Source: Candidatus Limnocylindrales bacterium (GTDB lineage Bacteria; Moduliflexota; Moduliflexia; Moduliflexales; JAUQPW01). Taken from it: a DNA stretch of 64,000 nt. The stretch's first letter is position 1. Each line of letters opens with the position of its first letter. This document shows, in pieces, positions 1-64,000 of the stretch. A program made the translations under genes and the position numbers. The stretch covers positions 310,001 to 374,000 of the forward strand of contig DATMBG010000051.1 of assembly GCA_035559535.1 (NCBI GenBank). The letters run 5' to 3'. Below the pieces are notes generated by a model that was given only the letters and a program-made list of their open reading frames with translations, ran no database searches and was not told the DNA's origin.

Positions 1-1253
1 TGTCGGAGTTTATAGATGAGGTCTGGGTTTGCTTTACCCTTTAGAAGATGGTAATCCAGGTTATAAACTTTGAAGTTAGGATCGGAGGCCTGAGCCGGAT
101 CAATTCCTATCAGGAAATGAAAATCTGAAAAATCTCCATAAACATACCAATCCACCCCCAGCTTTCGGATAACTTCATTCATTCCATCCCGAAGAGCTTT
201 GGCAATGGCATTGGCCTTTTGGATATCTTCCCCGGATTCAAGGATTCTTAAAGTCGTCAGACCTGCGCTGGCCGAAAGGGGATTTGCATTGTAGGTTCCT
301 GGATGGTACATCTTCTTATGGCGATTCCAGTGGGGATCATCTTTTCTGAACTCAAGGTATTCCATAATGTCCTTTCGCCCGGCAACGGCTCCGCCGGGAA
401 GTCCACCTGCAACGATTTTGGCCATTGTGGTTAAGTCCGGTTTAATCTTATAAAATTCCTGGGCACCGCCAGGAGCAACCCGAAATCCTGTGATAACCTC
501 GTCAAAGATTAAGATGACCCCATATTGGGCCGTTAGTCGCCTCAACTCCGGCAGAAAGGCCGGATCGGTAGGAATCATTCCATAGGATCCACCGGTAGGT
601 TCGATAATCACACAAGCGATATCCTGATGATGTTCCTTTAAGATTTTTTCCAAAGCTTTCGTATCATTGGGGGGACAGAGGATTACGCTTCCGATGACAT
701 CATCCAAAAGTCCTGGAGAGATAGGGACTTCATAAGGGGGGTTAACTCCTATAGCTACATTATCATGCCAGCCATGAAAGTGGCCTTCGAACTTGACCAC
801 CCGGGTCTTATTTGAAAAAGCCCTGGACAGTCGAATGGCCATGAGAGTTGCTTCGGTTCCAGAGCTGGTAAAGCGAACCCTCTCGGCAGAAGGGACCATT
901 TTGATAATCTGAGCCCCCCATTCAACTTCCAGAGCATGGCAGGCCCCGTAGTGAGTTCCTTTCTCCAGTTGTTCCTGGACCGCCTTAAGAACCACCGGAT
1001 GACCATGTCCTAAAATAAGAGCTCCATGTCCAACCCAATAATCGACATATTCTCTATCGTCTTCATCCCACTTTCTGGACCCTTTAGCTCTTTTAACATA
1101 AATAGGAAAAGGCGTCATGTATCGCCCATCATGGGTTACCCCACTTGGAAAAATCTTCTGGGCTTGTTCATAAAGTGCTTTAGATTTAGGGAGTGCGGCT
1201 TGATAGGCATCCGTTAGACTTAGAGCAAGCTGAGAAACTGCCTGACTGGCCAT
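1..1253 (-). CDS. Glutamate-1-semialdehyde aminomutase-like class III aminotransferase (3' end beyond window)
   Basis: PLP-dependent class III aminotransferase of the glutamate-1-semialdehyde 2,1-aminomutase type; the stop codon lies beyond the left edge, so about 417 residues are visible. The start ATG at 1253 is preceded by a GGAGG ribosome site. The PLP lysine sits in MAKIVAGGLPGGAVAGR, very close to the aminomutase motif; the cofactor-binding aspartate is in LIFDEVITGFR and the substrate region TSSGTEATLMAIRL is intact. The true HemL role in tetrapyrrole synthesis is possible, but the neighbours (creatininase, phosphotriesterase homologue) do not belong to haem synthesis, so it may be one of the many paralogues acting on another beta- or gamma-amino compound. 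It is the third gene of a minus-strand set beginning at 3405. Confidence 0.85.
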   Translation of the reverse strand, partial: MASQAVSQLALSLTDAYQAALPKSKALYEQAQKIFPSGVTHDGRYMTPFPIYVKRAKGSRKWDEDDREYVDYWVGHGALILGHGHPVVLKAVQEQLEKGTHYGACHALEVEWGAQIIKMVPSAERVRFTSSGTEATLMAIRLSRAFSNKTRVVKFEGHFHGWHDNVAIGVNPPYEVPISPGLLDDVIGSVILCPPNDTKALEKILKEHHQDIACVIIEPTGGSYGMIPTDPAFLPELRRLTAQYGVILIFDEVITGFRVAPGGAQEFYKIKPDLTTMAKIVAGGLPGGAVAGRKDIMEYLEFRKDDPHWNRHKKMYHPGTYNANPLSASAGLTTLRILESGEDIQKANAIAKALRDGMNEVIRKLGVDWYVYGDFSDFHFLIGIDPAQASDPNFKVYNLDYHLLKGKANPDLIYKLR

Positions 1254-1274
1254 GGGTCACCTCCTACACGGTTT

Positions 1275-1311
1275 GTTGTCCGTAGTCAATTTAGGAAGAG
1301 CAACGGACAAC
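1275..1311. repeat. Hairpin of GTTGTCCGT words
   Basis: GTTGTCCGT (1275-1283) and its exact reverse complement ACGGACAAC (1303-1311) enclose a 19-nt loop between the aminotransferase start and the creatininase stop. The same words recur in other gaps of this window (16431-16530, 36888, 41165), so this is a member of a dispersed spacer repeat rather than a dedicated terminator. Confidence 0.6.
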
Positions 1312-1314
1312 GGA

Positions 1315-2100
1315 TTAAAGTTGTTTATATTCTTCCAATAAATCTACGAGTCGATCAACCACAGCCGCTACAATTTTTTCTCCTGTATCCACCGAAGCAA
1401 CGGTCGGGTCTCCCATAATTCCCTTAGAAGTAGATTCTGCAAAATCAAAACCGATGGTTACAGACCCCGAATCCAAAAGATCCTTTATTCCATAAGAAAT
1501 ACCGAACCGTGATTTAGGGGTCCAGGTTTCTTTACTTATCTGGCTGGTATCTACCAGATTTGGACGTAAATAAAGCTGAAGGGAAGTTTCAAGCTCACAG
1601 GCATGTCCCATTCCACCCGGTTCACTTTTTCGGATGGCCCGGATCTCATCGGCTGCCAGGTCCCAATAGGAAGTTGCCAATATTTTAGTTCGATGGGTTC
1701 GCATAAAGTCATTGACTACTAAATTAATTAAGGCCCGATTTCCTCCGTGTCCATTTAAAATGAGGATTTTTTTAAATCCATGGTGATAAAGACTATCACA
1801 GATATCCTTGAGCAGATCCAGGAAGGTTTCCAGTCGAAGGGTAAGGGTACCTTGAAATCCCATATGATGAGGGGAATACCCAAACCAGACCGGTGGACAT
1901 ACCAGAACATCTCTCCTTTTGAGGGCGGCCCTCTTTGCAATTTCCAAAGAACTATGAATATCCGTATCAACCGGCAAATGGGGTCCGTGCTGCTCAATGG
2001 AGCCAACCGGAATAATGACCATATAACCTGCTTTTTGGGCTCTTTCAATTTCCAGCCGGTTCATTTCATTCCAGAGAAACTTGGGAGGGTTTTCGGTCAT
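1315..2100 (-). CDS. Creatininase family amidohydrolase
   Basis: A 261-residue protein of the creatininase (creatinine amidohydrolase) family, cytosolic metal-dependent amide hydrolases. Metal ligands are visible: E36 and H38 in PVGSIEQHGPHLPVDTD with D45, and the glycine-rich NGHGGN motif after about residue 115; E in the ACELETS segment is the likely further ligand. Length matches the family. Members act on creatinine, on formamide intermediates of riboflavin/F420 synthesis (ArfB, MftE) or on unknown amides; nothing here fixes the substrate. An AAAAGGA ribosome site precedes the ATG. It lies 108 nt downstream of the phosphotriesterase-like gene and upstream of the aminotransferase, suggesting co-transcription in a catabolic unit for a nitrogenous compound (inference). 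Confidence 0.85.
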   Translation of the reverse strand: MTENPPKFLWNEMNRLEIERAQKAGYMVIIPVGSIEQHGPHLPVDTDIHSSLEIAKRAALKRRDVLVCPPVWFGYSPHHMGFQGTLTLRLETFLDLLKDICDSLYHHGFKKILILNGHGGNRALINLVVNDFMRTHRTKILATSYWDLAADEIRAIRKSEPGGMGHACELETSLQLYLRPNLVDTSQISKETWTPKSRFGISYGIKDLLDSGSVTIGFDFAESTSKGIMGDPTVASVDTGEKIVAAVVDRLVDLLEEYKQL

Positions 2101-2208
2101 ATCCTTTTCTCTTTGCGCCTTCTTCGGGAACTCTACGGTTTGATTTTTAACCCCAGAGAACCCTTAGAAGGCGCCCAGGGGTGTAAGAAAGTATCCTCTG
2201 GCGACTGA

Positions 2209-3405
2209 TTAGAAAGCCAGGGCTTTCTTCGGGTTCTCGATTAACATCTTCCCGATAGCCCTTTCAGGAATTCCGGCTTTGCTCAATCTTGGAACAACCT
2301 CGGAAAGGATGAGGCTCCAGGGATGTTCCCTGAATAGCCACCAGTCGGATTCTCGTTTCTCCTCTTGCCAGAAAGTCTTGTAAAAGTAAGGTACGGCATC
2401 ATGACTCAGGAGAAGTTGGTCCTCGAAGCCGGCCTCTACCAGGGGTTTTATGAATTCGGCCCGGTTATCTACCGGATAGTTATCGTATCCTATCCGGTCG
2501 AACTGGACCCAAACCCCGAGTTCTGCCAACTTTTTATGATAATCCGTAGCTTTTACATTTTCTCGATCGTCCATATAACCTTGATGGCCCACAATGATTT
2601 TCTTAGGATTCACTTTCAGCGATATAAGCATTTGAGCCAGTTCCAGACCTCCTCCGTTGGTGGTATGGATGGTAATGGGACACCCGGTTTGAATGGAAGC
2701 CAGACCGGCTGCTGTATTAGCCCGACGTTCTAAAGCCGTTAAGTACTTGCTGGTAGCAATTTTGATGATGCCGGCTTTAATGTTGGTAAAGGTCTCTCCC
2801 GGTTTACCATATGGATCTTCCATACCTTCTGTGATCTCTTTAACGTAGAGTTTAGCAACTTTGTCGATCCCATCCTTCTCCATCAGCATGGAAATGGCCC
2901 AGGGATGCATAGGCGCTAAGGCCTCTCCCCAGAAACCTGTACAGCCCACTACATGAATATCACTCTTTTTTGCCATTTCGACAATGAGATCAGGGTAACG
3001 ACCCACCCGGATCGGAGTGACCTCTACAATGGTCCCTGTTTTGGCCCAGCTTCCAAGTTGACTGTGAAATTCTTCCAGGGACTTCACAGCCTGTTGGATA
3101 ACTTTCTGGCGAAACTCTCCCTGGATAGGAGCCATAGGCTGTTCGTAGAGGCCTGACCAGTCGATAACCGGCCCATGTTCATGCATGAAGGTAACACCCA
3201 ATTCATCGGGAGAGATAGGACCTAGAACAGTTTGGACTTTGGGCCCTTCTTTCTGTCTATCCATTTGAGCTTCTGCAATACCCACAGGACTGGAATATTC
3301 TAAAAAAGCTTCCCCCAGAGCAGCCAAACCGGCGGCTATCGCCGAAGATTTCTTGAGGAAGTCCCGCCTTGTGATTTTGAAACGGGGATCACCACATAGA
3401 CACAT
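2209..3405 (-). CDS. Phosphotriesterase-family hydrolase with Tat signal
   Basis: A 398-residue member of the phosphotriesterase (PTE/amidohydrolase) family. The N-terminus holds a twin-arginine signal (TRRDFLKKSSAIAAGLAALG, about residues 12-31), so the protein is probably exported folded. The binuclear metal site is visible: H75-x-H77 in FMHEHG, a lysine that should be carbamylated in GIIKIATSKY, histidines in TIHTTNGGG and GHQGYMDD, and the aspartate in LLSHDAVPYF. Known relatives act as lactonases or promiscuous phosphotriesterases; the substrate is not predictable. AAAGGAGG precedes the ATG at 3405. It is first in the minus-strand set with creatininase and aminotransferase. Tat export of a PTE homologue is less common than a cytosolic location. 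Confidence 0.85.
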   Translation of the reverse strand: MCLCGDPRFKITRRDFLKKSSAIAAGLAALGEAFLEYSSPVGIAEAQMDRQKEGPKVQTVLGPISPDELGVTFMHEHGPVIDWSGLYEQPMAPIQGEFRQKVIQQAVKSLEEFHSQLGSWAKTGTIVEVTPIRVGRYPDLIVEMAKKSDIHVVGCTGFWGEALAPMHPWAISMLMEKDGIDKVAKLYVKEITEGMEDPYGKPGETFTNIKAGIIKIATSKYLTALERRANTAAGLASIQTGCPITIHTTNGGGLELAQMLISLKVNPKKIIVGHQGYMDDRENVKATDYHKKLAELGVWVQFDRIGYDNYPVDNRAEFIKPLVEAGFEDQLLLSHDAVPYFYKTFWQEEKRESDWWLFREHPWSLILSEVVPRLSKAGIPERAIGKMLIENPKKALAF

Positions 3406-3581
3406 AACCCCTCCTTTAATTTTTTAGCCACTCAGGCACCCGGAATACCAAAGAATCCTCCCTATTTCTGGAAGAATCCCTTGAATCCAGGTAACCCGGT
3501 GGCACTGACGAGTTTACCCAAGCCGAACCTCTTTATAACAAGAATATTTCTAAGGTTCAAGAAAAAAATCTTGAATAATTC

Positions 3582-3609
3582 TTGACAGGTAAAGGTTCCT
3601 CTTATAGCC
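3582..3609 (+). promoter_or_regulatory. Sigma-70-type promoter candidate
   Basis: TTGACA (3582-3587), a 16-nt spacer, then TATAGC (3604-3609). It points towards the small exported lyase-like gene at 3736. The rest of the 330-nt gap between 3405 and 3736 shows nothing else clear. Confidence 0.45.
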
Positions 3610-3735
3610 TTCTGTTTTTGTGTGGAAAGGGCCTTTCCGGTTAACAGATTAGCCGGGTTTTAAATCTGGCTAGAGTAACTATGGGACGAAATCTAATCAA
3701 AAAACTTAAAAACGTCGTACAGCCGACTACCTACT

Positions 3736-4200
3736 ATGACAAATCCAAATCAATTTTTGCTTTTTGCCGTAGTTGTAGTAAGTGCAGTACTGAATTTAGC
3801 CTTTTTACAAGGAGAAGCTTATCCTCATCCAAAACCGCTTTTAGATAAGACTAAAAATCTTTCGGATCTTACTCCCGAAGAACGAGAGGCTCTTATCGAG
3901 AAGATCCTTTCGCGGCTCATAAGATGTGAAAGTGGGGGTAATCCTAAGGCGATAGGTTTAGACAGAAATGGCGCTACAAACCGAGGGATTTTACAATTCA
4001 AACCGAAAACCCTTCGTAAATTCGCAATTAAATATGGTTTTTTACCCAAAACTATTAAACTCAGTGAGGTGAGGGCCCGGATACATGATCCCGATTTGCA
4101 AATAAAGACGGCCCGGGAAATGATTAAACGAAATGGACATAGAAAACAGTTCTGGAAGACCCAATTTCCTGGATGCTCAAAGAGAATGGGATTATGGTAA
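3736..4200 (+). CDS. Small exported lysozyme/SLT-like protein
   Basis: A 154-residue protein with an N-terminal hydrophobic signal (about residues 7-27, ending near GEAYP). The core CESGGNPKAIGLDRNG...GILQFKPKT matches the start of the soluble lytic transglycosylase/lysozyme fold, with E in CESGGN as the probable catalytic acid and GILQF in place of the usual GLMQI/GPFQ. The domain is short and the C-terminal part (DPDLQIKTAREMIKRNG) resembles the helical region that follows in these enzymes. A role in cutting peptidoglycan in the periplasm is inferred. No strong ribosome site is seen before the ATG; a promoter candidate lies 126 nt upstream. Confidence 0.6.
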   Translation: MTNPNQFLLFAVVVVSAVLNLAFLQGEAYPHPKPLLDKTKNLSDLTPEEREALIEKILSRLIRCESGGNPKAIGLDRNGATNRGILQFKPKTLRKFAIKYGFLPKTIKLSEVRARIHDPDLQIKTAREMIKRNGHRKQFWKTQFPGCSKRMGLW

Positions 4201-4250
4201 TAATGATAACTATCGACGTTTTTAATTTTGTATAGTATTTTAGCCATGAT

Positions 4251-4457
4251 ATGGTAAATGATTATCGAATGCAAAGGATTAATAACTGCCTGATTTCTAT
4301 TGTGCAGGCTGCCAAAGAGCTTATTGAAAACGAAGATTTAACAGAGGAAGAGCGCGCACTTTATAAAATGAGTATTAGAAGAATGGCCGAAGGGATCATC
4401 GAAATCTGCGAAGCAGATTTTAAAACGGCGCCGGAGAACGGAAACGGGGAAGAGTGA
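4251..4457 (+). CDS. Small helical hypothetical protein
   Basis: A 68-residue, highly charged, probably all-helical protein with no signal or membrane segment. I do not recognise it. It follows the lyase-like gene by 50 nt on the same strand. There is no clear ribosome site for the ATG at 4251; an in-frame ATG at 4269 is an alternative. The sequence contains LTEEERALYKMSIRRMAEGI and an acidic C-terminus. Coding status is likely from amino-acid composition but not proved. Confidence 0.45.
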   Translation: MVNDYRMQRINNCLISIVQAAKELIENEDLTEEERALYKMSIRRMAEGIIEICEADFKTAPENGNGEE

Positions 4458-4522
4458 TTCCAGAGAGGTTATTGGCCTGCCTATTATACCAAATCTGATA
4501 GATGATGTTGTATTCAAAAGGA

Positions 4523-4550
4523 ATAGGGGCGACCGGCCGGTCGCCCCTAT
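4523..4550. repeat. 28-nt perfect palindrome
   Basis: ATAGGGGCGACCGG followed directly by its reverse complement, with no loop base. A second palindrome with the same outer arms (TAGGGG/CCCCTA) and CGGCCG centre lies at 61584-61611, and weaker relatives lie at 7968-7988 and 57290-57310, so it is a dispersed intergenic element. It stands 44 nt before the propeller gene. Confidence 0.75.
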
Positions 4551-4593
4551 AAGGTTTATACGACATATTCCATCAGAATGGGTATCAAAAATT

Positions 4594-6885
4594 ATGATTT
4601 CTGGGGATGGGCAACTTAGAGTTACGAGGGTGTTTGTTCTGGGATTCTTTATACTTCTAAAGATCTTGATTTTTACGACCGGTTCGGTCAATGCTCAAAT
4701 TCCCAACTTTATTTGGTCTGTGAAGGCCGGTGGCACAAGCAGTGATTTTGGCAATGCCATTGCGACCGATGGGTTGGGTAACAGTATTGTTACAGGCTCG
4801 TTCAGAGGTACTGTAACCTTCGGTACCATTACCCTGACCAGTACAGGCGGAACTTCAGACTCGGATATCTTTATCGTCAAGTATGATGCTTTTGGTAATC
4901 TGCTGTGGGTCAGGCAAGCGGGGGGTGTAGATATCGATGAAGGATTCGGTGTTGGCGTAGATGGATCAGGAAATATCACCGTTACCGGTTCGTTTAGAGG
5001 TACGGCCAGGTTTGACACCGTCTCGGTAACCAGTGCCGGTCTTGAAGATATTTTCATTGCCAGGTATGATGCTTCAGGTAATCTGATTTGGGTTAGACGG
5101 GCAGGTGGAACCAGCGGGGATGTTGGACTCAGCGTGGCTGTAGATGGATTGGGTAACAGTATCATTACGGGATTTTTTCAGGGTACTGCAACCTTTGGGA
5201 CTACCAATTTGATCAGCACCGGAGGAAGCGATATTTTTATCGTCAAGTATGATGCCTCGGGTAATGTGATATGGGCCAGACGGGCCGGTGGTGTAGGCTT
5301 CGATGTGGGGAACAGTGCTGTGATAGATGGATCGGGTAACAGCTTCCTTACCGGACAGTTTCAAGGTACAGCGACCTTTGGCAATCTCACACTTACGGCT
5401 GCCGGGGGGGTGAATGACTTTGATATCTTCATCGCTAAATATGATACGGCGGGTAATGTGATATGGGCTAAACGAGCCGGCGGATCGGGTTCCAACGATT
5501 CGGGAAATGGTATTACAGTAGATGGAGGGGGAAATAGCATCCTTACCGGACAATTCCAGGGCACTGCAACTTTTGATACAGTGAGATTGACGGCAGCAGG
5601 TGGAGCGGCGGACCTGGATATCTTCATTGCCAAATATGACATTTCTGGTAATCTGTTGTGGGTGAGACAGGCCGGTGGAACGAACCTGGATGTTGGAACT
5701 GCCATTGCTTCCGATAGGGCGGGTAACGGTGTGGTGACCGGTTCATTTAAAGGAACTGCAACCTTCAATACAACTTCCTTAACAAGTGCTGGAGGAGATG
5801 ATATTTTTATCGCCAAGTATGATACCTCAGGTAACCTGCTGTGGGTTAAGCAGGCCGGTGGAAGCGGCGATGATGTAGGAAACGGTCTTGTCGCTCTGGG
5901 ATCGGGGGATATCTTCCTGACCGGTCAGTTTCAGGGTACGGCGACCTTCGATACAACGATCCTGACAAGTACCGGTAGCTTTGATATCTTTACCTCCCGA
6001 TTAAGTTCCTTCCTCCCTACGCCGACACCCACTCCAACCCCGGGTTTTCCGATCCATCTCGTGATAGATTCCGACGATTATGATGGAGACCGTACGACAG
6101 ATTTTGCTGTCTGGCGACCCACCGAAGGAAATTGGTATACTTTAGGCTTCCAGGGGAATCCCGGAATTCAAACCTGGGGCGTGGAAGGAGATATTCCGGT
6201 ACCGGGTGATTACGATGGGGATGGAGTTGCTGATAAAGCCATATGGCGGCCTGGAGATGGGACCTGGTGGATCCTTTTCTCAAGTAGCGGCTTTATCAAT
6301 TTATTGGCCTGGGGCCTACCGGGAGATATTCCGGTTCCGGCGGACTATGATGGAGATTCGCTTACCGATGTAGCCGTCTGGCGACCCAGTGAAGGAAATT
6401 GGTATATCCTTTCATCGATGGGGAGTGTCTTTCTAATCCCATGGGGTTTACCTGGAGATATTCCGGTTCCAGGGGATTATGATGGGGATAAGATTACCGA
6501 TGTAGCCGTCTGGCGACCCAGTGAAGGAAATTGGTATATCCTTTTTCTATCAACGGGTGGAGTCGGTCTGGTACCCTGGGGTTTACCTGGGGATATTCCG
6601 GTTCCCGGGGATTATGATGGGGACGGGATAACCGATCCTGCCATCTGGCGACCCAGTGAAGGAAATTGGTGGATTACTTTCCCGACGGGTGCCTTCAGTT
6701 TGATTCCTTGGGGTATTTCTGGAGATATTCCAACGCCCGGGGATTATGATGGGGATGGAATTGCAGATATAGCCGTCTGGCGACCCAGTGAAGGAAATTG
6801 GTATGTTCTTTTATCCACAGGTGGCTTCAGTTTAGTTCCGTGGGGTATTCCCGGAGATATCCCGGTATCGGGTTCAGGTAAGTAA
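4594..6885 (+). CDS. Exported beta-propeller (SBBP) protein fused to Asp-rich VCBS/FG-GAP-like repeats
   Basis: A 763-residue secreted protein. An N-terminal signal (about residues 10-35, ending VNAQ) is followed by exactly seven repeats of about 60 residues, each with the pattern W-A/V-K/R-x-AGG...GN...TG.F.GT.TF...DIF..KYD..GN, which is the SBBP seven-bladed propeller repeat. A PTPTPTPTP linker (about residue 475) leads to six repeats of about 45 residues beginning DYDGDG and containing A.WRP.EGNW and PWG.PGDIPVPG; the DxDGDG loops are typical calcium-binding FG-GAP/VCBS-like motifs. Neighbouring units 3 and 4 of the second array share a 45-nt stretch at DNA level (6367 and 6496), a sign of recent duplication or conversion. 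The function is unknown; surface adhesion or ligand binding is inferred. Confidence 0.85.
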   Translation: MISGDGQLRVTRVFVLGFFILLKILIFTTGSVNAQIPNFIWSVKAGGTSSDFGNAIATDGLGNSIVTGSFRGTVTFGTITLTSTGGTSDSDIFIVKYDAFGNLLWVRQAGGVDIDEGFGVGVDGSGNITVTGSFRGTARFDTVSVTSAGLEDIFIARYDASGNLIWVRRAGGTSGDVGLSVAVDGLGNSIITGFFQGTATFGTTNLISTGGSDIFIVKYDASGNVIWARRAGGVGFDVGNSAVIDGSGNSFLTGQFQGTATFGNLTLTAAGGVNDFDIFIAKYDTAGNVIWAKRAGGSGSNDSGNGITVDGGGNSILTGQFQGTATFDTVRLTAAGGAADLDIFIAKYDISGNLLWVRQAGGTNLDVGTAIASDRAGNGVVTGSFKGTATFNTTSLTSAGGDDIFIAKYDTSGNLLWVKQAGGSGDDVGNGLVALGSGDIFLTGQFQGTATFDTTILTSTGSFDIFTSRLSSFLPTPTPTPTPGFPIHLVIDSDDYDGDRTTDFAVWRPTEGNWYTLGFQGNPGIQTWGVEGDIPVPGDYDGDGVADKAIWRPGDGTWWILFSSSGFINLLAWGLPGDIPVPADYDGDSLTDVAVWRPSEGNWYILSSMGSVFLIPWGLPGDIPVPGDYDGDKITDVAVWRPSEGNWYILFLSTGGVGLVPWGLPGDIPVPGDYDGDGITDPAIWRPSEGNWWITFPTGAFSLIPWGISGDIPTPGDYDGDGIADIAVWRPSEGNWYVLLSTGGFSLVPWGIPGDIPVSGSGK

Positions 6886-7079
6886 CCTTTTCTGTCTACC
6901 CGTGAACTTAAAACCAAGTCCAGGAGAAAAGGTTTGCTCTGAGGACTTTCCTGGAAAAACTAATAAATTAGCTCAACTGGAACAAATTTCTGAACGGTCC
7001 GATGGGAGTGGGTTTCAAACCCACTCCTGTTCCCCTGAAAACGAAAGTAGAAATTCCCCCCGTATCCGGGACCGTTGAT

Positions 7080-7937
7080 TTAGTACCGGTTCCTTCCTGG
7101 TCCGGGTCCTATACCCCATCTTCCATAGGTTGCCCCCCTTCCCAGGAGATTGTTTTTAAAGGTATGAAACTGAGGCTCATCGGTGATCAAACCCGATCTA
7201 GGGGGAAATCGGCTGATCTCATAACTTACATTTCGAATACGTTCCTGGGTTAGCGGGTGGGAGGAAAACAACCTGGCCAATCGGCCCGGTTGTCGATTTT
7301 CCTCGGCCAGGATCTTTTGAAAGAAGATAACCATTCCATTGGGATCGAATCCAGCCTGATACATATAATAAGCCCCCAGACGGTCTGCTTCTCGTTCATC
7401 ATCCCGACTATGTTTCGCCAGATATCCTGCTCCAACAATCTGGGCTAAAAGTCTTTCATAAGCCGGAGGGTTTTGACCCAGGAGGATGGAGCCGAGGGTG
7501 CGAAGTTGATATTGTCGGATCAAAGCTTCTGTAGCATGCCTTTTAACCCCATGGGCGATTTCATGGGCCATGACTCCAACCAGCTCAGACTCTGTATCGG
7601 TCTCTTGAACCAGGCCCGTATAGATATAGACATGGCCCCCGGGAATATTAAAGGCATTGACATCGTTGTCCCGAATGATCTGAAACTGCCAGGGAAGATT
7701 TCGAAGCTCTGTTTGCTGAACAATTCGTTGGCCGAGTTGATTGACATAGGCTACACTGAAAGGATCTGTAACGATATTTACTTTTCGGGATATACCCTGG
7801 GCCAGTCGATCACCAAACCTCCATTCCTGCTGAATAGAAACTGCATTAAGACCTCTCCCCGATTGAACATCTGTAGAAACGCCAAGCAACACGCTAAGCA
7901 ACACAAAAAAAATTACAACATATTTTAGAAAAGGCAT
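7080..7937 (-). CDS. M48 family metalloprotease (non-lipoprotein paralogue)
   Basis: A 285-residue periplasmic M48 zinc protease resembling the catalytic part of BepA/YcaL-type proteins, without TPRs. HEIAH (125-129) supplies two zinc ligands and the catalytic glutamate; E183 in EREADRLGAYYM is the third ligand. It has an N-terminal signal (VVIFFVLLSVLLGVSTD) but, unlike its neighbour at 7992-8867, no lipobox cysteine, so it is predicted soluble or membrane-tethered. About 60 percent or more of the residues match the neighbour by eye, so the two arose by tandem duplication. Such proteases serve in outer-membrane protein quality control. It lies 54 nt downstream of the paralogue, probably in one transcript. 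Confidence 0.85.
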   Translation of the reverse strand: MPFLKYVVIFFVLLSVLLGVSTDVQSGRGLNAVSIQQEWRFGDRLAQGISRKVNIVTDPFSVAYVNQLGQRIVQQTELRNLPWQFQIIRDNDVNAFNIPGGHVYIYTGLVQETDTESELVGVMAHEIAHGVKRHATEALIRQYQLRTLGSILLGQNPPAYERLLAQIVGAGYLAKHSRDDEREADRLGAYYMYQAGFDPNGMVIFFQKILAEENRQPGRLARLFSSHPLTQERIRNVSYEISRFPPRSGLITDEPQFHTFKNNLLGRGATYGRWGIGPGPGRNRY

Positions 7938-7967
7938 AACTCCTCCTCTTTTAGCAAGATCAAGGAA

Positions 7968-7988
7968 GGGGCGACACAGGCATCGCCC
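7968..7988. repeat. Small hairpin between the M48 paralogues
   Basis: GGGCGA (969-974 of this kilobase) pairs with TCGCCC (983-988) around a short loop. It resembles a decayed copy of the TAGGGGCG/CGCCCCTA palindrome family seen at 4523 and 61584. Confidence 0.35.
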
Positions 7989-7991
7989 ACA

Positions 7992-8867
7992 TCAGTAGCG
8001 GTACCTTCGGGGTATCCGCACCCGTCTCCAATCCCGTTCATAGCTATCTCCTCCAACCAGACTATTCTTAAAATCGTGAAATTGAGGTTCATCGGTAATC
8101 AAGTCGGGTCTTGGAGGAAATCGGCTAATCTCGTAGCTAACGTTTCGGATCCGTTCCTCTGTCAAAGGATGGGTAGAAAAGAACTTTTCGATCAAACCGG
8201 GTCGATCTCTTTCTTCTTCCAAAAGCTTTTGAAAGAAGATTACCATTCCATTAGGATCAAAGCCGGCCTGGTACATATACCGAGCCCCTAGCTGATCTGC
8301 CTGTCTTTCTGCGCCTCTACTATAGCTTGCCATGTATCCTGCACCGAGAATCTGGGCCAGAAGCTGTTCATAGACCGGGGGGTTTTGTCCTAATAGGAGG
8401 GAGGTGATAATACCGAGGCCATATTGAGTGGACAGGGCCTGTGTGGCATGCCTTTCGACCCCATGGGCGATTTCATGGGCCAGGACTCCGGCGAGTTCAG
8501 ATTCTGTGCTGGTTTTCTGGATAAGTCCTGTATAGACATAAACATGCCCACCAGGGATATTGAAGGCATTAATTTCTCTACTTCGAATAATATGAAACTC
8601 CCAGGGAAGATTTCGGAATTCTGTTTGCTGAACCAGGCGTTGTCCCAGTTGATTGATATAAGCTACACTGGAAGGATTGGTAACCAGGTTGGATTTTCGA
8701 TCTATATCTTGAGCTAATTTATTTCCCAGTCTCCACTCCTGCTGCAGGGAAACCAAATTAAAGCCGCCTCCCGGTTGAATCCCCACACAACCTCCAACGA
8801 GGAGGCTTATAAGTACCAAAAAAGTGACCAGGTACTTTGAGAAGATATATGATTGAGCAACTTGCAT
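7992..8867 (-). CDS. M48 family metalloprotease, lipoprotein
   Basis: A 291-residue M48 zinc protease with a lipoprotein signal: LISLLVGGC gives a lipobox with C27 as the predicted acylated residue, so it should be anchored in the inner or outer membrane facing the periplasm. HEIAH is at 131-135 and ERQADQLGARYMYQAG carries the third ligand. The C-terminal half (FFSTHPLTEERIRNVSYEI) is typical of these short M48 proteins. It is the first gene of a tandem pair with 7080-7937. The upstream gap (8868-9225) holds repeat DNA and no obvious promoter. Confidence 0.87.
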   Translation of the reverse strand: MQVAQSYIFSKYLVTFLVLISLLVGGCVGIQPGGGFNLVSLQQEWRLGNKLAQDIDRKSNLVTNPSSVAYINQLGQRLVQQTEFRNLPWEFHIIRSREINAFNIPGGHVYVYTGLIQKTSTESELAGVLAHEIAHGVERHATQALSTQYGLGIITSLLLGQNPPVYEQLLAQILGAGYMASYSRGAERQADQLGARYMYQAGFDPNGMVIFFQKLLEEERDRPGLIEKFFSTHPLTEERIRNVSYEISRFPPRPDLITDEPQFHDFKNSLVGGDSYERDWRRVRIPRRYRY

Positions 8868-8979
8868 GATTTTGAACTCCTTCTAATACGGCAGGATCTA
8901 TCCGCCATACCTGTAAATTTGTAGCTGTAGAGCCCACCTTATACCAGAAAACCCGAGAAGCCTGTCGACTCTACCTTCA

Positions 8980-9055
8980 CCCTTACCCCTCTTCCGAAGC
9001 TTCGGAAGAGGGGTAAGGGAAGAGAATCAAACCGAATTAACCTTACAAAGTCGTA
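8980..9055. repeat. 40-nt perfect palindrome with adjoining repeat end
   Basis: CCCTTACCCCTCTTCCGAAG (8980-8999) is followed immediately by its exact reverse complement (9000-9019). Further right, 9031-9055 (ATTAACCTTACAAAG core) resembles the right terminal repeat of the MITE-like element at 61213-61480 (TTTAACTTTACAAAG). This is the main content of the 358-nt gene-free stretch 8868-9225; no gene or promoter is evident in it. Confidence 0.65.
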
Positions 9056-9225
9056 GGCCTTCTGGGGTAAACTCTCTTGAGGGCCTATTTTGAGAACCTG
9101 AAGGGTCTATTCTAAACCAAATCCACTGCAACAGTTATGCCGTATCTCTCATCTCTCCTCAGAACTTCTATTTAAGTAGACGCCGGAGAGAGTTGCAAGT
9201 TGCACGTTTCTAAAAAATTTTCCTT

Positions 9226-10251
9226 TTAAGGTATGATGGCTATCTTCAAGGCCTGCCGATCGTCAATAACTTTAAAGGCCTTATCCAGATCCTCCAGAGG
9301 GAATTCATGGGTAATCAAACTATCAAAACTTAGGGGATCTCGGGCAATGAGATTTAAGGCAGTGGCAATATATCGGGGGGTATGATGAAAAACCCCGATG
9401 ATTTTTCTCTCATGATAGTGGAGTTTTTCCGTATCTATCCGTACAGAGGTTCCTTTTTCACAACCTCCGAAGAAGTTAACAGTACCCCCTTTACGGGTAA
9501 TATCGATGGTTCGTTCCCAGATCTCCGGCAATCCTACGGCTTCGATGGCCACATCCACTCCCCGGCCCTCGGTCATCTCCTTGATGGTTTTTTCAGGATT
9601 AAAATCCTCGTAGATGCTGATGACTTCATCGGCACCCAATTGCTTAGCCTTTTCTAGTTTAAAGTTATTTCTGGCAATGACAATAACCCGGGCTCCTTTG
9701 AGTTTAGCCAGACGAACCAGCATAAGGCCGATAGGCCCTGCTCCAATGACGGCCACCGTGTCTCCCATTTTAACGTTGGATTCCTCAATTCCATGGATCA
9801 CACAAGCCAAAGGTTCACAGATGGCGGCCTGGCGGAAAGATACATGGGGTGGTATCTGGAGAAGGTTTTGTCTTACGATGGATTCCGGAACCTTGATATA
9901 TTCCGCATAAGCCCCATTCAAAAACTCTAGATTTTCGCAGAGACTGGGCTGTCCAACCCGGCAATAAAAGCAACTGTTACAAGGAGCCGAATTAGCCGCT
10001 ACCACCCGCATACCTACGTGGAAATTTTTAACCTTTTTCCCTACCTTGACAATCACCCCGGCAAATTCATGACCGAAAGGACTTGGAAGTTGCTTGATCA
10101 TCATGTGATAACCGCGATGATACGTTTTTAAGTCTGTGCCGCAGGTTAACGCAACACCTACCTTAACCAGAACCTCATAGGGTCCTACTTCAGGAACTTC
10201 GACCTCCTCTAGCCGTATATCGTTGGGGCCATACAAAAGGGCTGCTTTCAT
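9226..10251 (-). CDS. Zinc-dependent MDR alcohol/sorbitol/threonine dehydrogenase-like protein
   Basis: A medium-chain dehydrogenase/reductase. I chose the ATG giving MKAALLYGPNDIRLEE (341 residues), the usual family start, over an in-frame GTG six codons upstream. The catalytic zinc region (LTCGTDLKTY, GHEFAGVI) and the structural zinc cysteines (APCNSCFYCRVGQPSLC) are present. The Rossmann motif AVIGAGPIGLMLVRLAKLKGA binds NAD(P). The LKTYHRGYH region is unlike plain alcohol dehydrogenases and suits polyol, threonine or similar secondary-alcohol substrates. It lies 67 nt downstream of the methionine-cycle gene but need not share its pathway. No clear Shine-Dalgarno is visible. Confidence 0.82.
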   Translation of the reverse strand: MKAALLYGPNDIRLEEVEVPEVGPYEVLVKVGVALTCGTDLKTYHRGYHMMIKQLPSPFGHEFAGVIVKVGKKVKNFHVGMRVVAANSAPCNSCFYCRVGQPSLCENLEFLNGAYAEYIKVPESIVRQNLLQIPPHVSFRQAAICEPLACVIHGIEESNVKMGDTVAVIGAGPIGLMLVRLAKLKGARVIVIARNNFKLEKAKQLGADEVISIYEDFNPEKTIKEMTEGRGVDVAIEAVGLPEIWERTIDITRKGGTVNFFGGCEKGTSVRIDTEKLHYHERKIIGVFHHTPRYIATALNLIARDPLSFDSLITHEFPLEDLDKAFKVIDDRQALKIAIIP

Positions 10252-10336
10252 TAAAAATATGTTATCCACGAAGGGCCCCGAAGTTTTAAATAACCTGTTT
10301 CCTGTTCTTCGGAGTCCTTCGGGGATCCTATGAAAC

Positions 10337-12169
10337 TTATCTCAAGATCTCAATGACTCGAAGGGCCGCCTCGTATTTTCCAAGGGGAGGCATAATATAA
10401 ACTCCCTGAACCATATCCTTAGCTTCTTTCAAGGCTTCTTGGGCAATTCGAATTCCTTCTTCAGCGGCTGCTTCACCTGGCGGCGCCTGTCGCATCCGTT
10501 CACGTATTGCATCGGGGATTTGCATACCGGGAACCTCATTGTGGAGAAATTCGGCATTTTTATAACTCCTTAAAGGAAGAATCCCGACCAGCATAGGAAT
10601 TTTTACATGGGAAGTCCGTTTAAGAAAACTCTCTAGCAGGCGTACATCGTAAACCGGTTGGGTTAAAACGTACTCTGCACCACTTTCGACCTTAAGTTCA
10701 AACCGACGGATTTCCTCATCGATATTAATAGCTCCCGGATTAGCACCCACTCCAATATGGAAAGAGGTGGGCGATCCAATGGAATTTCCCACTAAATCTT
10801 CTCCCCGATTCAGATGACTGATAATCCGTACCAGTCCAATGGCATCTACATCAAAAACTGCCGTGGCGTTGGGATAATCTCCTAGCTTGGGAGGATCCCC
10901 GGTAATAGCTAGAATATTCCTTAATCCCAAGGCATAGGCACCCAGCAGATCAGATTGCATTCCTAATAAGTTTCGATCCCGACAGCAATAATGGAGAATG
11001 GTCTCAATACCTACTTTGGATTCAATCAAATAGGTTAAAGCCAGGGGACTCATTCGGGCACTGGCTCGGGCTCCGTCTGGAACATTGATGGCGTCGATGG
11101 CATTTTCTTTAAAAATTTGAGCCCATTGGAGAATCTTAGAAGGATCCACTCCTTTTGGTGGGCTGACTTCTACACTAATCACAAATTTACCTTCCGAGAG
11201 TTTTTTAGCCAGCTGAGATTTCTGGGCTACCTGGACTGGAACAACCGATTTTTTTGAAGATTCTGGAATCTGTACAGTAATTTGAACCTTATGAGGCTTT
11301 AAGGCCTTTACAGCAGTCCCGATAGCCTTAATATGCGCAGGCGTTGTACCACAACATCCCCCTAAAATTTTAACCCCGGTTCGAATAAACCGCTTGGCAT
11401 AGGTAGACATATACTCCGGAGAACATAGATAGATAAAACGACCGTCAATGAGTTGGGGAACTCCCGCATTGGGTTGAGCAGATAGTTTCATCGTACTAAC
11501 CTTTGCCATTTCCGTCATGGCTTCTAACATAACCTGGGGTCCCACACTACAATTCCCTCCCACCACGTCGGCTCCCCACTCTTCCAAAGACTTAACGACT
11601 TTTGAAGGTCGATCACCCAAAAGGGTATTCCCGTCATCGCCAAAAGTCATCTGGGCCACTACCGGTAGATCACAAAGTTGCCGAACCACTTCAAGGGCCA
11701 GGCGAATCTCATGTAAGCTGGAAAAAGTCTCTAGAATAAAGAGATCCACACCGCCTTCCAACAAAGCTTCCGCCTGTTCTTTAAAAGCTTCTCGGGCTTC
11801 GGCCTGGGTTATTTTTCCTAAGGGTTCTACAGGTTTTCCCAGAGGTCCTATGGCACCCGCAATGAAGATACCCTTCCCGGCAACTTCCCGTGCAATACGC
11901 ACAGCCTGGATATTGATATCCCGGACTTTATCTCCATAATTATGGCTATGAAGCTTAAATCGATTGGCACCAAAGGTATTGGTTTCCAGTATATCTACCC
12001 CGCAGGCAACATACTCTCGATGGACCTCTCGAACCAATTCCGGCATGGATAAATTAAGTTCATCAAAACACCGATTAATATAGATCCCCTTGGCATAAAG
12101 CATCGTTCCCATTGCCCCATCACAGAGAAGAACTTCATTATTTAAACGTTCCAGAAATAGATTCCTCAT
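10337..12169 (-). CDS. Bifunctional homocysteine S-methyltransferase / methylenetetrahydrofolate reductase
   Basis: A 610-residue fusion like Bacillus YitJ. Residues 1-290 form a cobalamin-independent-type homocysteine methyltransferase barrel with zinc ligands C207 (GGNCSVGP) and C272/C273 (GGCCGTTP). After a linker (about 295-325), residues 326-610 form a 5,10-methylenetetrahydrofolate reductase domain starting KFVISVEVSPPKG, with TGDPPKLGDYP binding flavin and folate and YVLTQPVYD near the active site. The fusion couples formation of methyl-THF with methionine regeneration. GGAGG stands 7 nt before the ATG. The 268 nt upstream shows no recognisable SAM riboswitch. A full-length cobalamin-dependent MetH partner is not in the window. 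Confidence 0.9.
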   Translation of the reverse strand: MRNLFLERLNNEVLLCDGAMGTMLYAKGIYINRCFDELNLSMPELVREVHREYVACGVDILETNTFGANRFKLHSHNYGDKVRDINIQAVRIAREVAGKGIFIAGAIGPLGKPVEPLGKITQAEAREAFKEQAEALLEGGVDLFILETFSSLHEIRLALEVVRQLCDLPVVAQMTFGDDGNTLLGDRPSKVVKSLEEWGADVVGGNCSVGPQVMLEAMTEMAKVSTMKLSAQPNAGVPQLIDGRFIYLCSPEYMSTYAKRFIRTGVKILGGCCGTTPAHIKAIGTAVKALKPHKVQITVQIPESSKKSVVPVQVAQKSQLAKKLSEGKFVISVEVSPPKGVDPSKILQWAQIFKENAIDAINVPDGARASARMSPLALTYLIESKVGIETILHYCCRDRNLLGMQSDLLGAYALGLRNILAITGDPPKLGDYPNATAVFDVDAIGLVRIISHLNRGEDLVGNSIGSPTSFHIGVGANPGAINIDEEIRRFELKVESGAEYVLTQPVYDVRLLESFLKRTSHVKIPMLVGILPLRSYKNAEFLHNEVPGMQIPDAIRERMRQAPPGEAAAEEGIRIAQEALKEAKDMVQGVYIMPPLGKYEAALRVIEILR

Positions 12170-12437
12170 AGGTATTCCTCCGATCGATAGCTGGATTGGC
12201 TAACAGATCAGCCTGCTTATTATATATCGGATTTAGTATCATACATTGGGTTTAAGTAGTGGGCTTGTTTAAATAAGGGTCATCCGTGGAAAGATCGAAC
12301 TGGATAAACTTGCGTGAGTTTATAAGCCAGTAAACGGGAATCAAATAGAATAGCCGACGTCGCTATATAAGTATTTAACAGGCCAGGATTTATATGTGAA
12401 GCACCCACGATCCCGATTAAAAATCGCTGTGTGCTTC

Positions 12438-13148
12438 TCACTTTGAGCTATATAAAAATCTCAAGCAGGTTGGACAACGAAGAAGTTTTTCCCGCGTTTT
12501 TACTTCTGCAAACATCTGAGGAGTTAAAGAGACATGACATCCCGTACAAATTCCGTTTTCTACGGCAGCAACTGCAATTCCGCCACGCACTCTTAAAAGT
12601 CGGATATATTCTTGAACCAGGCTTTTATCTGAAAGGGTTTCAAGTAAAGTCTGCTTTTCTTTTTGTACCCGTATCAGTTCTGCTTCAAGTCGAGCTTTAT
12701 CAGCCTCTTTATCCTGGGTAAATTTTTTTATCTTTTCCTGCTCCGCCGCAACCTCTTTACTCACTCTGGCTACTTCTTTTTTTCTCATCTCGATTTCATC
12801 CAGGAGATATAAAATACGTTCTTCAATCATAGCGTTTTTGCTTTTAAGGGTATCTATCTCCAGTTGCAGGGCAGAGTATTCTTTATTGGTCTTTACCTGT
12901 AATAATTGATTACGATATTTACTGATTTGAGTTTCATTCCCTTCCAGTTCCAGTTCTAAGTTTCTACGCTCCTTTTCCATCTGTTGAACCTCAGCCTGGG
13001 CTTTTGCAACCCGTTGGGTTGACTGCTGGGCCTGCTGGCGGAGTGCTTCTATTTGTTTGGGAACCTCTGCTATTTCTTTCTCCAATTTGGACAGCGTTGA
13101 ATCTAGAGCCTGTAACCGAATCAGCGTTGCGAGAGTTTCGTTAACCAC
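12438..13148 (-). CDS. Coiled-coil protein with C4 zinc ribbon
   Basis: A 236-residue protein: residues 1-170 are a long coiled coil rich in E, K, Q and L, and residues 195-236 form a zinc ribbon with two CxxC pairs (CTGC and CPTC). This is the DUF164/zf-RING_7 family, widespread in bacteria, thought to bind nucleic acid, of uncertain role. In several phyla the gene is next to the RNase P RNA gene; no RNase P RNA is recognisable in the 268 nt downstream. An imperfect hairpin (12390-12438, AAGCAC/GTGCTT arms) directly after the stop may end its transcript. Confidence 0.85.
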   Translation of the reverse strand: MVNETLATLIRLQALDSTLSKLEKEIAEVPKQIEALRQQAQQSTQRVAKAQAEVQQMEKERRNLELELEGNETQISKYRNQLLQVKTNKEYSALQLEIDTLKSKNAMIEERILYLLDEIEMRKKEVARVSKEVAAEQEKIKKFTQDKEADKARLEAELIRVQKEKQTLLETLSDKSLVQEYIRLLRVRGGIAVAAVENGICTGCHVSLTPQMFAEVKTREKLLRCPTCLRFLYSSK

Positions 13149-13506
13149 GAAGGCCTCCTATAAAGCTTTAGAACAGAGATTTACAAAACGAAGGAATTTT
13201 AATTTTCACCAATCCATTCTTAAAACTATAAAATAATCACCCATAAAAGGCTTCATTGTCAAGTGGTTTTTGGGCAGGAGAGAAAAATGAAAAGTCGGTT
13301 TTTTAGAAATCTTCCCTTCCCTTGAGAAGATTTTACCTGATTTTTCTTAAATTAAAATTATAAAAATGTTGACTCTGAGAATATTTATGGATATCTATAA
13401 GTAGATCTCTGGACATAGAGCTCTAAGTATACAGCTAAGCGGTTGAAAATATTATAGAAATAAAGGATTGAATCCTTATAAATAATCAAGTTAAGGAGGT
13501 AGATAC
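13149..13506. promoter_or_regulatory. Divergent control region before the E2 gene
   Basis: This 358-nt AT-rich gap separates two divergent genes. On the plus strand TTGACT (13369-13374), 17 nt, TATCTA (13392-13397) is a weak promoter candidate. AAGGATT-G-AATCCTT (13463-13477) is a perfect small palindrome 17 nt before the AAGGAGGT ribosome site of the E2 gene and could be an operator or a leader hairpin. Confidence 0.35.
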
Positions 13507-14715
13507 ATGGCAGTTACGGTAATTATGCCGAAACTGGGTATGGCCATGCAGGAGGGTACCATTGTTTCCTGGCTGGTCAAAGAAGGGGATAAAGTTGAGA
13601 AAGAATCGCCACTGGCCCAAATCGAGTCGGAAAAGGTTGAATATGAAGTAACGGCGCCTGAATCGGGTATTGTTCGAAAGATTCTGGCTCCAGAGGGATC
13701 TGTGGTCCCGGTAGGGAAAACCATTGCGGTCATTACGGCAGAAAATGAAGCCCTGGATGAAGCTGCCTTTGCTCCTACTCAGCTTATGGCAGAAGCGGCC
13801 AAAGCCGTCGAAACTAAAGCGGTCGAAGAGATAAAACCGGAAGTTGCTCCTAAAAAGGTAGAACCTGAAGAAAGGCAGAGGATTTCTCCGGCTGCCAGGA
13901 ACCTGGCGAAAGAGTTAGGGGTGGATCTGAGTACGGTAGTCGGAACGGGTCCGGGAGGTCGAATTGTTCGAGAGGATATCCTAAGGGCCGCAGAGAGTAA
14001 ACAAAAACAACCTCCAGGCCCCCTTGAGTATCGGGAAGTCATACCCCTTAAAGGAATGAGAAAAGTCATTGCTGAGCGTATGGCTGAGAGTTGGGCAAAC
14101 TCCCCTCGGGTTACTCAGATCATGGAGGCGGACATGACAGAAACCGTAAAACTTCGGGAACAGAAGCTGGCTGAGTGGGAAAGGGAACACGGCGTGCGGG
14201 TTACCTACAACGATATGATTATTAAGGCTACCGCCCTGGCCCTTCTTAAATATCCCATCATGAATTCCACCATAACGGAAGGGGAAATCCGGATTTTTAA
14301 GAATATTAACATCGGTATGGCTGTTGCTCTAGAAGATGGGCTTATTGTACCGGTTATTCGAGATGCCGATCGAAAAACTCTCTTTGAAATAGCTAGAGAA
14401 ACAAAGGATTTATCAGAAAAAGCCAGAACAGGTAAATTAACCCCCGATGAACTCCTGGGAGGAACCTTCACCATTACGAATCTGGGGGGACTGGGTGTAG
14501 AAATCTTTACGCCTATCATCAATTATCCTCAAAATGCTATTCTAGGGGTAGGGAAAATTACGGAGATGCCTGTAGTAAGAAACGGTGGAATTCATATCCG
14601 ATGGATCATGAAGCTGTGTGTGGTTTATAATCATAGAGCAGTCAGTGGCGCTCCAGTCGCCCGATTTACCCAAGAAATTATTGATATTCTGGAAGCTCCA
14701 TTGAAATTGATATAA
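13507..14715 (+). CDS. 2-oxoacid dehydrogenase E2-like dihydrolipoamide acyltransferase, atypical active site
   Basis: A 402-residue E2 component. Residues 1-78 are a lipoyl domain with the lipoylated lysine K43 in ESEKVEYE; about 123-158 are the E1/E3-binding domain (RISPAARNLAKELGVDLS); about 175-402 are the acyltransferase core. The usual active-site motif DHRxxDG reads NHRAVSGA here (N375, H376, S380): the catalytic histidine is kept but the paired aspartate is serine. AAGGAGGT precedes the ATG. No E1 or E3 gene is in the window, so its complex partners (pyruvate, branched-chain, acetoin) cannot be named. It may be a functional variant or an acyltransferase with changed chemistry. Confidence 0.85.
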   Translation: MAVTVIMPKLGMAMQEGTIVSWLVKEGDKVEKESPLAQIESEKVEYEVTAPESGIVRKILAPEGSVVPVGKTIAVITAENEALDEAAFAPTQLMAEAAKAVETKAVEEIKPEVAPKKVEPEERQRISPAARNLAKELGVDLSTVVGTGPGGRIVREDILRAAESKQKQPPGPLEYREVIPLKGMRKVIAERMAESWANSPRVTQIMEADMTETVKLREQKLAEWEREHGVRVTYNDMIIKATALALLKYPIMNSTITEGEIRIFKNINIGMAVALEDGLIVPVIRDADRKTLFEIARETKDLSEKARTGKLTPDELLGGTFTITNLGGLGVEIFTPIINYPQNAILGVGKITEMPVVRNGGIHIRWIMKLCVVYNHRAVSGAPVARFTQEIIDILEAPLKLI

Positions 14716-14787
14716 AGAACCCAGAGACGCAGTTTCCTGCGATCCAGGGATACGGTATTCCGGGACGAAGAGACCTTAGGAATAAGT

Positions 14788-15321
14788 TTGGATTCCCTGG
14801 GGTTTCACCTCCCGAAGTCTTGTACCCCATGTCACCGGGTCGTAGAATATGGGGTCTCTGTGTTCCCCGATCAGGTGTCCGATTATCGTACATATCCTCA
14901 TCTTCCCGTCCCGGCTGTGGGTGCCGTTACTTTTCACAGAGGGAACGTTTTACTGGTCCAAAGAGGAAGAAAGCCGAATATTGGAAAATGGACCTTACCC
15001 GGAGGGGTCGTAGAATTGGGAGAAAGTCCGGTGGAAGCTTTAAAAAGAGAGATCCTGGAAGAATGTGGTATTTCCGTGGAAATAGGAGATGTTGTGGAAG
15101 TAGTGAGTCGCGTCATTCAAGACGAAAGGGGTCGGGTTCAGTACCACTACATCATTATAGACTATGTAGCTAAATATAAGGAGGGAGTTTTAAAACCAGC
15201 TTCAGATATTCTCGATGCCAGATGGGTCTCTCTGGCAGAAATGGAAAAGTATGACCTGACAGAGGGGTTAATCCCTGTAATCCAAAAAGCTGTTATAAAA
15301 TATAAAGAAGATTGTCTTTAA
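14788..15321 (+). CDS. NUDIX hydrolase
   Basis: A NUDIX hydrolase with a complete box: GGVVELGESPVEAL followed by KREILEECGI, fitting GX5EX7REUXEEXGU. The fold begins near VPAVGAVTFHRGNVLLVQR, so the family-typical domain is about 135 residues. The listed start is a TTG with AGG 7 nt upstream; a GTG near 14862 that would give a shorter N-terminus is an alternative, so the first 30-40 residues are uncertain. Relatives hydrolyse ADP-ribose, NADH or damaged nucleotides; the substrate is not predictable. It follows the E2 gene by 72 nt on the same strand. Confidence 0.8.
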   Translation: MDSLGFHLPKSCTPCHRVVEYGVSVFPDQVSDYRTYPHLPVPAVGAVTFHRGNVLLVQRGRKPNIGKWTLPGGVVELGESPVEALKREILEECGISVEIGDVVEVVSRVIQDERGRVQYHYIIIDYVAKYKEGVLKPASDILDARWVSLAEMEKYDLTEGLIPVIQKAVIKYKEDCL

Positions 15322-15452
15322 TCCTCCTTGCCTGTAAAGTGCGAGGGATTCTTTATGAAAAATCTATGAACGGATTGATCATCCATGATGTCGGATTCCT
15401 AGTTCAGAGTTTAAGGGTTCTGAACCATGAGTCCTGCATGAAATGACGGGCT

Positions 15453-16415
15453 ATGAAAAGAGCTGTTAGAGGGATTTTATTGAGTATGATGATTCTCTTT
15501 CTAGGAAGCCTCTCGTATGGAGCAGAAGGACCTGGAAACTTGCCGGAAATTCCCAAGAGGAAAGAACTTCCAAAACGGAATTTACAGGCTATTGAGCGAC
15601 CCAAATTAAGGACTCTTCCAAGGGGTGCGGGTTGGGCAGATTCTTATTTGCCGGAGTATACGAGAAATGTTCTTGATCCCATGGATGGGACCCGAGCCGG
15701 AGATGGGCGGGTTGCCGTTATGCAGGGTCCGGATGCCCGGATTATCTATGAGTTTGCACCCGGTGAAGAAGCTGTTAATGGACCGGGTCCCGATTTGACC
15801 GTCTATACTTCAGAATCCAGAAGGTATTCCGGTCCTTATGATGTGTACGTGGCTAACTACGGTGCTCCTGAGTGGATTTTGGTGGGTCAGGGGATCATCG
15901 GAACGGCCAGTTTTGAGTTTCCTCCCTCGGTTCGTTCTGCTCAATTGGTTTTACTCATGAATCGACATGCCGGAGAAACAGAAATCGATGGGGTTCAGGC
16001 CCTCCACCCGGGAGAAGGTGGGAGAGGAGAGGGAGGAAGTAGTGTTTTTGACTATTATCCCGATGAACTCGTAGGATTATGGTCGGATAGAATAGATACC
16101 AATGAGGTTATAGCTGCCCGAAGTATTCTCCGCGGTAGAGGAAACGGGTATCGGATGCCTCCCAATGGAGAAATAGAAGTGAGTTGGAACCGACCGATTA
16201 CCAATGTTTGGGGAGAAGATGATCTCCTCATCGATGCCGATGGCTCTTATCAGGTCTGGATCACGGATACCCGTGGAAGGGAAGTTTTCCTGGGTCAGGG
16301 GATTAACACCCAGCGGTTTGCCCTACCCGGCGATGTAACGGCTGTGAGTCGAGTGAGGGTCAAGGCAGATAGCCGACGATCTGTAACAATTTATTCCATT
16401 GCAGGCCGACGCTAA
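15453..16415 (+). CDS. Exported protein of unknown function
   Basis: A 320-residue exported protein. A signal peptide (residues 1-24, ending SLSYGAEG) precedes a basic proline-rich segment (RKELPKRNLQAIERPK). Two beta-rich regions follow: one with NGPGPDLTVYTSE and a WILVGQG strand, recalling the cell-surface sandwich domains whose core reads NGPGPDFTVFE, and a second after about residue 200 (GRGNGYRMPPNGEIEVSW ... QVWITDTRGREVFLGQG). I do not recognise a named family. It sits between a NUDIX gene and an exported MltB-like lyase, so a cell-surface or peptidoglycan-linked role is possible, without proof. Confidence 0.6.
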   Translation: MKRAVRGILLSMMILFLGSLSYGAEGPGNLPEIPKRKELPKRNLQAIERPKLRTLPRGAGWADSYLPEYTRNVLDPMDGTRAGDGRVAVMQGPDARIIYEFAPGEEAVNGPGPDLTVYTSESRRYSGPYDVYVANYGAPEWILVGQGIIGTASFEFPPSVRSAQLVLLMNRHAGETEIDGVQALHPGEGGRGEGGSSVFDYYPDELVGLWSDRIDTNEVIAARSILRGRGNGYRMPPNGEIEVSWNRPITNVWGEDDLLIDADGSYQVWITDTRGREVFLGQGINTQRFALPGDVTAVSRVRVKADSRRSVTIYSIAGRR

Positions 16416-16430
16416 TAAGAAGGATTTATT

Positions 16431-16530
16431 GTCCGCTGTTCGTTGTCCATGGTGAGTAGATAATTTAGAGTCTTTCTATAGGTTCGAGGGCAGGTTAAGG
16501 GACCAAAGTCCTGGACAACGATAGGCGGAC
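16431..16530. repeat. Long-loop hairpin of GTTGTCC words
   Basis: A 19-nt arm (16431-16449, GTCCGC...CGTTGTCCA) pairs at 16 of 19 positions with 16512-16530 across a 62-nt loop, between the exported-protein gene and the lyase gene. It shares the CGTTGTCC word with 1275-1311, 36888 and 41165. Confidence 0.55.
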
Positions 16531-16545
16531 TAAGAACAGAAAATC

Positions 16546-17247
16546 ATGTTAAGACCTGAAGCGGGTCCTAAAATTCTCATGATTATAGTTTGTATTATCT
16601 CGCTTGTCGTGCTGATGGAACTGGATAATTATCTGGGACCGATTTCTATTCGGGCCGAAGAGAGTGGAGGCGATGATATTTTTTCCTTCTTCCTGGACCT
16701 GATTCTAGAGACTTTCCGGCTTTTATGGGAAATCCTTAAGTTTTTTGTCTCAATTTTGGAAAATATCCTGGATACTCTGTTTGGAAACCCTTATTATCAA
16801 GGAGATAGAGAGCTCTATAAACTTTATCGATGGGCAGAACGTGTCTCTGGACTCCCCTGGCAGGTATTCTGGGGACTCCATGCCGAGGAAAGTAGTGTAG
16901 GCAAGAACCTGGGAAGTTATCCGGTTATGAGGGTTTTATCGGAAGATCAAAAAGTTTACTTTCTGGAAATCTGTCAACAGTTAAACTGGGATCCTTATGA
17001 AATTTACGGCTCCAAATCCGGTGCTCTAGGTCCTTTCCAGATTATGCCAGAAACCTGGATTCGCTATGGGGTTGACGGAAATGGCGACGGTCGGAAAGAT
17101 CCCTTTACCCCTGAAGATGCAATCCTGACGGCAGCTAATTACCTTCTAAATAAAGGAGGTCAGGAAAATCTAGAAAAGGCCCTCTGGCACTACAATCCAG
17201 ATTCCGATTACGTTCAGCGGGTATTGAGCTACATTCGGAAAAATTAA
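16546..17247 (+). CDS. MltB-like lytic transglycosylase (SLT_2 type)
   Basis: A 233-residue periplasmic peptidoglycan lyase. Residues 10-28 are a membrane or signal segment; about 40-75 are a second hydrophobic amphipathic region (FFLDLILETFRLLWEILKFF). The catalytic domain begins near residue 95: the glutamate in HAEESSVGKNLGSY is the likely general acid, GALGPFQIMPETW and YGVDGNGDGRKDPF (an EF-hand-like loop) are signature MltB-family motifs, and ALWHYNPDSDYVQRVL closes the domain. It is shorter than E. coli MltB (about 360 residues), lacking much of the N-terminal part. Convergent with the response regulator gene, 2 nt away. Confidence 0.82.
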   Translation: MLRPEAGPKILMIIVCIISLVVLMELDNYLGPISIRAEESGGDDIFSFFLDLILETFRLLWEILKFFVSILENILDTLFGNPYYQGDRELYKLYRWAERVSGLPWQVFWGLHAEESSVGKNLGSYPVMRVLSEDQKVYFLEICQQLNWDPYEIYGSKSGALGPFQIMPETWIRYGVDGNGDGRKDPFTPEDAILTAANYLLNKGGQENLEKALWHYNPDSDYVQRVLSYIRKN

Positions 17248-17249
17248 CT

Positions 17250-17633
17250 TTAATCCACGGGCAGAGGTGGAATTAACCTTTCTATCTTAGCTAAGAGATC
17301 TGAAAATTCAAAGGGCTTCTGAATATAATCGTCGGCTCCGTACTTTTTCCCCTCTACTTTGTAAGAAGTCTTCTTATAAACCGCCGTCATTAAAATAATG
17401 GGAGTATGTTTGAGTTGGGCATTTTCCTTAACTTTTTTACATAACTCAAATCCATGAAGTCGAGGGATTAATAAATCACTGATAATAAGATCGGGATTTT
17501 CCTTTTCTATCAACTCATACCCACTTGCCCCATCCCTTGCAAAAATAACCTGATAGCCTTGTTGTTCCAATCGTAATTGCAACAAGTTGATCATGTCTTT
17601 ATCATCGTCGATGATTAAAATTTTTTTTCCCAT
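17250..17633 (-). CDS. Single-domain response regulator (CheY-like receiver)
   Basis: A stand-alone receiver domain of about 127 residues. The acidic pocket IDDDKD, the phosphorylated aspartate in LIISDLLIP, the switch threonine in LMTA and the lysine in IQKPFE are all present; there is no output domain. I chose the ATG at 17633, which follows GAGGG by 10 nt and gives MGKKILIIDDD; an ATG at 17663 overlaps the lolA-like stop (ATGA) and would add ten residues by translational coupling. No histidine kinase is nearby, so the partner is unknown. Co-transcription with the LolA gene is likely from the overlap. Confidence 0.85.
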   Translation of the reverse strand: MGKKILIIDDDKDMINLLQLRLEQQGYQVIFARDGASGYELIEKENPDLIISDLLIPRLHGFELCKKVKENAQLKHTPIILMTAVYKKTSYKVEGKKYGADDYIQKPFEFSDLLAKIERLIPPLPVD

Positions 17634-17659
17634 ACTTTTAAATCCCTCTGTAAACCGAA

Positions 17660-18322
17660 TCATTTCTGCTGAATAACCTCTACCCCCTTGGGAATTTGAA
17701 AATGAAATTTATCCTCAGGTAAGTTGACATTGGTCTGAATATCGGTAAAGTAAACGTCGGTTATATTTCCATACAAATCATACACTGAAGTGTGAACAAC
17801 CAAATAGGTAGAGGGGTCTACAGAGAGAATGAGTTTTGAAAAATCGGGTTGAGCCGTTTTAGGAACCAATTCAAGGTGGTAGGTATTCGGGGGATGCCCT
17901 TCTGTATCCGGAACCAGTTGGATATGAAAATCTTCTTTTAGCTTTCCTCCTCCGGCCAAAAAATTAATAGGGATCCGTGAGCTATAAACTGATTGTATCT
18001 TTTCGACAATAACCTGTTCATCACCGGGAAGATAGAGCCAAAGGGTTTCTCCATCACTGACTAAAAGTTGCTCATTGGGGGGTAGATATTCCCAACGCAT
18101 TTTTCCAGGCTTTTTGAAATAGACGACTCCTTCAGACTTTTGTTTTTGTTTACCTCCCAGGGACTTCAAGGCAGCTACCTGACTAAAATGAGCCTGAAGG
18201 TCTTGGGTATTGTTATATCGGGTTTGAAGTTGATGGATAATCTCATCAACCGAAACGTTCTGGGCTTGCAGAGCAGGATTAATAAAAAACCAGAAACCTA
18301 TCAGCAGAAACAAAAATAACAT
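17660..18322 (-). CDS. lolA: LolA-like outer-membrane lipoprotein carrier
   Basis: A 220-residue periplasmic protein with signal peptide (about 1-20, NPALQAQ) and a LolA fold: VDEIIHQLQTRYNNTQDLQAHFSQ, then YFKKPGKMRWEYLPPNEQLLVSDGETLWLYLPGDEQV, the strand signature of the lipoprotein-carrying half-barrel. It would ferry lipoproteins from LolCDE to the outer membrane; no lolB or lolCDE is in view. The gene overlaps or abuts the response regulator that follows. The promoter candidate at 18384-18412 gives a leader of about 55 nt. Confidence 0.85.
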   Translation of the reverse strand: MLFLFLLIGFWFFINPALQAQNVSVDEIIHQLQTRYNNTQDLQAHFSQVAALKSLGGKQKQKSEGVVYFKKPGKMRWEYLPPNEQLLVSDGETLWLYLPGDEQVIVEKIQSVYSSRIPINFLAGGGKLKEDFHIQLVPDTEGHPPNTYHLELVPKTAQPDFSKLILSVDPSTYLVVHTSVYDLYGNITDVYFTDIQTNVNLPEDKFHFQIPKGVEVIQQK

Positions 18323-18383
18323 AAACGAATCCCTTTCTTGTGCACTATTTCGTCCATTTAAAGTTCAACCCCTCGATGAAATA

Positions 18384-18412
18384 AGCTTAAATGAAAAAAG
18401 CCCTTTTGTCAA
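18384..18412 (-). promoter_or_regulatory. Promoter candidate for the LolA gene
   Basis: Reading the minus strand: TTGACA (18412-18407), 17-nt spacer, TAAGCT (18389-18384). Perfect -35, weak -10, correct spacing and position. Confidence 0.45.
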
Positions 18413-18766
18413 GGGTTGTCGATAGTCTCCGTAACCTCAGTTGAGATTAGCCTTTAGGGGTTATAGCTCGACAAGGCTAAATTCGGTTTTAACCTTAAAA
18501 GCTTCGTAGGAGCGATCTGTCAATTCCCTACGCCTTCTTCCCCGCATGCGGGGGAAGAGAGGGATAGAGAGGAAAAGGGGGCTTCCTTTGGTAGCAATCA
18601 TCTTACCTGAACACCCTAAGCCTCGTAAGGGCGGCCTGTGAGATTCTGGTATCGTCTTTATAAATAGGTTGCTCCTACGGAGCTAAAAGATCCGGGGTGG
18701 GACCGTACGGGCTACAAACAGGTCGTCCCACCTGGGTTTTTCGGTCATTTAATAGGGTCGAGATAG
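18413..18766. repeat. Gene-free repeat-rich spacer
   Basis: No gene is seen here. The stretch 18530-18570 holds a GC-rich hairpin (CTTCCCC-GCATGC-GGGGGAAG). GGTGGGAC (18696-18703) pairs with GTCCCACC (18725-18732) below the UGM-like gene and may help stop its transcript. AAACAGGTCGTCCC (18716-18729) recurs exactly, inverted, at 27458-27471. Segments such as CTTCGTAGGAGCG recur in other spacers. Confidence 0.45.
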
Positions 18767-20065
18767 TTAAAATCTTTGTAATCTAAGGGCCATATCACGA
18801 CCACTTAAAATAGCCTGCTCCATGGAAGAGTACTCCCATCGGCCATAACGGCCGATGGCATAGATATTCTGACTTTCCAGGTAAGGATGGATAAGTTTCA
18901 AGGCTTCTTGCCGGTTTCTATCGTGGATGACATAGGCACAGGGGATATCCACGATATTAGAGGCTAAAATCTCATCCTCATCCCGTAGAATTCCACATTG
19001 AATGAGCCCGGCCATGACGTCTTCCATCAATTGAGAGGCCGGTATCTTCTCTTCCGGTAGGTGCGAGACTTCAACATACATGGAACTACACCCCTTGGGA
19101 ACGGTATCAGGAGCATAATTCATGGGAAATCCAACGCGATAAAAAGGAAACTGAGGTTCAGGAAAGTAGATCCAGTGTTTGTCGGAAATCCCAGGGCGTT
19201 TAACGCCTAAATTGACATCATAAACCGACAAATACCGAAGGGTTTTACCTGCTTTTCGAATTTCTTCAGGTAAATCCCGGATAATGCGGAGGAGAGAGGG
19301 CAGGGGCATGGTAGAGACCAGGGCATCGTAGGAATAAACAGTATTATCGTCAAGGCAAATTGTCCGCTGTTGCAAGGAAATCTCTACAACTTTCTTTTTT
19401 AGATGCAGGTTTTGAATATACTTCGTAAAAGATTGGGGTAACTGACAAATTCCCCCTTGCTTGGGATAAAGGAACGAAGGATTATAACCAAAAGCGCGAT
19501 TTTTAATCCCCAGGGCTCCATTTAGAATTTCATCTAAAGTTGGCCGAGGTACGGACCAGGAAACCCAATCTGCAGTTATTTCTTTCAAGGGAGTCCGCCA
19601 GAGTTTTTGATTATAAGGAATCATGAAATGCCTGGCAATTCCGGCCCCAAAAGTTTGATATACCCAATCTTCAAAGGAGAGAGATTCGGCTGACTGGGGG
19701 CCATTTGGGAATTTCAAATAGGCTTCCACAAACCCTGCAATGCATTCTTTAATAACCTCTTTGGAGAGTCCATAGGTATTGGCCTGGAAAGGATATTCTG
19801 TGTAGGTACCTTTGGAATAAATATAGGCCCGACGGGAGTGGGAGGCAAAAGCATCGGGCAAAAGTCGGGCCACGAGGTCCTTCGTATAAGGGTCTCGCAT
19901 ATGAAGAAGGTGTCCGGTATAATCAAAGGAAAAGCCGTTGATTTCAAAGGATCTACATAATCCCCCAACCTCCGATTCTTTTTCAAAGATCTGATAGTTT
20001 TGTCCCAAATGAAAGGCGGTACTTAAACCCGCCAACCCTGCTCCGATAATAATGATTTCCCCCAT
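18767..20065 (-). CDS. FAD-dependent UDP-galactopyranose mutase/protoporphyrinogen oxidase-like protein
   Basis: A 432-residue flavoprotein of the NAD(P)-binding/amine-oxidase superfamily. The N-terminal Rossmann motif IIIGAGLAGLSTAFHLG and EKESEVGGLCRSFEINGFSFDYTGHLLH define the FAD site; GHLLH is a hallmark of UDP-galactopyranose mutase-like proteins, where the histidine lies at the flavin. MLIPYNQKLW-type residues (FMIPYNQKLWRTP) also match that group. Closing residues AIGRYGRWEYSSMEQAILSG carry the C-terminal FAD contact. With the WecA-like transferase and nucleotidyltransferase upstream, a role in making a surface-glycan precursor is inferred. Confidence 0.78.
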   Translation of the reverse strand: MGEIIIIGAGLAGLSTAFHLGQNYQIFEKESEVGGLCRSFEINGFSFDYTGHLLHMRDPYTKDLVARLLPDAFASHSRRAYIYSKGTYTEYPFQANTYGLSKEVIKECIAGFVEAYLKFPNGPQSAESLSFEDWVYQTFGAGIARHFMIPYNQKLWRTPLKEITADWVSWSVPRPTLDEILNGALGIKNRAFGYNPSFLYPKQGGICQLPQSFTKYIQNLHLKKKVVEISLQQRTICLDDNTVYSYDALVSTMPLPSLLRIIRDLPEEIRKAGKTLRYLSVYDVNLGVKRPGISDKHWIYFPEPQFPFYRVGFPMNYAPDTVPKGCSSMYVEVSHLPEEKIPASQLMEDVMAGLIQCGILRDEDEILASNIVDIPCAYVIHDRNRQEALKLIHPYLESQNIYAIGRYGRWEYSSMEQAILSGRDMALRLQRF

Positions 20066-20094
20066 GAAGATTTAGGATGGAAGTACGGAAGTAT

Positions 20095-20196
20095 GGGGGT
20101 ATGGGAGTATGGGAGTGGGGGGGTGTGGAAGTGTGGGAGTAGAAGATAGAACTTCCATACTTCCACACCCCCCCACTCCCATACTCCCATACCCCC
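20095..20196. repeat. Perfect 38-bp inverted repeat of GTATGGGA words
   Basis: A 38-nt arm (20095-20132) of tandem words such as GTATGGGA and GTGTGGAA is matched exactly by its reverse complement at 20159-20196 with a 26-nt loop. It fills the gap between the UGM-like and WecA-like genes. The arms are purine-rich on one strand; transcribed, they would form a very stable hairpin. Confidence 0.85.
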
Positions 20197-20207
20197 ACAC
20201 TTTTCAA

Positions 20208-21380
20208 TTAATCCATCTTCACGTGACTCAACCGCCTGGCCACAACCAAAGTTAGAAGTCCCAGGATAACAAGGACAAAAGTCGGTAAAACTTCCGAAGT
20301 TTGCTGGATAAGCCACAAGGCTATGAGGCCTAAAATCACCGTAACCCCATAGCTGACCAGAACCACCTGTTTGACCGACCATCCCAGGGCACGGCAACGA
20401 AGCGCATAGTGATCTTTACTTCCTAAAAACATGGAGCGACCTTTTCGCCATCGCAAATACATCACAAAGAGGGTATCAAAAATAGGAACTCCCAGGATTA
20501 AAACAGGGGAAAGGAGGGCCAGCGAATTCTCTGAGCTATAGCTTCCAATCATGGCCAAAGCTCCTAACATCAGGCCAATGAACATACTTCCAGTATCTCC
20601 CAGGTAAATCTGAGCTGGTTGAAAGTTATATCGTAAAAATCCCAGAAGACTTCCGGCCAGTCCCATGGTTAAGGTCGCAATCATATCGGCACCGTTCAGA
20701 TAAGCCACTCCAAAGAGGATCAAAGACGCAAAAAATGCCACCCCGCTCGCAAGTCCATCCATAATATCGATGATATTGATGGCATTAATGATTCCCAGCA
20801 TCCAAAAAACAGTCAGGGTAAGTTTAAGCCAATCGGGGAAAATCCCAATTTCTATTACGATCCCGGATTTGATAAGGACGACTACCGCCAGGCACTGACC
20901 AAGAAACTTTACCTGGGGGGTCAAAGCACCCAGGTCATCGAAAAGTCCCAGAATAACAACCATAGAACCTGCTAAAATCAGTCCGAGAACTCGCTGATCG
21001 AACTGAAAGGTTAAAGATATGGTCAAGAGAAAAGCCAGATAAATAGCCATCCCACCTAAATAAGGTACCGGATGTTTCTGGACTTTGAGTCGACCGTCCG
21101 GTTTATCGACAATGTTATATCGGAGGGCGGCCTCTCTGGCCCTGGGAGTCCCGTAAAGAGATAAAAATAAAGCACAGAGAAAAGTTAAGAGATGCCCCCA
21201 CAACTCGTATTGATCGGGTAAAGTAGAAAGAATCGAATGGCCCGATAGCTGAGGGTAAATAAGTGTTATAACCGAAATAGAAAAAATCAGGATTGCATTG
21301 ATATTGAAAGGGTTCCGTTTACCCCTTGAAGCAGGGACTTTAAATCCTTGTTGTTCAATGGTTTCTTCTAAATTCTTCAC
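20208..21380 (-). CDS. WecA/TagO-like undecaprenyl-phosphate sugar-1-phosphate transferase
   Basis: A 390-residue polytopic membrane enzyme of glycosyltransferase family 4 (MraY/WecA/TagO), moving a sugar phosphate from a UDP-sugar to undecaprenyl phosphate on the cytoplasmic face. Signature motifs: KPDGRLKVQKHPVPYLGG, GLFDDLGALTPQVKFLGQ (catalytic aspartates), INIIDIMDGLASG and YLGDTGSMFIG. About ten hydrophobic helices are evident. It starts glycan or O-antigen/teichoic-like chain synthesis; which sugar is uncertain. It follows the UbiE gene by 38 nt. The downstream gap has the perfect 38-bp hairpin (20095-20196). Confidence 0.88.
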   Translation of the reverse strand: MKNLEETIEQQGFKVPASRGKRNPFNINAILIFSISVITLIYPQLSGHSILSTLPDQYELWGHLLTFLCALFLSLYGTPRAREAALRYNIVDKPDGRLKVQKHPVPYLGGMAIYLAFLLTISLTFQFDQRVLGLILAGSMVVILGLFDDLGALTPQVKFLGQCLAVVVLIKSGIVIEIGIFPDWLKLTLTVFWMLGIINAINIIDIMDGLASGVAFFASLILFGVAYLNGADMIATLTMGLAGSLLGFLRYNFQPAQIYLGDTGSMFIGLMLGALAMIGSYSSENSLALLSPVLILGVPIFDTLFVMYLRWRKGRSMFLGSKDHYALRCRALGWSVKQVVLVSYGVTVILGLIALWLIQQTSEVLPTFVLVILGLLTLVVARRLSHVKMD

Positions 21381-21418
21381 GTTTAACTCCTAAGTTTCGT
21401 AGCACCCAAGGTGATGGA

Positions 21419-22141
21419 TTACTGACCGGGTTTAGCTCCTACATGCACGGCTACGATACCTCCCGTCAGGCGTCTAAATTGAACTTCTTGACAACCTGCT
21501 TGAATCATGAGATTTCCAAATTCCTCAGGAGTGTAAAACTCCAATACGGAAGCCGGAAGATAAGAATAAGCCCGGGTATCCCGGGAAAGTATGCGACCGA
21601 GAAAAGGCAAAACATATCGGAAATAGATAAGATAAAAGGCCGAAAACAACGGGAGCGAGGGTTTATAAAACTCCAGTACGATCAATCGACCTCCGGGTTT
21701 AATAACCCGCAACATTTCGATCAAACCGGTCTTACGATCTACTACATTCCGTATTCCAAAGGCAACCATAGCGGTATCAAAGGTAGAATCAGGAAAAGGG
21801 AGCTGGAGGGCGTCTCCCTGAAGGAACAGAATAGGGAGTCGGGTCTTTCTCACTTTTTCCTGGGCTAACTGAAGCATTTCGTAACAAAAATCCACCCCAA
21901 CAACTTGAACCCGGGGCGATGAAGCCAGCTCGGTTCGCACCGTCTTATGCAAAGCGATGGCCATATCTCCCGTTCCACAACAGACATCCAGAACAAGCCC
22001 TCCTTCAGGCAACCGAACTTCTCGAACCGCTTTTTTTCTCCAGTATCGATCAAAGGAAAGACTCAAGAAATGGTTTAAAAAATCATACCGCCACGCGATC
22101 CTGGCAAACATTTTTTGGATCGTTTCTGCTTCTTTTTTCAT
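21419..22141 (-). CDS. ubiE: Demethylmenaquinone/ubiquinone methyltransferase UbiE/MenG
   Basis: A 240-residue SAM-dependent C-methyltransferase of quinone synthesis. FARIAWRYDFLNHFLSLSFDRYWR is the family N-terminal signature, VLDVCCGTGDMAIAL is motif I (SAM), MVAFGIRNVVDRKTGL is the typical internal signature and LIVLEFYKPS follows. It probably methylates demethylmenaquinone or the ubiquinone ring; cytochrome bd at 33.5 kb would use the product. It lies inside an envelope-glycan group, 124 nt after the nucleotidyltransferase gene, which is a common but not functionally required arrangement. Confidence 0.92.
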   Translation of the reverse strand: MKKEAETIQKMFARIAWRYDFLNHFLSLSFDRYWRKKAVREVRLPEGGLVLDVCCGTGDMAIALHKTVRTELASSPRVQVVGVDFCYEMLQLAQEKVRKTRLPILFLQGDALQLPFPDSTFDTAMVAFGIRNVVDRKTGLIEMLRVIKPGGRLIVLEFYKPSLPLFSAFYLIYFRYVLPFLGRILSRDTRAYSYLPASVLEFYTPEEFGNLMIQAGCQEVQFRRLTGGIVAVHVGAKPGQ

Positions 22142-22265
22142 TTATCTGACAAACCCTTCCGACGGGTTGTGGAGCAAAATGCCGGGTAACCTGGAGCGAG
22201 TCCGCCTATGTTCTAATAATTATAAAGAAATCAGCGAATTCACTTCATCAAACGAAACGTTTAAC

Positions 22266-23426
22266 CTACTTCAAAACGTTTCCTGTCGGAACCTCTACTT
22301 CCGGGTCCACATACACGCCGGGATGGGTTATCACATTCTGCCCTACCCGAACACGATCTCCCAAGATGACCCCGAGTTTTGTTAGACCGGTATCTACCCA
22401 GGAATTTTTTACCCTGGCCCGGACAGTAGGATTTCCCGGCAGCTCACACAGGGTTCTAAATCCGGAGCCAATCTGGACTTCTTCTCCCAAAACCGAATTT
22501 GAGATCTGGCACCTAGAACCTATTTGAGTTCTATCTCCGATTAAAGAATTTTCCACCACCGTTCCAGAACCCAGAAAACAACTCTTCCCAAGGGTCACAA
22601 ATCCTTTGAGCCAGCATTCCGATTCAATCACACAATCCGAACCGACCCATGCTATTCCATCTATTTTTACCCCTTCTCCAATATGAATCCCAGACCCTCC
22701 CCACAGCTTTCCACTTCCATACTCTGTATAATCCTTTCGGGCTTCTTTCATTAAAAGCTCATTGGCCTGTAACAGACTCCAGGGATAAGCAATGGGAATC
22801 CAGTACTTTTGAACAAACCGACAAACAATGGATACCCTCTGGGCAAGTATTTTCATAGCCGAGGTTATTTCATATTCCCCTCGAGGACTTCGCTGGATCC
22901 CCTCGAGAATATCAAAAACGGCTTCATCCAGAACATATAGCCCAGTATTGGCAAATCGAGTGGGTGGATCCTGGGATTTTTCTATTATATCCTTCACAAG
23001 ACCCTGTTCTATTATAAGAACCCCGTAGTCTCTCGCGTCTTTTACTTCTTGGGCCAGGACAGCGCAGGGATATTGTAAACATCCTTGAATGTCCTCCCGA
23101 TGATAGAGATCATCTCCATTTAAAAGAACAAAACGATCCCGAATCAAACTTCGTACTTGCATTGCTGCATGTCCTGTGCCGAGTTGTTCTTCCTGGATCA
23201 CATATCGAAGTGGAAGGCCCTGGTAAGAGCTCCTGAAATAGGCCTGTATCATCTCTTTCCGATATCCAACAATAAGAATTACTTCTTCTACCAAACCCAC
23301 TAACTGCTCCAACTGATGTTCCAAAATGGGCTTATTGGCAATTTTAAGGAGGGGCTTGGGTCGGGTAAGGGTTAAGGGATAAGTTCGGGTTGATTTCCCG
23401 GCAGCCATAATAACAGCCTGTACCAT
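22266..23426 (-). CDS. Sugar-1-phosphate nucleotidyltransferase with left-handed beta-helix
   Basis: A 386-residue GlmU-like protein. Residues 1-230 form a nucleotidyltransferase domain: QAVIMAAGKSTRTYPLTLTRPKPLLKIANKPILEH is split as signature and substrate loop, and LLNGDDLYH is the metal-binding motif. Residues 250-386 contain hexapeptide repeats (IGEGVKIDGIAWVGSDCVIE, LGKSCFLGSGTVVENSLIGD) of a left-handed beta-helix, which may hold an acyltransferase site or only oligomerise. The substrate may be glucose-, mannose- or GlcNAc-1-phosphate; true GlmU is about 450 residues, so it is not asserted. It heads the minus-strand glycan/quinone group. Confidence 0.82.
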   Translation of the reverse strand: MVQAVIMAAGKSTRTYPLTLTRPKPLLKIANKPILEHQLEQLVGLVEEVILIVGYRKEMIQAYFRSSYQGLPLRYVIQEEQLGTGHAAMQVRSLIRDRFVLLNGDDLYHREDIQGCLQYPCAVLAQEVKDARDYGVLIIEQGLVKDIIEKSQDPPTRFANTGLYVLDEAVFDILEGIQRSPRGEYEITSAMKILAQRVSIVCRFVQKYWIPIAYPWSLLQANELLMKEARKDYTEYGSGKLWGGSGIHIGEGVKIDGIAWVGSDCVIESECWLKGFVTLGKSCFLGSGTVVENSLIGDRTQIGSRCQISNSVLGEEVQIGSGFRTLCELPGNPTVRARVKNSWVDTGLTKLGVILGDRVRVGQNVITHPGVYVDPEVEVPTGNVLK

Positions 23427-23518
23427 GGGTTGATAAACGGCAGTTTGTGTATTACGGAGAATTCACTTCGTAATGCACATTCCGTCTACTAAGTGCCAAT
23501 TATTGTCACCTTCCTCCT

Positions 23519-23533
23519 GAAACCTGGCAGGTT
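23519..23533. promoter_or_regulatory. Small palindrome between divergent genes
   Basis: AAACCTG-G-CAGGTTT is a perfect 7-bp inverted repeat around one base, in the gap between the divergent nucleotidyltransferase and LLM-oxidoreductase genes; operator-like, without further support. Confidence 0.3.
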
Positions 23534-23627
23534 TTAAAGAAACCTTAACAGGGCGTCCTATCCCGGTCAATTAAAACTGTTTCAATCTATAAAGATACAG
23601 CGATTAAAAAATTCTTGCTTTCTAATC

Positions 23628-23656
23628 TTGACACCGACTGGTAATCCTTTTATCGT
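23628..23656 (+). promoter_or_regulatory. Promoter candidate for the LLM oxidoreductase
   Basis: TTGACA (23628-23633), 17-nt spacer, TATCGT (23651-23656), 72 nt before the chosen start codon. Confidence 0.5.
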
Positions 23657-23727
23657 TACCCTTGAAGAGAACTTTTCTTTTCTTGTTTTCCCGACGGCGA
23701 ATCCCACACCTTTTAAAGGAGATATCT

Positions 23728-24633
23728 ATGAAATTTGGAATTACCATACCTCATTATAATCAGTTTCCCTCCAAGAAAGCCATTACCAGAGTAGCCCAAA
23801 AAGCCGAGGAATTGAACTATGATTCTATCTGGGTTACGGATCATATCGGTATTCCTAAGCCTTATATTGCCCGGTTTGGGGAAGTTTTTTATGAGCCTCT
23901 GATGGTATTGTCTTATTTAACGGCGATTACCCATCGAATTCCCTTAGGGACCAGTGTGATTATTCTTCCTTATCGAAACCCATTATTTCTGGCTAAAGCC
24001 CTGGCTACCGCCGATCAGCTTTCGGACGGAAGGATTATTTGTGGATTCGGAGTAGGCTGGTGTAAAGAAGAATTCGATGCCCTTGGAGTCCCCTTTGAAA
24101 AAAGAGGATCTCTCAGCAACGAATCCCTTCAAATTCTAAAAGAGATCTGGACCGGTGAAGATCCTAAATTTCAAGGAAAATACTTCCAATTTTCAGATAT
24201 AAAATTCCTTCCAAAACCTGTTCAAAAACCCCATCCTCCCATCTGGATTGGAGGTAAAAGTGAAGGAGCCTTGCGGCGCGCTGCAGAGTTCGGAGATGTC
24301 TGGCATCCCACTTTTATGACCCCATCCGAAGCCAAGCAGATGGTTCAGCAGTTTAGGGAAATAGCTGCAAAAAAGGGGCGGGACGCCGAAAAAATTCCCG
24401 TCGCCCTCCGGGCCCAATTGCAAATCCATCAAAAACCCGAACCCCACTCGGGTAAATATCCTTTAGTGGGACCCACCTCTCAAATCCTTGAAAACATCCA
24501 CAAGTATCGGGAGGCCGGAATCAGTTATCTGGTCCTGGATTTGTTTTATGGGGTTCCGGAATTAATCTCCGAAACCCTGGATAGTATGCTGGTAACGATG
24601 GAACAACTGGCTGAAATAAAAAACCACCTGTAG
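23728..24633 (+). CDS. LLM-class flavin/F420-dependent oxidoreductase
   Basis: A 301-residue luciferase-like (LLM) oxidoreductase. I chose the ATG at 23728, preceded by AAAGGAGAT at ideal spacing and giving MKFGITIPHYNQ, the normal family start. Motifs include DSIWVTDHIGIP, GTSVIILPYRNP, GFGVGWCKEEFDALG and PHPPIWIGGKSEGALRRAAEFGDVWHP, which together suggest the F420-dependent TIGR03619/Rv-like branch rather than FMN luciferases. The substrate is unknown. It is a single gene; F420-biosynthesis genes are not in the window. Confidence 0.85.
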   Translation: MKFGITIPHYNQFPSKKAITRVAQKAEELNYDSIWVTDHIGIPKPYIARFGEVFYEPLMVLSYLTAITHRIPLGTSVIILPYRNPLFLAKALATADQLSDGRIICGFGVGWCKEEFDALGVPFEKRGSLSNESLQILKEIWTGEDPKFQGKYFQFSDIKFLPKPVQKPHPPIWIGGKSEGALRRAAEFGDVWHPTFMTPSEAKQMVQQFREIAAKKGRDAEKIPVALRAQLQIHQKPEPHSGKYPLVGPTSQILENIHKYREAGISYLVLDLFYGVPELISETLDSMLVTMEQLAEIKNHL

Positions 24634-25025
24634 GATCCCTTCACCATCATAAAAATGTTGCGTAAGGACGTAGGATGATCCCTGGGATCCCTTTTAAGAG
24701 GGGACAGTCCCCAGGGATTGTCCTCAGGGTTTATGCGGTAGAAGAGCTCAAAGAAAAAGGAGAACCGAAATAATGGATTATTTGATCCACAAAGGGGGAT
24801 AGCCTGAGTTTCCCTTGAAGTAAGGACGATAAGAAGAAGATTTAAGCCTGTTGGTTAAGGTGAAGGGCCGATTCGCAGAGATGCAAGGCATCCTGTTGGC
24901 ATCGCTCCCTGTTGGGTTAGAATAGTCCCCGCACAGGTTGCCGCAAATTTCCCAGGGGCTTCAAGACCAAAGTGGTCAATGTGGTTGGTAAGCCCGGGGG
25001 ATTTTAATCATCGAACCGGCCGGTA
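24634..25025. other. Gene-free stretch between convergent genes
   Basis: No gene seen. ATCCCTGGG (24678-24686) and CCCAGGGAT (24710-24718) form a perfect 9-bp stem about 45 nt beyond the LLM gene; there is no T-tract, so a terminator role is uncertain. The rest shows nothing clear. Confidence 0.4.
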
Positions 25026-25532
25026 TTATTCAAAGGGTTGGCCAAACCGCCCACGATGGGCTACCTCAGAAAGAGGTTTGCGGTTCTTCTTACCTTTACC
25101 AATGGCCTGCGTTGGATAGCCAAAGGGAACAATGGCCAACACGTCCAGATCATCGGGGATGTTCAGCAAGGGCTTGACGGCGTTTAATCCTAAAAAACCT
25201 ACCCAGTTCGAACCCACCCCTTCAGACCATGCCGTTAAGATCATGGATTGAATCGCCCGGCTCGCATCAGAGACCGAAAACTTCGTCCTCTCAATCGCCA
25301 CCACAATCGCTAACGGTGCCTGGGCAATGTAAGGTCCTGTTCGGGCCAACGCTCCCAGTTGGCGTAACATATTTCGATCCTCGACTACAATAAAATGCCA
25401 GGGTTGACCGTTCATACTACTCCCGGTCAGTCGCCCTGCCTCCACAATCCGCCGGACAACATCCGGTGGAATGGATTTATCCTGGTAACTCCGGACGGCT
25501 AATACCGTCCGCACCGCTTCAAAAACGTCCAT
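25026..25532 (-). CDS. Nitroreductase family protein
   Basis: A 168-residue FMN-dependent nitroreductase-fold protein. VRTVLAVRSYQDKSIPPDVVRRIVEAG and SSMNGQPWHFIVVEDR are the FMN-binding signatures, followed by the helical dimer region and EGVGSNWVGFLG, FGYPTQAIGKGKKNRKPLSEV. It is short but complete for the family. Relatives reduce nitro-compounds, quinones or F420-type substrates; this one is uncharacterised. The NIPSNAP gene stops only 11 nt upstream, so the two form an operon. Confidence 0.85.
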   Translation of the reverse strand: MDVFEAVRTVLAVRSYQDKSIPPDVVRRIVEAGRLTGSSMNGQPWHFIVVEDRNMLRQLGALARTGPYIAQAPLAIVVAIERTKFSVSDASRAIQSMILTAWSEGVGSNWVGFLGLNAVKPLLNIPDDLDVLAIVPFGYPTQAIGKGKKNRKPLSEVAHRGRFGQPFE

Positions 25533-25543
25533 GGCCGACCTCC

Positions 25544-25864
25544 CTATCGTATAACGGACTTGGGGGTTGCCTCAAGTCGGGTGATTTGTATTTTTGAACG
25601 GTCGAGCATCTCGTCGACCTGAGGTTTAATTTCGTTTTTCCAAAAATCACTCTCGTAGACTTCCTTGTACAATCGCTCCCGCTCCTCCTCACTCTCAAAT
25701 CGCCGTATCCAAACGTAGAGATCCTCTTCCTGCTGACCCACAAAACTACCCACAACTACCATCCCTTTCGAGATCTGAAAGGGTATTATCTTTTCTTCCA
25801 TTAGTTTCACCCATCTTTCCCGCTGTCCGGGTTTGATGCGATATTGCCGAAGTTCAAAAAACAT
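25544..25864 (-). CDS. NIPSNAP family protein
   Basis: A 106-residue NIPSNAP-domain protein with a dimeric ferredoxin-like fold: FFELRQYRIKPGQRERWVKLMEEK at the N-terminus and DLYVWIRRFESEEERERLYKEVYESDFWKN are typical. The molecular role of bacterial members is unknown, but they often stand beside catabolic oxidoreductases, as here with the nitroreductase. AAAGGAG precedes the ATG at 25864. Confidence 0.82.
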   Translation of the reverse strand: MFFELRQYRIKPGQRERWVKLMEEKIIPFQISKGMVVVGSFVGQQEEDLYVWIRRFESEEERERLYKEVYESDFWKNEIKPQVDEMLDRSKIQITRLEATPKSVIR

Positions 25865-26056
25865 AGTATTCTCCTTTCAAGTCCTATCAGAAAATATTGC
25901 TGTGCAACACGCATATCATACTCCTAATTGCCTAAAATAGCAATAAAGTGAATTGGAGAAATTCCATACAGAAGATACCCCTGAAACCTTTCAGACTCTT
26001 TGGACTGCCATGTAGAATGAGGATGAGAGGTTACTACCTTCGATCCTGCAAAATCT

Positions 26057-26968
26057 TTAACCACTCCATTTTTCTTTTAAAGCATTCAATTCCCATGATG
26101 CGGGTTTGAGGCAAATATGATCTGAGCTCGTTGCCATGATAGAGCAACCCTCACCCCGGTCTACCTCCACATGCGCCAGTCCTAAAGCATGAAATAGCTC
26201 ATGTTTTGCAATTCCTTTAACCAACAACCTCAAAGCATCCAAACGATTCTTGGGAAGCACCGGTTGAGTTCCTTCGTAAGCCTTCAACGCCCAGGTTCGC
26301 TTAACTAAGTTGGATACATCCTCTACCAGAGCATCCACCCCGGCATAACTTCCATCGTCGTAATCTTTACTGAGCGACCATACGCTCCCCTTTTGATCAT
26401 AAATAACTGTGGCACCTGCATACCGAGACATGACATAGGAAAGAAGGGTAAGATCCGCATTACGGTACTTCTTAATATAGTGAGATTCTCTAAAATACCC
26501 CAAAAAGATATCTGCTTGCTGAGTATCCCCAACCTCTATCAATCGGATAGGGACTTTTCCATCCTCAAACTCCCGGTTAATTTCTTCCAGGGTTTCGGTT
26601 AGAAACTGGTGACTGTCCACGATATACTTCTGGTCCAGGAAGTTGACCTCTTCTTTTCCCCCACCTATATAAACGGTGATGGTGGTAATTCCTTTCCACC
26701 GAGAAAGACGACCTAAAGGCATATCTGTAACATGAAGTTGAATATCTTCAAGGGTTGATAGTTGGGTTGAGGCTTTTCCAGGCTCAAACCGTTGGTTGAC
26801 CTCCTCTCCGGTTTTGGCTGAAAACCCAATGTCCTTTCCTCCTCTCAGGGAGATGGCAGGATTAGGAATATTTTTCCATTGAGAAAAGTTACCCCGGAGC
26901 AAATCAATCCCGTAAATGGGAGCAACAAACAGGATAAAGGTTAATAAAAATTTATACACATATTTCAT
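26057..26968 (-). CDS. Exported metzincin-like zinc protease
   Basis: A 303-residue protein with a signal peptide (1-20). The zinc motif HELFHALGLAH (256-266) is a full HExxHxxGxxH, and M278 in GCSIMATSS is a candidate Met-turn, placing it with matrixin-like M10 metzincins. The N-terminal half contains an imperfect internal duplication: about residues 25-76 and 86-153 share WK, GGGK/RGGK and E(V/I)NxxFExGK elements, so the strand region before the active site appears copied. A role in extracellular protein processing is inferred. It stands alone on the minus strand between a NIPSNAP gene and a repeat-rich spacer. Confidence 0.8.
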   Translation of the reverse strand: MKYVYKFLLTFILFVAPIYGIDLLRGNFSQWKNIPNPAISLRGGKDIGFSAKTGEEVNQRFEPGKASTQLSTLEDIQLHVTDMPLGRLSRWKGITTITVYIGGGKEEVNFLDQKYIVDSHQFLTETLEEINREFEDGKVPIRLIEVGDTQQADIFLGYFRESHYIKKYRNADLTLLSYVMSRYAGATVIYDQKGSVWSLSKDYDDGSYAGVDALVEDVSNLVKRTWALKAYEGTQPVLPKNRLDALRLLVKGIAKHELFHALGLAHVEVDRGEGCSIMATSSDHICLKPASWELNALKEKWSG

Positions 26969-27842
26969 AACCCTATTGGAGAGGATAAAGGACCACTATA
27001 AGCCTTTATTTCTAATATCCATTTACCGCGAAAGGGCTGCCGGAAGGTCGAATTGCCCTACAGGATTGTCTCTCCATAAGGCAACGGCATAGGGCTGTTC
27101 CTACCCGTCAGGCTACACTTTATACGGAAATGGTATAAAGCCTTGGCAATTCTTAAATTCCATCACTTCTTTAAGATACGCCAAAATCCTTTTCTAACCA
27201 GTATTATTTTATAAAGCTAATTCTGTATGGCTCTCCTACCCTCACCCCCGGCCCCTCTTCCCCTCCCCGTGGACGGGCAGGGAAGGGGTGGGGGTGAGGG
27301 GAGCCGGCAAATCTCCAGATCAACTCCCCAAGTACCTCCTCTCCCGAAGCTTTGGGAGAGGGGGTTAAGGACATAGGCGCCAGGATAAGAAGGTTAGCCC
27401 CGACGGGGCTACCTGGGGATAGCCCCTGGCGTGGGCCAGAGGAAACTAAACCCCAGCGGGACGACCTGTTTAACGGGATACGGCTAGGGAGTTTGAAAAA
27501 ATTCTGAATTATTGAGTCCCCCGACCTGCGGCGGGGACTACCCACGGTTCGTCCCTGACAGGGCTTCTTATCCTTATCCTGGAACCTATAAAGAAGAGGG
27601 AGTGAGGGGAAGGAGAATTGAAGAGGTTAGCCCCCTCCCTTCCCTTTCTCCTATTAACTCGGCAAGGATAAAGGCGGCGTAGAGTAGATCTCGCCATGAA
27701 ATCGCCGGTAGAGGAATGCTCCGGCCTGGGTCGATGATAGCCCAGAGTTTATAAGCTGTTACCCTGTCCAGCTCTGGATGGGAGAGCTGGCATTCCTGCA
27801 TGGGAGGGTCAATGCCTGTAGGATAAAATCTTTAATGTCGGG
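26969..27842. repeat. Repeat-filled spacer with MITE-like copy
   Basis: This 874-nt gap has no confident gene; a 71-codon minus-strand reading frame (27586-27801) has some protein-like character but no ribosome site. 27202-27370 repeats the element at 61213-61480: the left end (27202-27225) matches, the block at 27262-27277 is identical, and ATCTCCAG...TACC (27311-27336) matches at 22 of 26 positions. A second inverted repeat, AGGATAAGAAG (27382-27392) with CTTCTTATCCT (27564-27574), encloses further hairpins. Confidence 0.6.
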
Positions 27843-28472
27843 TTAACGGATTTTTCCACTGACCATGAGCTTTCCATCGTAGATCTCTACTTTTTCTACG
27901 ATTTGCCGGGCCGGAATACGAAGATAAACCCAATCCTCTTTAGCTCGACCCGATACCCTGCTGAAAAGCCAGGTAGAAAAGGGAACGGGGAGGTTCATGA
28001 TTCTTAAGTCGTTGAGTTTAATCCCAATTCCTTCTTCCTGCACTGCCAGAGTCCAGTCCGAAAAGCCCGGATATTGAAGAATTTTAACCCCAAAGGCATG
28101 AAGGGTATTGAAGGAATCCACGGTAATATTTCCATCGGCTAATCGAGAAGATGCCTCCCTTTGCCAGATTAAAGAGCCATTTAGAAAAACCTTCTGCCGG
28201 GATAACAGGCGATTTAGATTTTCCTCTGTAAGGCTGAAACTCACGTTTTTGTACCTGTCCCCTTGAGAATCTCCCCCTTCGATCTCCTCTTTAGCAGGGG
28301 AGTTGTCGGATTTAACCATCGAAGGGAGAGAAAGGGCTGCGGCACCTCGAAAGTGCCTGACTGTTTTGGTTAAGGCAGATTTTAAGCTATTCACCTCCTC
28401 GATGGCCGCCACGGTAAAAAGGGTCAATAAAATAATAACCAGGATGAAAAGTGTCGTAATAAGCCGATTCAT
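27843..28472 (-). CDS. Membrane-anchored protein of unknown function
   Basis: A 209-residue protein with one N-terminal membrane helix (about 5-24) and an extracytoplasmic domain. SLTEENLNRLLSRQKVFLNG and the alternating strands WTLAVQEEGIGIKLNDLRIMNLPVPF recall the lipid-binding beta-sheet proteins of the LmeA/DUF2993 and DUF2140 type, but the match is loose. EKVEIYDGKLMVSGKIR ends the protein, a typical closing strand for such domains. It lies 99 nt downstream of guaA on the same strand. Function unknown. Confidence 0.6.
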   Translation of the reverse strand: MNRLITTLFILVIILLTLFTVAAIEEVNSLKSALTKTVRHFRGAAALSLPSMVKSDNSPAKEEIEGGDSQGDRYKNVSFSLTEENLNRLLSRQKVFLNGSLIWQREASSRLADGNITVDSFNTLHAFGVKILQYPGFSDWTLAVQEEGIGIKLNDLRIMNLPVPFSTWLFSRVSGRAKEDWVYLRIPARQIVEKVEIYDGKLMVSGKIR

Positions 28473-28571
28473 CTGTGTAGTTTATGGATTTGATCCGGGA
28501 GAAGTAAAGGTCGCCGGAGATTATTTTGGGTAAATCTCCGACTAACCCCCTGATGACGCCCAGCTCTCACC

Positions 28572-30125
28572 CTATTCCCATTCGATGGTACTGGGGGGTT
28601 TTGAGCTAATATCATAGACGACCCGATTAATTCCCCGGACTTCATTGATAATACGGTTAGAAATTTTTCCCAGAAGCTCATAAGGGAGTGGAACCCAGTC
28701 GGCGGTCATTCCATCCAGGCTATAAACGGCTCGGATGGCCAGTACATACTCATAAGTCCGGCTATCTCCCATGACTCCCACCGATTTAATCGGTAATAAG
28801 ACCGCAAAGGATTGCCAGATCTGTTTGTAGAGTCCGGCTTTTTGGATCTCATGAACCACGATTTCATCGGCTGATCGGACCAGATCTAATCGTTCTGGAG
28901 TAACTTCTCCCAAAACACGAATGGCCAGTCCAGGACCCGGAAAGGGCTGTCGCCAGACAATTTCTTCCGGTAGGCCTAATTTTTCTCCAACCATCCGGAC
29001 CTCATCTTTAAAAAGCTCCCGGAGAGGTTCTATCAATTCAAAATTCATCTGGGCAGGAAGCCCCCCCACGTTATGGTGGGATTTGATAGTTGCTGAAGGT
29101 CCTTTAATAGAGACACTTTCAATCACGTCGGGATAAAGGGTTCCCTGGACCAAAAATCGAATTCCTCCCATCTTTCCGGCCTCTTCTTCAAAGATTCGAA
29201 TAAATTCCTCTCCGATGATCTTCCGCTTTTGCTCCGGCTCTATGATGCCTTTTAACTTCGCTAAGAATCGATCCGAGGCATCGATGTAACGCAGGTTCAT
29301 GTTAAAACCTTTTTCAAAGGTATTTAAAACCTTTTCTACCTCACCTTTACGGAGCAACCCGTTGTTCACAAAAATACAGGTCAACTGATCTCCTACGGCT
29401 TTATGGGTTAAAACTGCTGCTACCGAGGAATCTACCCCTCCACTCAAAGCGCACAGGACTTTCTGGGATCCGACCTGTGCTTTTATCTTTTCTAGAGTCT
29501 GTTGGATAAAGGAACTCATGGTCCAACCGGGCGTACAATGACAGATTTCAAAGAGGAAATTTTTAAGCATCTGGCGACCCTGAACGGTATGAACGACTTC
29601 TGGATGGAATTGAACTCCAAAGATAGGCCGGGTTCGATGTTTGATGGCTGCATAGGGAGCGTTGTCGGTATGGGCTATGGAGATAAAATCCTCTGGAAGC
29701 CTGACAATTTGATCCCCATGGCTCATCCATACCGTCGTGGATGGAGCCTGGATGCCCTGAAAAAATTCCTCGGAGCTATCAAAAAATAACTCCGCTTTTC
29801 CGTACTCCCGTTTTGTAGCCCGAACCACTTCTCCCTGTAATAGATGGGCGATCAGTTGCATGCCATAACAAACTCCCAGAATCGGGACGTTAAGCGAAAA
29901 AAGGGCCTTATCACACAGAGGGGCATCCGGTTCATAGACGCTGGCCGGGCCTCCTGACAGGATAATTCCTCTATATTCTCTAAGCCGTTGGGCCGGGACA
30001 TTAAATGGAAGAATTTCGCAATAGACCTGACTTTCCCGAACCCGCCGGGCAATGAGCTGGCTGTATTGGGAACCAAAATCTAAGATCGCAATCTTATCCT
30101 GCTGAATATCCACGTTTCGCATCAT
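28572..30125 (-). CDS. guaA: GMP synthase (glutamine-hydrolysing)
   Basis: A 517-residue two-domain GMP synthase converting XMP to GMP. Residues 1-200 are the class I glutamine amidotransferase with nucleophile cysteine in [10 protein letters not shown] and the His/Glu in [12 protein letters not shown]. Residues 215-390 form the ATP pyrophosphatase with P-loop [10 protein letters not shown], and the dimerisation domain ends [18 protein letters not shown], the universal GuaA ending. The reading frame overlaps the end of the J-domain gene by 32 nt; the listed start is the first ATG, with a GTG four codons in as an alternative. No guaB is in view. Confidence 0.97.
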
Positions 30126-30522
30126 ATTCCCTTCGTTTCTTAGGATCCCGTAGGTAGGAATAGGCCTCGTTGATCTGCTTCATTTTAGCTTCTGCCCAGG
30201 CCCTTTGATGGGGTGGTTGCTTATCAGGATGATACTTGGCGGCCAGAGCTTTATAGGCTTTTTCGATAACCTCCGGACTCGCTTTGTAGTGAACTTCTAA
30301 TATTTCATAATAATCCGGTAAAGAGGAACCTGTTGGGGCCTGTGCCTGTTGCCGTCTCTTCTGCTTTTGCTGCTGATCCTGCCCGGTTTGTTTGGTTTCA
30401 TTTTCGTTGAGGAGATCCTCCCAATCTGGATCTATATCCCATCCTGTCCTCCAAACTTTATCAATCCAATGGTTCAGATTGGATTTTAAAAGTGTCGATA
30501 TACGCCGTGTTAAGTAGCCCAT
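30094..30522 (-). CDS. J-domain (DnaJ-like) protein
   Basis: A 142-residue cytosolic protein whose C-terminal 70 residues are a J-domain ([21 protein letters not shown] ... KYHPDKQ ... [20 protein letters not shown]), including the HPD motif needed to stimulate DnaK ATPase. The N-terminal half is charged and glutamine-rich ([18 protein letters not shown]) and not recognised. It has no Gly/Phe or zinc region, so it is a class III J-protein rather than DnaJ itself. It overlaps guaA by 32 nt, which suggests coupling. Weak promoter candidate at 30582-30612. Confidence 0.85.
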
Positions 30523-30581
30523 GGTTATTTAGATCTTTCTTTATCGAAGAAATAGGGAATACAACCCTTCAGGAATTAAAT

Positions 30582-30612
30582 AGAATATCGAAACTGTAAA
30601 GGCATTTGTCAA
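30582..30612 (-). promoter_or_regulatory. Weak promoter candidate before the J-domain gene
   Basis: Minus strand TTGACA (30612-30607), 19-nt spacer (longer than ideal), TATTCT (30587-30582), 60 nt from the J-domain start. Confidence 0.3.
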
Positions 30613-30657
30613 GGGTAGAAAGTAAGGTAAGATATCCCTCTGGGCATGGATCTCTGA

Positions 30658-31329
30658 TCAACCAATGGTAGAGAGACTATAAAGGGTATCCCAGTACATC
30701 AGCTCATAATTCTGCAGGAGCCGGGCCGCACGGCGAATCAAGCGAACCTCTACGCCTCGAGATAAACCTGCTTCAACGACCGCAAGTGCCTTGGCTTCAA
30801 AATCTTCGGGAGGTGTGCTAAAAATGGAAAAAAAGACCAGATCCATACCCGTTAACCGATACTTCTCCTGTAACGCTTTTTCCATTCGGGCACAGTTATC
30901 CCCCCAGGCTGTAAAGTTGACCAGATAAGCGGCGGCTACTTCTGCATCAGACGCATATAAGGCCATCCAGGCCATGTAAGCAGTGTAAGCATAAGCACCG
31001 GCTTTGGGTTCGTAGTCGGACAGCTCTTCGGGAGTCATCTGTAAGGCATGGGCCAACAGGGATACGGCCTCAAGGGCTGCCTTTTCCCCCTGCAGAACCA
31101 TCCAGAAGAAATCTCGACTGGGCGAGAGCCCGTATCGAGAGAGAAGTAAGGCGACACTGCAAAGGTCACTTCGGATAATGTGGCTCTGCTCACCCACAAA
31201 GAGTTTAAGTTTATCTTTTTTAATCTGTCCGTTTTCAAGAGCCTTAAGATAAGGATGCTGACAGATTTTATTCTCAACCTCCTGAAGCTCCCGTTTAACT
31301 TCGTCGATAACCTGACGGGCATTGGGCAT
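30658..31329 (-). CDS. TenA/PqqC-like haem-oxygenase-fold protein
   Basis: A 223-residue all-helical protein. HPYLKALENGQIKKDKLKLFVGEQSHIIRSDLCSVAL is read here as the start of the TenA/THI-4/PqqC fold, with later helices carrying AAAYLVNFTAWGDNCARM and LSRGVEVRLIRRAARLLQNYELMYWDTLY. Members include thiaminase II, PqqC and non-haem iron oxidases such as UndA; the key residues of each subgroup are not clearly present, so the reaction is unknown. A PqqC role would fit the PQQ enzyme at 52.7 kb but the sequence is not a good PqqC match by eye. GAGGAGG precedes the ATG. Confidence 0.6.
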   Translation of the reverse strand: MPNARQVIDEVKRELQEVENKICQHPYLKALENGQIKKDKLKLFVGEQSHIIRSDLCSVALLLSRYGLSPSRDFFWMVLQGEKAALEAVSLLAHALQMTPEELSDYEPKAGAYAYTAYMAWMALYASDAEVAAAYLVNFTAWGDNCARMEKALQEKYRLTGMDLVFFSIFSTPPEDFEAKALAVVEAGLSRGVEVRLIRRAARLLQNYELMYWDTLYSLSTIG

Positions 31330-31373
31330 AGTTTTATAACCTCCTCTTATTTGATAATTGGGGATATGCTGAA

Positions 31374-31402
31374 AACCTATCGAAAATAGAGAAGTCTGTC
31401 AA
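31374..31402 (-). promoter_or_regulatory. Promoter candidate for the TenA-like gene
   Basis: Minus strand TTGACA (31402-31397), 17-nt spacer, TAGGTT (31379-31374); 45 nt from the start codon. Perfect -35, weak -10. Confidence 0.45.
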
Positions 31403-31533
31403 TAAAAAAGTCTATTTTGGAGGAATATTTTCACCAGGGGTGGTTCTATTTAAGAATATCTGCCGGGGTTTGTGCTTACAAAGGGGCGGTAATACCCACT
31501 CTGTTGGGAAATCGGCCGTAAACCTCCGACCTT

Positions 31534-31570
31534 CCCCGTTCGCCCTGGGCCTATAGAAGGGCGAACGGGG
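31534..31570. terminator. Perfect 13-bp stem-loop below the small exported gene
   Basis: CCCCGTTCGCCCT (31534-31546) pairs exactly with AGGGCGAACGGGG (31558-31570) around an 11-nt loop. It lies 64 nt beyond the stop of the minus-strand gene at 31634. No T-tract, so an intrinsic terminator is not certain; it is the main structure in the 304-nt gap 31330-31633. Confidence 0.45.
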
Positions 31571-31633
31571 TGAAACAGATTAGGGTAAATTTCGAAAAGG
31601 AGCGGATATCAGCCCAAACTCTGTCTGTCGGAT

Positions 31634-31990
31634 CTATCTGAGCCATGGCCACTTAACGGATTCCGGACCGAAGGTTGTCTTTCCAACAAATTTGCCTTCT
31701 ATTTCCACATTTTTCTTTTGTTCTGCCGTTAATTTGGGAATATCTTTGAGGAGAGGGGACTCCTGAAGAAGAACCAACTGTCCATCTTGGGTTTTGACGA
31801 TATGGGGGTGATCCCCTCCGGGACAAACCCCGGGTTCTAACCGAATCCCCTCTGCGGTGGGTACTACACAGTAAATGTGGCCGGTAATGGTTTGTTTTTC
31901 CTCTGAAGCCGAAAGAACCTTTAGATTAACTGCCAGTAAAGTTATCACCATTAAAATGGAGATCAGTAATTTTAAGTTTGAAGAATTCAT
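31634..31990 (-). CDS. Small exported protein of unknown function
   Basis: A 118-residue protein with signal peptide (1-28, ending VLSASEE). The mature part (about 90 residues) contains TITGHIYCVVPTAEGIRLEPGVCPGGDHPHIVKTQDGQLVLLQES, split by two cysteines that could form a disulfide, and then LTAEQKKNVEIEGKFVGKTTFGP, a pattern of short strands that resembles small OB-like periplasmic proteins. The GVCPGGDHPH segment, with Cys and His close together, could bind metal or haem, though this is inference. It is divergent from the TPR gene across a 364-nt region with operator-like palindromes. Confidence 0.6.
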   Translation of the reverse strand: MNSSNLKLLISILMVITLLAVNLKVLSASEEKQTITGHIYCVVPTAEGIRLEPGVCPGGDHPHIVKTQDGQLVLLQESPLLKDIPKLTAEQKKNVEIEGKFVGKTTFGPESVKWPWLR

Positions 31991-32141
31991 CTTAAACCTC
32001 CGTGAAATTAAAGGGTTATGGGTATAGGCTAACCGCTATTCTCTTTTAGGAGCAAGTCTAATGCCAGAATACTTAAATTCGTCCTAAGTTGGTTATTTAA
32101 GGCCAGATTAGCGATTTTTGCTTCTTTCGGATAGACCTGTT

Positions 32142-32271
32142 TGTCTTTTAAAAAGAGACAAAAAGAATGATTTATAAAGATAGATCAGGCCTCAATTACT
32201 GGAAAAGTCTGGGAGATTAGAAAAAAACTTTTTGTCTCTATAAAGAGACACTTATGTCTAACCTAGAGACA
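32142..32271. promoter_or_regulatory. Three TGTCT/AGACA operator-like palindromes
   Basis: Sites: TGTCTTTTAAAAAGAGACA (32142-32160), TGTCTC-TATAAA-GAGACA (32233-32250, perfect 6-bp arms) and TGTCT-N7-AGACA (32255-32271). They stand between the divergent small exported gene and the TPR gene; the second and third are centred about 21-22 bp apart, two helical turns. They look like binding sites of a dimeric regulator not encoded next to them. No good -35/-10 pair was found nearby. Confidence 0.5.
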
Positions 32272-32354
32272 GGGGGTTGGAAAAAATATAAATTTTTCGG
32301 TAAGGGTAGATTTACAAATAAAACTAAATTTTACAGGATAAAAAGGAGATAATC

Positions 32355-33407
32355 ATGAAAAAACGACTCATACTTTTATTGACTTTCTTTTTTCTGGTTC
32401 CTTTACAACCCGGCTACGCCGAACAGCCTACCACGGCAGAGGAACATTTTAAAGCGGGGCTGGCCTTTACTCAAACCGGTAAGTACGTGGAAGCCGTCAA
32501 AGCTTTCGTCGAAGCTATCAAGTTAAAGCCGGATTATGTGGAGGCCTATAACAGTTTAGCCTCCCTTTACCTTATCTTAGGAGACCCCCATCAAGCCCTT
32601 CAACTGGCCCAAGAGGCTATCAAGATAAAGCCGGATTATGCGGCGGCTTACTATACCCTGGGATCTATCTATAACGTCCAGAAGCAGCCAGCCGAAGCTA
32701 TTAAAGCTTTGGCGGAAGCCATTAAACTGAAACCGGACTATGTAGATGCCTATGTAAATCTGGGCTGGGTTGTTTATCTTCAGGGAAACCCGGATGAAGC
32801 TCTTAAACATTTCAAAAAGGCGGTTCAACTGAACCCAAAAGATCCAGGTGCCCATATTGGGCTGGGAGAAATTTATAGTCAGAAAGGACAATATGATCAG
32901 GCAATTGCTGAGCTTAAAGAGGCTATCCAGGCCAATCCGAATCATATGGGAGCCCATCACCGATTAGGGCATGCGTATCTTTTGCAGAAAAAAACAGACG
33001 AAGCTATCCAGGAATTCCAGACGATTACCAAAATTCAACCCGATGATCCAGAAGCTTATAATGAATTAGGTCTTATCTATGCAGAACAAGGCAAGTACCC
33101 GGAAGCCATTAAACAATTTAATACGGTAATTCGACTTGCCCCGAAAGATCCTGGAGTCCGCCAACGACTGGCTCAAATCTTAATCGATAAGGATCTTAAT
33201 CTTGATGAGGGGATCCAACAGGCTCAGAAAGCCCTGGAGCTTAAACCGGAATTTCCTGAAGTGATGGGAACCCTGGGTTGGGGGTATTACAAAAAAGGGA
33301 TGTATCCAGAAGCGGTAGAATGGTTGAAGAAAGCTGCCGTGAAATCCAAGGATAACAAAACCATTCAATCCCGCCTGGAGCAGGCCCAGCAGAAACTTAA
33401 GAAGTGA
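32355..33407 (+). CDS. Exported TPR protein
   Basis: A 350-residue periplasmic protein: signal peptide (1-22, PLQPGYAE) followed by nine consecutive tetratricopeptide repeats of 34-35 residues (for example EAYNSLASLYLILGDPHQAL). The repeats fill the whole protein, so it is a pure scaffold for protein-protein contact. Such proteins commonly support envelope assembly, secretion or polysaccharide export; the partner is unknown. AAAAGGAGAT precedes the ATG at good spacing. An imperfect hairpin overlaps and follows its stop (33404-33440). The upstream palindromes at 32142-32271 suggest specific regulation. Confidence 0.85.
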   Translation: MKKRLILLLTFFFLVPLQPGYAEQPTTAEEHFKAGLAFTQTGKYVEAVKAFVEAIKLKPDYVEAYNSLASLYLILGDPHQALQLAQEAIKIKPDYAAAYYTLGSIYNVQKQPAEAIKALAEAIKLKPDYVDAYVNLGWVVYLQGNPDEALKHFKKAVQLNPKDPGAHIGLGEIYSQKGQYDQAIAELKEAIQANPNHMGAHHRLGHAYLLQKKTDEAIQEFQTITKIQPDDPEAYNELGLIYAEQGKYPEAIKQFNTVIRLAPKDPGVRQRLAQILIDKDLNLDEGIQQAQKALELKPEFPEVMGTLGWGYYKKGMYPEAVEWLKKAAVKSKDNKTIQSRLEQAQQKLKK

Positions 33408-33499
33408 GGACTTAGAGAATCTCCTTCTCAGGTCTTTCACTATTCAAGAACTTAAGCAACAGTCAGGTTTTAACCGAAGATTTTCTTAATTTCTTTGTT

Positions 33500-34849
33500 A
33501 TGGATGACTTATTGGCTGCACGCTTACAAATGGCCATTTCATTGGCCTTTCATATCATTTTTGCCGTTATCGGGATTGCCATGCCGTTAATGATGGTCAT
33601 AGCCGAATGGTTTTGGTTGCGGACGGGTGAAGAGGTTTATCTGATGCTTACCAAACGATGGGCAAAGGGCACGGCCATCTTATTTGCCGTTGGGGCGGTT
33701 TCTGGTACCGTCCTCTCGTTTGAGTTAGGTCTATTATGGCCTAACTTCATGGGTTGGGCCGGTTCTATCATCGGGATGCCCTTTTCACTGGAAGGGTTTG
33801 CATTTTTCACCGAGGCCATTTTCCTGGGAATTTACCTCTACGGCTGGCAACGGGTATCATCCCACATGCATATTTTATCCGGTCTTTTAGTTGCCTTGAG
33901 TGGGGCCGCCTCCGGTATTTTTGTCGTCATAGCTAACGCCTGGATGAATACTCCGACGGGATTTCGTCTTGTGGAAGGTCGACCGGTGGATATCGACCCT
34001 ATAGCCGCCCTGCTTAATCCGGCTGCTTTTTCACAAACACTTCATATGATCCTTGCAGCCTACGCAGCCACAGGATTTGCAGTGGCCGGTATTCACGCTT
34101 TTCTTTTATTACGGGATCATCAGAACCTGTTTCACCGACGAGCCTTTTCCATTGCCCTGGTTATCGGCGGAATTACGGCCATTCTTCAGCCTCTGAGTGG
34201 AGATATCCTCGCCCGAACCGTTGCCCGAAATCAACCTGTAAAGCTGGCTGCCTTTGAAGGACAATTCCAAACAGAATCCGGAGCCCCCTTACGAATCGGA
34301 GGGATCCCGGACGTAGAAGCGGGTATAACCCGCTATGCCCTGGAGATCCCCTATGGTCTGAGCCTGCTTGCCTTCCATGATCCCCAAGCAACGGTAAAGG
34401 GACTCGATGCAGTCCCTCGGGATCAGTGGCCTCCGGTAAAGATCGTTCATATTGCTTTCCAGGTCATGGTAGCCGCGGGATTTGCCATGATGGGAATTGC
34501 CCTTTGGGGCCTGTGGCTCCTTTGGCGACACAGAACTTTCTTCGATTCACGAGGGTTCCTACGTGCCGTAGCGGCAGCTACGCCCCTGGGGTTCCTGGCC
34601 ATAGAAGCCGGCTGGATAGTCACAGAAGTCGGACGACAACCCTGGATTATCTACGGGATCATGCGGACGACAGAAGCTTTAACCCCGATGCCAGGACTTA
34701 AGATCCCTTTTATTATGTTTACGCTACTCTACCTCTTCCTGGCTATGGTTGTAATCTGGCTACTGCTCCACCAGGTCAGGGAGAGTCCCCGGGTAGTGAA
34801 GTCTGATCTTCCAGAACAGCCTAAAGACAATGAGTATATTACCCCTTGA
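33500..34849 (+). CDS. cydA: Cytochrome bd ubiquinol oxidase subunit I
   Basis: A 449-residue polytopic quinol oxidase subunit. RLQMAISLAFHIIFAVIGIAMPLMM gives the haem-ligand region with H18, GWAGSIIGMPFSLEGFAFFTEAIFLGIYLYGW carries the conserved glutamates of the oxygen-reducing site, and EVGRQPWIIYGIMRT is the CydA signature. The Q-loop is short and the total length is below classical E. coli CydA (522), as in cyanide-insensitive (CioA-type) oxidases. It reduces oxygen with quinol electrons, with high oxygen affinity. It overlaps cydB by 20 nt. UbiE at 21.4 kb may make its quinol. Confidence 0.93.
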   Translation: MDDLLAARLQMAISLAFHIIFAVIGIAMPLMMVIAEWFWLRTGEEVYLMLTKRWAKGTAILFAVGAVSGTVLSFELGLLWPNFMGWAGSIIGMPFSLEGFAFFTEAIFLGIYLYGWQRVSSHMHILSGLLVALSGAASGIFVVIANAWMNTPTGFRLVEGRPVDIDPIAALLNPAAFSQTLHMILAAYAATGFAVAGIHAFLLLRDHQNLFHRRAFSIALVIGGITAILQPLSGDILARTVARNQPVKLAAFEGQFQTESGAPLRIGGIPDVEAGITRYALEIPYGLSLLAFHDPQATVKGLDAVPRDQWPPVKIVHIAFQVMVAAGFAMMGIALWGLWLLWRHRTFFDSRGFLRAVAAATPLGFLAIEAGWIVTEVGRQPWIIYGIMRTTEALTPMPGLKIPFIMFTLLYLFLAMVVIWLLLHQVRESPRVVKSDLPEQPKDNEYITP

Positions 34850-35828
34850 AGGGATCCTTGCCGGTGTCATGATGATTTCCTTGACCCTCTATGCCCTGAT
34901 GGGTGGAGCAGATTATGGAGGTGGAGTATGGGACTTGCTGGCCTGGGGGCCCCGGGCTAAAGCACAACGTGAGTTGATTGCAGAGGCCATTGGCCCTATC
35001 TGGGAAGCCAATCATGTCTGGCTCATTTTGGTTATTGTAGTTCTGTTCACAGGCTTCCCTCTGGCCTTTGCTGTTATTGCCACCGCGTTGCATATTCCGC
35101 TAACCCTCATGCTCCTGGGAATTGTCCTACGGGGTTCGGCCTTTGCCTTTCGTACCTATGGAACTAAAGAAGATAGAATACAGCGCCGGTGGGGTCGCGT
35201 TTTCTCTATAGCCAGTCTGGTTACTCCTCTGCTTCTCGGTACTGTTTTGGGTGCCATTGCATCAGGCCAGATTCGCCTTAAGGACAGATGGGTGGTAGCC
35301 GATTTTGTTCGTCCCTGGCTGGCTCCATTCCCCCTGGCAGTTGGCCTGTTTGCCCTGGTTTTATTTGCATTTCTCGCGGCAGTGTACTTAACCCTGGAAA
35401 CGGAGGATCCAGAGCTACAGGAAGATTTTCGCCGCCGTGCCCTGGTTTCAGCCTTTGTGGTAGGTCCTGTTGCGCTCCTGGTTTTCCTACTCTCGGGAAC
35501 AGGAGCCCCTCTCATACGACAAGGTCTGAGTCAGAGTTGGTGGACCTGGCCCTTACAACTCTCTACGGCAGTCTTTGCAACGGGAGCCATCTTTGCCCTC
35601 TGGACCCGCAGGTTTCATATGGCCAGGTTTTGCGCAGCAGGACAGATCACACTCATCCTTTGGGGTTGGGGAGTTGCTCAGTTTCCCTACCTGATCGTGC
35701 CGGATATCACCGTCTTTAATGCAGCTGCTCCCACCATAACCCTCCGCCTGCTCCTCGTAGCCCTTGGAAGCGGTGCGTTGGTACTTTTTCCCTCCTTTTA
35801 CTATCTCTATCGTATCTTTAAAGGCTAG
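34830..35828 (+). CDS. cydB: Cytochrome bd ubiquinol oxidase subunit II
   Basis: A 332-residue polytopic partner of CydA. ILAGVMMISLTLYALMGGADYGGGVWDLLA and EAIGPIWEANHVWLILVIVVLFTGFP are the CydB signatures; about eight or nine helices follow. It starts 20 nt inside cydA (translational coupling). No cydX, cydC or cydD gene follows; the next gene is a small unknown membrane protein after a 488-nt gap. A 7-bp perfect stem (35911-35927, CAGGGAT/ATCCCTG) about 85 nt after the stop may mark transcript end. Confidence 0.93.
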   Translation: MSILPLEGILAGVMMISLTLYALMGGADYGGGVWDLLAWGPRAKAQRELIAEAIGPIWEANHVWLILVIVVLFTGFPLAFAVIATALHIPLTLMLLGIVLRGSAFAFRTYGTKEDRIQRRWGRVFSIASLVTPLLLGTVLGAIASGQIRLKDRWVVADFVRPWLAPFPLAVGLFALVLFAFLAAVYLTLETEDPELQEDFRRRALVSAFVVGPVALLVFLLSGTGAPLIRQGLSQSWWTWPLQLSTAVFATGAIFALWTRRFHMARFCAAGQITLILWGWGVAQFPYLIVPDITVFNAAAPTITLRLLLVALGSGALVLFPSFYYLYRIFKG

Positions 35829-36316
35829 AAAGCTTTTAAAACCCTTAAAGATCGATCTAAATAACAGGCCTTCGTTAAAGTTAAGAAGAAAGTCCCCTTT
35901 GGATTGATAGCAGGGATCTTATCCCTGGAAAAGGGATTCCAAGAGGTAGAGGAATTTTACTTGACACCCCATAAGGGGAACAGAGTAAACTGGATGCTAT
36001 AGAGTTAAGGTAAATAAAAGAATCTCTTAAACCATCTCTGGGCTGAAAGCTCTGTTGAAGGGCAACCCTACAACATCCCCTGTCTCCTTAAAAGTAACAC
36101 TTTTACAGTAAATGGGTTCCTCTTCCGGGAATCTCGTTTTTTCATTATAGATCTTCCGGTTTGGAAATTAATAGCTAATTTTAACTTAACTCAGCTTGCC
36201 TATAGAGAGTGTTTTAAAGTCTTACCTGATGTCGAAAATCATAGGATAGTCGGAAGAAAGGTATCCCTGATTTAATTTTAAAAGCTCTACCTAATATCTT
36301 TTAGGAGGTAAAATTT
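35829..36316. other. Gene-free stretch after cydB
   Basis: A perfect stem CAGGGAT-CTT-ATCCCTG lies at 35911-35927. TTGACA at 35961-35966 has only a weak -10 (TAAACT, 19-nt spacing) and is 350 nt from the next gene. The remainder is AT-rich and shows nothing else; TTTTAGGAGG immediately precedes the next start codon. Confidence 0.35.
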
Positions 36317-36826
36317 ATGAACCTGGCACATATCCATTTAATCCTCAATCATTTCCCGGTGATAGGCATGGTATTTGGTTTTCTCTTATTGGCCTTTGCT
36401 CTGGTAAAGAAAAGTGAAGAGCTCACAAGAGTAAGTTTGGGGGTTTTCATTATTATCGCCCTGCTTGCACTACCGGTATACTTTACAGGTGAACCAGCAG
36501 CGAAAGTAATCGAACATCTTCCGGGGGTAACAGAATCGGTTGTAGAAGAACATGAAGAGGCTGCCCTCATAACCCTGATAGCTGTTGAAATCCTGGGTCT
36601 GGTCGCCTTGGGGGGATTGTTTTACTTTCGCCATTTGGAAAACCTTCCAAATTGGCTTGTCAAAGCCTCGTTGATACTGGCTGCGATTAGTATAGGATTG
36701 CTGACATGGACGGCAAATTTAGGGGGAAAGGTACGCCATACAGAAATTCGATCAGATTTCAAGCCTGTGGTGACCTCGGAGAAAGCAGCCGAGGATACCC
36801 AAAAAGAGCCGGAATCGAGGAAGTGA
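36317..36826 (+). CDS. Small four-helix membrane protein with paired histidines
   Basis: A 169-residue integral membrane protein with four hydrophobic helices (about 13-30, 38-56, 82-104, 113-131) and a charged C-terminal tail. The start NLAHIHLILNHFPVIG and later EHLPGVTESVVEEHEEAALIT and YFRHLE carry histidines at helix ends, a pattern compatible with haem b or metal binding. I recall similar unnamed DUF2231-like proteins in environmental bacteria but cannot assign a family. TAGGAGG precedes the ATG. It is the next plus-strand gene after cydAB but 488 nt away. Confidence 0.6.
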   Translation: MNLAHIHLILNHFPVIGMVFGFLLLAFALVKKSEELTRVSLGVFIIIALLALPVYFTGEPAAKVIEHLPGVTESVVEEHEEAALITLIAVEILGLVALGGLFYFRHLENLPNWLVKASLILAAISIGLLTWTANLGGKVRHTEIRSDFKPVVTSEKAAEDTQKEPESRK

Positions 36827-36922
36827 GGGGGTTGAAACCGGAAGGATGCTAAAACGGTTAATTTAAAGATCTTTGAGAAAGGAAGTCTGTTCGTTGTCCC
36901 TGAAGTTACAGGAAAGGTGGGA

Positions 36923-36970
36923 ACGACTTTAGTCTTTTTCCTATAAAATAAAAGGAACCACTAAAGTCGT
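36923..36970. terminator. Stem-loop between convergent genes
   Basis: ACGACTTTAGT (36923-36933) pairs with ACTAAAGTCGT (36960-36970), and an inner TTCCT/AGGAA stem extends the fold. It sits between the convergent membrane-protein and M23 genes and could stop both; T-tracts are weak. A TGTTCGTTGTCC word lies just upstream (36888). Confidence 0.5.
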
Positions 36971-36980
36971 CGCTTAACCC

Positions 36981-37919
36981 TTAGTAGTGAGAAGGGATCA
37001 ATTTAATGACGCTTTCCTGAAGTTCCTGATAACGAGCTATGTCCTGCATCTTACCGATTTCCCAATCTTTTTTAGGAGTCCAGTAACGATCCCCAACAAA
37101 AATCTCGAAATGCAGGTGAACTTCCTTGGTCTTACTATGCTCAACCTCTCCACTGGTTCCTGAATTTCCCACAAATCCAATCACGTGATCTATCCCAACC
37201 ACATCATAAACTTTCAGTTGATCATTGACATCGGATAAGTGGGCGTACATGGTTAAAACGGGTTCTCGATTTTTGTTCTTTCCATGGTAAATCCAGACCT
37301 GTCGACCTCGTAATTTATCTAGAACATTTCCATAGGGCTGTTCCGCTGAAGGAATGGTCAAAGACCCCGGAGTTCCATGCCACTTTGTCTTGGTCAGCTC
37401 AAGCATTCTATCCCGGGTCGCTTTGGTTAAAGGCACATAATTTTTGTCAATCCGAATGATCACACCGGGGGCTATAGGATAGACCTTTTCTCGCCAGGGA
37501 AGTCCATAGATATCGGTTCCTTGATGAACATCATTACGATAACCCCGGGGATCCCCAGGTAATCTGAGTTGTGTGTAGCTAACAGGTTTTTTGATGGGCA
37601 TCTGAAAAACACCCTGGATATTCGTGAGAGAGACTTCATTTAAATTCTTAAAAGCGGTTGGATTTTCACTCACAATTTTGTCCGCTCGGGTAATAACTTC
37701 CAGATAGTCTTGAAAGTATTTCGGTACGGCAACAGGTGCCGGAGGGGGAGGTGGAGCAGGAACCGGTTTTTTCTCAGGGGGACTTATTAAAATCTTAATA
37801 CCCCCTACTAAACCCACCACCAGGATAATAACAAGAATTTGAATAGTAATCGGTAACGCTTTACTTGGAACTTTATCGGTGATTTTCTTGGTAATTTTAT
37901 CCGGGAGTACTTTCAACAT
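36981..37919 (-). CDS. Membrane-anchored M23 (LytM) peptidase
   Basis: A 312-residue protein: a charged N-terminus, a membrane helix (about 24-46), a proline-rich spacer (PPEKKPVPAPPPPPAP) and an extracytoplasmic LytM/M23 domain from about residue 105. Zinc ligands are present: H and D in HQGTDIYG, and HLHFEIF with both histidines. MYAHLSDVNDQL and GNSGTSGEVEHSKTKEV fit the core fold with an insertion. It probably cuts peptidoglycan cross-links. It stands alone on the minus strand. Confidence 0.85.
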   Translation of the reverse strand: MLKVLPDKITKKITDKVPSKALPITIQILVIILVVGLVGGIKILISPPEKKPVPAPPPPPAPVAVPKYFQDYLEVITRADKIVSENPTAFKNLNEVSLTNIQGVFQMPIKKPVSYTQLRLPGDPRGYRNDVHQGTDIYGLPWREKVYPIAPGVIIRIDKNYVPLTKATRDRMLELTKTKWHGTPGSLTIPSAEQPYGNVLDKLRGRQVWIYHGKNKNREPVLTMYAHLSDVNDQLKVYDVVGIDHVIGFVGNSGTSGEVEHSKTKEVHLHFEIFVGDRYWTPKKDWEIGKMQDIARYQELQESVIKLIPSHY

Positions 37920-38086
37920 AACCTCTTGTTCACCTTGTTCACCCGCAGGTTTGAGAACATCCTTAGGTTTTCATCTGTGAGCCCTCAACAGGGGTATCCC
38001 TTCATTATATATTATAAGCTGACAGGACTGTTACGCTATCAAAAGTTATTCTTCTTGTAAAGCAAAAATTAACCCCCGGTTACTCA

Positions 38087-38115
38087 TTGACAGAAGGGAG
38101 AGACTCTACTATATT
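38087..38115 (+). promoter_or_regulatory. Near-consensus promoter for the acidic-tail gene
   Basis: TTGACA (38087-38092), 17-nt spacer, TATATT (38110-38115): 11 of 12 consensus bases. It points towards the gene at 38339, with a leader of about 215 nt. Confidence 0.7.
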
Positions 38116-38127
38116 TAGAGTGCAATA

Positions 38128-38147
38128 ACTTAACTTCAAAGTTAAGT
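38128..38147. promoter_or_regulatory. Operator-like palindrome just after the promoter
   Basis: ACTTAACTT-CA-AAGTTAAGT: perfect 9-bp arms, starting about 12 nt after the -10 box, a position where a bound repressor would block transcription. Confidence 0.55.
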
Positions 38148-38232
38148 AAAACCCTAGGCATGAAATAATAATCCTGAGTTAAATTTTTAACCACTCAAGA
38201 TGGGAGGCGAATTTATCTGCTATTCTATGTTT

Positions 38233-38298
38233 CAGTAGAAACAAGGCAGGTACCCACAAACTGAGAAGTTATTTTTATATCAAGCTTTGTTTCTACTT
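38233..38298. repeat. Long-loop inverted repeat in the leader
   Basis: 38233-38247 and 38284-38298 are inverted copies matching at 13 of 15 positions (core AGTAGAAACAA), 36 nt apart, inside the presumed leader of the acidic-tail gene. The rest of 37920-38338 holds only the promoter and palindrome noted separately. Confidence 0.45.
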
Positions 38299-38338
38299 TT
38301 AAGTATGGCAGAGGAATTTCGGGAGAATACCATCCATT

Positions 38339-38626
38339 ATGAAAGTTTTAACTATTCCAAAAAAATTAATAACCTCAGAGAATAAAGAAAACCTTCTGCT
38401 TGCAGAAGATAAAGCAGCTTCGACCCCCAATGAAACCTTCTATCTGATTCCAGATGGGTTAAATATGTTTAGGGGAGAAGGCCTGGTGATTCTGAATAAA
38501 AGGCGAAATGATGATTATTACGATGATGAAGAGGATTATGATGATGAAGACTACGATGATGAAGAGGATTATGATGAGTATGAAGAAGAAGACGAAGATG
38601 ACATGTATAGAAGACGCCGTCGCTAA
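38339..38626 (+). CDS. Small protein with acidic Asp/Glu/Tyr tail and terminal Arg cluster
   Basis: A 95-residue cytosolic protein. Residues 1-57 contain MKVLTIPKKLITSENKENLL and a segment FYLIPDGLNMFRGEGLVILNKRR; residues 58-89 are repeats of DDEEDYDDEDY-type words, strongly acidic with tyrosines; the last five residues are arginines. The DNA under the tail is an imperfect GATGATGAAGA repeat. I do not recognise a family. Acidic tails of this sort can bind metal, basic proteins or cell-wall polymers. It has a strong upstream promoter and operator-like palindrome, which makes it likely to be a real, regulated gene. No clear Shine-Dalgarno. Confidence 0.6.
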   Translation: MKVLTIPKKLITSENKENLLLAEDKAASTPNETFYLIPDGLNMFRGEGLVILNKRRNDDYYDDEEDYDDEDYDDEEDYDEYEEEDEDDMYRRRRR

Positions 38627-38850
38627 ATGCGATAATCTGGAAGTCGAATTAAGGGCGAATCAAGGGCTGCTTTGCTACTACTAGACTTTGAATTTCAAGG
38701 GAATGAATCCTCAGAACCCGATATAAAATTCTGGGAATACCTTCATCACCTGTGAACATGGGAGGTTCAGGACTCTAGTCAACTACCTGTCACTACCCAT
38801 AAAAACTGGTTATAGGTTTCCCTTGAGGTTTCAATGGATTTAGGAGAACG

Positions 38851-39858
38851 GTGATCATAATGACCCCATCCTTTCGGTATCTTTTAGGGGTAGTTTTATG
38901 GGGGTTTATAATTATATGTCCTGTATTTGGAGAGGTTTATAGATGGAAGGATGCAAATGGTAAATATGTTTATACAACTACCTTGCCTACAGGTCGGGTA
39001 GAAAATGTGGAAGTCAAAAGAGGAGATAACTGGCTTCCTTATCAAGCTGAGTTAGTTTCTTCAGAATATAGGCCTAATCGGACGGTTATTGGTTTTGAAC
39101 GTCGTGGCTCGGCGATTCTCATTGAGGTTTTATTAAATAATCAATTGACCAAAAAGTTTATTGTAGATACGGGAGCGACCTACACGGTTATTTCTTCTGC
39201 CACGGCCAGAGAGTTAGGTATAACCCCTTCCCCTTCTACAGTAAAGACAACCTTACAGACGGCTAATGGCAAAGTGACCGTACCTCTTATTAAAGTTAAC
39301 TCAATCAAGGTAGGAGAGTTAGAAGTTCGCAATGTCGAAACGGCTCTTCATGATGGGTTAGATCCTTCAAACGAGGTCGACGGGCTTTTAGGATTAAGTT
39401 TTTTGAATAAATTTCGGGTCACAGTGGATTCTTCCCAGGGGCATTTAATCCTGGAAAGGAATTCAGACCGTTCACCGGAAAGTATTACAGGGAGCGAGGA
39501 AGATTGTGTTACGGCCAGAGAAATGATTCAAAAGGGGCGAACCCTCAACAACGGTTCCGATGAAGAAGCTTCTTTTTATAAAAAAGCCCTTGAACTTTGC
39601 AAACAGGCGGTTGAAGCCCATTATTATCTCGGGGTTGTTTATTTCAAGCAAAAAAAATACCCCAGTGCCCTTATCGAGGCACAGGAGCTTTTGAAAACCA
39701 ATTCCTATTTACCGGAAGCTCGCTATATGCTGGCCGTTATTTATACCGCTCAGGGAAATTACCAACAGGCTGAAATCGAATTAAGACGAGTCTTGGAATT
39801 AGATCCTAACCATGAAAATGCCAGGAATCTGCTGGGTCAAATCCTCGTGCATAAATAA
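38851..39858 (+). CDS. Exported DUF4124-retropepsin-TPR protein
   Basis: A 335-residue exported protein. A signal segment (about 8-27) is followed by a DUF4124 motif (EVYRWKDANGKYVYTT). Residues 90-200 form a retropepsin-like aspartic protease domain with the active DTG at 106-108 in FIVDTGATYTVIS and a flap region; LLGLSFLNKFRVTVDSSQGHLIL closes it, as in clan AA proteases (TIGR02281 group). Residues 220-330 contain TPR-like repeats. Such single-domain proteases are dimeric; substrates are unknown. The listed GTG start follows AGGAG by about 4 nt; ATG at 38860 is an alternative. Confidence 0.78.
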   Translation: MIIMTPSFRYLLGVVLWGFIIICPVFGEVYRWKDANGKYVYTTTLPTGRVENVEVKRGDNWLPYQAELVSSEYRPNRTVIGFERRGSAILIEVLLNNQLTKKFIVDTGATYTVISSATARELGITPSPSTVKTTLQTANGKVTVPLIKVNSIKVGELEVRNVETALHDGLDPSNEVDGLLGLSFLNKFRVTVDSSQGHLILERNSDRSPESITGSEEDCVTAREMIQKGRTLNNGSDEEASFYKKALELCKQAVEAHYYLGVVYFKQKKYPSALIEAQELLKTNSYLPEARYMLAVIYTAQGNYQQAEIELRRVLELDPNHENARNLLGQILVHK

Positions 39859-40009
39859 AGTGTGAGAGCCCAGGGTACGGGAGAAAAGCACTCTGTTTCC
39901 TAATTTTTAATTTCCCTACACCCACATTCCCTGGCTCCCCCCCTTCCCCTTCCTGTCTGACCCATCGAGATCGTAGCGTCTAAAGCACGCTATCCTCACA
40001 TATCCATTT

Positions 40010-41164
40010 TTATTCCCTCAGCAGGTTTTCCGCGATAATCACCCGTTGAATCTGATTGGTACCTTCATAGATCTGGGTAATTTTAGCATCTCGCATTAAT
40101 CGTTCCACCGGGTACTCTCGACTATACCCATAACCCCCAAAAATCTGAACCGCATCGATAGTTACTTCCATAGCTATATCTGAGGCAAAGCACTTAGCCA
40201 TCGAAGCCTCCACGGTAGCTCGACCCTGACGGGCATCAATGGCCTGGGCTGAATTGTAAACCATCAGCCGGGCTGCATGGATCTTCATGGCCATATCTGC
40301 CAACATAAATTGAATTCCCTGGAACTGTCCAATAGGCTGTCCAAATTGTTTTCGTTCCTTACTGTACTTTAAAGCCAAATCAAAGGCAGCCTGGGCAATT
40401 CCAACCGCCTGGGCTCCTACACTGGGCCGGGTCATATCCAGGGTTTTCATGGCCACCTTAAACCCTTCTCCTTCCGAGCCTAGCATTTCATCCTTATGGA
40501 CCCGACAGTTTTCAAAATGGAGAGCTACTGTAGAAGAACCCCGAATTCCCAGTTTTAACTCTTTCTTCCCCACCCGAAATCCCGGGGTTTTACTGTCCAC
40601 AATAAAAGCACTAATTCCTTTGGCTCCCTTGGTTTTATCGGTCTTAGCAAAGACAATGACGTAATCGGCTATATCCCCATTGGTGATCCACTGTTTCTGG
40701 CCGTTCAGCACATAGTAATCTCCCTCCCGGTCTGCCGTAGTTTGCATGCTGGCCACATCAGAACCCGAATTAGGTTCGCTTAAGGCAAATGCGAAAATCT
40801 TCTCACCGGTAGCCGATTTCGGCAGGTATTTCCGTTTTTGCTCTTCATTTCCGTCTAAAATGATGGGATAGGTTCCCAGAGATTGATCAGCTATAAACGT
40901 GCCCGTAGCCGCACACGCCCTGGAGATCTCTTCAACCACAATGGCAAAAGCCAGCCGGGACATACCGGTTCCGCCATACTCCGGCGGGATATACATACCA
41001 AACAACCCGTGCTCTGCCATCACACGGATATTTTCCGGCGGTATTTGCTCTTTCTCATCGGCTTCCCGAGCTCTCGGTGCAATTTCACTTTGGGCCAGCT
41101 TCCGAACCATTTCTTGAATCATTCTTTCATCCTCACTGAGGGGATAATACATCATACCATCCAT
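40010..41164 (-). CDS. Acyl-CoA dehydrogenase
   Basis: A 384-residue FAD enzyme of the acyl-CoA dehydrogenase family. Signatures: [19 protein letters not shown] and [26 protein letters not shown] in the FAD region, [21 protein letters not shown], and [35 protein letters not shown] at the C-terminus; the glutamate in YEGTNQ is the probable catalytic base. It resembles short/branched-chain (butyryl- or isovaleryl-type) enzymes. It stops upstream of nothing on the same strand but begins 36 nt after the acetoacetyl-CoA synthetase stop, so both form an operon for ketone-body, leucine or short-acyl metabolism. Confidence 0.92.
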
Positions 41165-41199
41165 TGTCCGTTGTTAATCATAGGGCTTCGCGCCTATAA
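41165..41199. repeat. Spacer hairpin between ligase and dehydrogenase genes
   Basis: CCATTGT...GTTA(A/-)T(C/A)ATAGG pairs with CCTATAACTAACAATGG around a GCTTCGC loop. It contains the TTGTCCGTTGTT word shared with 1275-1311 and 16431-16530. Confidence 0.45.
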
Positions 41200-43191
41200 C
41201 TAACAATGGGCCTTTAATAATTTTTGTCGGATTTGTTCGAATTCCTCTAATACCTGCGGGTTTGCTAAGGCAGTCAGGTTAGAAACCGTTTTACCTGCCA
41301 GTATGGCTTTCACACTAAGTTCTACAGTTTTACCACTTCGTGTGATGGGAACTTCTGAAATTTGAAAAATATACCGGGGAACATGCCGGGGGGAACATTT
41401 TTCTCGGATGGTTCGACGGATCTCCTGCTCTATGGAAGCATTTAAGGTTTGTCCACCGGATAAAACTACACAAAGAACCATGACTTCATCGGACTGATCG
41501 GGAGGTTTCCATCCAACCACTACAGATCCCTTGATAAAATCCAGAGGATCTAAAGCTGAATAAATCTCAGCACTCCCGATTCGAACCCCCCCCGGATTTA
41601 AGGTGGCATCACTACGGCCGTATACGATAACCCCGCCACCCGGCATAAATTGCACATAATCTCCGTGACGCCAGAGTCCAGGATAGAAATCAAAATAGGC
41701 TTTATAATAACGCTGCCCATCGGGATCATTGAGAAAACCCAGAGGCATCGAGGGAAGAGGTTTACGACAAACCAGTTCCCCGGGCTCTCCCACCACAACT
41801 TCCCCCTTTTCATTCAATGCCACAACATCCACACCCAATCCTTTGCACTGGATTTCGCCTGCAATAACCGGTAGGTTGGGATTCCCCAGAATGAAACAGG
41901 AGATTATATCCGTACCTCCGCAGATTCCTGCCAGATGAACTTCCTTTTTTACAACCTGATAAACCCACCGAAATCCATTGGGGGAAAGGGGAGATCCTGT
42001 ATAAAGAACAGTACGCAGAGAAGGCATTTCTCCCAAGCTTCTGGGTTCTATAGGAGGTTGACTTTTCATGCAACTCTCTATATAACGACCGCTCGTGCCC
42101 AGATGGGTGACACCCAGTTGGTCTGCTACACGCCACAGGGTAGCCGGTTCGGGATAAGCTGGATTACCATCGTAGAGACACAGTCTGGCACCCAGGGATA
42201 ACGCACTTAACTGCCAGTTCCACATCATCCATCCACAGGTCGTAAAGTAAAGTAAGGAATCCCCCGGACCTATATTGCTATGGAGCTCTAACTCCTTTCT
42301 ATGTTGAAGTAAAGTCCCACCGGTTCCATGAACTATGCATTTGGGAGCTCCTGTGGTTCCAGAAGAAAACAGGATATAGAGCGGATGATCAAAAGGGACC
42401 TGGGTAAAAGTTAATTCAGGGGCATCGGTTGGCCCCAGAAACTCCTCCCAGGTCATGTCGCCCGATACGGGGGCTTCTCCCACCGGATAGGGAATCGATA
42501 CGATGGTCTGAACCGAAGGGAGTCGGTGAGGCAGTTCCCTGACGATCTTATCCGTGTAATAGGTCTTACCGCCATACCGATAGTGGGTAGACGCAAAAAT
42601 AAGCTTCGGTTCGACTTGTTGGAAACGATCACAGAGAGCTTCCAACCCAAAGTCTGGAGAAGCACTACTCCAACTGGCACCGATACTTGCACAGGCCAGA
42701 CAGGCAATGATTGCTTCCGGCACATTGGCCACATAACCGGCAACCCTATCCCCCGGCTTAATTCCGGCTTTCCGAAGTCCCCGGGCACATCGAGCCACCA
42801 GGGTCCTCAATTCGGAATAGCTGTATTCACCAGAATAAGAACCCTTGACCCTTGAGGCGTCTGGAGGTTTCTCAATATAATAAACAATGGCAGGACCCTG
42901 AAAGTCCCTGGCCAAGATATTCTCGGCAAAGTTTAATTCCATCCCGGAAAACCAACGGGCACCCAGCATTTGGTGGGTATTCAAGACCTGATCGTGGGGT
43001 TTGCTATATCGAACGTCTGTAAATTCCAGGTAAGATTCCCAAAATGCTTCAATATTTTCTATACTCCATTGATGAAGAGAGCCATAATCCGGAAAAGTTC
43101 TCCCGATTTTACGACCCAGCCATTCTGTAAAGGCCGTCATTCTCGTTGTTTTTATAAATTCCTCGGAAGGTTTCCAGAGAATTTCTTCCAT
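41200..43191 (-). CDS. Acetoacetate-CoA ligase (acetoacetyl-CoA synthetase)
   Basis: A 663-residue AMP-forming ligase activating acetoacetate to acetoacetyl-CoA. The N-terminus (LWKPSEEFIKTTRMTAFTEWLGR) and NFAENILARDFQGPAIVYY are typical of AacS. The nucleotide motif is YILFSSGTTGAPKCIVHG, the adenylate signatures CGWMMWNWQLSALSLGA and YGRSDATLNPGGVRIGSAEIY follow, and the C-terminal lysine lies in ITRSGKTVELSVK. Length equals the family. It probably recovers acetoacetate for thiolysis or for storage polymer turnover. Starts the operon with the acyl-CoA dehydrogenase. Confidence 0.93.
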   Translation of the reverse strand: MEEILWKPSEEFIKTTRMTAFTEWLGRKIGRTFPDYGSLHQWSIENIEAFWESYLEFTDVRYSKPHDQVLNTHQMLGARWFSGMELNFAENILARDFQGPAIVYYIEKPPDASRVKGSYSGEYSYSELRTLVARCARGLRKAGIKPGDRVAGYVANVPEAIIACLACASIGASWSSASPDFGLEALCDRFQQVEPKLIFASTHYRYGGKTYYTDKIVRELPHRLPSVQTIVSIPYPVGEAPVSGDMTWEEFLGPTDAPELTFTQVPFDHPLYILFSSGTTGAPKCIVHGTGGTLLQHRKELELHSNIGPGDSLLYFTTCGWMMWNWQLSALSLGARLCLYDGNPAYPEPATLWRVADQLGVTHLGTSGRYIESCMKSQPPIEPRSLGEMPSLRTVLYTGSPLSPNGFRWVYQVVKKEVHLAGICGGTDIISCFILGNPNLPVIAGEIQCKGLGVDVVALNEKGEVVVGEPGELVCRKPLPSMPLGFLNDPDGQRYYKAYFDFYPGLWRHGDYVQFMPGGGVIVYGRSDATLNPGGVRIGSAEIYSALDPLDFIKGSVVVGWKPPDQSDEVMVLCVVLSGGQTLNASIEQEIRRTIREKCSPRHVPRYIFQISEVPITRSGKTVELSVKAILAGKTVSNLTALANPQVLEEFEQIRQKLLKAHC

Positions 43192-43815
43192 AACTTAACT
43201 CCTTAGGTTGTTTTTTCTCTTTTCCTTATTCCAGAAGCAAACCACTAAAGCCAGGCAACCCTTTCAGAATCTGGCTTTTTACCTTCTTCTGTCGGCGAGC
43301 TATCTCTATACCCCTCTATGGCGAACGCAGATAGAAATTTGGGATTATTTTTTCAATTATGCCGGAACAAGGATTCAGAGAACGAGCGTACCGCGGGCCT
43401 CTGCTTTGTCCAACCAACTGCGGAGGATTAAATGCCCCATGGAGTTATCAATATAATAAAATAAAATCCGGGTAATTAGCAAGCAGATTAACGGTTTAAA
43501 TCCTCTCTACCGGTAGTCCTACTTAGGGGGGGATCGGTGAGGACTTATTTCTGAGTTGCTCCCTACACTACAAAGGAACGGGGTGGATATGTCTAATCCA
43601 AATCTTTCCCCTTACAGGCTACTTCCTGTCTTTAAGAAGGTGATATATGGGTTACAGAGCCGGTTTCGCAGGAGTACCGGATCATGGATAGAAAAAGTCA
43701 AGGGTTCGTAGGCAGAATTAAAAATTTCCATTTAATGATAGCTTCTTACTCCCCCACAACCCCAACGGATTTATTCCTGTACCTGCATCCTGAAAGCGAG
43801 CACTGGCGTGAAGTT
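43192..43815. other. Gene-free stretch
   Basis: This 624-nt gap between the acetoacetyl-CoA synthetase start and the glutathione synthetase stop has no gene I can support. An 82-codon plus-strand reading frame at 43208 lacks a ribosome site and family resemblance. No clear promoter for the minus-strand ligase gene was found. Confidence 0.4.
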
Positions 43816-44772
43816 TTATTTTCTCTCCTCTACCTTTTTCTCTAAAAAATCTACCACCTTTTCTTCCAACCTGACATGATTAAAGGCATTAATCTCCGGA
43901 ATTCCGGCTGGACTGGTCACATTGATTTCGGTCACCTTATTTCCAATAACATCAATCCCTACAAAGTATAATCCATCTTGCCGAAACCTTTCAGATAATA
44001 CCGAACAAATCTGCCGATCTGTATCCGTTAGATCTGCTTTAACGGCTTTTCCTCCTACGTGCATGTTGGCCCGGAAGTCTTCTTCAGGTGGGAGTCGAAG
44101 AAACGCTCCAATTGGCTCTCCATCCAGTATTAAAATTCGTTTATCCCCTTGTCGGGATTCCGGCAGGTACCTCTGGGCTACGATGTACTCTCGCCCGTTT
44201 TGGGTCGAGACTTCCAGGATGGCATTGAGATTCTTGTCTCCTTCACGAAGATACAAAACCCCATGCCCTCCCCGCTCATTGAGAGGTTTAATGACCATCT
44301 CTCCCCCGACCTCTTTGAGGAAAGCTTTAAGCCGTAAGGGATTTTTAGAAACACAAGTCTCCGGCGTAATATCCGGAAAATTGAGTGCATAAAGCTTCTC
44401 GTTGGCCCCTCGAATTCCCTGAGGATCGTTGATCAAAAAGGTTTTACCGCCCGTTAAACTCAAAATATAAGTGGCATAGATATAATCCATATTAAAGGGG
44501 GGTTCCTTCCGATTAAAAACCACATCTAACCAACTGAGCGGTCTTTTCTCTTTGGCTCCCTCAGGGATAACTTCAAATAGAGGGCTTACTTTGACTTGCT
44601 GTAATTCGGCCATGGCCACGCCTCGATAAACCAGTAAATCCTCCAAGTGAATATAAAAAATTCGATGACCTCGCCGCTGACACTCCATAAGAATGGAGAA
44701 ACTGGTATCTTCCTCCGGCGTTAAAGCTTCCACAGGATCCATGATAAAACCAATTTTGAAACCTCGGTTCAT
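43816..44772 (-). CDS. gshB: Glutathione synthetase
   Basis: A 318-residue ATP-grasp enzyme joining gamma-glutamylcysteine and glycine. KIGFIMDPVEALTPEEDTSF is the family start; VVFNRKEPPFNMDYIYATYIL, NEKLYALNFP, MVIKPLNERGGHGVLYLREG (ATP-grasp core) and EINVTSPAGIPEINAF (metal site) are diagnostic. Length matches proteobacterial GshB. A glutaredoxin gene at 56.2 kb supports a glutathione economy; no gshA is present here. AGGAGG lies only one base before the ATG, unusually close, so the start may be less efficient or slightly misplaced. Confidence 0.92.
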   Translation of the reverse strand: MNRGFKIGFIMDPVEALTPEEDTSFSILMECQRRGHRIFYIHLEDLLVYRGVAMAELQQVKVSPLFEVIPEGAKEKRPLSWLDVVFNRKEPPFNMDYIYATYILSLTGGKTFLINDPQGIRGANEKLYALNFPDITPETCVSKNPLRLKAFLKEVGGEMVIKPLNERGGHGVLYLREGDKNLNAILEVSTQNGREYIVAQRYLPESRQGDKRILILDGEPIGAFLRLPPEEDFRANMHVGGKAVKADLTDTDRQICSVLSERFRQDGLYFVGIDVIGNKVTEINVTSPAGIPEINAFNHVRLEEKVVDFLEKKVEERK

Positions 44773-44825
44773 ACCTCCTACTCTCCGGATCCGGTTCTTC
44801 GATCTGTTACCCCCCCCCGTTTTAA

Positions 44826-45872
44826 TTACTTAGTTGCCAGGAAGTTGGGATCCAGGGCTTCCATACTCTCAAAGGTCTTAGCCACTGAAAGCAGCTCTAT
44901 GGGAATTTCTATACCCAGTTTTTTGGCTTTCGCCAGGTTCAGGAGGATATCTCCTGTTTTAGGATCTAAAATGGGGAGTGTGTTGGGTTTCTCGCCCCCC
45001 AATATACGAAGCGCATATTTACCGGCTTCGAGTCCCTGGACGCGCCCAGAGACGGTCACCGCGGCCAGCATGCCATATTGAGGACCCCAGTCGAAAACGT
45101 TCAGATCTGGAAGTTGATTATGCTCAATAAACCATTTAACAACTTGTTTAACGGGCACCACCTTACCATTTTCATCCTTGAAGGTATGTAAGTTATAGAT
45201 TAAAAGACCACTTACAGCCTGAGGCTGACCCGGTTGATAGGATTGGACAAGGGTTTGGAACTCTTGAAAGCTTCCAATTTCATGGTAAGCCACAATGTCT
45301 ATCCCGGTAGATTCCTTAATTTTAGGGGCCAGGCCTTTTAACCTTTCCACGGCAGCCCCCGAGGTCTCTTTGGTATCATCGGTAATAACGGCAAGGGTTT
45401 TTGCCGTAGGAACCAGGTCTTTTAAAAGCTTAATCACCTGATCAAAGGGATGCCTTTCCAAAATAACAGCCACATTTTCTCCATATTGGTATTTCTTAGG
45501 ATCTTCATTGATGCCACAAACGACAACCGGGATGTCTTTAATTTGCTGGATCACATATTCCGAGGCATTATCATCCAGAGCGATAATGAGGTCCGGTTGA
45601 TAGGCTTTTATGGCGTCTAGTGCTTTTTTACCGGCCTCTTGTTTAAATTCTGGAGAAGGATTCCGCTTCGTATCCATAAAGTGAACTTTGATTTCGATGT
45701 CCTTCTGATCTTTGAAAGCCGTCTGAACCCCTTCCTGTTCCGACATATTCCAGGCATACGTGGCATCATAGCTATCTAAAAGAAAGATTTTCTTTGTGGC
45801 GGCTTCCACAACATTTAATACAAGGGAAATGCCTAAAATTATCCCTATCAGGAAAATTTTTAAGGTTCTCAT
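44826..45872 (-). CDS. ABC-type (PF04392-like) periplasmic binding protein
   Basis: A 348-residue periplasmic protein with signal peptide (1-24, VVEAATKK). The mature protein reads like the ABC_sub_bind family of sugar/purine-type binding folds: KIFLLDSYDATYAWN, YQPDLIIALDDNASEYVIQQIKDIPVVVCGINEDP, LKDLVPTAKTLAVITDDTKETSGAAVERLKGL. Ligand unknown. Neither permease nor ATPase genes are next to it, so it is an orphan or serves as a sensor input. AAGGA precedes the ATG; a strong promoter candidate at 46125-46153 implies a leader near 245 nt. Confidence 0.78.
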   Translation of the reverse strand: MRTLKIFLIGIILGISLVLNVVEAATKKIFLLDSYDATYAWNMSEQEGVQTAFKDQKDIEIKVHFMDTKRNPSPEFKQEAGKKALDAIKAYQPDLIIALDDNASEYVIQQIKDIPVVVCGINEDPKKYQYGENVAVILERHPFDQVIKLLKDLVPTAKTLAVITDDTKETSGAAVERLKGLAPKIKESTGIDIVAYHEIGSFQEFQTLVQSYQPGQPQAVSGLLIYNLHTFKDENGKVVPVKQVVKWFIEHNQLPDLNVFDWGPQYGMLAAVTVSGRVQGLEAGKYALRILGGEKPNTLPILDPKTGDILLNLAKAKKLGIEIPIELLSVAKTFESMEALDPNFLATK

Positions 45873-46124
45873 AACATTTTCCTTGTGATTTTAGGGCCAA
45901 ATAGTAATAACACCATATCTCACTTCGATACCCTTCAATCAGATCAAGGCAGTGGATAAGTTCAGGTTAAAAACCGGATAACCCGGCCATAGTTTGAACA
46001 GAAACTTTAAGGAAAAGCCAGGTGAGAATCCAGGATTGGTAACCTGTTCAGGTAATGAAAATCCCGATCATAAAGCTTATTCTCTCCCAGTCAGGGCTTA
46101 TTCAACGCCTTTATTTCCGGAACC

Positions 46125-46153
46125 ATTATGATCTGAGACTTTTGCCTTGTCAA
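46125..46153 (-). promoter_or_regulatory. Strong promoter candidate for the binding-protein gene
   Basis: Minus strand TTGACA (46153-46148), 17-nt spacer, CATAAT (46130-46125): 11 of 12 consensus bases. Confidence 0.6.
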
Positions 46154-46288
46154 GATACTTTTAAACCAACTTTTGCAAAGTTCAATTAAATAAATTGAGA
46201 GGACTTAAGGAAAGAGTTTCAACCTGCCGACGAGAGGGAAAAGGTCAGGCGCTATGAGATAAAGAGACTCTCACAGGCCGGTATTTGC

Positions 46289-46317
46289 TTGACAGATTCC
46301 TATAAATCTAGAATACT
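46289..46317 (+). promoter_or_regulatory. Promoter candidate for the TRAP genes
   Basis: TTGACA (46289-46294), 17-nt spacer, AATACT (46312-46317); leader of about 245 nt to the TAXI gene. Confidence 0.4.
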
Positions 46318-46566
46318 ACCCTTTGTAGGAACCCGCAGCCTGTGGCTTCTACGATTTGTGGAGATGTAAAACATTCTCAGCCAGACGAAAGAGTGTCCAA
46401 CAAATTGTAATCCAAAGCGGTCTTCCGCTAAGGATGCTTCCATACGACTGTGGAGCTTTTTTCCAGCATATTTTTTCCTTGAAGTTGTTAGAAGAGTTAT
46501 AGTACGAAACACCGTTTTATAAAATGAAGTGATGATTCGTACCATACTCACTAACTATAAAAAATT

Positions 46567-47526
46567 ATGAAAGTCAAGATGATGGGATATCTTTTTTTTA
46601 TTTTTTTAGAGGCAGTCGGATTTTCCATTCTACCGACCGGGGTTTTGGCCGGAGATCTCAAACTGATGACCGGTCCTCAAGGGGGATCCTGGTATCCTCT
46701 GGGCGGAGCCATAGCAGAACTGTTACAGAAGGCCCTACCCGGAGTTAATGTATCGGTTCTTCCGGGGGGTGGTATCACCAATATCAAGGCCGTTGAAGAG
46801 GGAAAGGTTCAAATAGCCCTGAGTAACTTCGTCTCAGCCGTGGATGCCATAGAAGGGAGAGAGCCTTTTAACAAAAAGGCCGGAAAAGTCCGGAATCTGT
46901 TGTTCCTCTATCCCCAATATTTTCAGGTAACGGTTCTGGAGGATGCCGGTATTCAGACTCCGGCAGATTTAAAGGGAAAAGCCATCGCTCCTGGGATTAA
47001 AGGTCATACCGGTGAACAGTTTGCGCGACATCTGCTTCAAGTTTACGGACTCTCCTATGGAGATATGTCCAAAGTCCAGTATGTTTCCTACGCCGATGCT
47101 GTGAATCTCATGAAAGACGGACATCTTCATGCCTTTTTGGCCCTCACAACCGTGCCTGCCTCCTCCATTATAGACCTTTCTACCGATCGTAAAATCCGCC
47201 TGTTGAGCTTGACAGAAGATAAACTCAATGCCTTGCAAGCGATTAACTCAGGCTACGTCAAGCGGATTATCCCAAAGGGAACTTATCCTGGGATAGATTA
47301 TGATGTTACAACGTTTGGAACTTTTACCCATCTTATTGTAACCTCCGACCTTCCTGAGGATCTTGTTTATCAGATGACGAAGGTTTTGGTGGAAAATGTG
47401 ACCACCCTGAGCGAAGTGGTTAAGGATATTCAGGGGATCACGCCTAAAGAGATGGCTATAGATTCGGGTGTGGTTCCTTATCATCCTGGAGCTTTAAGAT
47501 ATTTTAAAGAGATAGGAGTGAAATGA
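46567..47526 (+). CDS. TAXI-family TRAP transporter substrate-binding protein
   Basis: A 319-residue periplasmic binding protein with signal peptide (about 1-29, GVLAGD). LMTGPQGGSWYPLGGAIAELLQK and VLPGGGITNIKAVEEGKVQIALSN are TAXI signatures, and GIKGHTGEQFARHLLQVYGL follows. TAXI proteins bind small organic acids, possibly glutamate, succinate or others; the ligand is not predictable. Its stop overlaps the ATG of the fused permease gene by 4 nt. The ATG lacks a good ribosome site; an ATG five codons downstream (MGYLFF) is an alternative. Confidence 0.9.
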   Translation: MKVKMMGYLFFIFLEAVGFSILPTGVLAGDLKLMTGPQGGSWYPLGGAIAELLQKALPGVNVSVLPGGGITNIKAVEEGKVQIALSNFVSAVDAIEGREPFNKKAGKVRNLLFLYPQYFQVTVLEDAGIQTPADLKGKAIAPGIKGHTGEQFARHLLQVYGLSYGDMSKVQYVSYADAVNLMKDGHLHAFLALTTVPASSIIDLSTDRKIRLLSLTEDKLNALQAINSGYVKRIIPKGTYPGIDYDVTTFGTFTHLIVTSDLPEDLVYQMTKVLVENVTTLSEVVKDIQGITPKEMAIDSGVVPYHPGALRYFKEIGVK

Positions 47527-49460
47527 TGAAAAAAATCGTCTTTTATTTGCCTAAGGTTGTAACGCTTCTGGCCCTTGCCATGTCAGGTTATCATATCTAC
47601 GCAGCCGCCCGAGGAACCCCTGAACCTCTTATTCATAGAGGAATTCACCTGGCTTTTACCCTGACCCTGATCTTTCTGTTCTATCCTTTCAAAAAAGCCC
47701 GGCCATTGAGGGAGGTCATCGATGAAGCAGCACCCGTCCCGGTTGAGGAAATCAGGCCCGGGCTTATAGATCTCCTGGCTTTAGTTTTGAGTCTGTTCAG
47801 TATAGGTTACCTGTTTGTAAATTATTCCTATGTAACGGAACGTTATGCCTATGTAGACCCCCTGCGAGCTCTGGATTATGTTTTTGGAATTACCCTCCTG
47901 GTCCTGGTTCTGGAGGGTGCTCGGCGAACGGTAGGTCCCGCGTTACCTTTAACGGCCCTTACTTTCCTGGTTTATGCTGTCATTGGCAATCACCTTCCCG
48001 GTTTACTCAGACACTCCGGTTTTTCCCTCGAAATGATTATAGATCAGCTTTATTTAACCACCGAGGGGATTTTTGGTATCCCTCTGGCCGTTTCAGCCTC
48101 TTATGTGATCCTCTTTGTGATCTTTGGAGCTTTTTTAGAAAAATCCGGGACCGGGCAACTCTTTATGGATGTTGCCTCAGCTCTGACGGGAAGCAGCCGG
48201 GGAGGCCCTGGCAAGATCTCGTGCATTTCCAGCGGATTATTTGGAACCATCTCCGGGAGCGCCGTGGCCAATGTGATGGTGGATGGGTGGTTTACCATTC
48301 CTCTCATGAAGCGAACCGGATTTAAGCCTCACTTTGCCGCTGCCATCGAAGCAACAGCTTCCACCGGAGGTCAGATTATGCCGCCCGTTATGGGGGCTGC
48401 TGCTTTTGTTATGGCCGAGTTTACCGGGATTCCTTACATTATCATTGCCAAACATGCCCTCATTCCAGCCCTTCTATACTACCTGGCCCTTTTTTGGACT
48501 ATCCACTATGAGGCGGTCAAAACCAATCTTCGAGGTCTCTCTAAGGAGGAACTCCCCAACCTCAAAAAAGTATTGCGCGCCCGAGGCCACCTCTTCCTGC
48601 CGATTATTCTCCTTATTTATCTCATGATATCTGGATATACAGCCCCTTATGCAGCTTTATGGGCTACGGTAGCCGTGGTCCTTGTAAGCTGGATCCGAAA
48701 GGAAACCCGTTTTGGCCTGCGGGATATTGGATTGGCTTTGAAGGAAGGAGCTAAAAATACTTTAAGTGTGGCAATTGCCTGCGCCTGCGCCGGAATTGTT
48801 ATCGGAGTCATTTCCTTAACGGGCTTGGGATTACGGTTTACCAGTCTGGTAATCACTTTAGCCAGTGATTCTTTAATTCCTGCCCTGGTTCTGACGATGT
48901 TGGCGGGAATTATCCTCGGAATGGGTATGCCGACCACCCCGGCCTATATTGTTCAGGCCGCCCTCTTGATTCCTGCTCTGATCAAACTGGGTGTTCTGCC
49001 CATTGCAGCCCACTTATTTGTTTTTTATTTTGCCATCCTTTCCGCGATTACGCCCCCTGTGGCTATGGCGGTTTATGCTGCTGCAGGGATCAGTGGAAGC
49101 AATTTGTGGAAGACCGGAATTGCTGCGATGAAAGCCGGTGCCACCGGGTTTATTGTTCCCTACATGTTCGTTTTCGGTCCTACCTTGCTGATGATTGGAA
49201 GTTGGAAGGAAATCTTGACGGCCTTGATGACTGCTATGCTGGGAGTTTTCTGCCTGGCAACCGGATTACAGGGGTGGTTTCTCAAAAAAACGACATTTTG
49301 GGAAAGAAGCTTTTTAATCGCTGCCGCCCTCTTACTCATTAAACCCGGTATCAAGACAGATCTGACAGGACTCATTTTACTAGGCGTAGTTTATGGACTT
49401 CAACGCCTAAGACCCGAGGGGGCAGAAACCCGGAGGCCCAAAGACACAGGAAACCCTTAA
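47523..49460 (+). CDS. TRAP transporter fused permease (DctQM type)
   Basis: A 645-residue membrane protein with about 16 helices: the N-terminal part (about 1-170) corresponds to the small DctQ-like subunit and the rest to the large DctM domain. SGSAVANVMVDGWFTIPLMKRTGFKPHFAAAIEATASTGGQIMPPVMGAAAF is the DctM signature (quoted in parts elsewhere), with a repeat near AGIILGMGMPTTPAYIVQAA. Fused QM permeases typically pair with TAXI proteins, as here. It uses a cation gradient for uptake. The stem-loop at 49481-49518 with a T-tract ends the transcript. Confidence 0.9.
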   Translation: MMKKIVFYLPKVVTLLALAMSGYHIYAAARGTPEPLIHRGIHLAFTLTLIFLFYPFKKARPLREVIDEAAPVPVEEIRPGLIDLLALVLSLFSIGYLFVNYSYVTERYAYVDPLRALDYVFGITLLVLVLEGARRTVGPALPLTALTFLVYAVIGNHLPGLLRHSGFSLEMIIDQLYLTTEGIFGIPLAVSASYVILFVIFGAFLEKSGTGQLFMDVASALTGSSRGGPGKISCISSGLFGTISGSAVANVMVDGWFTIPLMKRTGFKPHFAAAIEATASTGGQIMPPVMGAAAFVMAEFTGIPYIIIAKHALIPALLYYLALFWTIHYEAVKTNLRGLSKEELPNLKKVLRARGHLFLPIILLIYLMISGYTAPYAALWATVAVVLVSWIRKETRFGLRDIGLALKEGAKNTLSVAIACACAGIVIGVISLTGLGLRFTSLVITLASDSLIPALVLTMLAGIILGMGMPTTPAYIVQAALLIPALIKLGVLPIAAHLFVFYFAILSAITPPVAMAVYAAAGISGSNLWKTGIAAMKAGATGFIVPYMFVFGPTLLMIGSWKEILTALMTAMLGVFCLATGLQGWFLKKTTFWERSFLIAAALLLIKPGIKTDLTGLILLGVVYGLQRLRPEGAETRRPKDTGNP

Positions 49461-49480
49461 CCTGTAAAGGTCTGCCGGGG

Positions 49481-49530
49481 AGACCCGATTAACTTCTTTA
49501 TCTTCCTGGGCCGGGTCTTTCGTTCTTTTT
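49481..49530 (+). terminator. Rho-independent terminator candidate after the TRAP genes
   Basis: AGACCCG (49481-49487) pairs with CGGGTCT (49512-49518) around a 24-nt loop and is followed by TTCGTTCTTTTT. Confidence 0.55.
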
Positions 49531-49540
49531 ATCCCAAAAA

Positions 49541-49613
49541 TGGTCCCAACGGGAATCGAACCCGTGTTTTCGGCGTGAGAGGCCGATGTCCTAGGCCGCT
49601 AGACGATGGGACC
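49541..49613 (-). tRNA. tRNA-Glu (CUC anticodon)
   Basis: 73 nt on the minus strand. The acceptor arms GGTCCCA (49613-49607) and TGGGACC (49548-49542) pair exactly, discriminator A at 49541. The anticodon loop CTCTCAC gives CUC, and the T-arm holds GGGTTCGATTCCC. CCA is not encoded (ATTTTT follows). The transcript is driven by the promoter candidate at 49644-49673. The sequence is a clear tRNA-Glu type by its D- and T-arms. Confidence 0.95.
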
Positions 49614-49643
49614 CTGCTCGTGGGGTTACCTTTTAGCTTTCTT

Positions 49644-49673
49644 AATATAAGAAAAATTTGTTGAGGTTGTCAA
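49644..49673 (-). promoter_or_regulatory. Promoter of the tRNA gene
   Basis: Minus strand TTGACA (49673-49668), 18-nt spacer, TATATT (49649-49644), about 30 nt before the mature tRNA start. Confidence 0.7.
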
Positions 49674-49708
49674 TTGGAAAGTGGGTCTAAAGGGAGAAAA
49701 CTTTTTTC

Positions 49709-49736
49709 TTGACAGGGCGGGCGAATCTGTTATATA
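49709..49736 (+). promoter_or_regulatory. Promoter of the XRE regulator gene
   Basis: TTGACA (49709-49714), 16-nt spacer, TATATA (49731-49736); TATAGA at 18-nt spacing overlaps. The gap to the start codon at 49882 holds no perfect TAAC-N4-GTTA site. Confidence 0.65.
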
Positions 49737-49881
49737 GAACAAACGTTTATAGAAGGTATCTCTTTGGTAAAAGGAAATAATGTTAATCAAGTACCAATAC
49801 CCCGTAGGGTGAAGTTGAGGAAGCTGGGAATCCGGGGTATGGAGGGGTATGAGGTCCAAAAGATAAACAGGGAGTAAGAAG

Positions 49882-50487
49882 ATGGAATTTCATGAATTTC
49901 TACTTTCAAGACGAAAAAAGTTGGGCCTTAGTAAAAAGGATTTAGCAATTAGGGCCGGAATTTCAGATGCCTACATTAAACACATTGAGGATGGAATGCG
50001 GATTCCCAAAGACATTCTAATCCTTTATAGCCTGGCCGATGCTCTCCAGGTGGATCGGGAGTGGTTTCGGGATTATGCGTACTTTCATCGGGACCCTAAA
50101 TCGGCGACGAAGTACATGGATGAAGCAGCCATTCTGGAAGGTGAACAGAAGGAAGGGCGCCATTATAATGCAGACTCTGACCCTACCACCAGACTTCCCC
50201 CTATAGATCGAGAAATTATCGAAGCCATTCAAAAGCTGAATGAGGGACAAAAAAACCGATTACTGGAGTATTTACGAACCCATCGTTCATTTGACGGCCT
50301 CATTTTTGAGGGAATGCGTTTTGATCGGCGAGATTTGCTTTATAAAATTGTTCAGAGGCTCATACGGATCGATAAGAATATTCAGACCAAAATGCTCCAC
50401 TATATTGCCGCTATGACCTATATCGAAACCCACGAAAATCAAAGTCCTTTCAAAGGATTGTTTGGAGAGGTCCTGGAAATGGAATAA
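49882..50487 (+). CDS. XRE-family transcription regulator
   Basis: A 201-residue DNA-binding protein. Residues 4-58 form a helix-turn-helix of the XRE/Cro type (EFLLSRRKKLGLSKKDLAIRAGISDAYIKHIEDGMRIPK, given here as a helix-turn-helix signature: LSKKDLAIRAGISDAYI). The rest has an acidic, partly disordered linker (KYMDEAAILEGEQKEG) and a helical C-terminal region of about 100 residues (REIIEAIQKLNEGQKNRLLEYL), reminiscent of SHSP-like or MerR-type tail regulators but not identified. No membrane or ligand domain is seen. It starts a small unit with a membrane protein and tiny lipoprotein, and three palindromes TAAC-N4-GTTA occur in the following 800 nt, which may be its targets. Confidence 0.8.
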   Translation: MEFHEFLLSRRKKLGLSKKDLAIRAGISDAYIKHIEDGMRIPKDILILYSLADALQVDREWFRDYAYFHRDPKSATKYMDEAAILEGEQKEGRHYNADSDPTTRLPPIDREIIEAIQKLNEGQKNRLLEYLRTHRSFDGLIFEGMRFDRRDLLYKIVQRLIRIDKNIQTKMLHYIAAMTYIETHENQSPFKGLFGEVLEME

Positions 50488-50529
50488 GTTTTCAACAAAA
50501 ATTTATCATTTTTTTTCTTGACCAAATTC

Positions 50530-50543
50530 TTAACGTGTGTTAA
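50530..50543. promoter_or_regulatory. TTAAC-GTGT-GTTAA palindrome (site A)
   Basis: Perfect palindrome with core TAAC-N4-GTTA, 42 nt after the regulator stop, next to a weak promoter-like TTGACC (50518-50523) and 34 nt before the perfect ribosome site at 50564. Same core as sites B and C. Confidence 0.6.
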
Positions 50544-50576
50544 TTCCTTTTTCATTCCTAAAAGAAAGGAGGTGAT

Positions 50577-50591
50577 ATGGGAATTCTTTGA
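50577..50591 (+). CDS. Four-codon leader reading frame (MGIL)
   Basis: AAAGGAGGTGAT, the best ribosome site in the region, stands 1-2 nt before ATG GGA ATT CTT TGA (50577-50591). The frame ends after four codons, 49 nt before the membrane-protein ATG, which has no comparable ribosome site. It may be a translation-control leader, a landing site, or a chance stop in the leader. It is reported because of the strong ribosome site. Confidence 0.35.
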   Translation: MGIL

Positions 50592-50640
50592 GTTCCAGGA
50601 AGAGCTTCTTTAAATTCTAGAATTCAAAAGAGCAAAGATT

Positions 50641-51066
50641 ATGAGTCCGATCATGAGTATCTATACAGCGCTTATTAGGTATCAATCGGTTTGTATCTTT
50701 CAGTTAGTTCCTATTTGCTACTTCACATGGATCTTTAGTCGGCTGATCTACTACAAGTTGAAATACCATAAAAAGATCTCTTTAAAGGATGCCCTTACCT
50801 TCTTTACCCTGGTTGCGCTGGCTCTGGATTATGGACACTACCTCTATTTCTTTGTAACCAAGACAGGCCAATTTCTGTCCTTTCCTGGATTTCTCATTAA
50901 GTATAGCTTAGGAACCATTCTGTGGATCTGGATGTTTGTTTATCACTATGAGGTCTGTGTCCGAAAGAATTTACTGCGAAAGTACTCTTCGCGAGATAGG
51001 AAAAAAGCAATCTTTGCTTATGTTTTATGCATGATTCTTATCCTCTTTCTCATCGGCGTATTGTAG
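50641..51066 (+). CDS. Four-helix membrane protein of unknown function
   Basis: A 141-residue integral membrane protein with four hydrophobic segments (about 12-37, 49-72, 80-101 and 122-140), positively charged loops (YKLKYHKK, RKNLLRKYSSRDRKK) and few other charges. The repeat of His, Tyr and Trp (DYGHYLYFF, WIWMFVYHYEV) in helices is notable. No family recognised. It follows the XRE gene by 153 nt with palindrome site A between them. No clear Shine-Dalgarno just before the ATG; an in-frame ATG at 50653 is an alternative. A strong terminator lies at 51173-51202. Confidence 0.65.
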   Translation: MSPIMSIYTALIRYQSVCIFQLVPICYFTWIFSRLIYYKLKYHKKISLKDALTFFTLVALALDYGHYLYFFVTKTGQFLSFPGFLIKYSLGTILWIWMFVYHYEVCVRKNLLRKYSSRDRKKAIFAYVLCMILILFLIGVL

Positions 51067-51172
51067 TCTGAAAATCCAATGTCGGCAGGCAGTAGAGATA
51101 AGAATCTTACTTCATACGGAGCTTATTTCTAACTCCGAGGATCGAATCGATTAGCTTGAGTTTTTTACCCCA

Positions 51173-51202
51173 ACCCTTAGTTTTACTAAGGGTCCTTTTT
51201 TT
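51173..51202 (+). terminator. Rho-independent terminator
   Basis: ACCCTTAG (51173-51180), TTTTA loop, CTAAGGGT (51186-51193), then CC and TTTTTTT (51196-51202). A clear intrinsic terminator ending the membrane-protein transcript. Confidence 0.8.
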
Positions 51203-51211
51203 ACCCTTGTA

Positions 51212-51276
51212 ATTAACTTTTGTTAGTTAATTGGCGGGGTTTGAAAGAAAAAAGTCTTCCTAACATATGTTAGGAA
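51212..51276. promoter_or_regulatory. Palindromes B and C before the tiny lipoprotein
   Basis: Site B: TAAC-TTTT-GTTA (51214-51225) within ATTAACT/AGTTAAT. Site C: 51257-51276 is a perfect 20-nt palindrome with half-site TTCCTAACAT and core TAAC-ATAT-GTTA, 30 nt before the lipoprotein start codon. A TTGAAA (51241-51246) is a possible -35. Both share the core of site A. Confidence 0.65.
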
Positions 51277-51305
51277 AGGAACCCTGATAAGGAGGAAAAC
51301 AAAAA

Positions 51306-51383
51306 ATGAGAACTACATACTTACTCTTGCTGATATGTCTCATCTTGATTTTATCCGGTTGCACCCCTTATGTCCCTTGGTAA
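51306..51383 (+). CDS. 25-residue lipoprotein
   Basis: ATG at 51306, stop at 51381-51383. The product MRTTYLLLLICLILILSGC followed by TPYVPW is a complete lipoprotein signal: basic N-terminus, long hydrophobic core and lipobox LSGC, leaving a seven-residue lipopeptide after cleavage (CTPYVPW). AAGGAGG stands about 10 nt before the ATG, and site C (perfect 20-nt palindrome) precedes it. This resembles entericidin-like or lysis-type mini-lipoproteins in size only. It is very likely to be a real regulated gene from these three features together. Confidence 0.7.
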   Translation: MRTTYLLLLICLILILSGCTPYVPW

Positions 51384-51873
51384 AGAGCTTTCTAATAAAA
51401 AGAATACCCATTCTAGAATGGAAGATCGAAGGAAAATTTTTAAGATTCTACCCTTCGATCTCCCTTCTGGATACACGGTAACATAAGCAAGGAGCCTTTC
51501 AAATCCTTACCTCAAGTATTGAACCAACTCTACAATTTTACAAGCCGCAACGATAGCAACCATGAGATAAAAAATCGTTTTGTCCATGCGAATAAGGTTT
51601 CACAGGTTCTTCAACATAACCGATCGTTAGAAGAACCCTTAAATGTTCTATAGACCTGGTAAAAAGAGCCTACCCACAACTTCCAATTCATTAGACCCAA
51701 AGAGGAAAGAAGGGGTTTAATCTCAGGCAGGAAAATTTTAAAAGTCAGAAAACCTGCAGAGGGCGGAGAACCAATCAACCAATCTCTGTATGAGAGGGTT
51801 TGTAGCGTTGGGAATTGTGAAAGGTTACTTAAAAACAGCACCTTCCTCACAATTCTCAACGGATAAGGATACC
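51384..51873. other. Gene-free stretch with one stem-loop
   Basis: AGATCGAAGG (51423-51432) pairs exactly with CCTTCGATCT (51452-51461), a 10-bp stem with a 19-nt loop, just after the lipoprotein gene, a possible terminator without T-tract. The remaining 400 nt to the cytochrome stop show nothing clear. Confidence 0.45.
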
Positions 51874-52536
51874 TTACCAGACTATTTTTTCAGGACTCCC
51901 CTTATACTTAGATCGAATATAGGCAATAACTTTCCAGACCTCATCACTTTTTAGCGAATCCCAGAATCCGGACATTTTCGTACCTTTCCGACCTACCACA
52001 ATCGTTCTGTAAACAACCTTATCTGTTCCACCGAATATCCAGTAGTCATCGGTCAGATCCGGACACGTACCGCCCTCGGCGTTTCCTCCATGACAGTGAG
52101 CACAAAGGCGCAGGAAAATTTCTTGCCCCTCGGCAATAGCTTGGGGGTTTCCCGTATAGGGATTTTTGGTATCCTGGGACGTAGCTGTAGCTTCCTTAGA
52201 AGGTTCTTTTAAGTGAGATAAAAACGTCACAAGCTGGTTCAATTGGTCCTCAGTGAAGAGTTCTTTAAAATTTTTTGGCATGATATCCGGCTTATATCCC
52301 TCGGTAACGACTGCATTGGGATCTAAGATAGATTGTCGTATAAATTCCGCATCCCGTCTGGCCCCCACACTGGAAAGATCAGGACCGACATCACCGCCAG
52401 TTCCATTAATTCTATGGCAGGTTTGGCAGGTATCCATGAATAACTGTTTACCGGGATCCTCATCGGCAGCCGGGGATCTTTCTGCAGCCAGAATCAGGAC
52501 CGTGAGAAGACCTGCATAGATGAGTTTTTTTCCCAT
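51874..52536 (-). CDS. Di-haem cytochrome c, exported
   Basis: A 220-residue periplasmic protein with signal peptide (1-24, RSPAADED). Two CXXCH haem sites: CQTCH (about 36-40) and CAHCH (about 137-141); methionines in PDIMPKNF and TKMSGFW are likely axial ligands. Two class-I-type domains of about 90 residues each. It is 144 nt downstream of the PQQ dehydrogenase and is its likely electron acceptor (XoxG/PedF-like role, inferred), passing electrons to a terminal oxidase. The gap between them carries the AAAACGT hairpin. Confidence 0.88.
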   Translation of the reverse strand: MGKKLIYAGLLTVLILAAERSPAADEDPGKQLFMDTCQTCHRINGTGGDVGPDLSSVGARRDAEFIRQSILDPNAVVTEGYKPDIMPKNFKELFTEDQLNQLVTFLSHLKEPSKEATATSQDTKNPYTGNPQAIAEGQEIFLRLCAHCHGGNAEGGTCPDLTDDYWIFGGTDKVVYRTIVVGRKGTKMSGFWDSLKSDEVWKVIAYIRSKYKGSPEKIVW

Positions 52537-52604
52537 AAAACGTAAAACGTAAAACGTAAAACGTAGGATTGAAAATGGTCCCTTCCCTACGTTTACGTTT
52601 TACC
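52537..52604. repeat. AAAACGT tandem-word hairpin
   Basis: Four perfect copies of AAAACGT (52537-52564) plus AGG; the arm pairs with CCTACGTTTACGTTTT (52586-52601). A related hairpin lies at 56457-56516 between grx and the dienelactone hydrolase gene. Confidence 0.6.
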
Positions 52605-52680
52605 CCTTAGTACGTAGATAGTAAGCAATTGGAAACGATAGGAAGATGGATTTTACCCCTTACCTTTTCCCAAAGGCCGA

Positions 52681-54387
52681 CTACTCCTCAAAGAGGCCGA
52701 ACACGAAGAGGGCGCCTCCCTTCGTAGCTGTTTTTAACCAGGGTGCACCCCCCTGCCCCAGGGTAGCCCAGCCCATCCAACCCCCGAGACCTGAAGGGAC
52801 TGCGATATACTGTTTCCCGTCCACGGAGAAGGTCGTGGGATTACCGACAATTCCGGAACCTGTTTGGAATTTCCACAAGAGCTCTCCCGTCTCATCATTA
52901 AATGCCATAAATTCACCCTCTGGATTTCCGGCGAAGACCAGACCGCCATCCGTTGAAAGAACCCCACTGGTCATGGGAGATTTATTATTCCAGGACCATT
53001 TGGTTTTCCCGGTGGCCGCTTCAATGGCTACCAGAGAGCCATACCCGGGATGATATTCCAGCACCTTTGCCGCCAAATACAATTCCCCTCTTTTCCATTC
53101 CTGTCTCATGGCTTGAAGATCCATGGTGAGCTGAAAAGTAGGTACGTAAGCCACCCCTTTCTTTGGATTATAGGCCATGGGGTGCCATTCTTTACCCCCT
53201 TCCAGAGAGGGAGAGATGTTCCTGGTGACTTTATCAAAATGAACATCCTTTTCGGGCCAGTTCATAATGGGACGACCACTGGGATCTAAACCCTTCGCCC
53301 AGTTTATTTCGGAAAGAGGTACGCCATAGATGAACTTCCCATTGGTTCGGTCGATAGAATAGAAGTAACCATTTCGATCTGCATGCAACCAAACTTTTTT
53401 CCCTCCTACATCGGCCAGAATGACTTCATTAACCCCATCGAAATCATAGGGATCGTTGGGGGTATACTGAAAATAAAATTTTATTTTTCCGGTATCCGGA
53501 TCCAAAGCCAAAGTCGAATTGGTGTAGAGGTTGTCCCCTTCACGAATATGTCGATCCATATCGGGTCCCGGATTCCCCACAGGCCAGTAGAGAATATTCA
53601 AATCGGGATCATAGGATCCTGTAATCCAGGCAGAGCCACCTCCGTATTTCCAGGATTCTCCCTTCCAGGTATCGTTGCCCGGCTCGCCGGGTCCTGGAAT
53701 AGTATAAGTCTTCCATACTAACTCCCCGGTGTCGGCATCAACGGCAGCAATCCACCCTCGAATTCCATATTCCGCCCCAGAGGTTCCCACGATAATTTTT
53801 CCCCTTAAAGCCATGGGCATTAAGGTAAAGCTTTCTCCATAGGTATAATCTCCCAGGACTTTGTCCCATACCACCTTGCCCGTCTTGGCATCCAGAGCCA
53901 CCAGATGCTCGTCCAGGGTGGCAAAATAGACTTTATCCCGGTAAGGAGCTACCCCCCGGTTGACCACATCACAGCAAAGGTGCTTGCCCAGATCTTCGGG
54001 TAAAGGGTGATCGTATCGCCAAATCATATTTCCGGTCCTGGCATCCAGGGCAAACACATGGTTCCAGGAAGAAGTAATGTAGAGAACTCCATTATTAACA
54101 ATGGCTTCACTGTCCTGCCCATCCAGGTAACCGAATTGAAAAACCCATTTGGGAACCAGTTTTTTAACATTGTTGATATTGATTTGATTAAGTGGACTAT
54201 GCCGGGTACTGGCATAATCACGACCATACAAAAGCCAATTGTTAGGATCTTTGTCTGCATTGAGCAACATGCGATCATTAACCACATTCTGACCATAGCC
54301 TGGAACAGCGACACAGAAAATCAGGAGACCGATAACTCCCAAACTACCTGCCAAGAGGCCTAAGACACTCTTTTTCAATCCTATCAT
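52681..54387 (-). CDS. PQQ-dependent alcohol dehydrogenase, lanthanide-type (XoxF/PedH-like)
   Basis: A 568-residue periplasmic quinoprotein. Signal peptide about 1-33. The eight-bladed propeller carries W-motifs (for example GKVVWDK, GELVWKT). The vicinal disulfide C138-C139 (KHLCCDVV) over PQQ, the metal ligands E205 (SGAEYG) and N272 (GNPGP) and the catalytic base D315 in PYDFDGVN are present. D317, two residues on, is the extra aspartate of lanthanide-dependent XoxF-type enzymes, where calcium MxaF enzymes have alanine. This predicts a rare-earth cofactor. It would oxidise methanol, ethanol or another alcohol and give electrons to the cytochrome c that follows. PQQ-synthesis genes are not in view. 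Confidence 0.88.
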   Translation of the reverse strand: MIGLKKSVLGLLAGSLGVIGLLIFCVAVPGYGQNVVNDRMLLNADKDPNNWLLYGRDYASTRHSPLNQININNVKKLVPKWVFQFGYLDGQDSEAIVNNGVLYITSSWNHVFALDARTGNMIWRYDHPLPEDLGKHLCCDVVNRGVAPYRDKVYFATLDEHLVALDAKTGKVVWDKVLGDYTYGESFTLMPMALRGKIIVGTSGAEYGIRGWIAAVDADTGELVWKTYTIPGPGEPGNDTWKGESWKYGGGSAWITGSYDPDLNILYWPVGNPGPDMDRHIREGDNLYTNSTLALDPDTGKIKFYFQYTPNDPYDFDGVNEVILADVGGKKVWLHADRNGYFYSIDRTNGKFIYGVPLSEINWAKGLDPSGRPIMNWPEKDVHFDKVTRNISPSLEGGKEWHPMAYNPKKGVAYVPTFQLTMDLQAMRQEWKRGELYLAAKVLEYHPGYGSLVAIEAATGKTKWSWNNKSPMTSGVLSTDGGLVFAGNPEGEFMAFNDETGELLWKFQTGSGIVGNPTTFSVDGKQYIAVPSGLGGWMGWATLGQGGAPWLKTATKGGALFVFGLFEE

Positions 54388-54883
54388 ACCTGAGATCCTT
54401 TCCTTGATTTACTGTAGATGGCAAGACGCTATACCGATTTGCAATTGAACGACCATCAGGCCGTTGAGGTGAGGCAATCTCTCTATCGGGGGATTGCTTT
54501 ATCCTCTTTGCTTCACGCCGGGTTTCGGCTTACCTGGCTCCTCGCAAGGACCAATGGCCTTATAAAACGCAAACCGGCATAAAGAGATCGCAGGACCATC
54601 CACACTATAAAGTTGGTATCTGAAACACGATCTGGAAGGCCGGCCATCTAGAGAGATAAAAATCTCCCTTAACCTTCTTTCTGAAAGGAGGGATATCAAG
54701 GCTTCCTTCTTATTCAGGGATCTAATTCCCAGGCTACAACCCTGAACCTTCTCCCTCAGAAGGAAAACCGACAGAACAGATTTTCTGATTCCCTTCTTTT
54801 TAAAGAAAAGAGGGTTGGGGGATTTTGCTTTAACCTTCTTAATCGTGTATAGAACGGGAATCCAGACAGTTTTTATCGTCCAC
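54388..54883. promoter_or_regulatory. Long presumed leader of the PQQ dehydrogenase
   Basis: Between the promoter at 54890 and the start codon lies a roughly 490-nt stretch without a supported gene; a 139-codon minus-strand frame (54499-54918) lacks any family feature. The length leaves room for a regulatory RNA structure, but none was recognised. Confidence 0.35.
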
Positions 54884-54889
54884 TTAGAT

Positions 54890-54918
54890 CGTATATAAAA
54901 TCGAAGATAGATTGTCAA
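54890..54918 (-). promoter_or_regulatory. Promoter candidate of the PQQ dehydrogenase
   Basis: Minus strand TTGACA (54918-54913), 17-nt spacer, TATACG (54895-54890). Confidence 0.45.
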
Positions 54919-54969
54919 GCTAATTAACGAGGTAGTTTAAGAAAGGAAGACCTGGCGTGGGAGAGCGTT

Positions 54970-55066
54970 TTATCCTGACCATCTTTTCTACCCCTCTGAG
55001 CGATAGCAAAGATTCTACTTTTACGAAGGCACAATCTTTTGCTAGCGCTCAGGGTTATCAGGATAA
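54970..55066. repeat. 97-nt imperfect hairpin
   Basis: TTATCCTGA (54970-54978) pairs exactly with TCAGGATAA (55058-55066); inside, CCCTCTGAGCGATAGCAAAG (54994 on) pairs with bulges to the CTTTTGCTAGCGCTCAGGG segment (to 55054). It lies 67 nt beyond the stop of the minus-strand MxaD-like gene and could end its transcript. Confidence 0.5.
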
Positions 55067-55133
55067 TAAATACTAAGAAGTTATGAGATCTCTTCTATCG
55101 GTAATACCTATCCATTCATAGCTAAAAGCAGAT

Positions 55134-55664
55134 TTATCTCCTCTCTTCAAGGATTTTCTTTAAGTTTTGTAAACCCGTAGTATAGACATTCTTTACGAAC
55201 TTTAAGGACTCCTTGGCACTCATTCCAGGAGGCGGGTTAAAGACCCCTCTCCATTCCACGATGGAACCTCCTCCTCTACCGGGTCTGACGTGGAGAGTGG
55301 CCGTGTAATTGGCTACCGGCACATCCCTGTAGTCGGCCTTCTCTATACTGTAGGTATAGCTCATATTGTTTTCGTCGTAACTTATCTGCTTTTCTATGAT
55401 TTGACCTCCGCTCTGCAAGGTCAGAATCCGAATAGATTTGTTAGCCTCGTCCAATCGGCTATTTTTAAAAGCCGGATGCCACCCAGGCAAGCCGTTAAAA
55501 TCCTTGATTTTGTCCCATACTACAGCCGGTGGGGCATTAACTTCTACCGTTTCCACCACTTCAAGCTGTTTTAACCCCCGCTTTCGCTCTTTCTTTTCTC
55601 GTGCAAAGCCCAGGGTTGGAAAAGCAATCAAAATGGCCAATACCAGATATAAAATTTTTTTCAT
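55134..55664 (-). CDS. Periplasmic MxaD-like SRPBCC protein
   Basis: A 176-residue protein with signal peptide (1-21, LGFARE) and one SRPBCC/START-like domain: VVETVEVNAPPAVVWDKIKDFNGLPGWHPAFKNSR is the typical start, with the internal helix NLKKILEERR closing. Length and export match MxaD, which in methylotrophs improves coupling of PQQ methanol dehydrogenase to its cytochrome; this is inferred from family and neighbour. AAAGGAGG precedes the ATG. It is 746 nt upstream of the PQQ dehydrogenase on the same strand. Confidence 0.78.
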   Translation of the reverse strand: MKKILYLVLAILIAFPTLGFAREKKERKRGLKQLEVVETVEVNAPPAVVWDKIKDFNGLPGWHPAFKNSRLDEANKSIRILTLQSGGQIIEKQISYDENNMSYTYSIEKADYRDVPVANYTATLHVRPGRGGGSIVEWRGVFNPPPGMSAKESLKFVKNVYTTGLQNLKKILEERR

Positions 55665-56199
55665 CGATATCCTCCTTTTAAATGATAAAGTGAATAATTC
55701 CGATCCTTAGGTAGGTAGACACCCTGTATCCTGAATGAAGAAAAACAGCTAAAACAAGTTTTTTATCCTCTCTCACCTCCTTTCCTCAACGATTTTTTTA
55801 ATGGTAGGGGATGAAAACTGAAATGTCGGAAGAAAAAACCTTATCTTCATCAAATCAACCCTCTACCATGGAGATACCTTCTACTGTAAAGGTAGATGTA
55901 AATACCTTTAAAAAGTTTCTAACTTCTTCAAATCCTGAAAGGTTCAATTCCTCCTGACCATCCAGAGGAAAAGCATGTGGGTTGAGATTAATTTTCTCTA
56001 TTTTTTAGCTATTTTTTATCCAAATTTCAATTTCTAAAACCCTCTCTACAAGTATAAAACATGAGAAAATTTGTCAAGGTAATTGTAAGTTTTTCCTTCA
56101 GGTAGGGAAATTATTTAAAAATATCTATTGGTATTTTCCGCGGTGAAGCCCTAAATATAAGTAGACTCAAAAATATGCTCAAAAGGAGGTTTCGAGTTC
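55665..56199. promoter_or_regulatory. Gene-free stretch before the glutaredoxin gene
   Basis: Minus strand TTGACA (56077-56072), 15-nt spacer, TATACT (56056-56051) is a promoter candidate for the MxaD-like gene with short spacing, giving a leader of about 380 nt. Otherwise AT-rich, no gene or repeat recognised. Confidence 0.35.
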
Positions 56200-56454
56200 A
56201 TGAAAGAAGTGGTTATTTACACCAAATCCTACTGCCCCTACTGCACGAAAGCAAAGGCTTTGCTTACAAGTAAAGGTATTCCTTTCAAGGAAATCGATGT
56301 TGAATACGATGACCAGGCTCGAGAGGAAATGATTCGCATATCCAGGCGCCAAACGGTCCCTCAGATCTTCGTTGGAACGTATCATGTGGGGGGCTATGAT
56401 GACCTGTACAGGCTGAATGAGCGAGGTGAATTAGATAAGCTCTTATTCTCTTAG
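56200..56454 (+). CDS. grxC: Glutaredoxin
   Basis: An 84-residue dithiol glutaredoxin with active site C12-P-Y-C15 (KSYCPYCTKAK), the cis-proline in TVPQIF and the glutathione loop GGYDDL. It reduces disulfides with glutathione in the cytosol; a glutathione synthetase gene is at 43.8 kb. AAAAGGAGG precedes the ATG. The AAAACGT hairpin follows before the dienelactone hydrolase gene. Confidence 0.92.
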   Translation: MKEVVIYTKSYCPYCTKAKALLTSKGIPFKEIDVEYDDQAREEMIRISRRQTVPQIFVGTYHVGGYDDLYRLNERGELDKLLFS

Positions 56455-56456
56455 AG

Positions 56457-56516
56457 AAAACGTAAAGCGTAAAGGGTGAAAAGCCATTGGCTTCACGTTT
56501 TATGTTTTACGTTTTG
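56457..56516. repeat. Second AAAACGT-type hairpin
   Basis: GAAAACGTAAAGCGTAAAGG (56456 on) pairs imperfectly with a reverse-complement arm ending ACGTTTT (56487-56516). The words match the 52537 hairpin. Confidence 0.55.
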
Positions 56517-56527
56517 GGTTTTAGACT

Positions 56528-57268
56528 ATGGAAATCACAACCGAGCGTGTAACCATGCAGGTGGACGGGTCTCCCATGGGTGGATTTCTCGCCCGTCCAA
56601 CCACCGGGGGACCTTACCCGGGTATTCTGGTATTTATGGAAATTTTCGGAGTTAATTCCCACATCCGAGATGTAACCCAACGGGTCGCCCGAGAAGGATA
56701 TGTAGCCCTGGCTATCGATTATTACCATCGTACCGCTCCGGGTATGGAGTTGGGTTACACCCAGGAAGATATTGAAAAAGGGTTTGCCCAGGCTAAGCAG
56801 ACAACGACCGAGGGATTACTCGCAGATATTAAAGCAGGTATTGATTACTTGAAATCTCGAAAAGACGTTCGAGGAGATCGTATCGGTTGTATAGGATTCT
56901 GTTTTGGGGGATATGTAGCCTATCTGGCTGCTACACTGCCAGATATTAAGGCAACGGCTTCTTTTTATGGAGGCGGTATTGCTGCCCCGCCAACCCCCGG
57001 TGGGAGACCCCCCATTGTAGACCGAACGAAAGATATTAAGGGGTTTATTCTCTGTTTGTTTGGAACTCAAGATACCAGCATCCCCCTGGATCAAGTCGAT
57101 AAGATTGAAAATGAACTCAAGAAGCACAACATCCGCCATAAGGTTCTGCGTTATGATGCCGGGCATGGCTTTTTCTGTGATCAGCGAGCCAGCTATCATG
57201 CACCCTCTGCACAGGCTGCCTGGGAAGAAGTAAAAGCCATGTTCGATAGGGAATTACGCAAATCTTAA
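56528..57268 (+). CDS. Dienelactone hydrolase family protein
   Basis: A 246-residue alpha/beta hydrolase of the dienelactone hydrolase (carboxymethylenebutenolidase) family. Nucleophile cysteine in CIGFCFGGYVAY, acid in FGTQDTSIP (D) and histidine in AGHGFFCD. The start GFLARPTTGGPYPGILVFMEIFGVNSHIRDVT is typical. DLH opens dienelactones in chloroaromatic or aromatic breakdown but many homologues act on other small esters. A perfect 8-bp stem (57290-57310) follows the stop. Confidence 0.88.
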   Translation: MEITTERVTMQVDGSPMGGFLARPTTGGPYPGILVFMEIFGVNSHIRDVTQRVAREGYVALAIDYYHRTAPGMELGYTQEDIEKGFAQAKQTTTEGLLADIKAGIDYLKSRKDVRGDRIGCIGFCFGGYVAYLAATLPDIKATASFYGGGIAAPPTPGGRPPIVDRTKDIKGFILCLFGTQDTSIPLDQVDKIENELKKHNIRHKVLRYDAGHGFFCDQRASYHAPSAQAAWEEVKAMFDRELRKS

Positions 57269-57289
57269 TATTAATTTAACCGTACTTAC

Positions 57290-57310
57290 GGGCGAATCTC
57301 GGATTCGCCC
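57290..57310. terminator. Stem-loop after the dienelactone hydrolase gene
   Basis: GGGCGAAT, CTCGG loop, ATTCGCCC: perfect 8-bp stem 22 nt beyond the stop. It resembles the TAGGGGCG palindrome family. Confidence 0.45.
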
Positions 57311-57453
57311 TATCTGCTTATCATCCCACCCATTCGGGATTTGTAGCTCCCAGGATGGTTATTGTTTACTCAACCCAAGTAGTGGCTTAAACGTCCTTGT
57401 TTGAGGACCCCGAATCATGCCGGTAACAACAGGGGTCGCGTAAAGGGGTAGTT

Positions 57454-57891
57454 ATGAATTTCAAAGGAACAATCTGTGGATTAAGCCTTGTGCTCGGAAT
57501 TATAGCGGTGGGTTACGCCCAATCTCCCCATGCGGAAGAAGAAGAAGCGGTTATCCAGGTTGTTAAGTCTTACTATGAAAACTGGAAATTTAACCTTTGG
57601 AATGCTATGGTTGAGGTATTTGCCGATACTTCCGGCTCAAATAAGACGGACACCCTGGCTGCATATAGTAAAGAAAAAATCCAACTGGATAGTTATAAAC
57701 TCACCAGGATCAAATGGTATAACAATCCGCTTAGAGCAGGAGTTTCGGTTAAGTTAAAATTAAGGCAAAATTCCCTGGAAAAGGAAGTCTCTGACTCCAT
57801 CACCTTGATTAAAGTAGGCAGAGAATGGAAGTTTCAAGAGCAACCGACTTATAACCCCGGAACGAATCTGACACGCAAAAAACCTCGATGA
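57454..57891 (+). CDS. Small exported protein (NTF2/SnoaL-like?)
   Basis: A 145-residue protein with signal peptide (1-22, GYAQSP). The mature part begins EEEEAVIQVVKSYYENWKFNLWNAMVEVF, typical of NTF2-like/SnoaL helix 1 (A-x-x-x-x-x-YY-x-W), then strands TLAAYSKEKIQLDSYKLTRIKWY and REWKFQEQPTY. The fold call is tentative; function unknown. It lies between a hydrolase and a dehydrogenase gene on the same strand; no strong promoter nearby. Confidence 0.55.
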   Translation: MNFKGTICGLSLVLGIIAVGYAQSPHAEEEEAVIQVVKSYYENWKFNLWNAMVEVFADTSGSNKTDTLAAYSKEKIQLDSYKLTRIKWYNNPLRAGVSVKLKLRQNSLEKEVSDSITLIKVGREWKFQEQPTYNPGTNLTRKKPR

Positions 57892-57943
57892 AGGATAAAC
57901 AACAGATCGTAGAAGCAGGCGCACCGGGTTATTTTTATTCTAT

Positions 57944-59047
57944 ATGAACAACGGGATTGATATTTTTCTTTCTCCGCAAAGATATATTCAAAGAAAAAAC
58001 CTTTTGGAAGAAGCCGGATCCTACCTTTCTCCCTTAGGAAAACGTCCATTCGTTGTAGGAGATGATATCGTTTTTTCAAAAATCCGTACCCCTCTAACCC
58101 GTAGTTGTCGAGAAGCAGGGCTGGATCCCCACTTTGAACGGTTTGGGGGAGAGTGTGACCAGGCAGAAGTTGATCGCCTCACTATCCTCCTCTCCAAGGG
58201 ACAATGGGATATCCTGGTGGGAACCGGGGGCGGTAAAAGCCTGGATACGTGTCGTTTGGTTCGGGCCAGCATCCAGCTCCCTTTCGTGACTATTCCCACC
58301 AGCTCCGCCACCTGCTCTGCAGCATCTGCTTCGGCAGTTCTCTATGAAAACCACATTCGCAAGCGTGTTCATAATGGAAATGGTGCCGACCTCACGCTGG
58401 TGGATCCCGAGATCATTGCAAAGGCTCCGCCTCGACTTTTCGCAGCCGGACTTGCAGATGCCCTTGCAAAATGGTACGAAGGACGGGTCGTTTTTGGAAA
58501 AATACAAAAGGATATCCCTTCCCGGATATCCCTGGAACTTTCCGAAAGGGCCAGGAATCTTATCCTGGATAAAGGGGTAGAATCCTTTCAGGATGTTAAA
58601 AAAGGCCTCTGTACTCCGGTTGTGGAGGAGATGATCGAAGTTACGATTCTTTTAACCGGTATCATTAGCGGTTTAGGGTCTAAAATGCGGGTGGCGGGAG
58701 CCCACGCTTTATACTATGGATTGGGGGTTTTAGAGGAAACCCGACAGGCCTTTCATGGAGAAATCGTAGGTTTGGGTATTCTGGTTCAACTCCTCCTGGA
58801 GAAACGGGAGCAGGAGGTAAAACCCCTGATGGAATTCTTCTCTCGCCTGGAGCTGCCTCTAACCCTCGGTCAAATCGGCTTAGGAAACGTCAGTCTGGAG
58901 CGTCTGAAATTGGGGTTGGAGGCTACCTGTAAAGAAGGAAGCAGTATCCACAACTTACCCTTCCCGGTTCATGTGAAGGACCTTCAAGAAGCTCTGTTAA
59001 CCCTGGATACCTGGGGAAAAGCTTTACTTGACTCTCCTTCCCCATAG
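57944..59047 (+). CDS. Glycerol dehydrogenase-like iron-containing alcohol dehydrogenase
   Basis: A 367-residue member of the GldA/iron-type dehydrogenase superfamily. NAD site in VGTGGGKSLDTCRLV and TIPTSSATCSAASASAVLY; the metal is coordinated by D in AAGLADALAKWYE, H in RVAGAHALYYGLGV and H in QAFHGEIVGLG. The substrate may be glycerol or a related polyol, or glycerol-1-phosphate, since the superfamily is broad. No ribosome site stands out. The stop lies just before repeat DNA. Confidence 0.82.
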   Translation: MNNGIDIFLSPQRYIQRKNLLEEAGSYLSPLGKRPFVVGDDIVFSKIRTPLTRSCREAGLDPHFERFGGECDQAEVDRLTILLSKGQWDILVGTGGGKSLDTCRLVRASIQLPFVTIPTSSATCSAASASAVLYENHIRKRVHNGNGADLTLVDPEIIAKAPPRLFAAGLADALAKWYEGRVVFGKIQKDIPSRISLELSERARNLILDKGVESFQDVKKGLCTPVVEEMIEVTILLTGIISGLGSKMRVAGAHALYYGLGVLEETRQAFHGEIVGLGILVQLLLEKREQEVKPLMEFFSRLELPLTLGQIGLGNVSLERLKLGLEATCKEGSSIHNLPFPVHVKDLQEALLTLDTWGKALLDSPSP

Positions 59048-59224
59048 CACCAGGGTAAGGCTTAACCGGGAATGCGACCGTCTGCCTTACGCCCCCCCTT
59101 CCCCCTCCTCTCAAGGGTATTTTTTGGACCTAATCCCTCCGACTTCCCTTCCCTCACAGGGAAGGGGAGAGTGGGGACCTATTCCCGTATCGGAAAAGGT
59201 GAGGCACGGAAGCAATTTACTCTT

Positions 59225-59515
59225 CTAGGTTTCCCTGGAGGGCTCTGTTCCCTGGTCTGAATGCAGGACCTGCTCACGTATTCGACGTTTCATGGTTTCA
59301 CGGGCCTCCTCGGAAAGAGAAGGAAGAGGAAAAACTGGATCTTCTATTCTCTGGGAAAGGCTCCTTAAGGTTTCTCTTATAAATAAGAGTTGCCGCGCAT
59401 AGCGCTTACAGAAAATGCAGAGGCGAAAATGTGCATGGAGGGAGAGGCGTTGATAGAAAGGTAACTTCTTATCTAAAGACTCGGATATCAATCGGGTGAC
59501 TTCTTTACACGTCAT
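59225..59515 (-). CDS. Anti-sigma factor with zf-HC2 domain
   Basis: A short cytosolic protein of 96 residues; I chose the ATG at 59515 (MTCKEVTRLISES), preceded by AAAGGA, 5 nt after the ECF sigma stop. The zinc-type signature HAHFRLCIFC (H-x3-C-x2-C) together with the first C of MTC makes an anti-sigma zinc-finger domain. No membrane helix follows. It should hold the sigma factor of 59521-60117 inactive until a signal arrives. Confidence 0.8.
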   Translation of the reverse strand: MTCKEVTRLISESLDKKLPFYQRLSLHAHFRLCIFCKRYARQLLFIRETLRSLSQRIEDPVFPLPSLSEEARETMKRRIREQVLHSDQGTEPSRET

Positions 59516-59520
59516 CAGCT

Positions 59521-60117
59521 TTAATCCTTTCTGGTCTTGGCAAACCAGTGTATTTCTAAACAATGTCTGAGATGGGTACGGGCACGATATAACAGGACAT
59601 ACAAATTACCCGAGGAAACCTCTAAAATCTTACAAATCTCCTCAGCCGGTAGCCCATCTATTTCGCGAAGCGAAAAGGCCGTTGCCGTATGGGAAGGAAG
59701 TTCGGCTAAACACTGCTCTAAAATTCTTTGAAATTCTCTTTGTTTAAGAATTGCACCGGGATCAGCCGTCCAGCCGTGGGAGATATCTCTCATATGCCCT
59801 GTCTTATGGAAGAATTCCTCTATGGAATTTAAAGAGGAATCGATCTCATCCACAGGACATTCCCGCCAACTTCGACGAAGATAGTCGATAATCTTGTGCT
59901 TCAAAATCCCTACAAGCCACGTCCTCTCAGAAGATTGACCCGTAAAGCTGTGACGGGCATGAAGTGCCGCTAGGAAAGTATCCTGAACCAGATCCTGGGC
60001 GAGTTCAGCGTTTTGGAGTCGAAGTAAAGCATACCTGAACAAATAATCCCCATGTTGATCGACCCAAACTTCCGGCTGAGTCGTTTGATGTTGGTCTATA
60101 GGCTGTTCACAATCCAT
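59521..60117 (-). CDS. ECF RNA polymerase sigma factor
   Basis: A 198-residue sigma-70 ECF factor. Region 2 lies at about 22-88 (DYLFRYALLRLQNAELAQDLVQDTFLAAL ... WLVGILKHKIIDYLRR) and region 4 at about 135-190 (LAELPSHTATAFSLREIDGLPAEEICKILEVSSGNLYVLLYRARTHLRHCL). A 35-residue insertion-like acidic linker separates them. It is paired with the anti-sigma gene directly after. Its target promoters are unknown; the regulon could include nearby exported genes (inference). Confidence 0.9.
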   Translation of the reverse strand: MDCEQPIDQHQTTQPEVWVDQHGDYLFRYALLRLQNAELAQDLVQDTFLAALHARHSFTGQSSERTWLVGILKHKIIDYLRRSWRECPVDEIDSSLNSIEEFFHKTGHMRDISHGWTADPGAILKQREFQRILEQCLAELPSHTATAFSLREIDGLPAEEICKILEVSSGNLYVLLYRARTHLRHCLEIHWFAKTRKD

Positions 60118-60177
60118 TTATTATTTTTTCTACCTGAAGTTAAAGGCCCCGGGAATACCTCGTTTCAGAATGATCAT

Positions 60178-60206
60178 ACTGTATCGTTTTTAAATAAAAT
60201 CGTCAA
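60178..60206 (-). promoter_or_regulatory. Promoter candidate of the sigma factor gene
   Basis: Minus strand TTGACG (60206-60201), 17-nt spacer, TACAGT (60183-60178); 60 nt from the start codon. Confidence 0.5.
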
Positions 60207-60400
60207 GTTTTTTATGAAGCGTAGAGCTTATTCATTTTTAAAGATACGGACAAAAATAATCTTTACAAACGGTCAAGAAAAACCCACCGTGAGGTCTCCG
60301 GCTACTTTGCGGGTCAAACAAAAATTCCTGTAAGAACCCTGCAGAAGGAACGACGAACAATCGAGTCTATAATGGGCTATAATCCCTGCTTAGGTACGAT

Positions 60401-60440
60401 GGGTACAAAATAACCGGCCTGCCGGCAGGCCGGTGTACCC
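60401..60440. repeat. Palindrome CCGGCCTGCC-GGCAGGCCGG with interrupted outer arm
   Basis: 60414-60433 is a perfect 20-nt palindrome. Outside it, GGGTACA (60401-60407) and TGTACCC (60434-60440) also pair, but six extra bases break the left side. Confidence 0.55.
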
Positions 60441-60624
60441 CCTGAAGATATCCCAGCATTTATCGAATTTATCTTAACATCCAGGTATTCGCCCCGCAGT
60501 AGCCATGAATTCCCGTTAGTTGACTTTACCGGTAAAAAATGCCAAATTAGCTTTGAAGGTTGATACGATGAGAATAAAGGACCTGCTACCCTGGGTCCTT
60601 ACTTCGTCAAGAAGAGGTACTTTC

Positions 60625-60972
60625 ATGATTCAGACCAAGCGTATTTATGAACCCCCAGAACCCAGGGATGGTAAGCGTTTCCTGGTAGAGCGGTTATGGC
60701 CCAGAGGTATAAAAAAAGAAACTCTGCAGATGGACGGTTGGTTGAAAGAAGTGGCTCCAAGTGATGACCTACGGCGTTGGTATGGGCATGACCCGGGAAA
60801 ATGGGAAGAATTTAAACACCGCTACTTTGCCGAATTAGACAGCAAACCTGAGGCCTGGCAACCTATCCTGGCAGCAGCCCGTGAAGGGAATGTAACCCTT
60901 CTGTATAGTGCACGCGATACAGAACATAACAGCGCCGTAGCCTTAGAAGCCTATTTAAAAAGTAAAGAGTAG
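60625..60972 (+). CDS. DUF488 family protein
   Basis: A 115-residue cytosolic protein of the DUF488 family. I chose the ATG at 60625 (MIQTKRIYEPPEPRDGKRFL) with AGAGG 8 nt upstream; a longer frame would add 35 residues without homology. FLVERLWPRGIKKETLQMDGWLKEVAPSDDLRRWYGHDPGKWEEFKHRYF is the family pattern, with LLYSARDTEHNSAVALEAYL at the end. The biochemical role is not established. It stands alone between repeat-rich gaps. Confidence 0.85.
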   Translation: MIQTKRIYEPPEPRDGKRFLVERLWPRGIKKETLQMDGWLKEVAPSDDLRRWYGHDPGKWEEFKHRYFAELDSKPEAWQPILAAAREGNVTLLYSARDTEHNSAVALEAYLKSKE

Positions 60973-61670
60973 CCAGGTTAAAAGAGATGACCGATTTTAA
61001 GATAATAATGATATCTCCTTAATTAAGCCAGAGGAGATAAGATACGTTTCATGATCGGCTTCTATGCTTATGATCCCGCTACCTCTCTTACGAAAACCAT
61101 GCCAAACCCAGATACCCTTCTGATTAAATTGCCTCTTCTTCGGTTTTACAGGGGAAGGATCTTCGTTTTAAAATCTCCTTTCCTGTGAAGCAGGGAAAAG
61201 TCAAATTCCTTTTAGTACCTTGTAAAGTTAATTCTGGGTTAGTCTCTTCCCCCCTCACCCCAGGTCCTTCTCCCCCTCCCTTATCCTCCCCGTGGACGGG
61301 GAGGGAAGGGGTGGGGGCGGAGAGGGAAGCGAGAAGATCTCCAGGTCAACTTCCTAAATACCCTCTCTCCCTCCCCTCGATTCCCCCCGTCCATGGGGGG
61401 ATGGAAGGGGGGAGGGGAGGGAGAGAGGGGCCTGGAGTGAGAGCAGGACGGTTATTCAAATTTAACTTTACAAAGTATTAGCTTCGCACGAAGCTGATAA
61501 CGGCCTGTCAATATTTTGACACGATACCCTTTTTAAGGGTCGGGGGGAACTTGAAGGAAATGGAGGGGAGAAAAAAGTTCTGTGTAGGGGTGCACGGCCG
61601 TGCACCCCTACTTCCTAAATCAAAAAAGCAGATATAAATTATTATCAGGATAGTTAGAACCCGAATAAAG
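60973..61670. repeat. MITE-like element and palindrome before the DNA ligase gene
   Basis: 61213-61480 is a roughly 268-bp element with imperfect 24-nt terminal inverted repeats (61213-61236 and 61457-61480; shared core TTGTAAAGTTAA) around GC-rich hairpins, and no coding frame. A 28-nt perfect palindrome (61584-61611) and TGTCAA-TATT-TTGACA (61506-61521) lie further right. No gene or clear promoter is seen in the 698-nt gap. Confidence 0.6.
61584..61611. repeat. 28-nt perfect palindrome, copy 2
   Basis: GTAGGGGTGCACGG followed directly by its reverse complement, 60 nt before the ligase gene. It shares the outer TAGGGG/CCCCTA and central CGGCCG with the palindrome at 4523. Confidence 0.75.
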
Positions 61671-63413
61671 ATGATTATGAAACAAGCAACAAAATTTGAA
61701 AAACTTGCAACGGTCTTTGAACAACTGGAGGCAGTCTCTTCCAACCTCAAGATGATAGATATTTTATCCGATTTCTTTTCAGAGATTTCCCCCGAAGAAG
61801 CCCGAATTACGGCCTATCTTTTGAGGGGGAAGGTTGCACCGGACTATGAAGGTTTGAAATTGGGTCTTGCAGAGAAGCTGGTTATGCGAGCCCTCAGCCA
61901 GGCCTGGGGAATATCCCTTAAAGAAGTCGAGGGCCACTTCCAAAAAATCGGGGATCTTGGAGATGTTGCAGCCAGCGTAGCTCCGGAAAGGAACAGTGCC
62001 GGACTTTCCATTCAAGAAGTGTTTAATGAACTTCAAATCATTGCACGGACTTCAGGAGAAGCCTCCCAAAAAGCAAAAATTCAAACCTTAGCCACTTTGC
62101 TTTCCAGATGCTCTCCTCGAGAAGCGAGATATGTGGTTCGAATCGTTTTAGGCACACTGCGCCTCGGAGTTGCTGAGATGACCTTCTTGTATGGATTATC
62201 CAAGGCCTTAACCGGTACCAAAGAGAAGAAGGCTATTTTAGAGAATGCCTTTAATGTACTTTCAGATTTGGGAGAAGTTGCCTATCAAGCAGTCCAGAAG
62301 GGTGTGGAAGCCCTTCAAGAGGTACAACCGGTCGTTGGTATCCCGATTCGTATGATGCTTGCCCAGCGAGTCGAGGATTTAGAAGAGGTTAAGAAACACA
62401 TTCCAGGTAAGGTGTTTGTGGAATATAAATATGATGGGGAGCGTGTTCAAGTCCATATTCCCAGACAGGGAGATATGACCCTGTATTCGAGGCGCCATGA
62501 AAAGATTACCCATCAATTTCCGGATATCATAGCAGCCATCCAACAGGCCTTTCCAGGAAAAGAAGCCATTATCGAAGGAGAAGTAGTTTCCATTGATCCC
62601 CAAAGCGGCAAGTTACAGAACTTTCAAGTCTTAATGACCCGGCGCAGGAAACATAAGGTTGAAGAATATGTGGAAAAGGTTCCGGTGAAGTATTTTCTCT
62701 TCGATATGCTCTACTTCAATGGGAAATCTCTTTTAAAAACCCCTTTATCCCAGCGAAAAGAGATGCTGGCGCGACATTTTTCCAACAAAAACGGTCTGGC
62801 ACTTGCCGAGTATATCCTTACCGAAGAGGTCGAAGATATGGAGAATTTCTTTGCAGAAGCCATAGAGCAAGGGGGAGAAGGGGTCGTGCTTAAAGATGCC
62901 ACAAGCTTTTACGAAGCCGGAATCCGGGGATGGAAGTGGATCAAGTTCAAAAAGGAGTATAAGAGGGAACTGGCCGATACCTTTGATTTGGTCGTTGTGG
63001 GGGGCATCTACGGTACCGGGCGGAGGGCGGGAACCTACGGTTCCCTACTCGTGGCTGCGTTTGATCCTGAAACCAATAAATACTATTCCTTTACTAAAGT
63101 AGGGGCTGGATTTACAGATCGGGATTTAGCTGCGTTACCTCAGATGTTTGCAAGGTATCAACTCCCTGGGAAATATCGCCTGGTAGAAACTGGGATGGAA
63201 GCAGACGTATGGTTTGAACCGGCCTTGGTGATGGAAGTTACCGGTGCTGAACTGACGATAAGTCCTGTCCACACTGTGGCCAAGGAAAAGTTAAAAAAAG
63301 GAGGACTTGCTCTACGCTTTCCACGGTTTTTGAGATGGCGGGATGATAAAACTCCCGAACAGGCCACTACAGTTCAAGAAATTTACGAAATGTACCTGGG
63401 TCACAAAAGATGA
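61671..63413 (+). CDS. lig: ATP-dependent DNA ligase
   Basis: A 580-residue archaeal-type ATP-dependent DNA ligase. The N-terminal DNA-binding domain (1-220) resembles archaeal/eukaryotic Lig I, the adenylation domain begins VEYKYDGERVQVH with active-site lysine K253, followed by FDMLYFNGK (motif III), EGVVLKD (motif IV) and KYKRE/WIKFKKEY (motif V), and the C-terminal OB domain ends near residue 560. It seals nicks using ATP rather than NAD. Most bacteria rely on NAD-dependent LigA, and this full-length type is scattered in a few bacterial groups. No ku gene is nearby. The ATG at 61671 or 61677 (MKQATKFEK) is equally likely. Confidence 0.9.
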   Translation: MIMKQATKFEKLATVFEQLEAVSSNLKMIDILSDFFSEISPEEARITAYLLRGKVAPDYEGLKLGLAEKLVMRALSQAWGISLKEVEGHFQKIGDLGDVAASVAPERNSAGLSIQEVFNELQIIARTSGEASQKAKIQTLATLLSRCSPREARYVVRIVLGTLRLGVAEMTFLYGLSKALTGTKEKKAILENAFNVLSDLGEVAYQAVQKGVEALQEVQPVVGIPIRMMLAQRVEDLEEVKKHIPGKVFVEYKYDGERVQVHIPRQGDMTLYSRRHEKITHQFPDIIAAIQQAFPGKEAIIEGEVVSIDPQSGKLQNFQVLMTRRRKHKVEEYVEKVPVKYFLFDMLYFNGKSLLKTPLSQRKEMLARHFSNKNGLALAEYILTEEVEDMENFFAEAIEQGGEGVVLKDATSFYEAGIRGWKWIKFKKEYKRELADTFDLVVVGGIYGTGRRAGTYGSLLVAAFDPETNKYYSFTKVGAGFTDRDLAALPQMFARYQLPGKYRLVETGMEADVWFEPALVMEVTGAELTISPVHTVAKEKLKKGGLALRFPRFLRWRDDKTPEQATTVQEIYEMYLGHKR

Positions 63414-63591
63414 AATAGACCTTCATCTCAAAGCAAGGTCCCTATCCTCGCTGATAATTCCAGGATATTGGCCTTCTCGATACCCGGTTTTTCACTCTGG
63501 TCAGCAAGGCAGTTCGATTAAGACCGGATAACTTAGCGGCCTTAGAAGGTCCATCAATACCCCATTTTGTTTTTTCCAAGAAGAGTTTTCC

Positions 63592-63762
63592 TTAATCGGT
63601 TTTTCCATCCTCGTTCTGAGAGTCCTCCCGCACAGGTGACGCTTCATCTGATCCCGGGCTTTCGGAGATCAGAATCTTACAAATTTCTTTAAATCTTTGC
63701 AGGATACTGTCTTTAAATTTTTCTTGCCAAGGCCCAGAAAACGTTAGACGGTTTGATCCCAT
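63592..63762 (-). CDS. Possible 56-residue small protein
   Basis: A 56-codon frame on the minus strand (MGSNRLTFSGPWQEKFKDSI at its start) with a protein-like helical middle (LQRFKEICKILISES) and an acidic C-terminal tail. The start codon abuts the 11-bp palindrome at 63764-63786; no Shine-Dalgarno is seen, and an in-frame stop closes the frame 16 codons further up. It may be a real small gene or the 3' remnant of one. Confidence 0.3.
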   Translation of the reverse strand: MGSNRLTFSGPWQEKFKDSILQRFKEICKILISESPGSDEASPVREDSQNEDGKTD

Positions 63763-63934
63763 GGGAACCCGGCGCCGCCGGGTTCCTACAGTTGTTTTTT
63801 ACCCCCAGGAGGGATCTGGACCGGTAAACCCCTGTCTGGCTCACTTCCAACTCATTTGCATACGCTTCAAAGCTCAGTGTACTGATTCTCCACCAAAGGT
63901 CGATCCCGTTGAGGAAAAGCAGGATTATCGACCA

Positions 63935-63970
63935 ACCTGTTATACCTGTCATACCTGTCATACCCGGTAT
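63935..63970. repeat. Four 9-nt tandem repeats
   Basis: ACCTGTTAT, ACCTGTCAT, ACCTGTCAT and a decayed ACCCGGTAT in a row. Confidence 0.6.
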
Positions 63971-64000
63971 TCTGAGGGGGGACCATCGAACTCTTTTCTT

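Follow-up and report, generated by a model that had tools for sequence, protein, structure and literature searches.

Gene content of the locus

An XRE-family regulator gene, a gene for a protein with four predicted transmembrane helices (4-TM protein) and a mini-lipoprotein gene follow each other on the plus strand of the 64-kb window, i.e., the whole stretch of DNA analyzed. Coordinates below refer to the window; its own genome is designated G000, G001 is a genome of the same genus, and G002 and G003 belong to another family of the same order.

49882–50487, plus strand: XRE-family regulator (XRE), 201 aa, with an N-terminal HTH_3 domain and a C-terminal domain of about 125 aa
50518–50546, plus strand: TTGACC-17-TAATTC, promoter predicted by eye for the 4-TM gene; the operator occupies the spacer and −10 box
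50530–50543: candidate operator 1, TTAACGTGTGTTAA, identical in G001; site 1 (TAACGTGTGTTA, exact TAAC-N4-GTTA match) at 50531–50542
50641–51066, plus strand: 4-TM protein, 141 aa, lineage-specific family (ORF and orthologues)
51173–51202, plus strand: terminator-like intrinsic hairpin and T run 3' of the 4-TM gene, conserved in G001
51213–51226: candidate operator 2, TTAACTTTTGTTAG, with the counterpart TTAACTTTTGTTAA in G001; site 2 (TAACTTTTGTTA, exact match) at 51214–51225
51257–51276: candidate operator 3, a perfect 20-nt palindrome, TTCCTAACATATGTTAGGAA, identical in G001; site 3 (TAACATATGTTA, exact match) at 51261–51272
51306–51383, plus strand: mini-lipoprotein MRTTYLLLLICLILILSGCTPYVPW, 25 aa, with a strong Shine–Dalgarno sequence (TAAGGAGG) and the predicted mature lipopeptide CTPYVPW

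All three ORFs are as an earlier note on this DNA had described them. The N-terminus of XRE matches HTH_3 (PF01381; E = 8.6e-9, 35.7 bits versus a cut-off of 23), and its C-terminal domain has no Pfam or NCBIfam family match. The 4-TM protein gave no noteworthy match in Pfam, NCBIfam, PADLOC, PHROG, or PDB. For the unit as a whole, the generic HTH was the only known family returned by Pfam, NCBIfam, PADLOC, and PHROGs, and the sole Rfam match above cut-off was a tRNA (49541–49613). The structure models of XRE (pLDDT 46) and of the 4-TM protein (pLDDT 64) were too poor to use and gave no meaningful PDB fold match. A phage origin was rejected because XRE has no phage match, and a plasmid origin because the 4-TM protein has no plasmid match.

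Two smaller features were noted in the surroundings. The sequence AAAGGAGGTGAT, a perfect anti-Shine–Dalgarno sequence, lies about 65 nt 5' of the 4-TM start codon (window 50564–50640) and is followed by about 48 nt that are identical in G001; the region may encode a leader peptide (GTG ATA ..., 13–14 codons) or act as an mRNA-stabilizing element. In both G000 and G001, AAAGGAGGTGA outnumbers its reversed control about twofold. On the minus strand, a 26-aa single-helix ORF (MDKTIFYLMVAIVAACKIVELVQYLR, 51507–51587) is present in G001 with mostly conservative changes; it has no clear Shine–Dalgarno sequence and is preceded by the inverted repeat GGTTCTTC...GAAGAACC.

Conservation of the unit

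The order, an uncultured bacterial lineage, is represented by four genomes (G000 to G003) in the set of 385 genomes searched. Protein searches identified XRE orthologues in G001 (93% identity) and in G002 and G003 (47–49%). Each is followed by a 4-TM protein (95% identity in G001, 40% in G002, and 43% in G003 by protein search; 95, 41, and 40% when the orthologous loci were compared), and the order XRE, 4-TM protein, mini-lipoprotein is common to all three. Among the 385 genomes, convincing relatives were retrieved only from G000 to G003, both with a profile of the 4-TM family and with one of the C-terminal domain of XRE; the latter profile also returned two marginal matches (E about 5e-4). 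Both genus members (G000, G001) encode one XRE paralogue (59% identity). G002 and G003 each encode a second 4-TM homologue, which has signalling or metabolic genes as neighbours and is not accompanied by this XRE. In G002 and G003, a gene for a large AAA/STAND-like ATPase lies just 3' of the unit (L035 6031–8370; L036 6574–8841); in the window, none was found at that position.

Candidate operator sites

The three TAAC-N4-GTTA palindromes reported earlier are the sole exact matches in the window, and the third does lie inside a perfect 20-nt palindrome. The claim that the sites precede both the membrane protein and the lipoprotein needs a clarification: Site 1 stands before the 4-TM gene, but sites 2 and 3 are both located between the 4-TM gene and the mini-lipoprotein and precede only the latter, with operator 3 about 30 nt 5' of its start codon. 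Three matches compare with 0.73 expected in the window, and at least three occurred in 3 of 100 shuffles. Under a uniform model, about 0.005 triples as close together as this one (742 nt, or about 740 nt) would be expected. When intergenic regions were shuffled (order 1), the two of the window yielded 0.0004 and 0.007 sites on average, versus one and two observed, and the probability of a site in a given intergenic region ranged from 0.0004 to 0.013. Because the motif was chosen from the window, such probabilities are post hoc there, but not in the related genomes. A genome-wide scan, proposed in the earlier note, revealed no enrichment of the 12-mer in G000 (82 copies versus 114 of the reversed pattern). 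The motif alone is thus unremarkable, whereas the clustering of three sites is unusual.

The sites are retained together with the genes at the orthologous loci of G001, G002, and G003. Before the 4-TM gene, TTAACGTGTGTTAA is present in G000 and G001, TTAACGTATGTTAA in G003, and TTAACGTATGTTAG in G002, and the position of operator 1 in G003 and G002 is occupied by TTAACGTATGTTA(A/G). The mini-lipoprotein is preceded by TTAACTTTTGTTA(G/A) plus CTAACATATGTTAG in the genus (G000, G001) and by TTAACTTACGTTAA, 22–26 nt 5' of the start codon, in G003 and G002. Before the XRE gene, TTAACACTGGTTAA was found in G002 and TTAACATTTGTTAA together with CTAACAGTAGTTAG in G003; the palindrome thereby precedes all three genes in G002 and in G003. 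The XRE gene's own promoter contains no exact operator in G000 or G001. The intergenic DNA of the G002 and G003 loci is otherwise unrecognizable, yet genes, order, and sites are kept. Loss of the sites at orthologous loci with retained genes, which the earlier note had named as grounds for refutation, was not observed. Since all of these are kept in G001 to G003, the proposal that XRE, membrane protein, and mini-lipoprotein form one control unit is well supported.

The extended form TTAACN4GTTAA occurs twice in the 3.4-Mb genome of G002, both times at the XRE locus (reversed control: 5), and six times in the 8.4 Mb of G003, three of them at the XRE locus (control: 17). The counts in G000 and G001 are 17 and 21 versus 4 and 7 for the control, many of the copies being located inside genes; the excess may come from a larger regulon in this genus or in part from base composition. 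Elsewhere in the genomes, the intergenic sites common to G000 and G001 are located upstream of unrelated genes. Both G000 and G001 retain TTAACCTTTGTTAA upstream of two genes, one of 641 aa and one of 278 aa whose product has an L7/L12-like domain (L060 2043/L082 1996 and L059 2023/L081 2066). In G003 (C20), two tandem TAACTAACGTTA sites (L040 9445 and 9488) precede a 119-aa ORF, which is a possible extra regulon member.

Predicted promoter of the 4-TM gene

In all four genomes, the operator at the 4-TM gene lies between the −35 and −10 boxes of the predicted promoter, with its 3' half supplying the −10 sequence. The predicted promoters read TTGACA-17-TAATAT in G003 and TTGACA-16-TAGTAT in G002, and the geometry in G001 is alike. 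A consensus promoter scan did not list the promoter in the window, its rules excluding TAATTC. Judged by this geometry, the site is a putative repressor operator placed to block polymerase. No consensus promoter was evident at the sites before the mini-lipoprotein; these sites could therefore act in the 5' untranslated region. The hairpin between the two genes is consistent with separate transcription of the lipoprotein.

The mini-lipoprotein

The same slot is occupied by MRARYLLLLVGLILILSGCTPYVPW in G001, MLYYWMIVVLSVIIMLLTGCTPY in G003, and MRYYWMFIAVAIILTLLSGCTPY in G002, each copy with an upstream Shine–Dalgarno sequence. The orthologues end in GCTPYVPW (G001) or GCTPY (G002, G003) and match the lipobox [LVI][ASTVI][GAS]C with LSGC, LTGC, and LSGC, so that the predicted mature lipopeptide comprises 4–7 residues (CTPY or CTPYVPW). 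Nine codons differ between G000 and G001, five of them synonymously, and within the last 14 codons all changes are synonymous. GCTPY is invariant in the protein while its codons vary, and the signal-peptide part diverges. This substitution pattern argues that the mini-lipoprotein is under protein-level selection. A second mini-lipoprotein ORF, ending in GCTPLY, was found upstream of XRE in G002 and G003. The two ORFs of G002 are the only matches to the pattern GCTP-(0–1 residue)-Y-stop in that genome, and GCTPY-stop was found across the 385 genomes only in G002, G003, and one unrelated frame, which was rejected because it is not a signal-peptide ORF. All four genomes encode LspA, and the window also encodes LolA (17660–18322); the genome therefore looks diderm and capable of lipoprotein processing.

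Proposed regulation and alternative explanations

The recognition helix SDAYIKHIEDG is invariant across all XRE orthologues and the paralogue, and the G001 paralogue carries TTAACCGGGGTTAA in its own promoter. From the location of the sites, the shared recognition helix, and the paralogue's promoter, we infer that XRE is the protein that binds them. A second element, (A/T)AACGTTTAT, recurs at the promoters of XRE genes and, in G002 and G003, also between the 4-TM gene and the lipoprotein. As (A/T)AACGTTT(A/G)T, it is located at 49741–49750 of the window and at L035 4281 and 5609, L036 4685 and 6139, L037 6123, and L038 5717, and it is not enriched genome-wide.

The locus most probably represents an autorepressed XRE switch that controls a lineage-specific envelope module (probability about 0.72). 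An XRE dimer would bind the 14-bp TTAACnnnnGTTAA operators. As the operator fills the −35/−10 spacer and its 3' half serves as the −10 box, binding should block RNA polymerase at the 4-TM gene. Operators before the mini-lipoprotein and, in the sister family, before the XRE gene would add joint repression and autorepression; with no exact operator in the XRE promoter of the window's own genus, autorepression there is unsupported by the sequence. A signal, presumably sensed by the XRE C-terminal domain, would relieve repression, and the derepressed cell would produce the 4-TM protein in the inner membrane and a pre-lipopeptide, which Lgt and LspA would convert into a lipid-anchored peptide of 4–7 residues (CTPY or CTPYVPW). 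The 4-TM protein and the lipopeptide might then act jointly in the envelope. That this is an envelope module, as suggested before, is plausible in view of the four predicted transmembrane helices and the lipobox peptide. More tentatively, the genes for no more than a lipoprotein signal peptide plus C-T-P-(L)-Y(-VPW) might define a new kind of envelope lipopeptide, ribosomally made, lipid-anchored, and 4–7 residues long, which would work together with a dedicated 4-TM protein under an XRE switch and might serve as a signal.

Toxin/immunity-type pairs are commonly under the control of XRE repressors, and small lipoproteins also include the colicin lysis proteins and the entericidins. In a version of the envelope-module reading that we consider unlikely, the mini-lipoprotein would act as a toxin or as a lysis-type lipoprotein against which the 4-TM protein confers immunity, with both repressed by XRE; the second mini-lipoprotein in G002 and G003 would suit such a pair. 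However, toxin modules are usually mobile and patchy in distribution, whereas throughout the order this unit keeps to a single locus. In addition, no Pfam or NCBIfam model was applicable, and the predicted mature tails of 4–7 residues are far shorter than those of the entericidin-like Atu8019 (32 aa; PMC7296081) and HP0135 (28 aa; PMC11768039).

The sites could also belong to a CRP/FNR-type regulator (HcpR/NssR-like) instead of XRE, which would place the genes in a redox or nitric oxide regulon. Campylobacter NssR recognizes TTAACnnnnGTTAA (PMC1274295), and a Crp-type HTH protein is encoded in G000. This assignment is nevertheless improbable, as both G002 sites and half of the G003 sites are located at the XRE locus, including the 5' side of the XRE gene, and the genus paralogue carries the same motif before its own gene. 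By eye, genes near the examined sites of G000, G001, and G003 were not recognized as hcp or globin genes, the targets that NssR would be expected to have.

Read on the minus strand, palindrome 3 has the score and the T tail of a terminator, and it might mainly end transcription of the convergent cytochrome c/PQQ-dehydrogenase genes, site 2 then being an incidental AT-rich sequence. There is little likelihood of this, since the palindrome lies about 600 nt past the cytochrome gene, across the mini-lipoprotein, and since G002 and G003, which lack the convergent genes, keep TTAACN4GTTAA in place without GC stem or tail. Palindrome 3 could be operator and terminator at once. A pheromone role, in which XRE would read the cleaved C-terminal part of the mini-ORF's signal peptide, is suggested by an ORF that is almost entirely signal peptide and by a parallel with inhibitor peptides and PrgX of enterococci (PMC7117660), but it is very improbable because the signal peptide diverges while GCTPY is invariant, so that selection acts on the lipidated end, because the XRE C-terminal domain of about 125 aa matches no family, and because the unit contains no dedicated transporter or receptor gene.

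Comparison with known systems

XRE-controlled loci are common, but both genes controlled by the putative switch are outside described families. If the lipopeptide reading is true, no more than a lipidated tetrapeptide can suffice as a functional product, one overlooked by gene callers. The locus is compact enough for testing in a laboratory host.

The putative switch resembles the 434 repressor/Cro class in its HTH_3 domain, the 14-bp two-fold operator over the −35/−10 region, and the adjoining target genes. It differs in that XRE has a C-terminal domain outside Pfam, is chromosomal and order-wide, and has no phage relative found. The consensus TTAACnnnnGTTAA is identical to that of the CRP/FNR-type regulators NssR/HcpR (PMC1274295); those regulators belong to another protein family, and the sites described here gather at an XRE locus. 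With prgQ-prgX, the locus shares a mini-ORF that is mostly signal peptide and an adjoining gene for a DNA-binding repressor. In enterococci, the last 7–8 residues of a lipoprotein signal peptide serve as the pheromone, whose receptor is the DNA-binding repressor PrgX (PMC7117660), whereas in the unit described here the lipidated end is conserved and not the signal peptide, the host is diderm, and a PrgZ or Opp-like partner is absent.

Entericidins EcnA/EcnB, Atu8019, and HP0135 are likewise very small lipobox proteins of diderms, and G002 and G003 have two such proteins per locus. The mini-lipoprotein had no match to entericidin models in Pfam and none above cut-off in NCBIfam. After processing, HP0135 keeps 28 residues (PMC11768039) and the entericidin-like Atu8019 keeps 32 (PMC7296081), which makes 4–7 mature residues unusual; a limited text search of the literature found no description of shorter mature lipoproteins. 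Compared with these proteins, the mini-lipoproteins of the order are set apart by a predicted mature part of 4–7 instead of 28–32 residues and by their invariant CTP-aromatic end.
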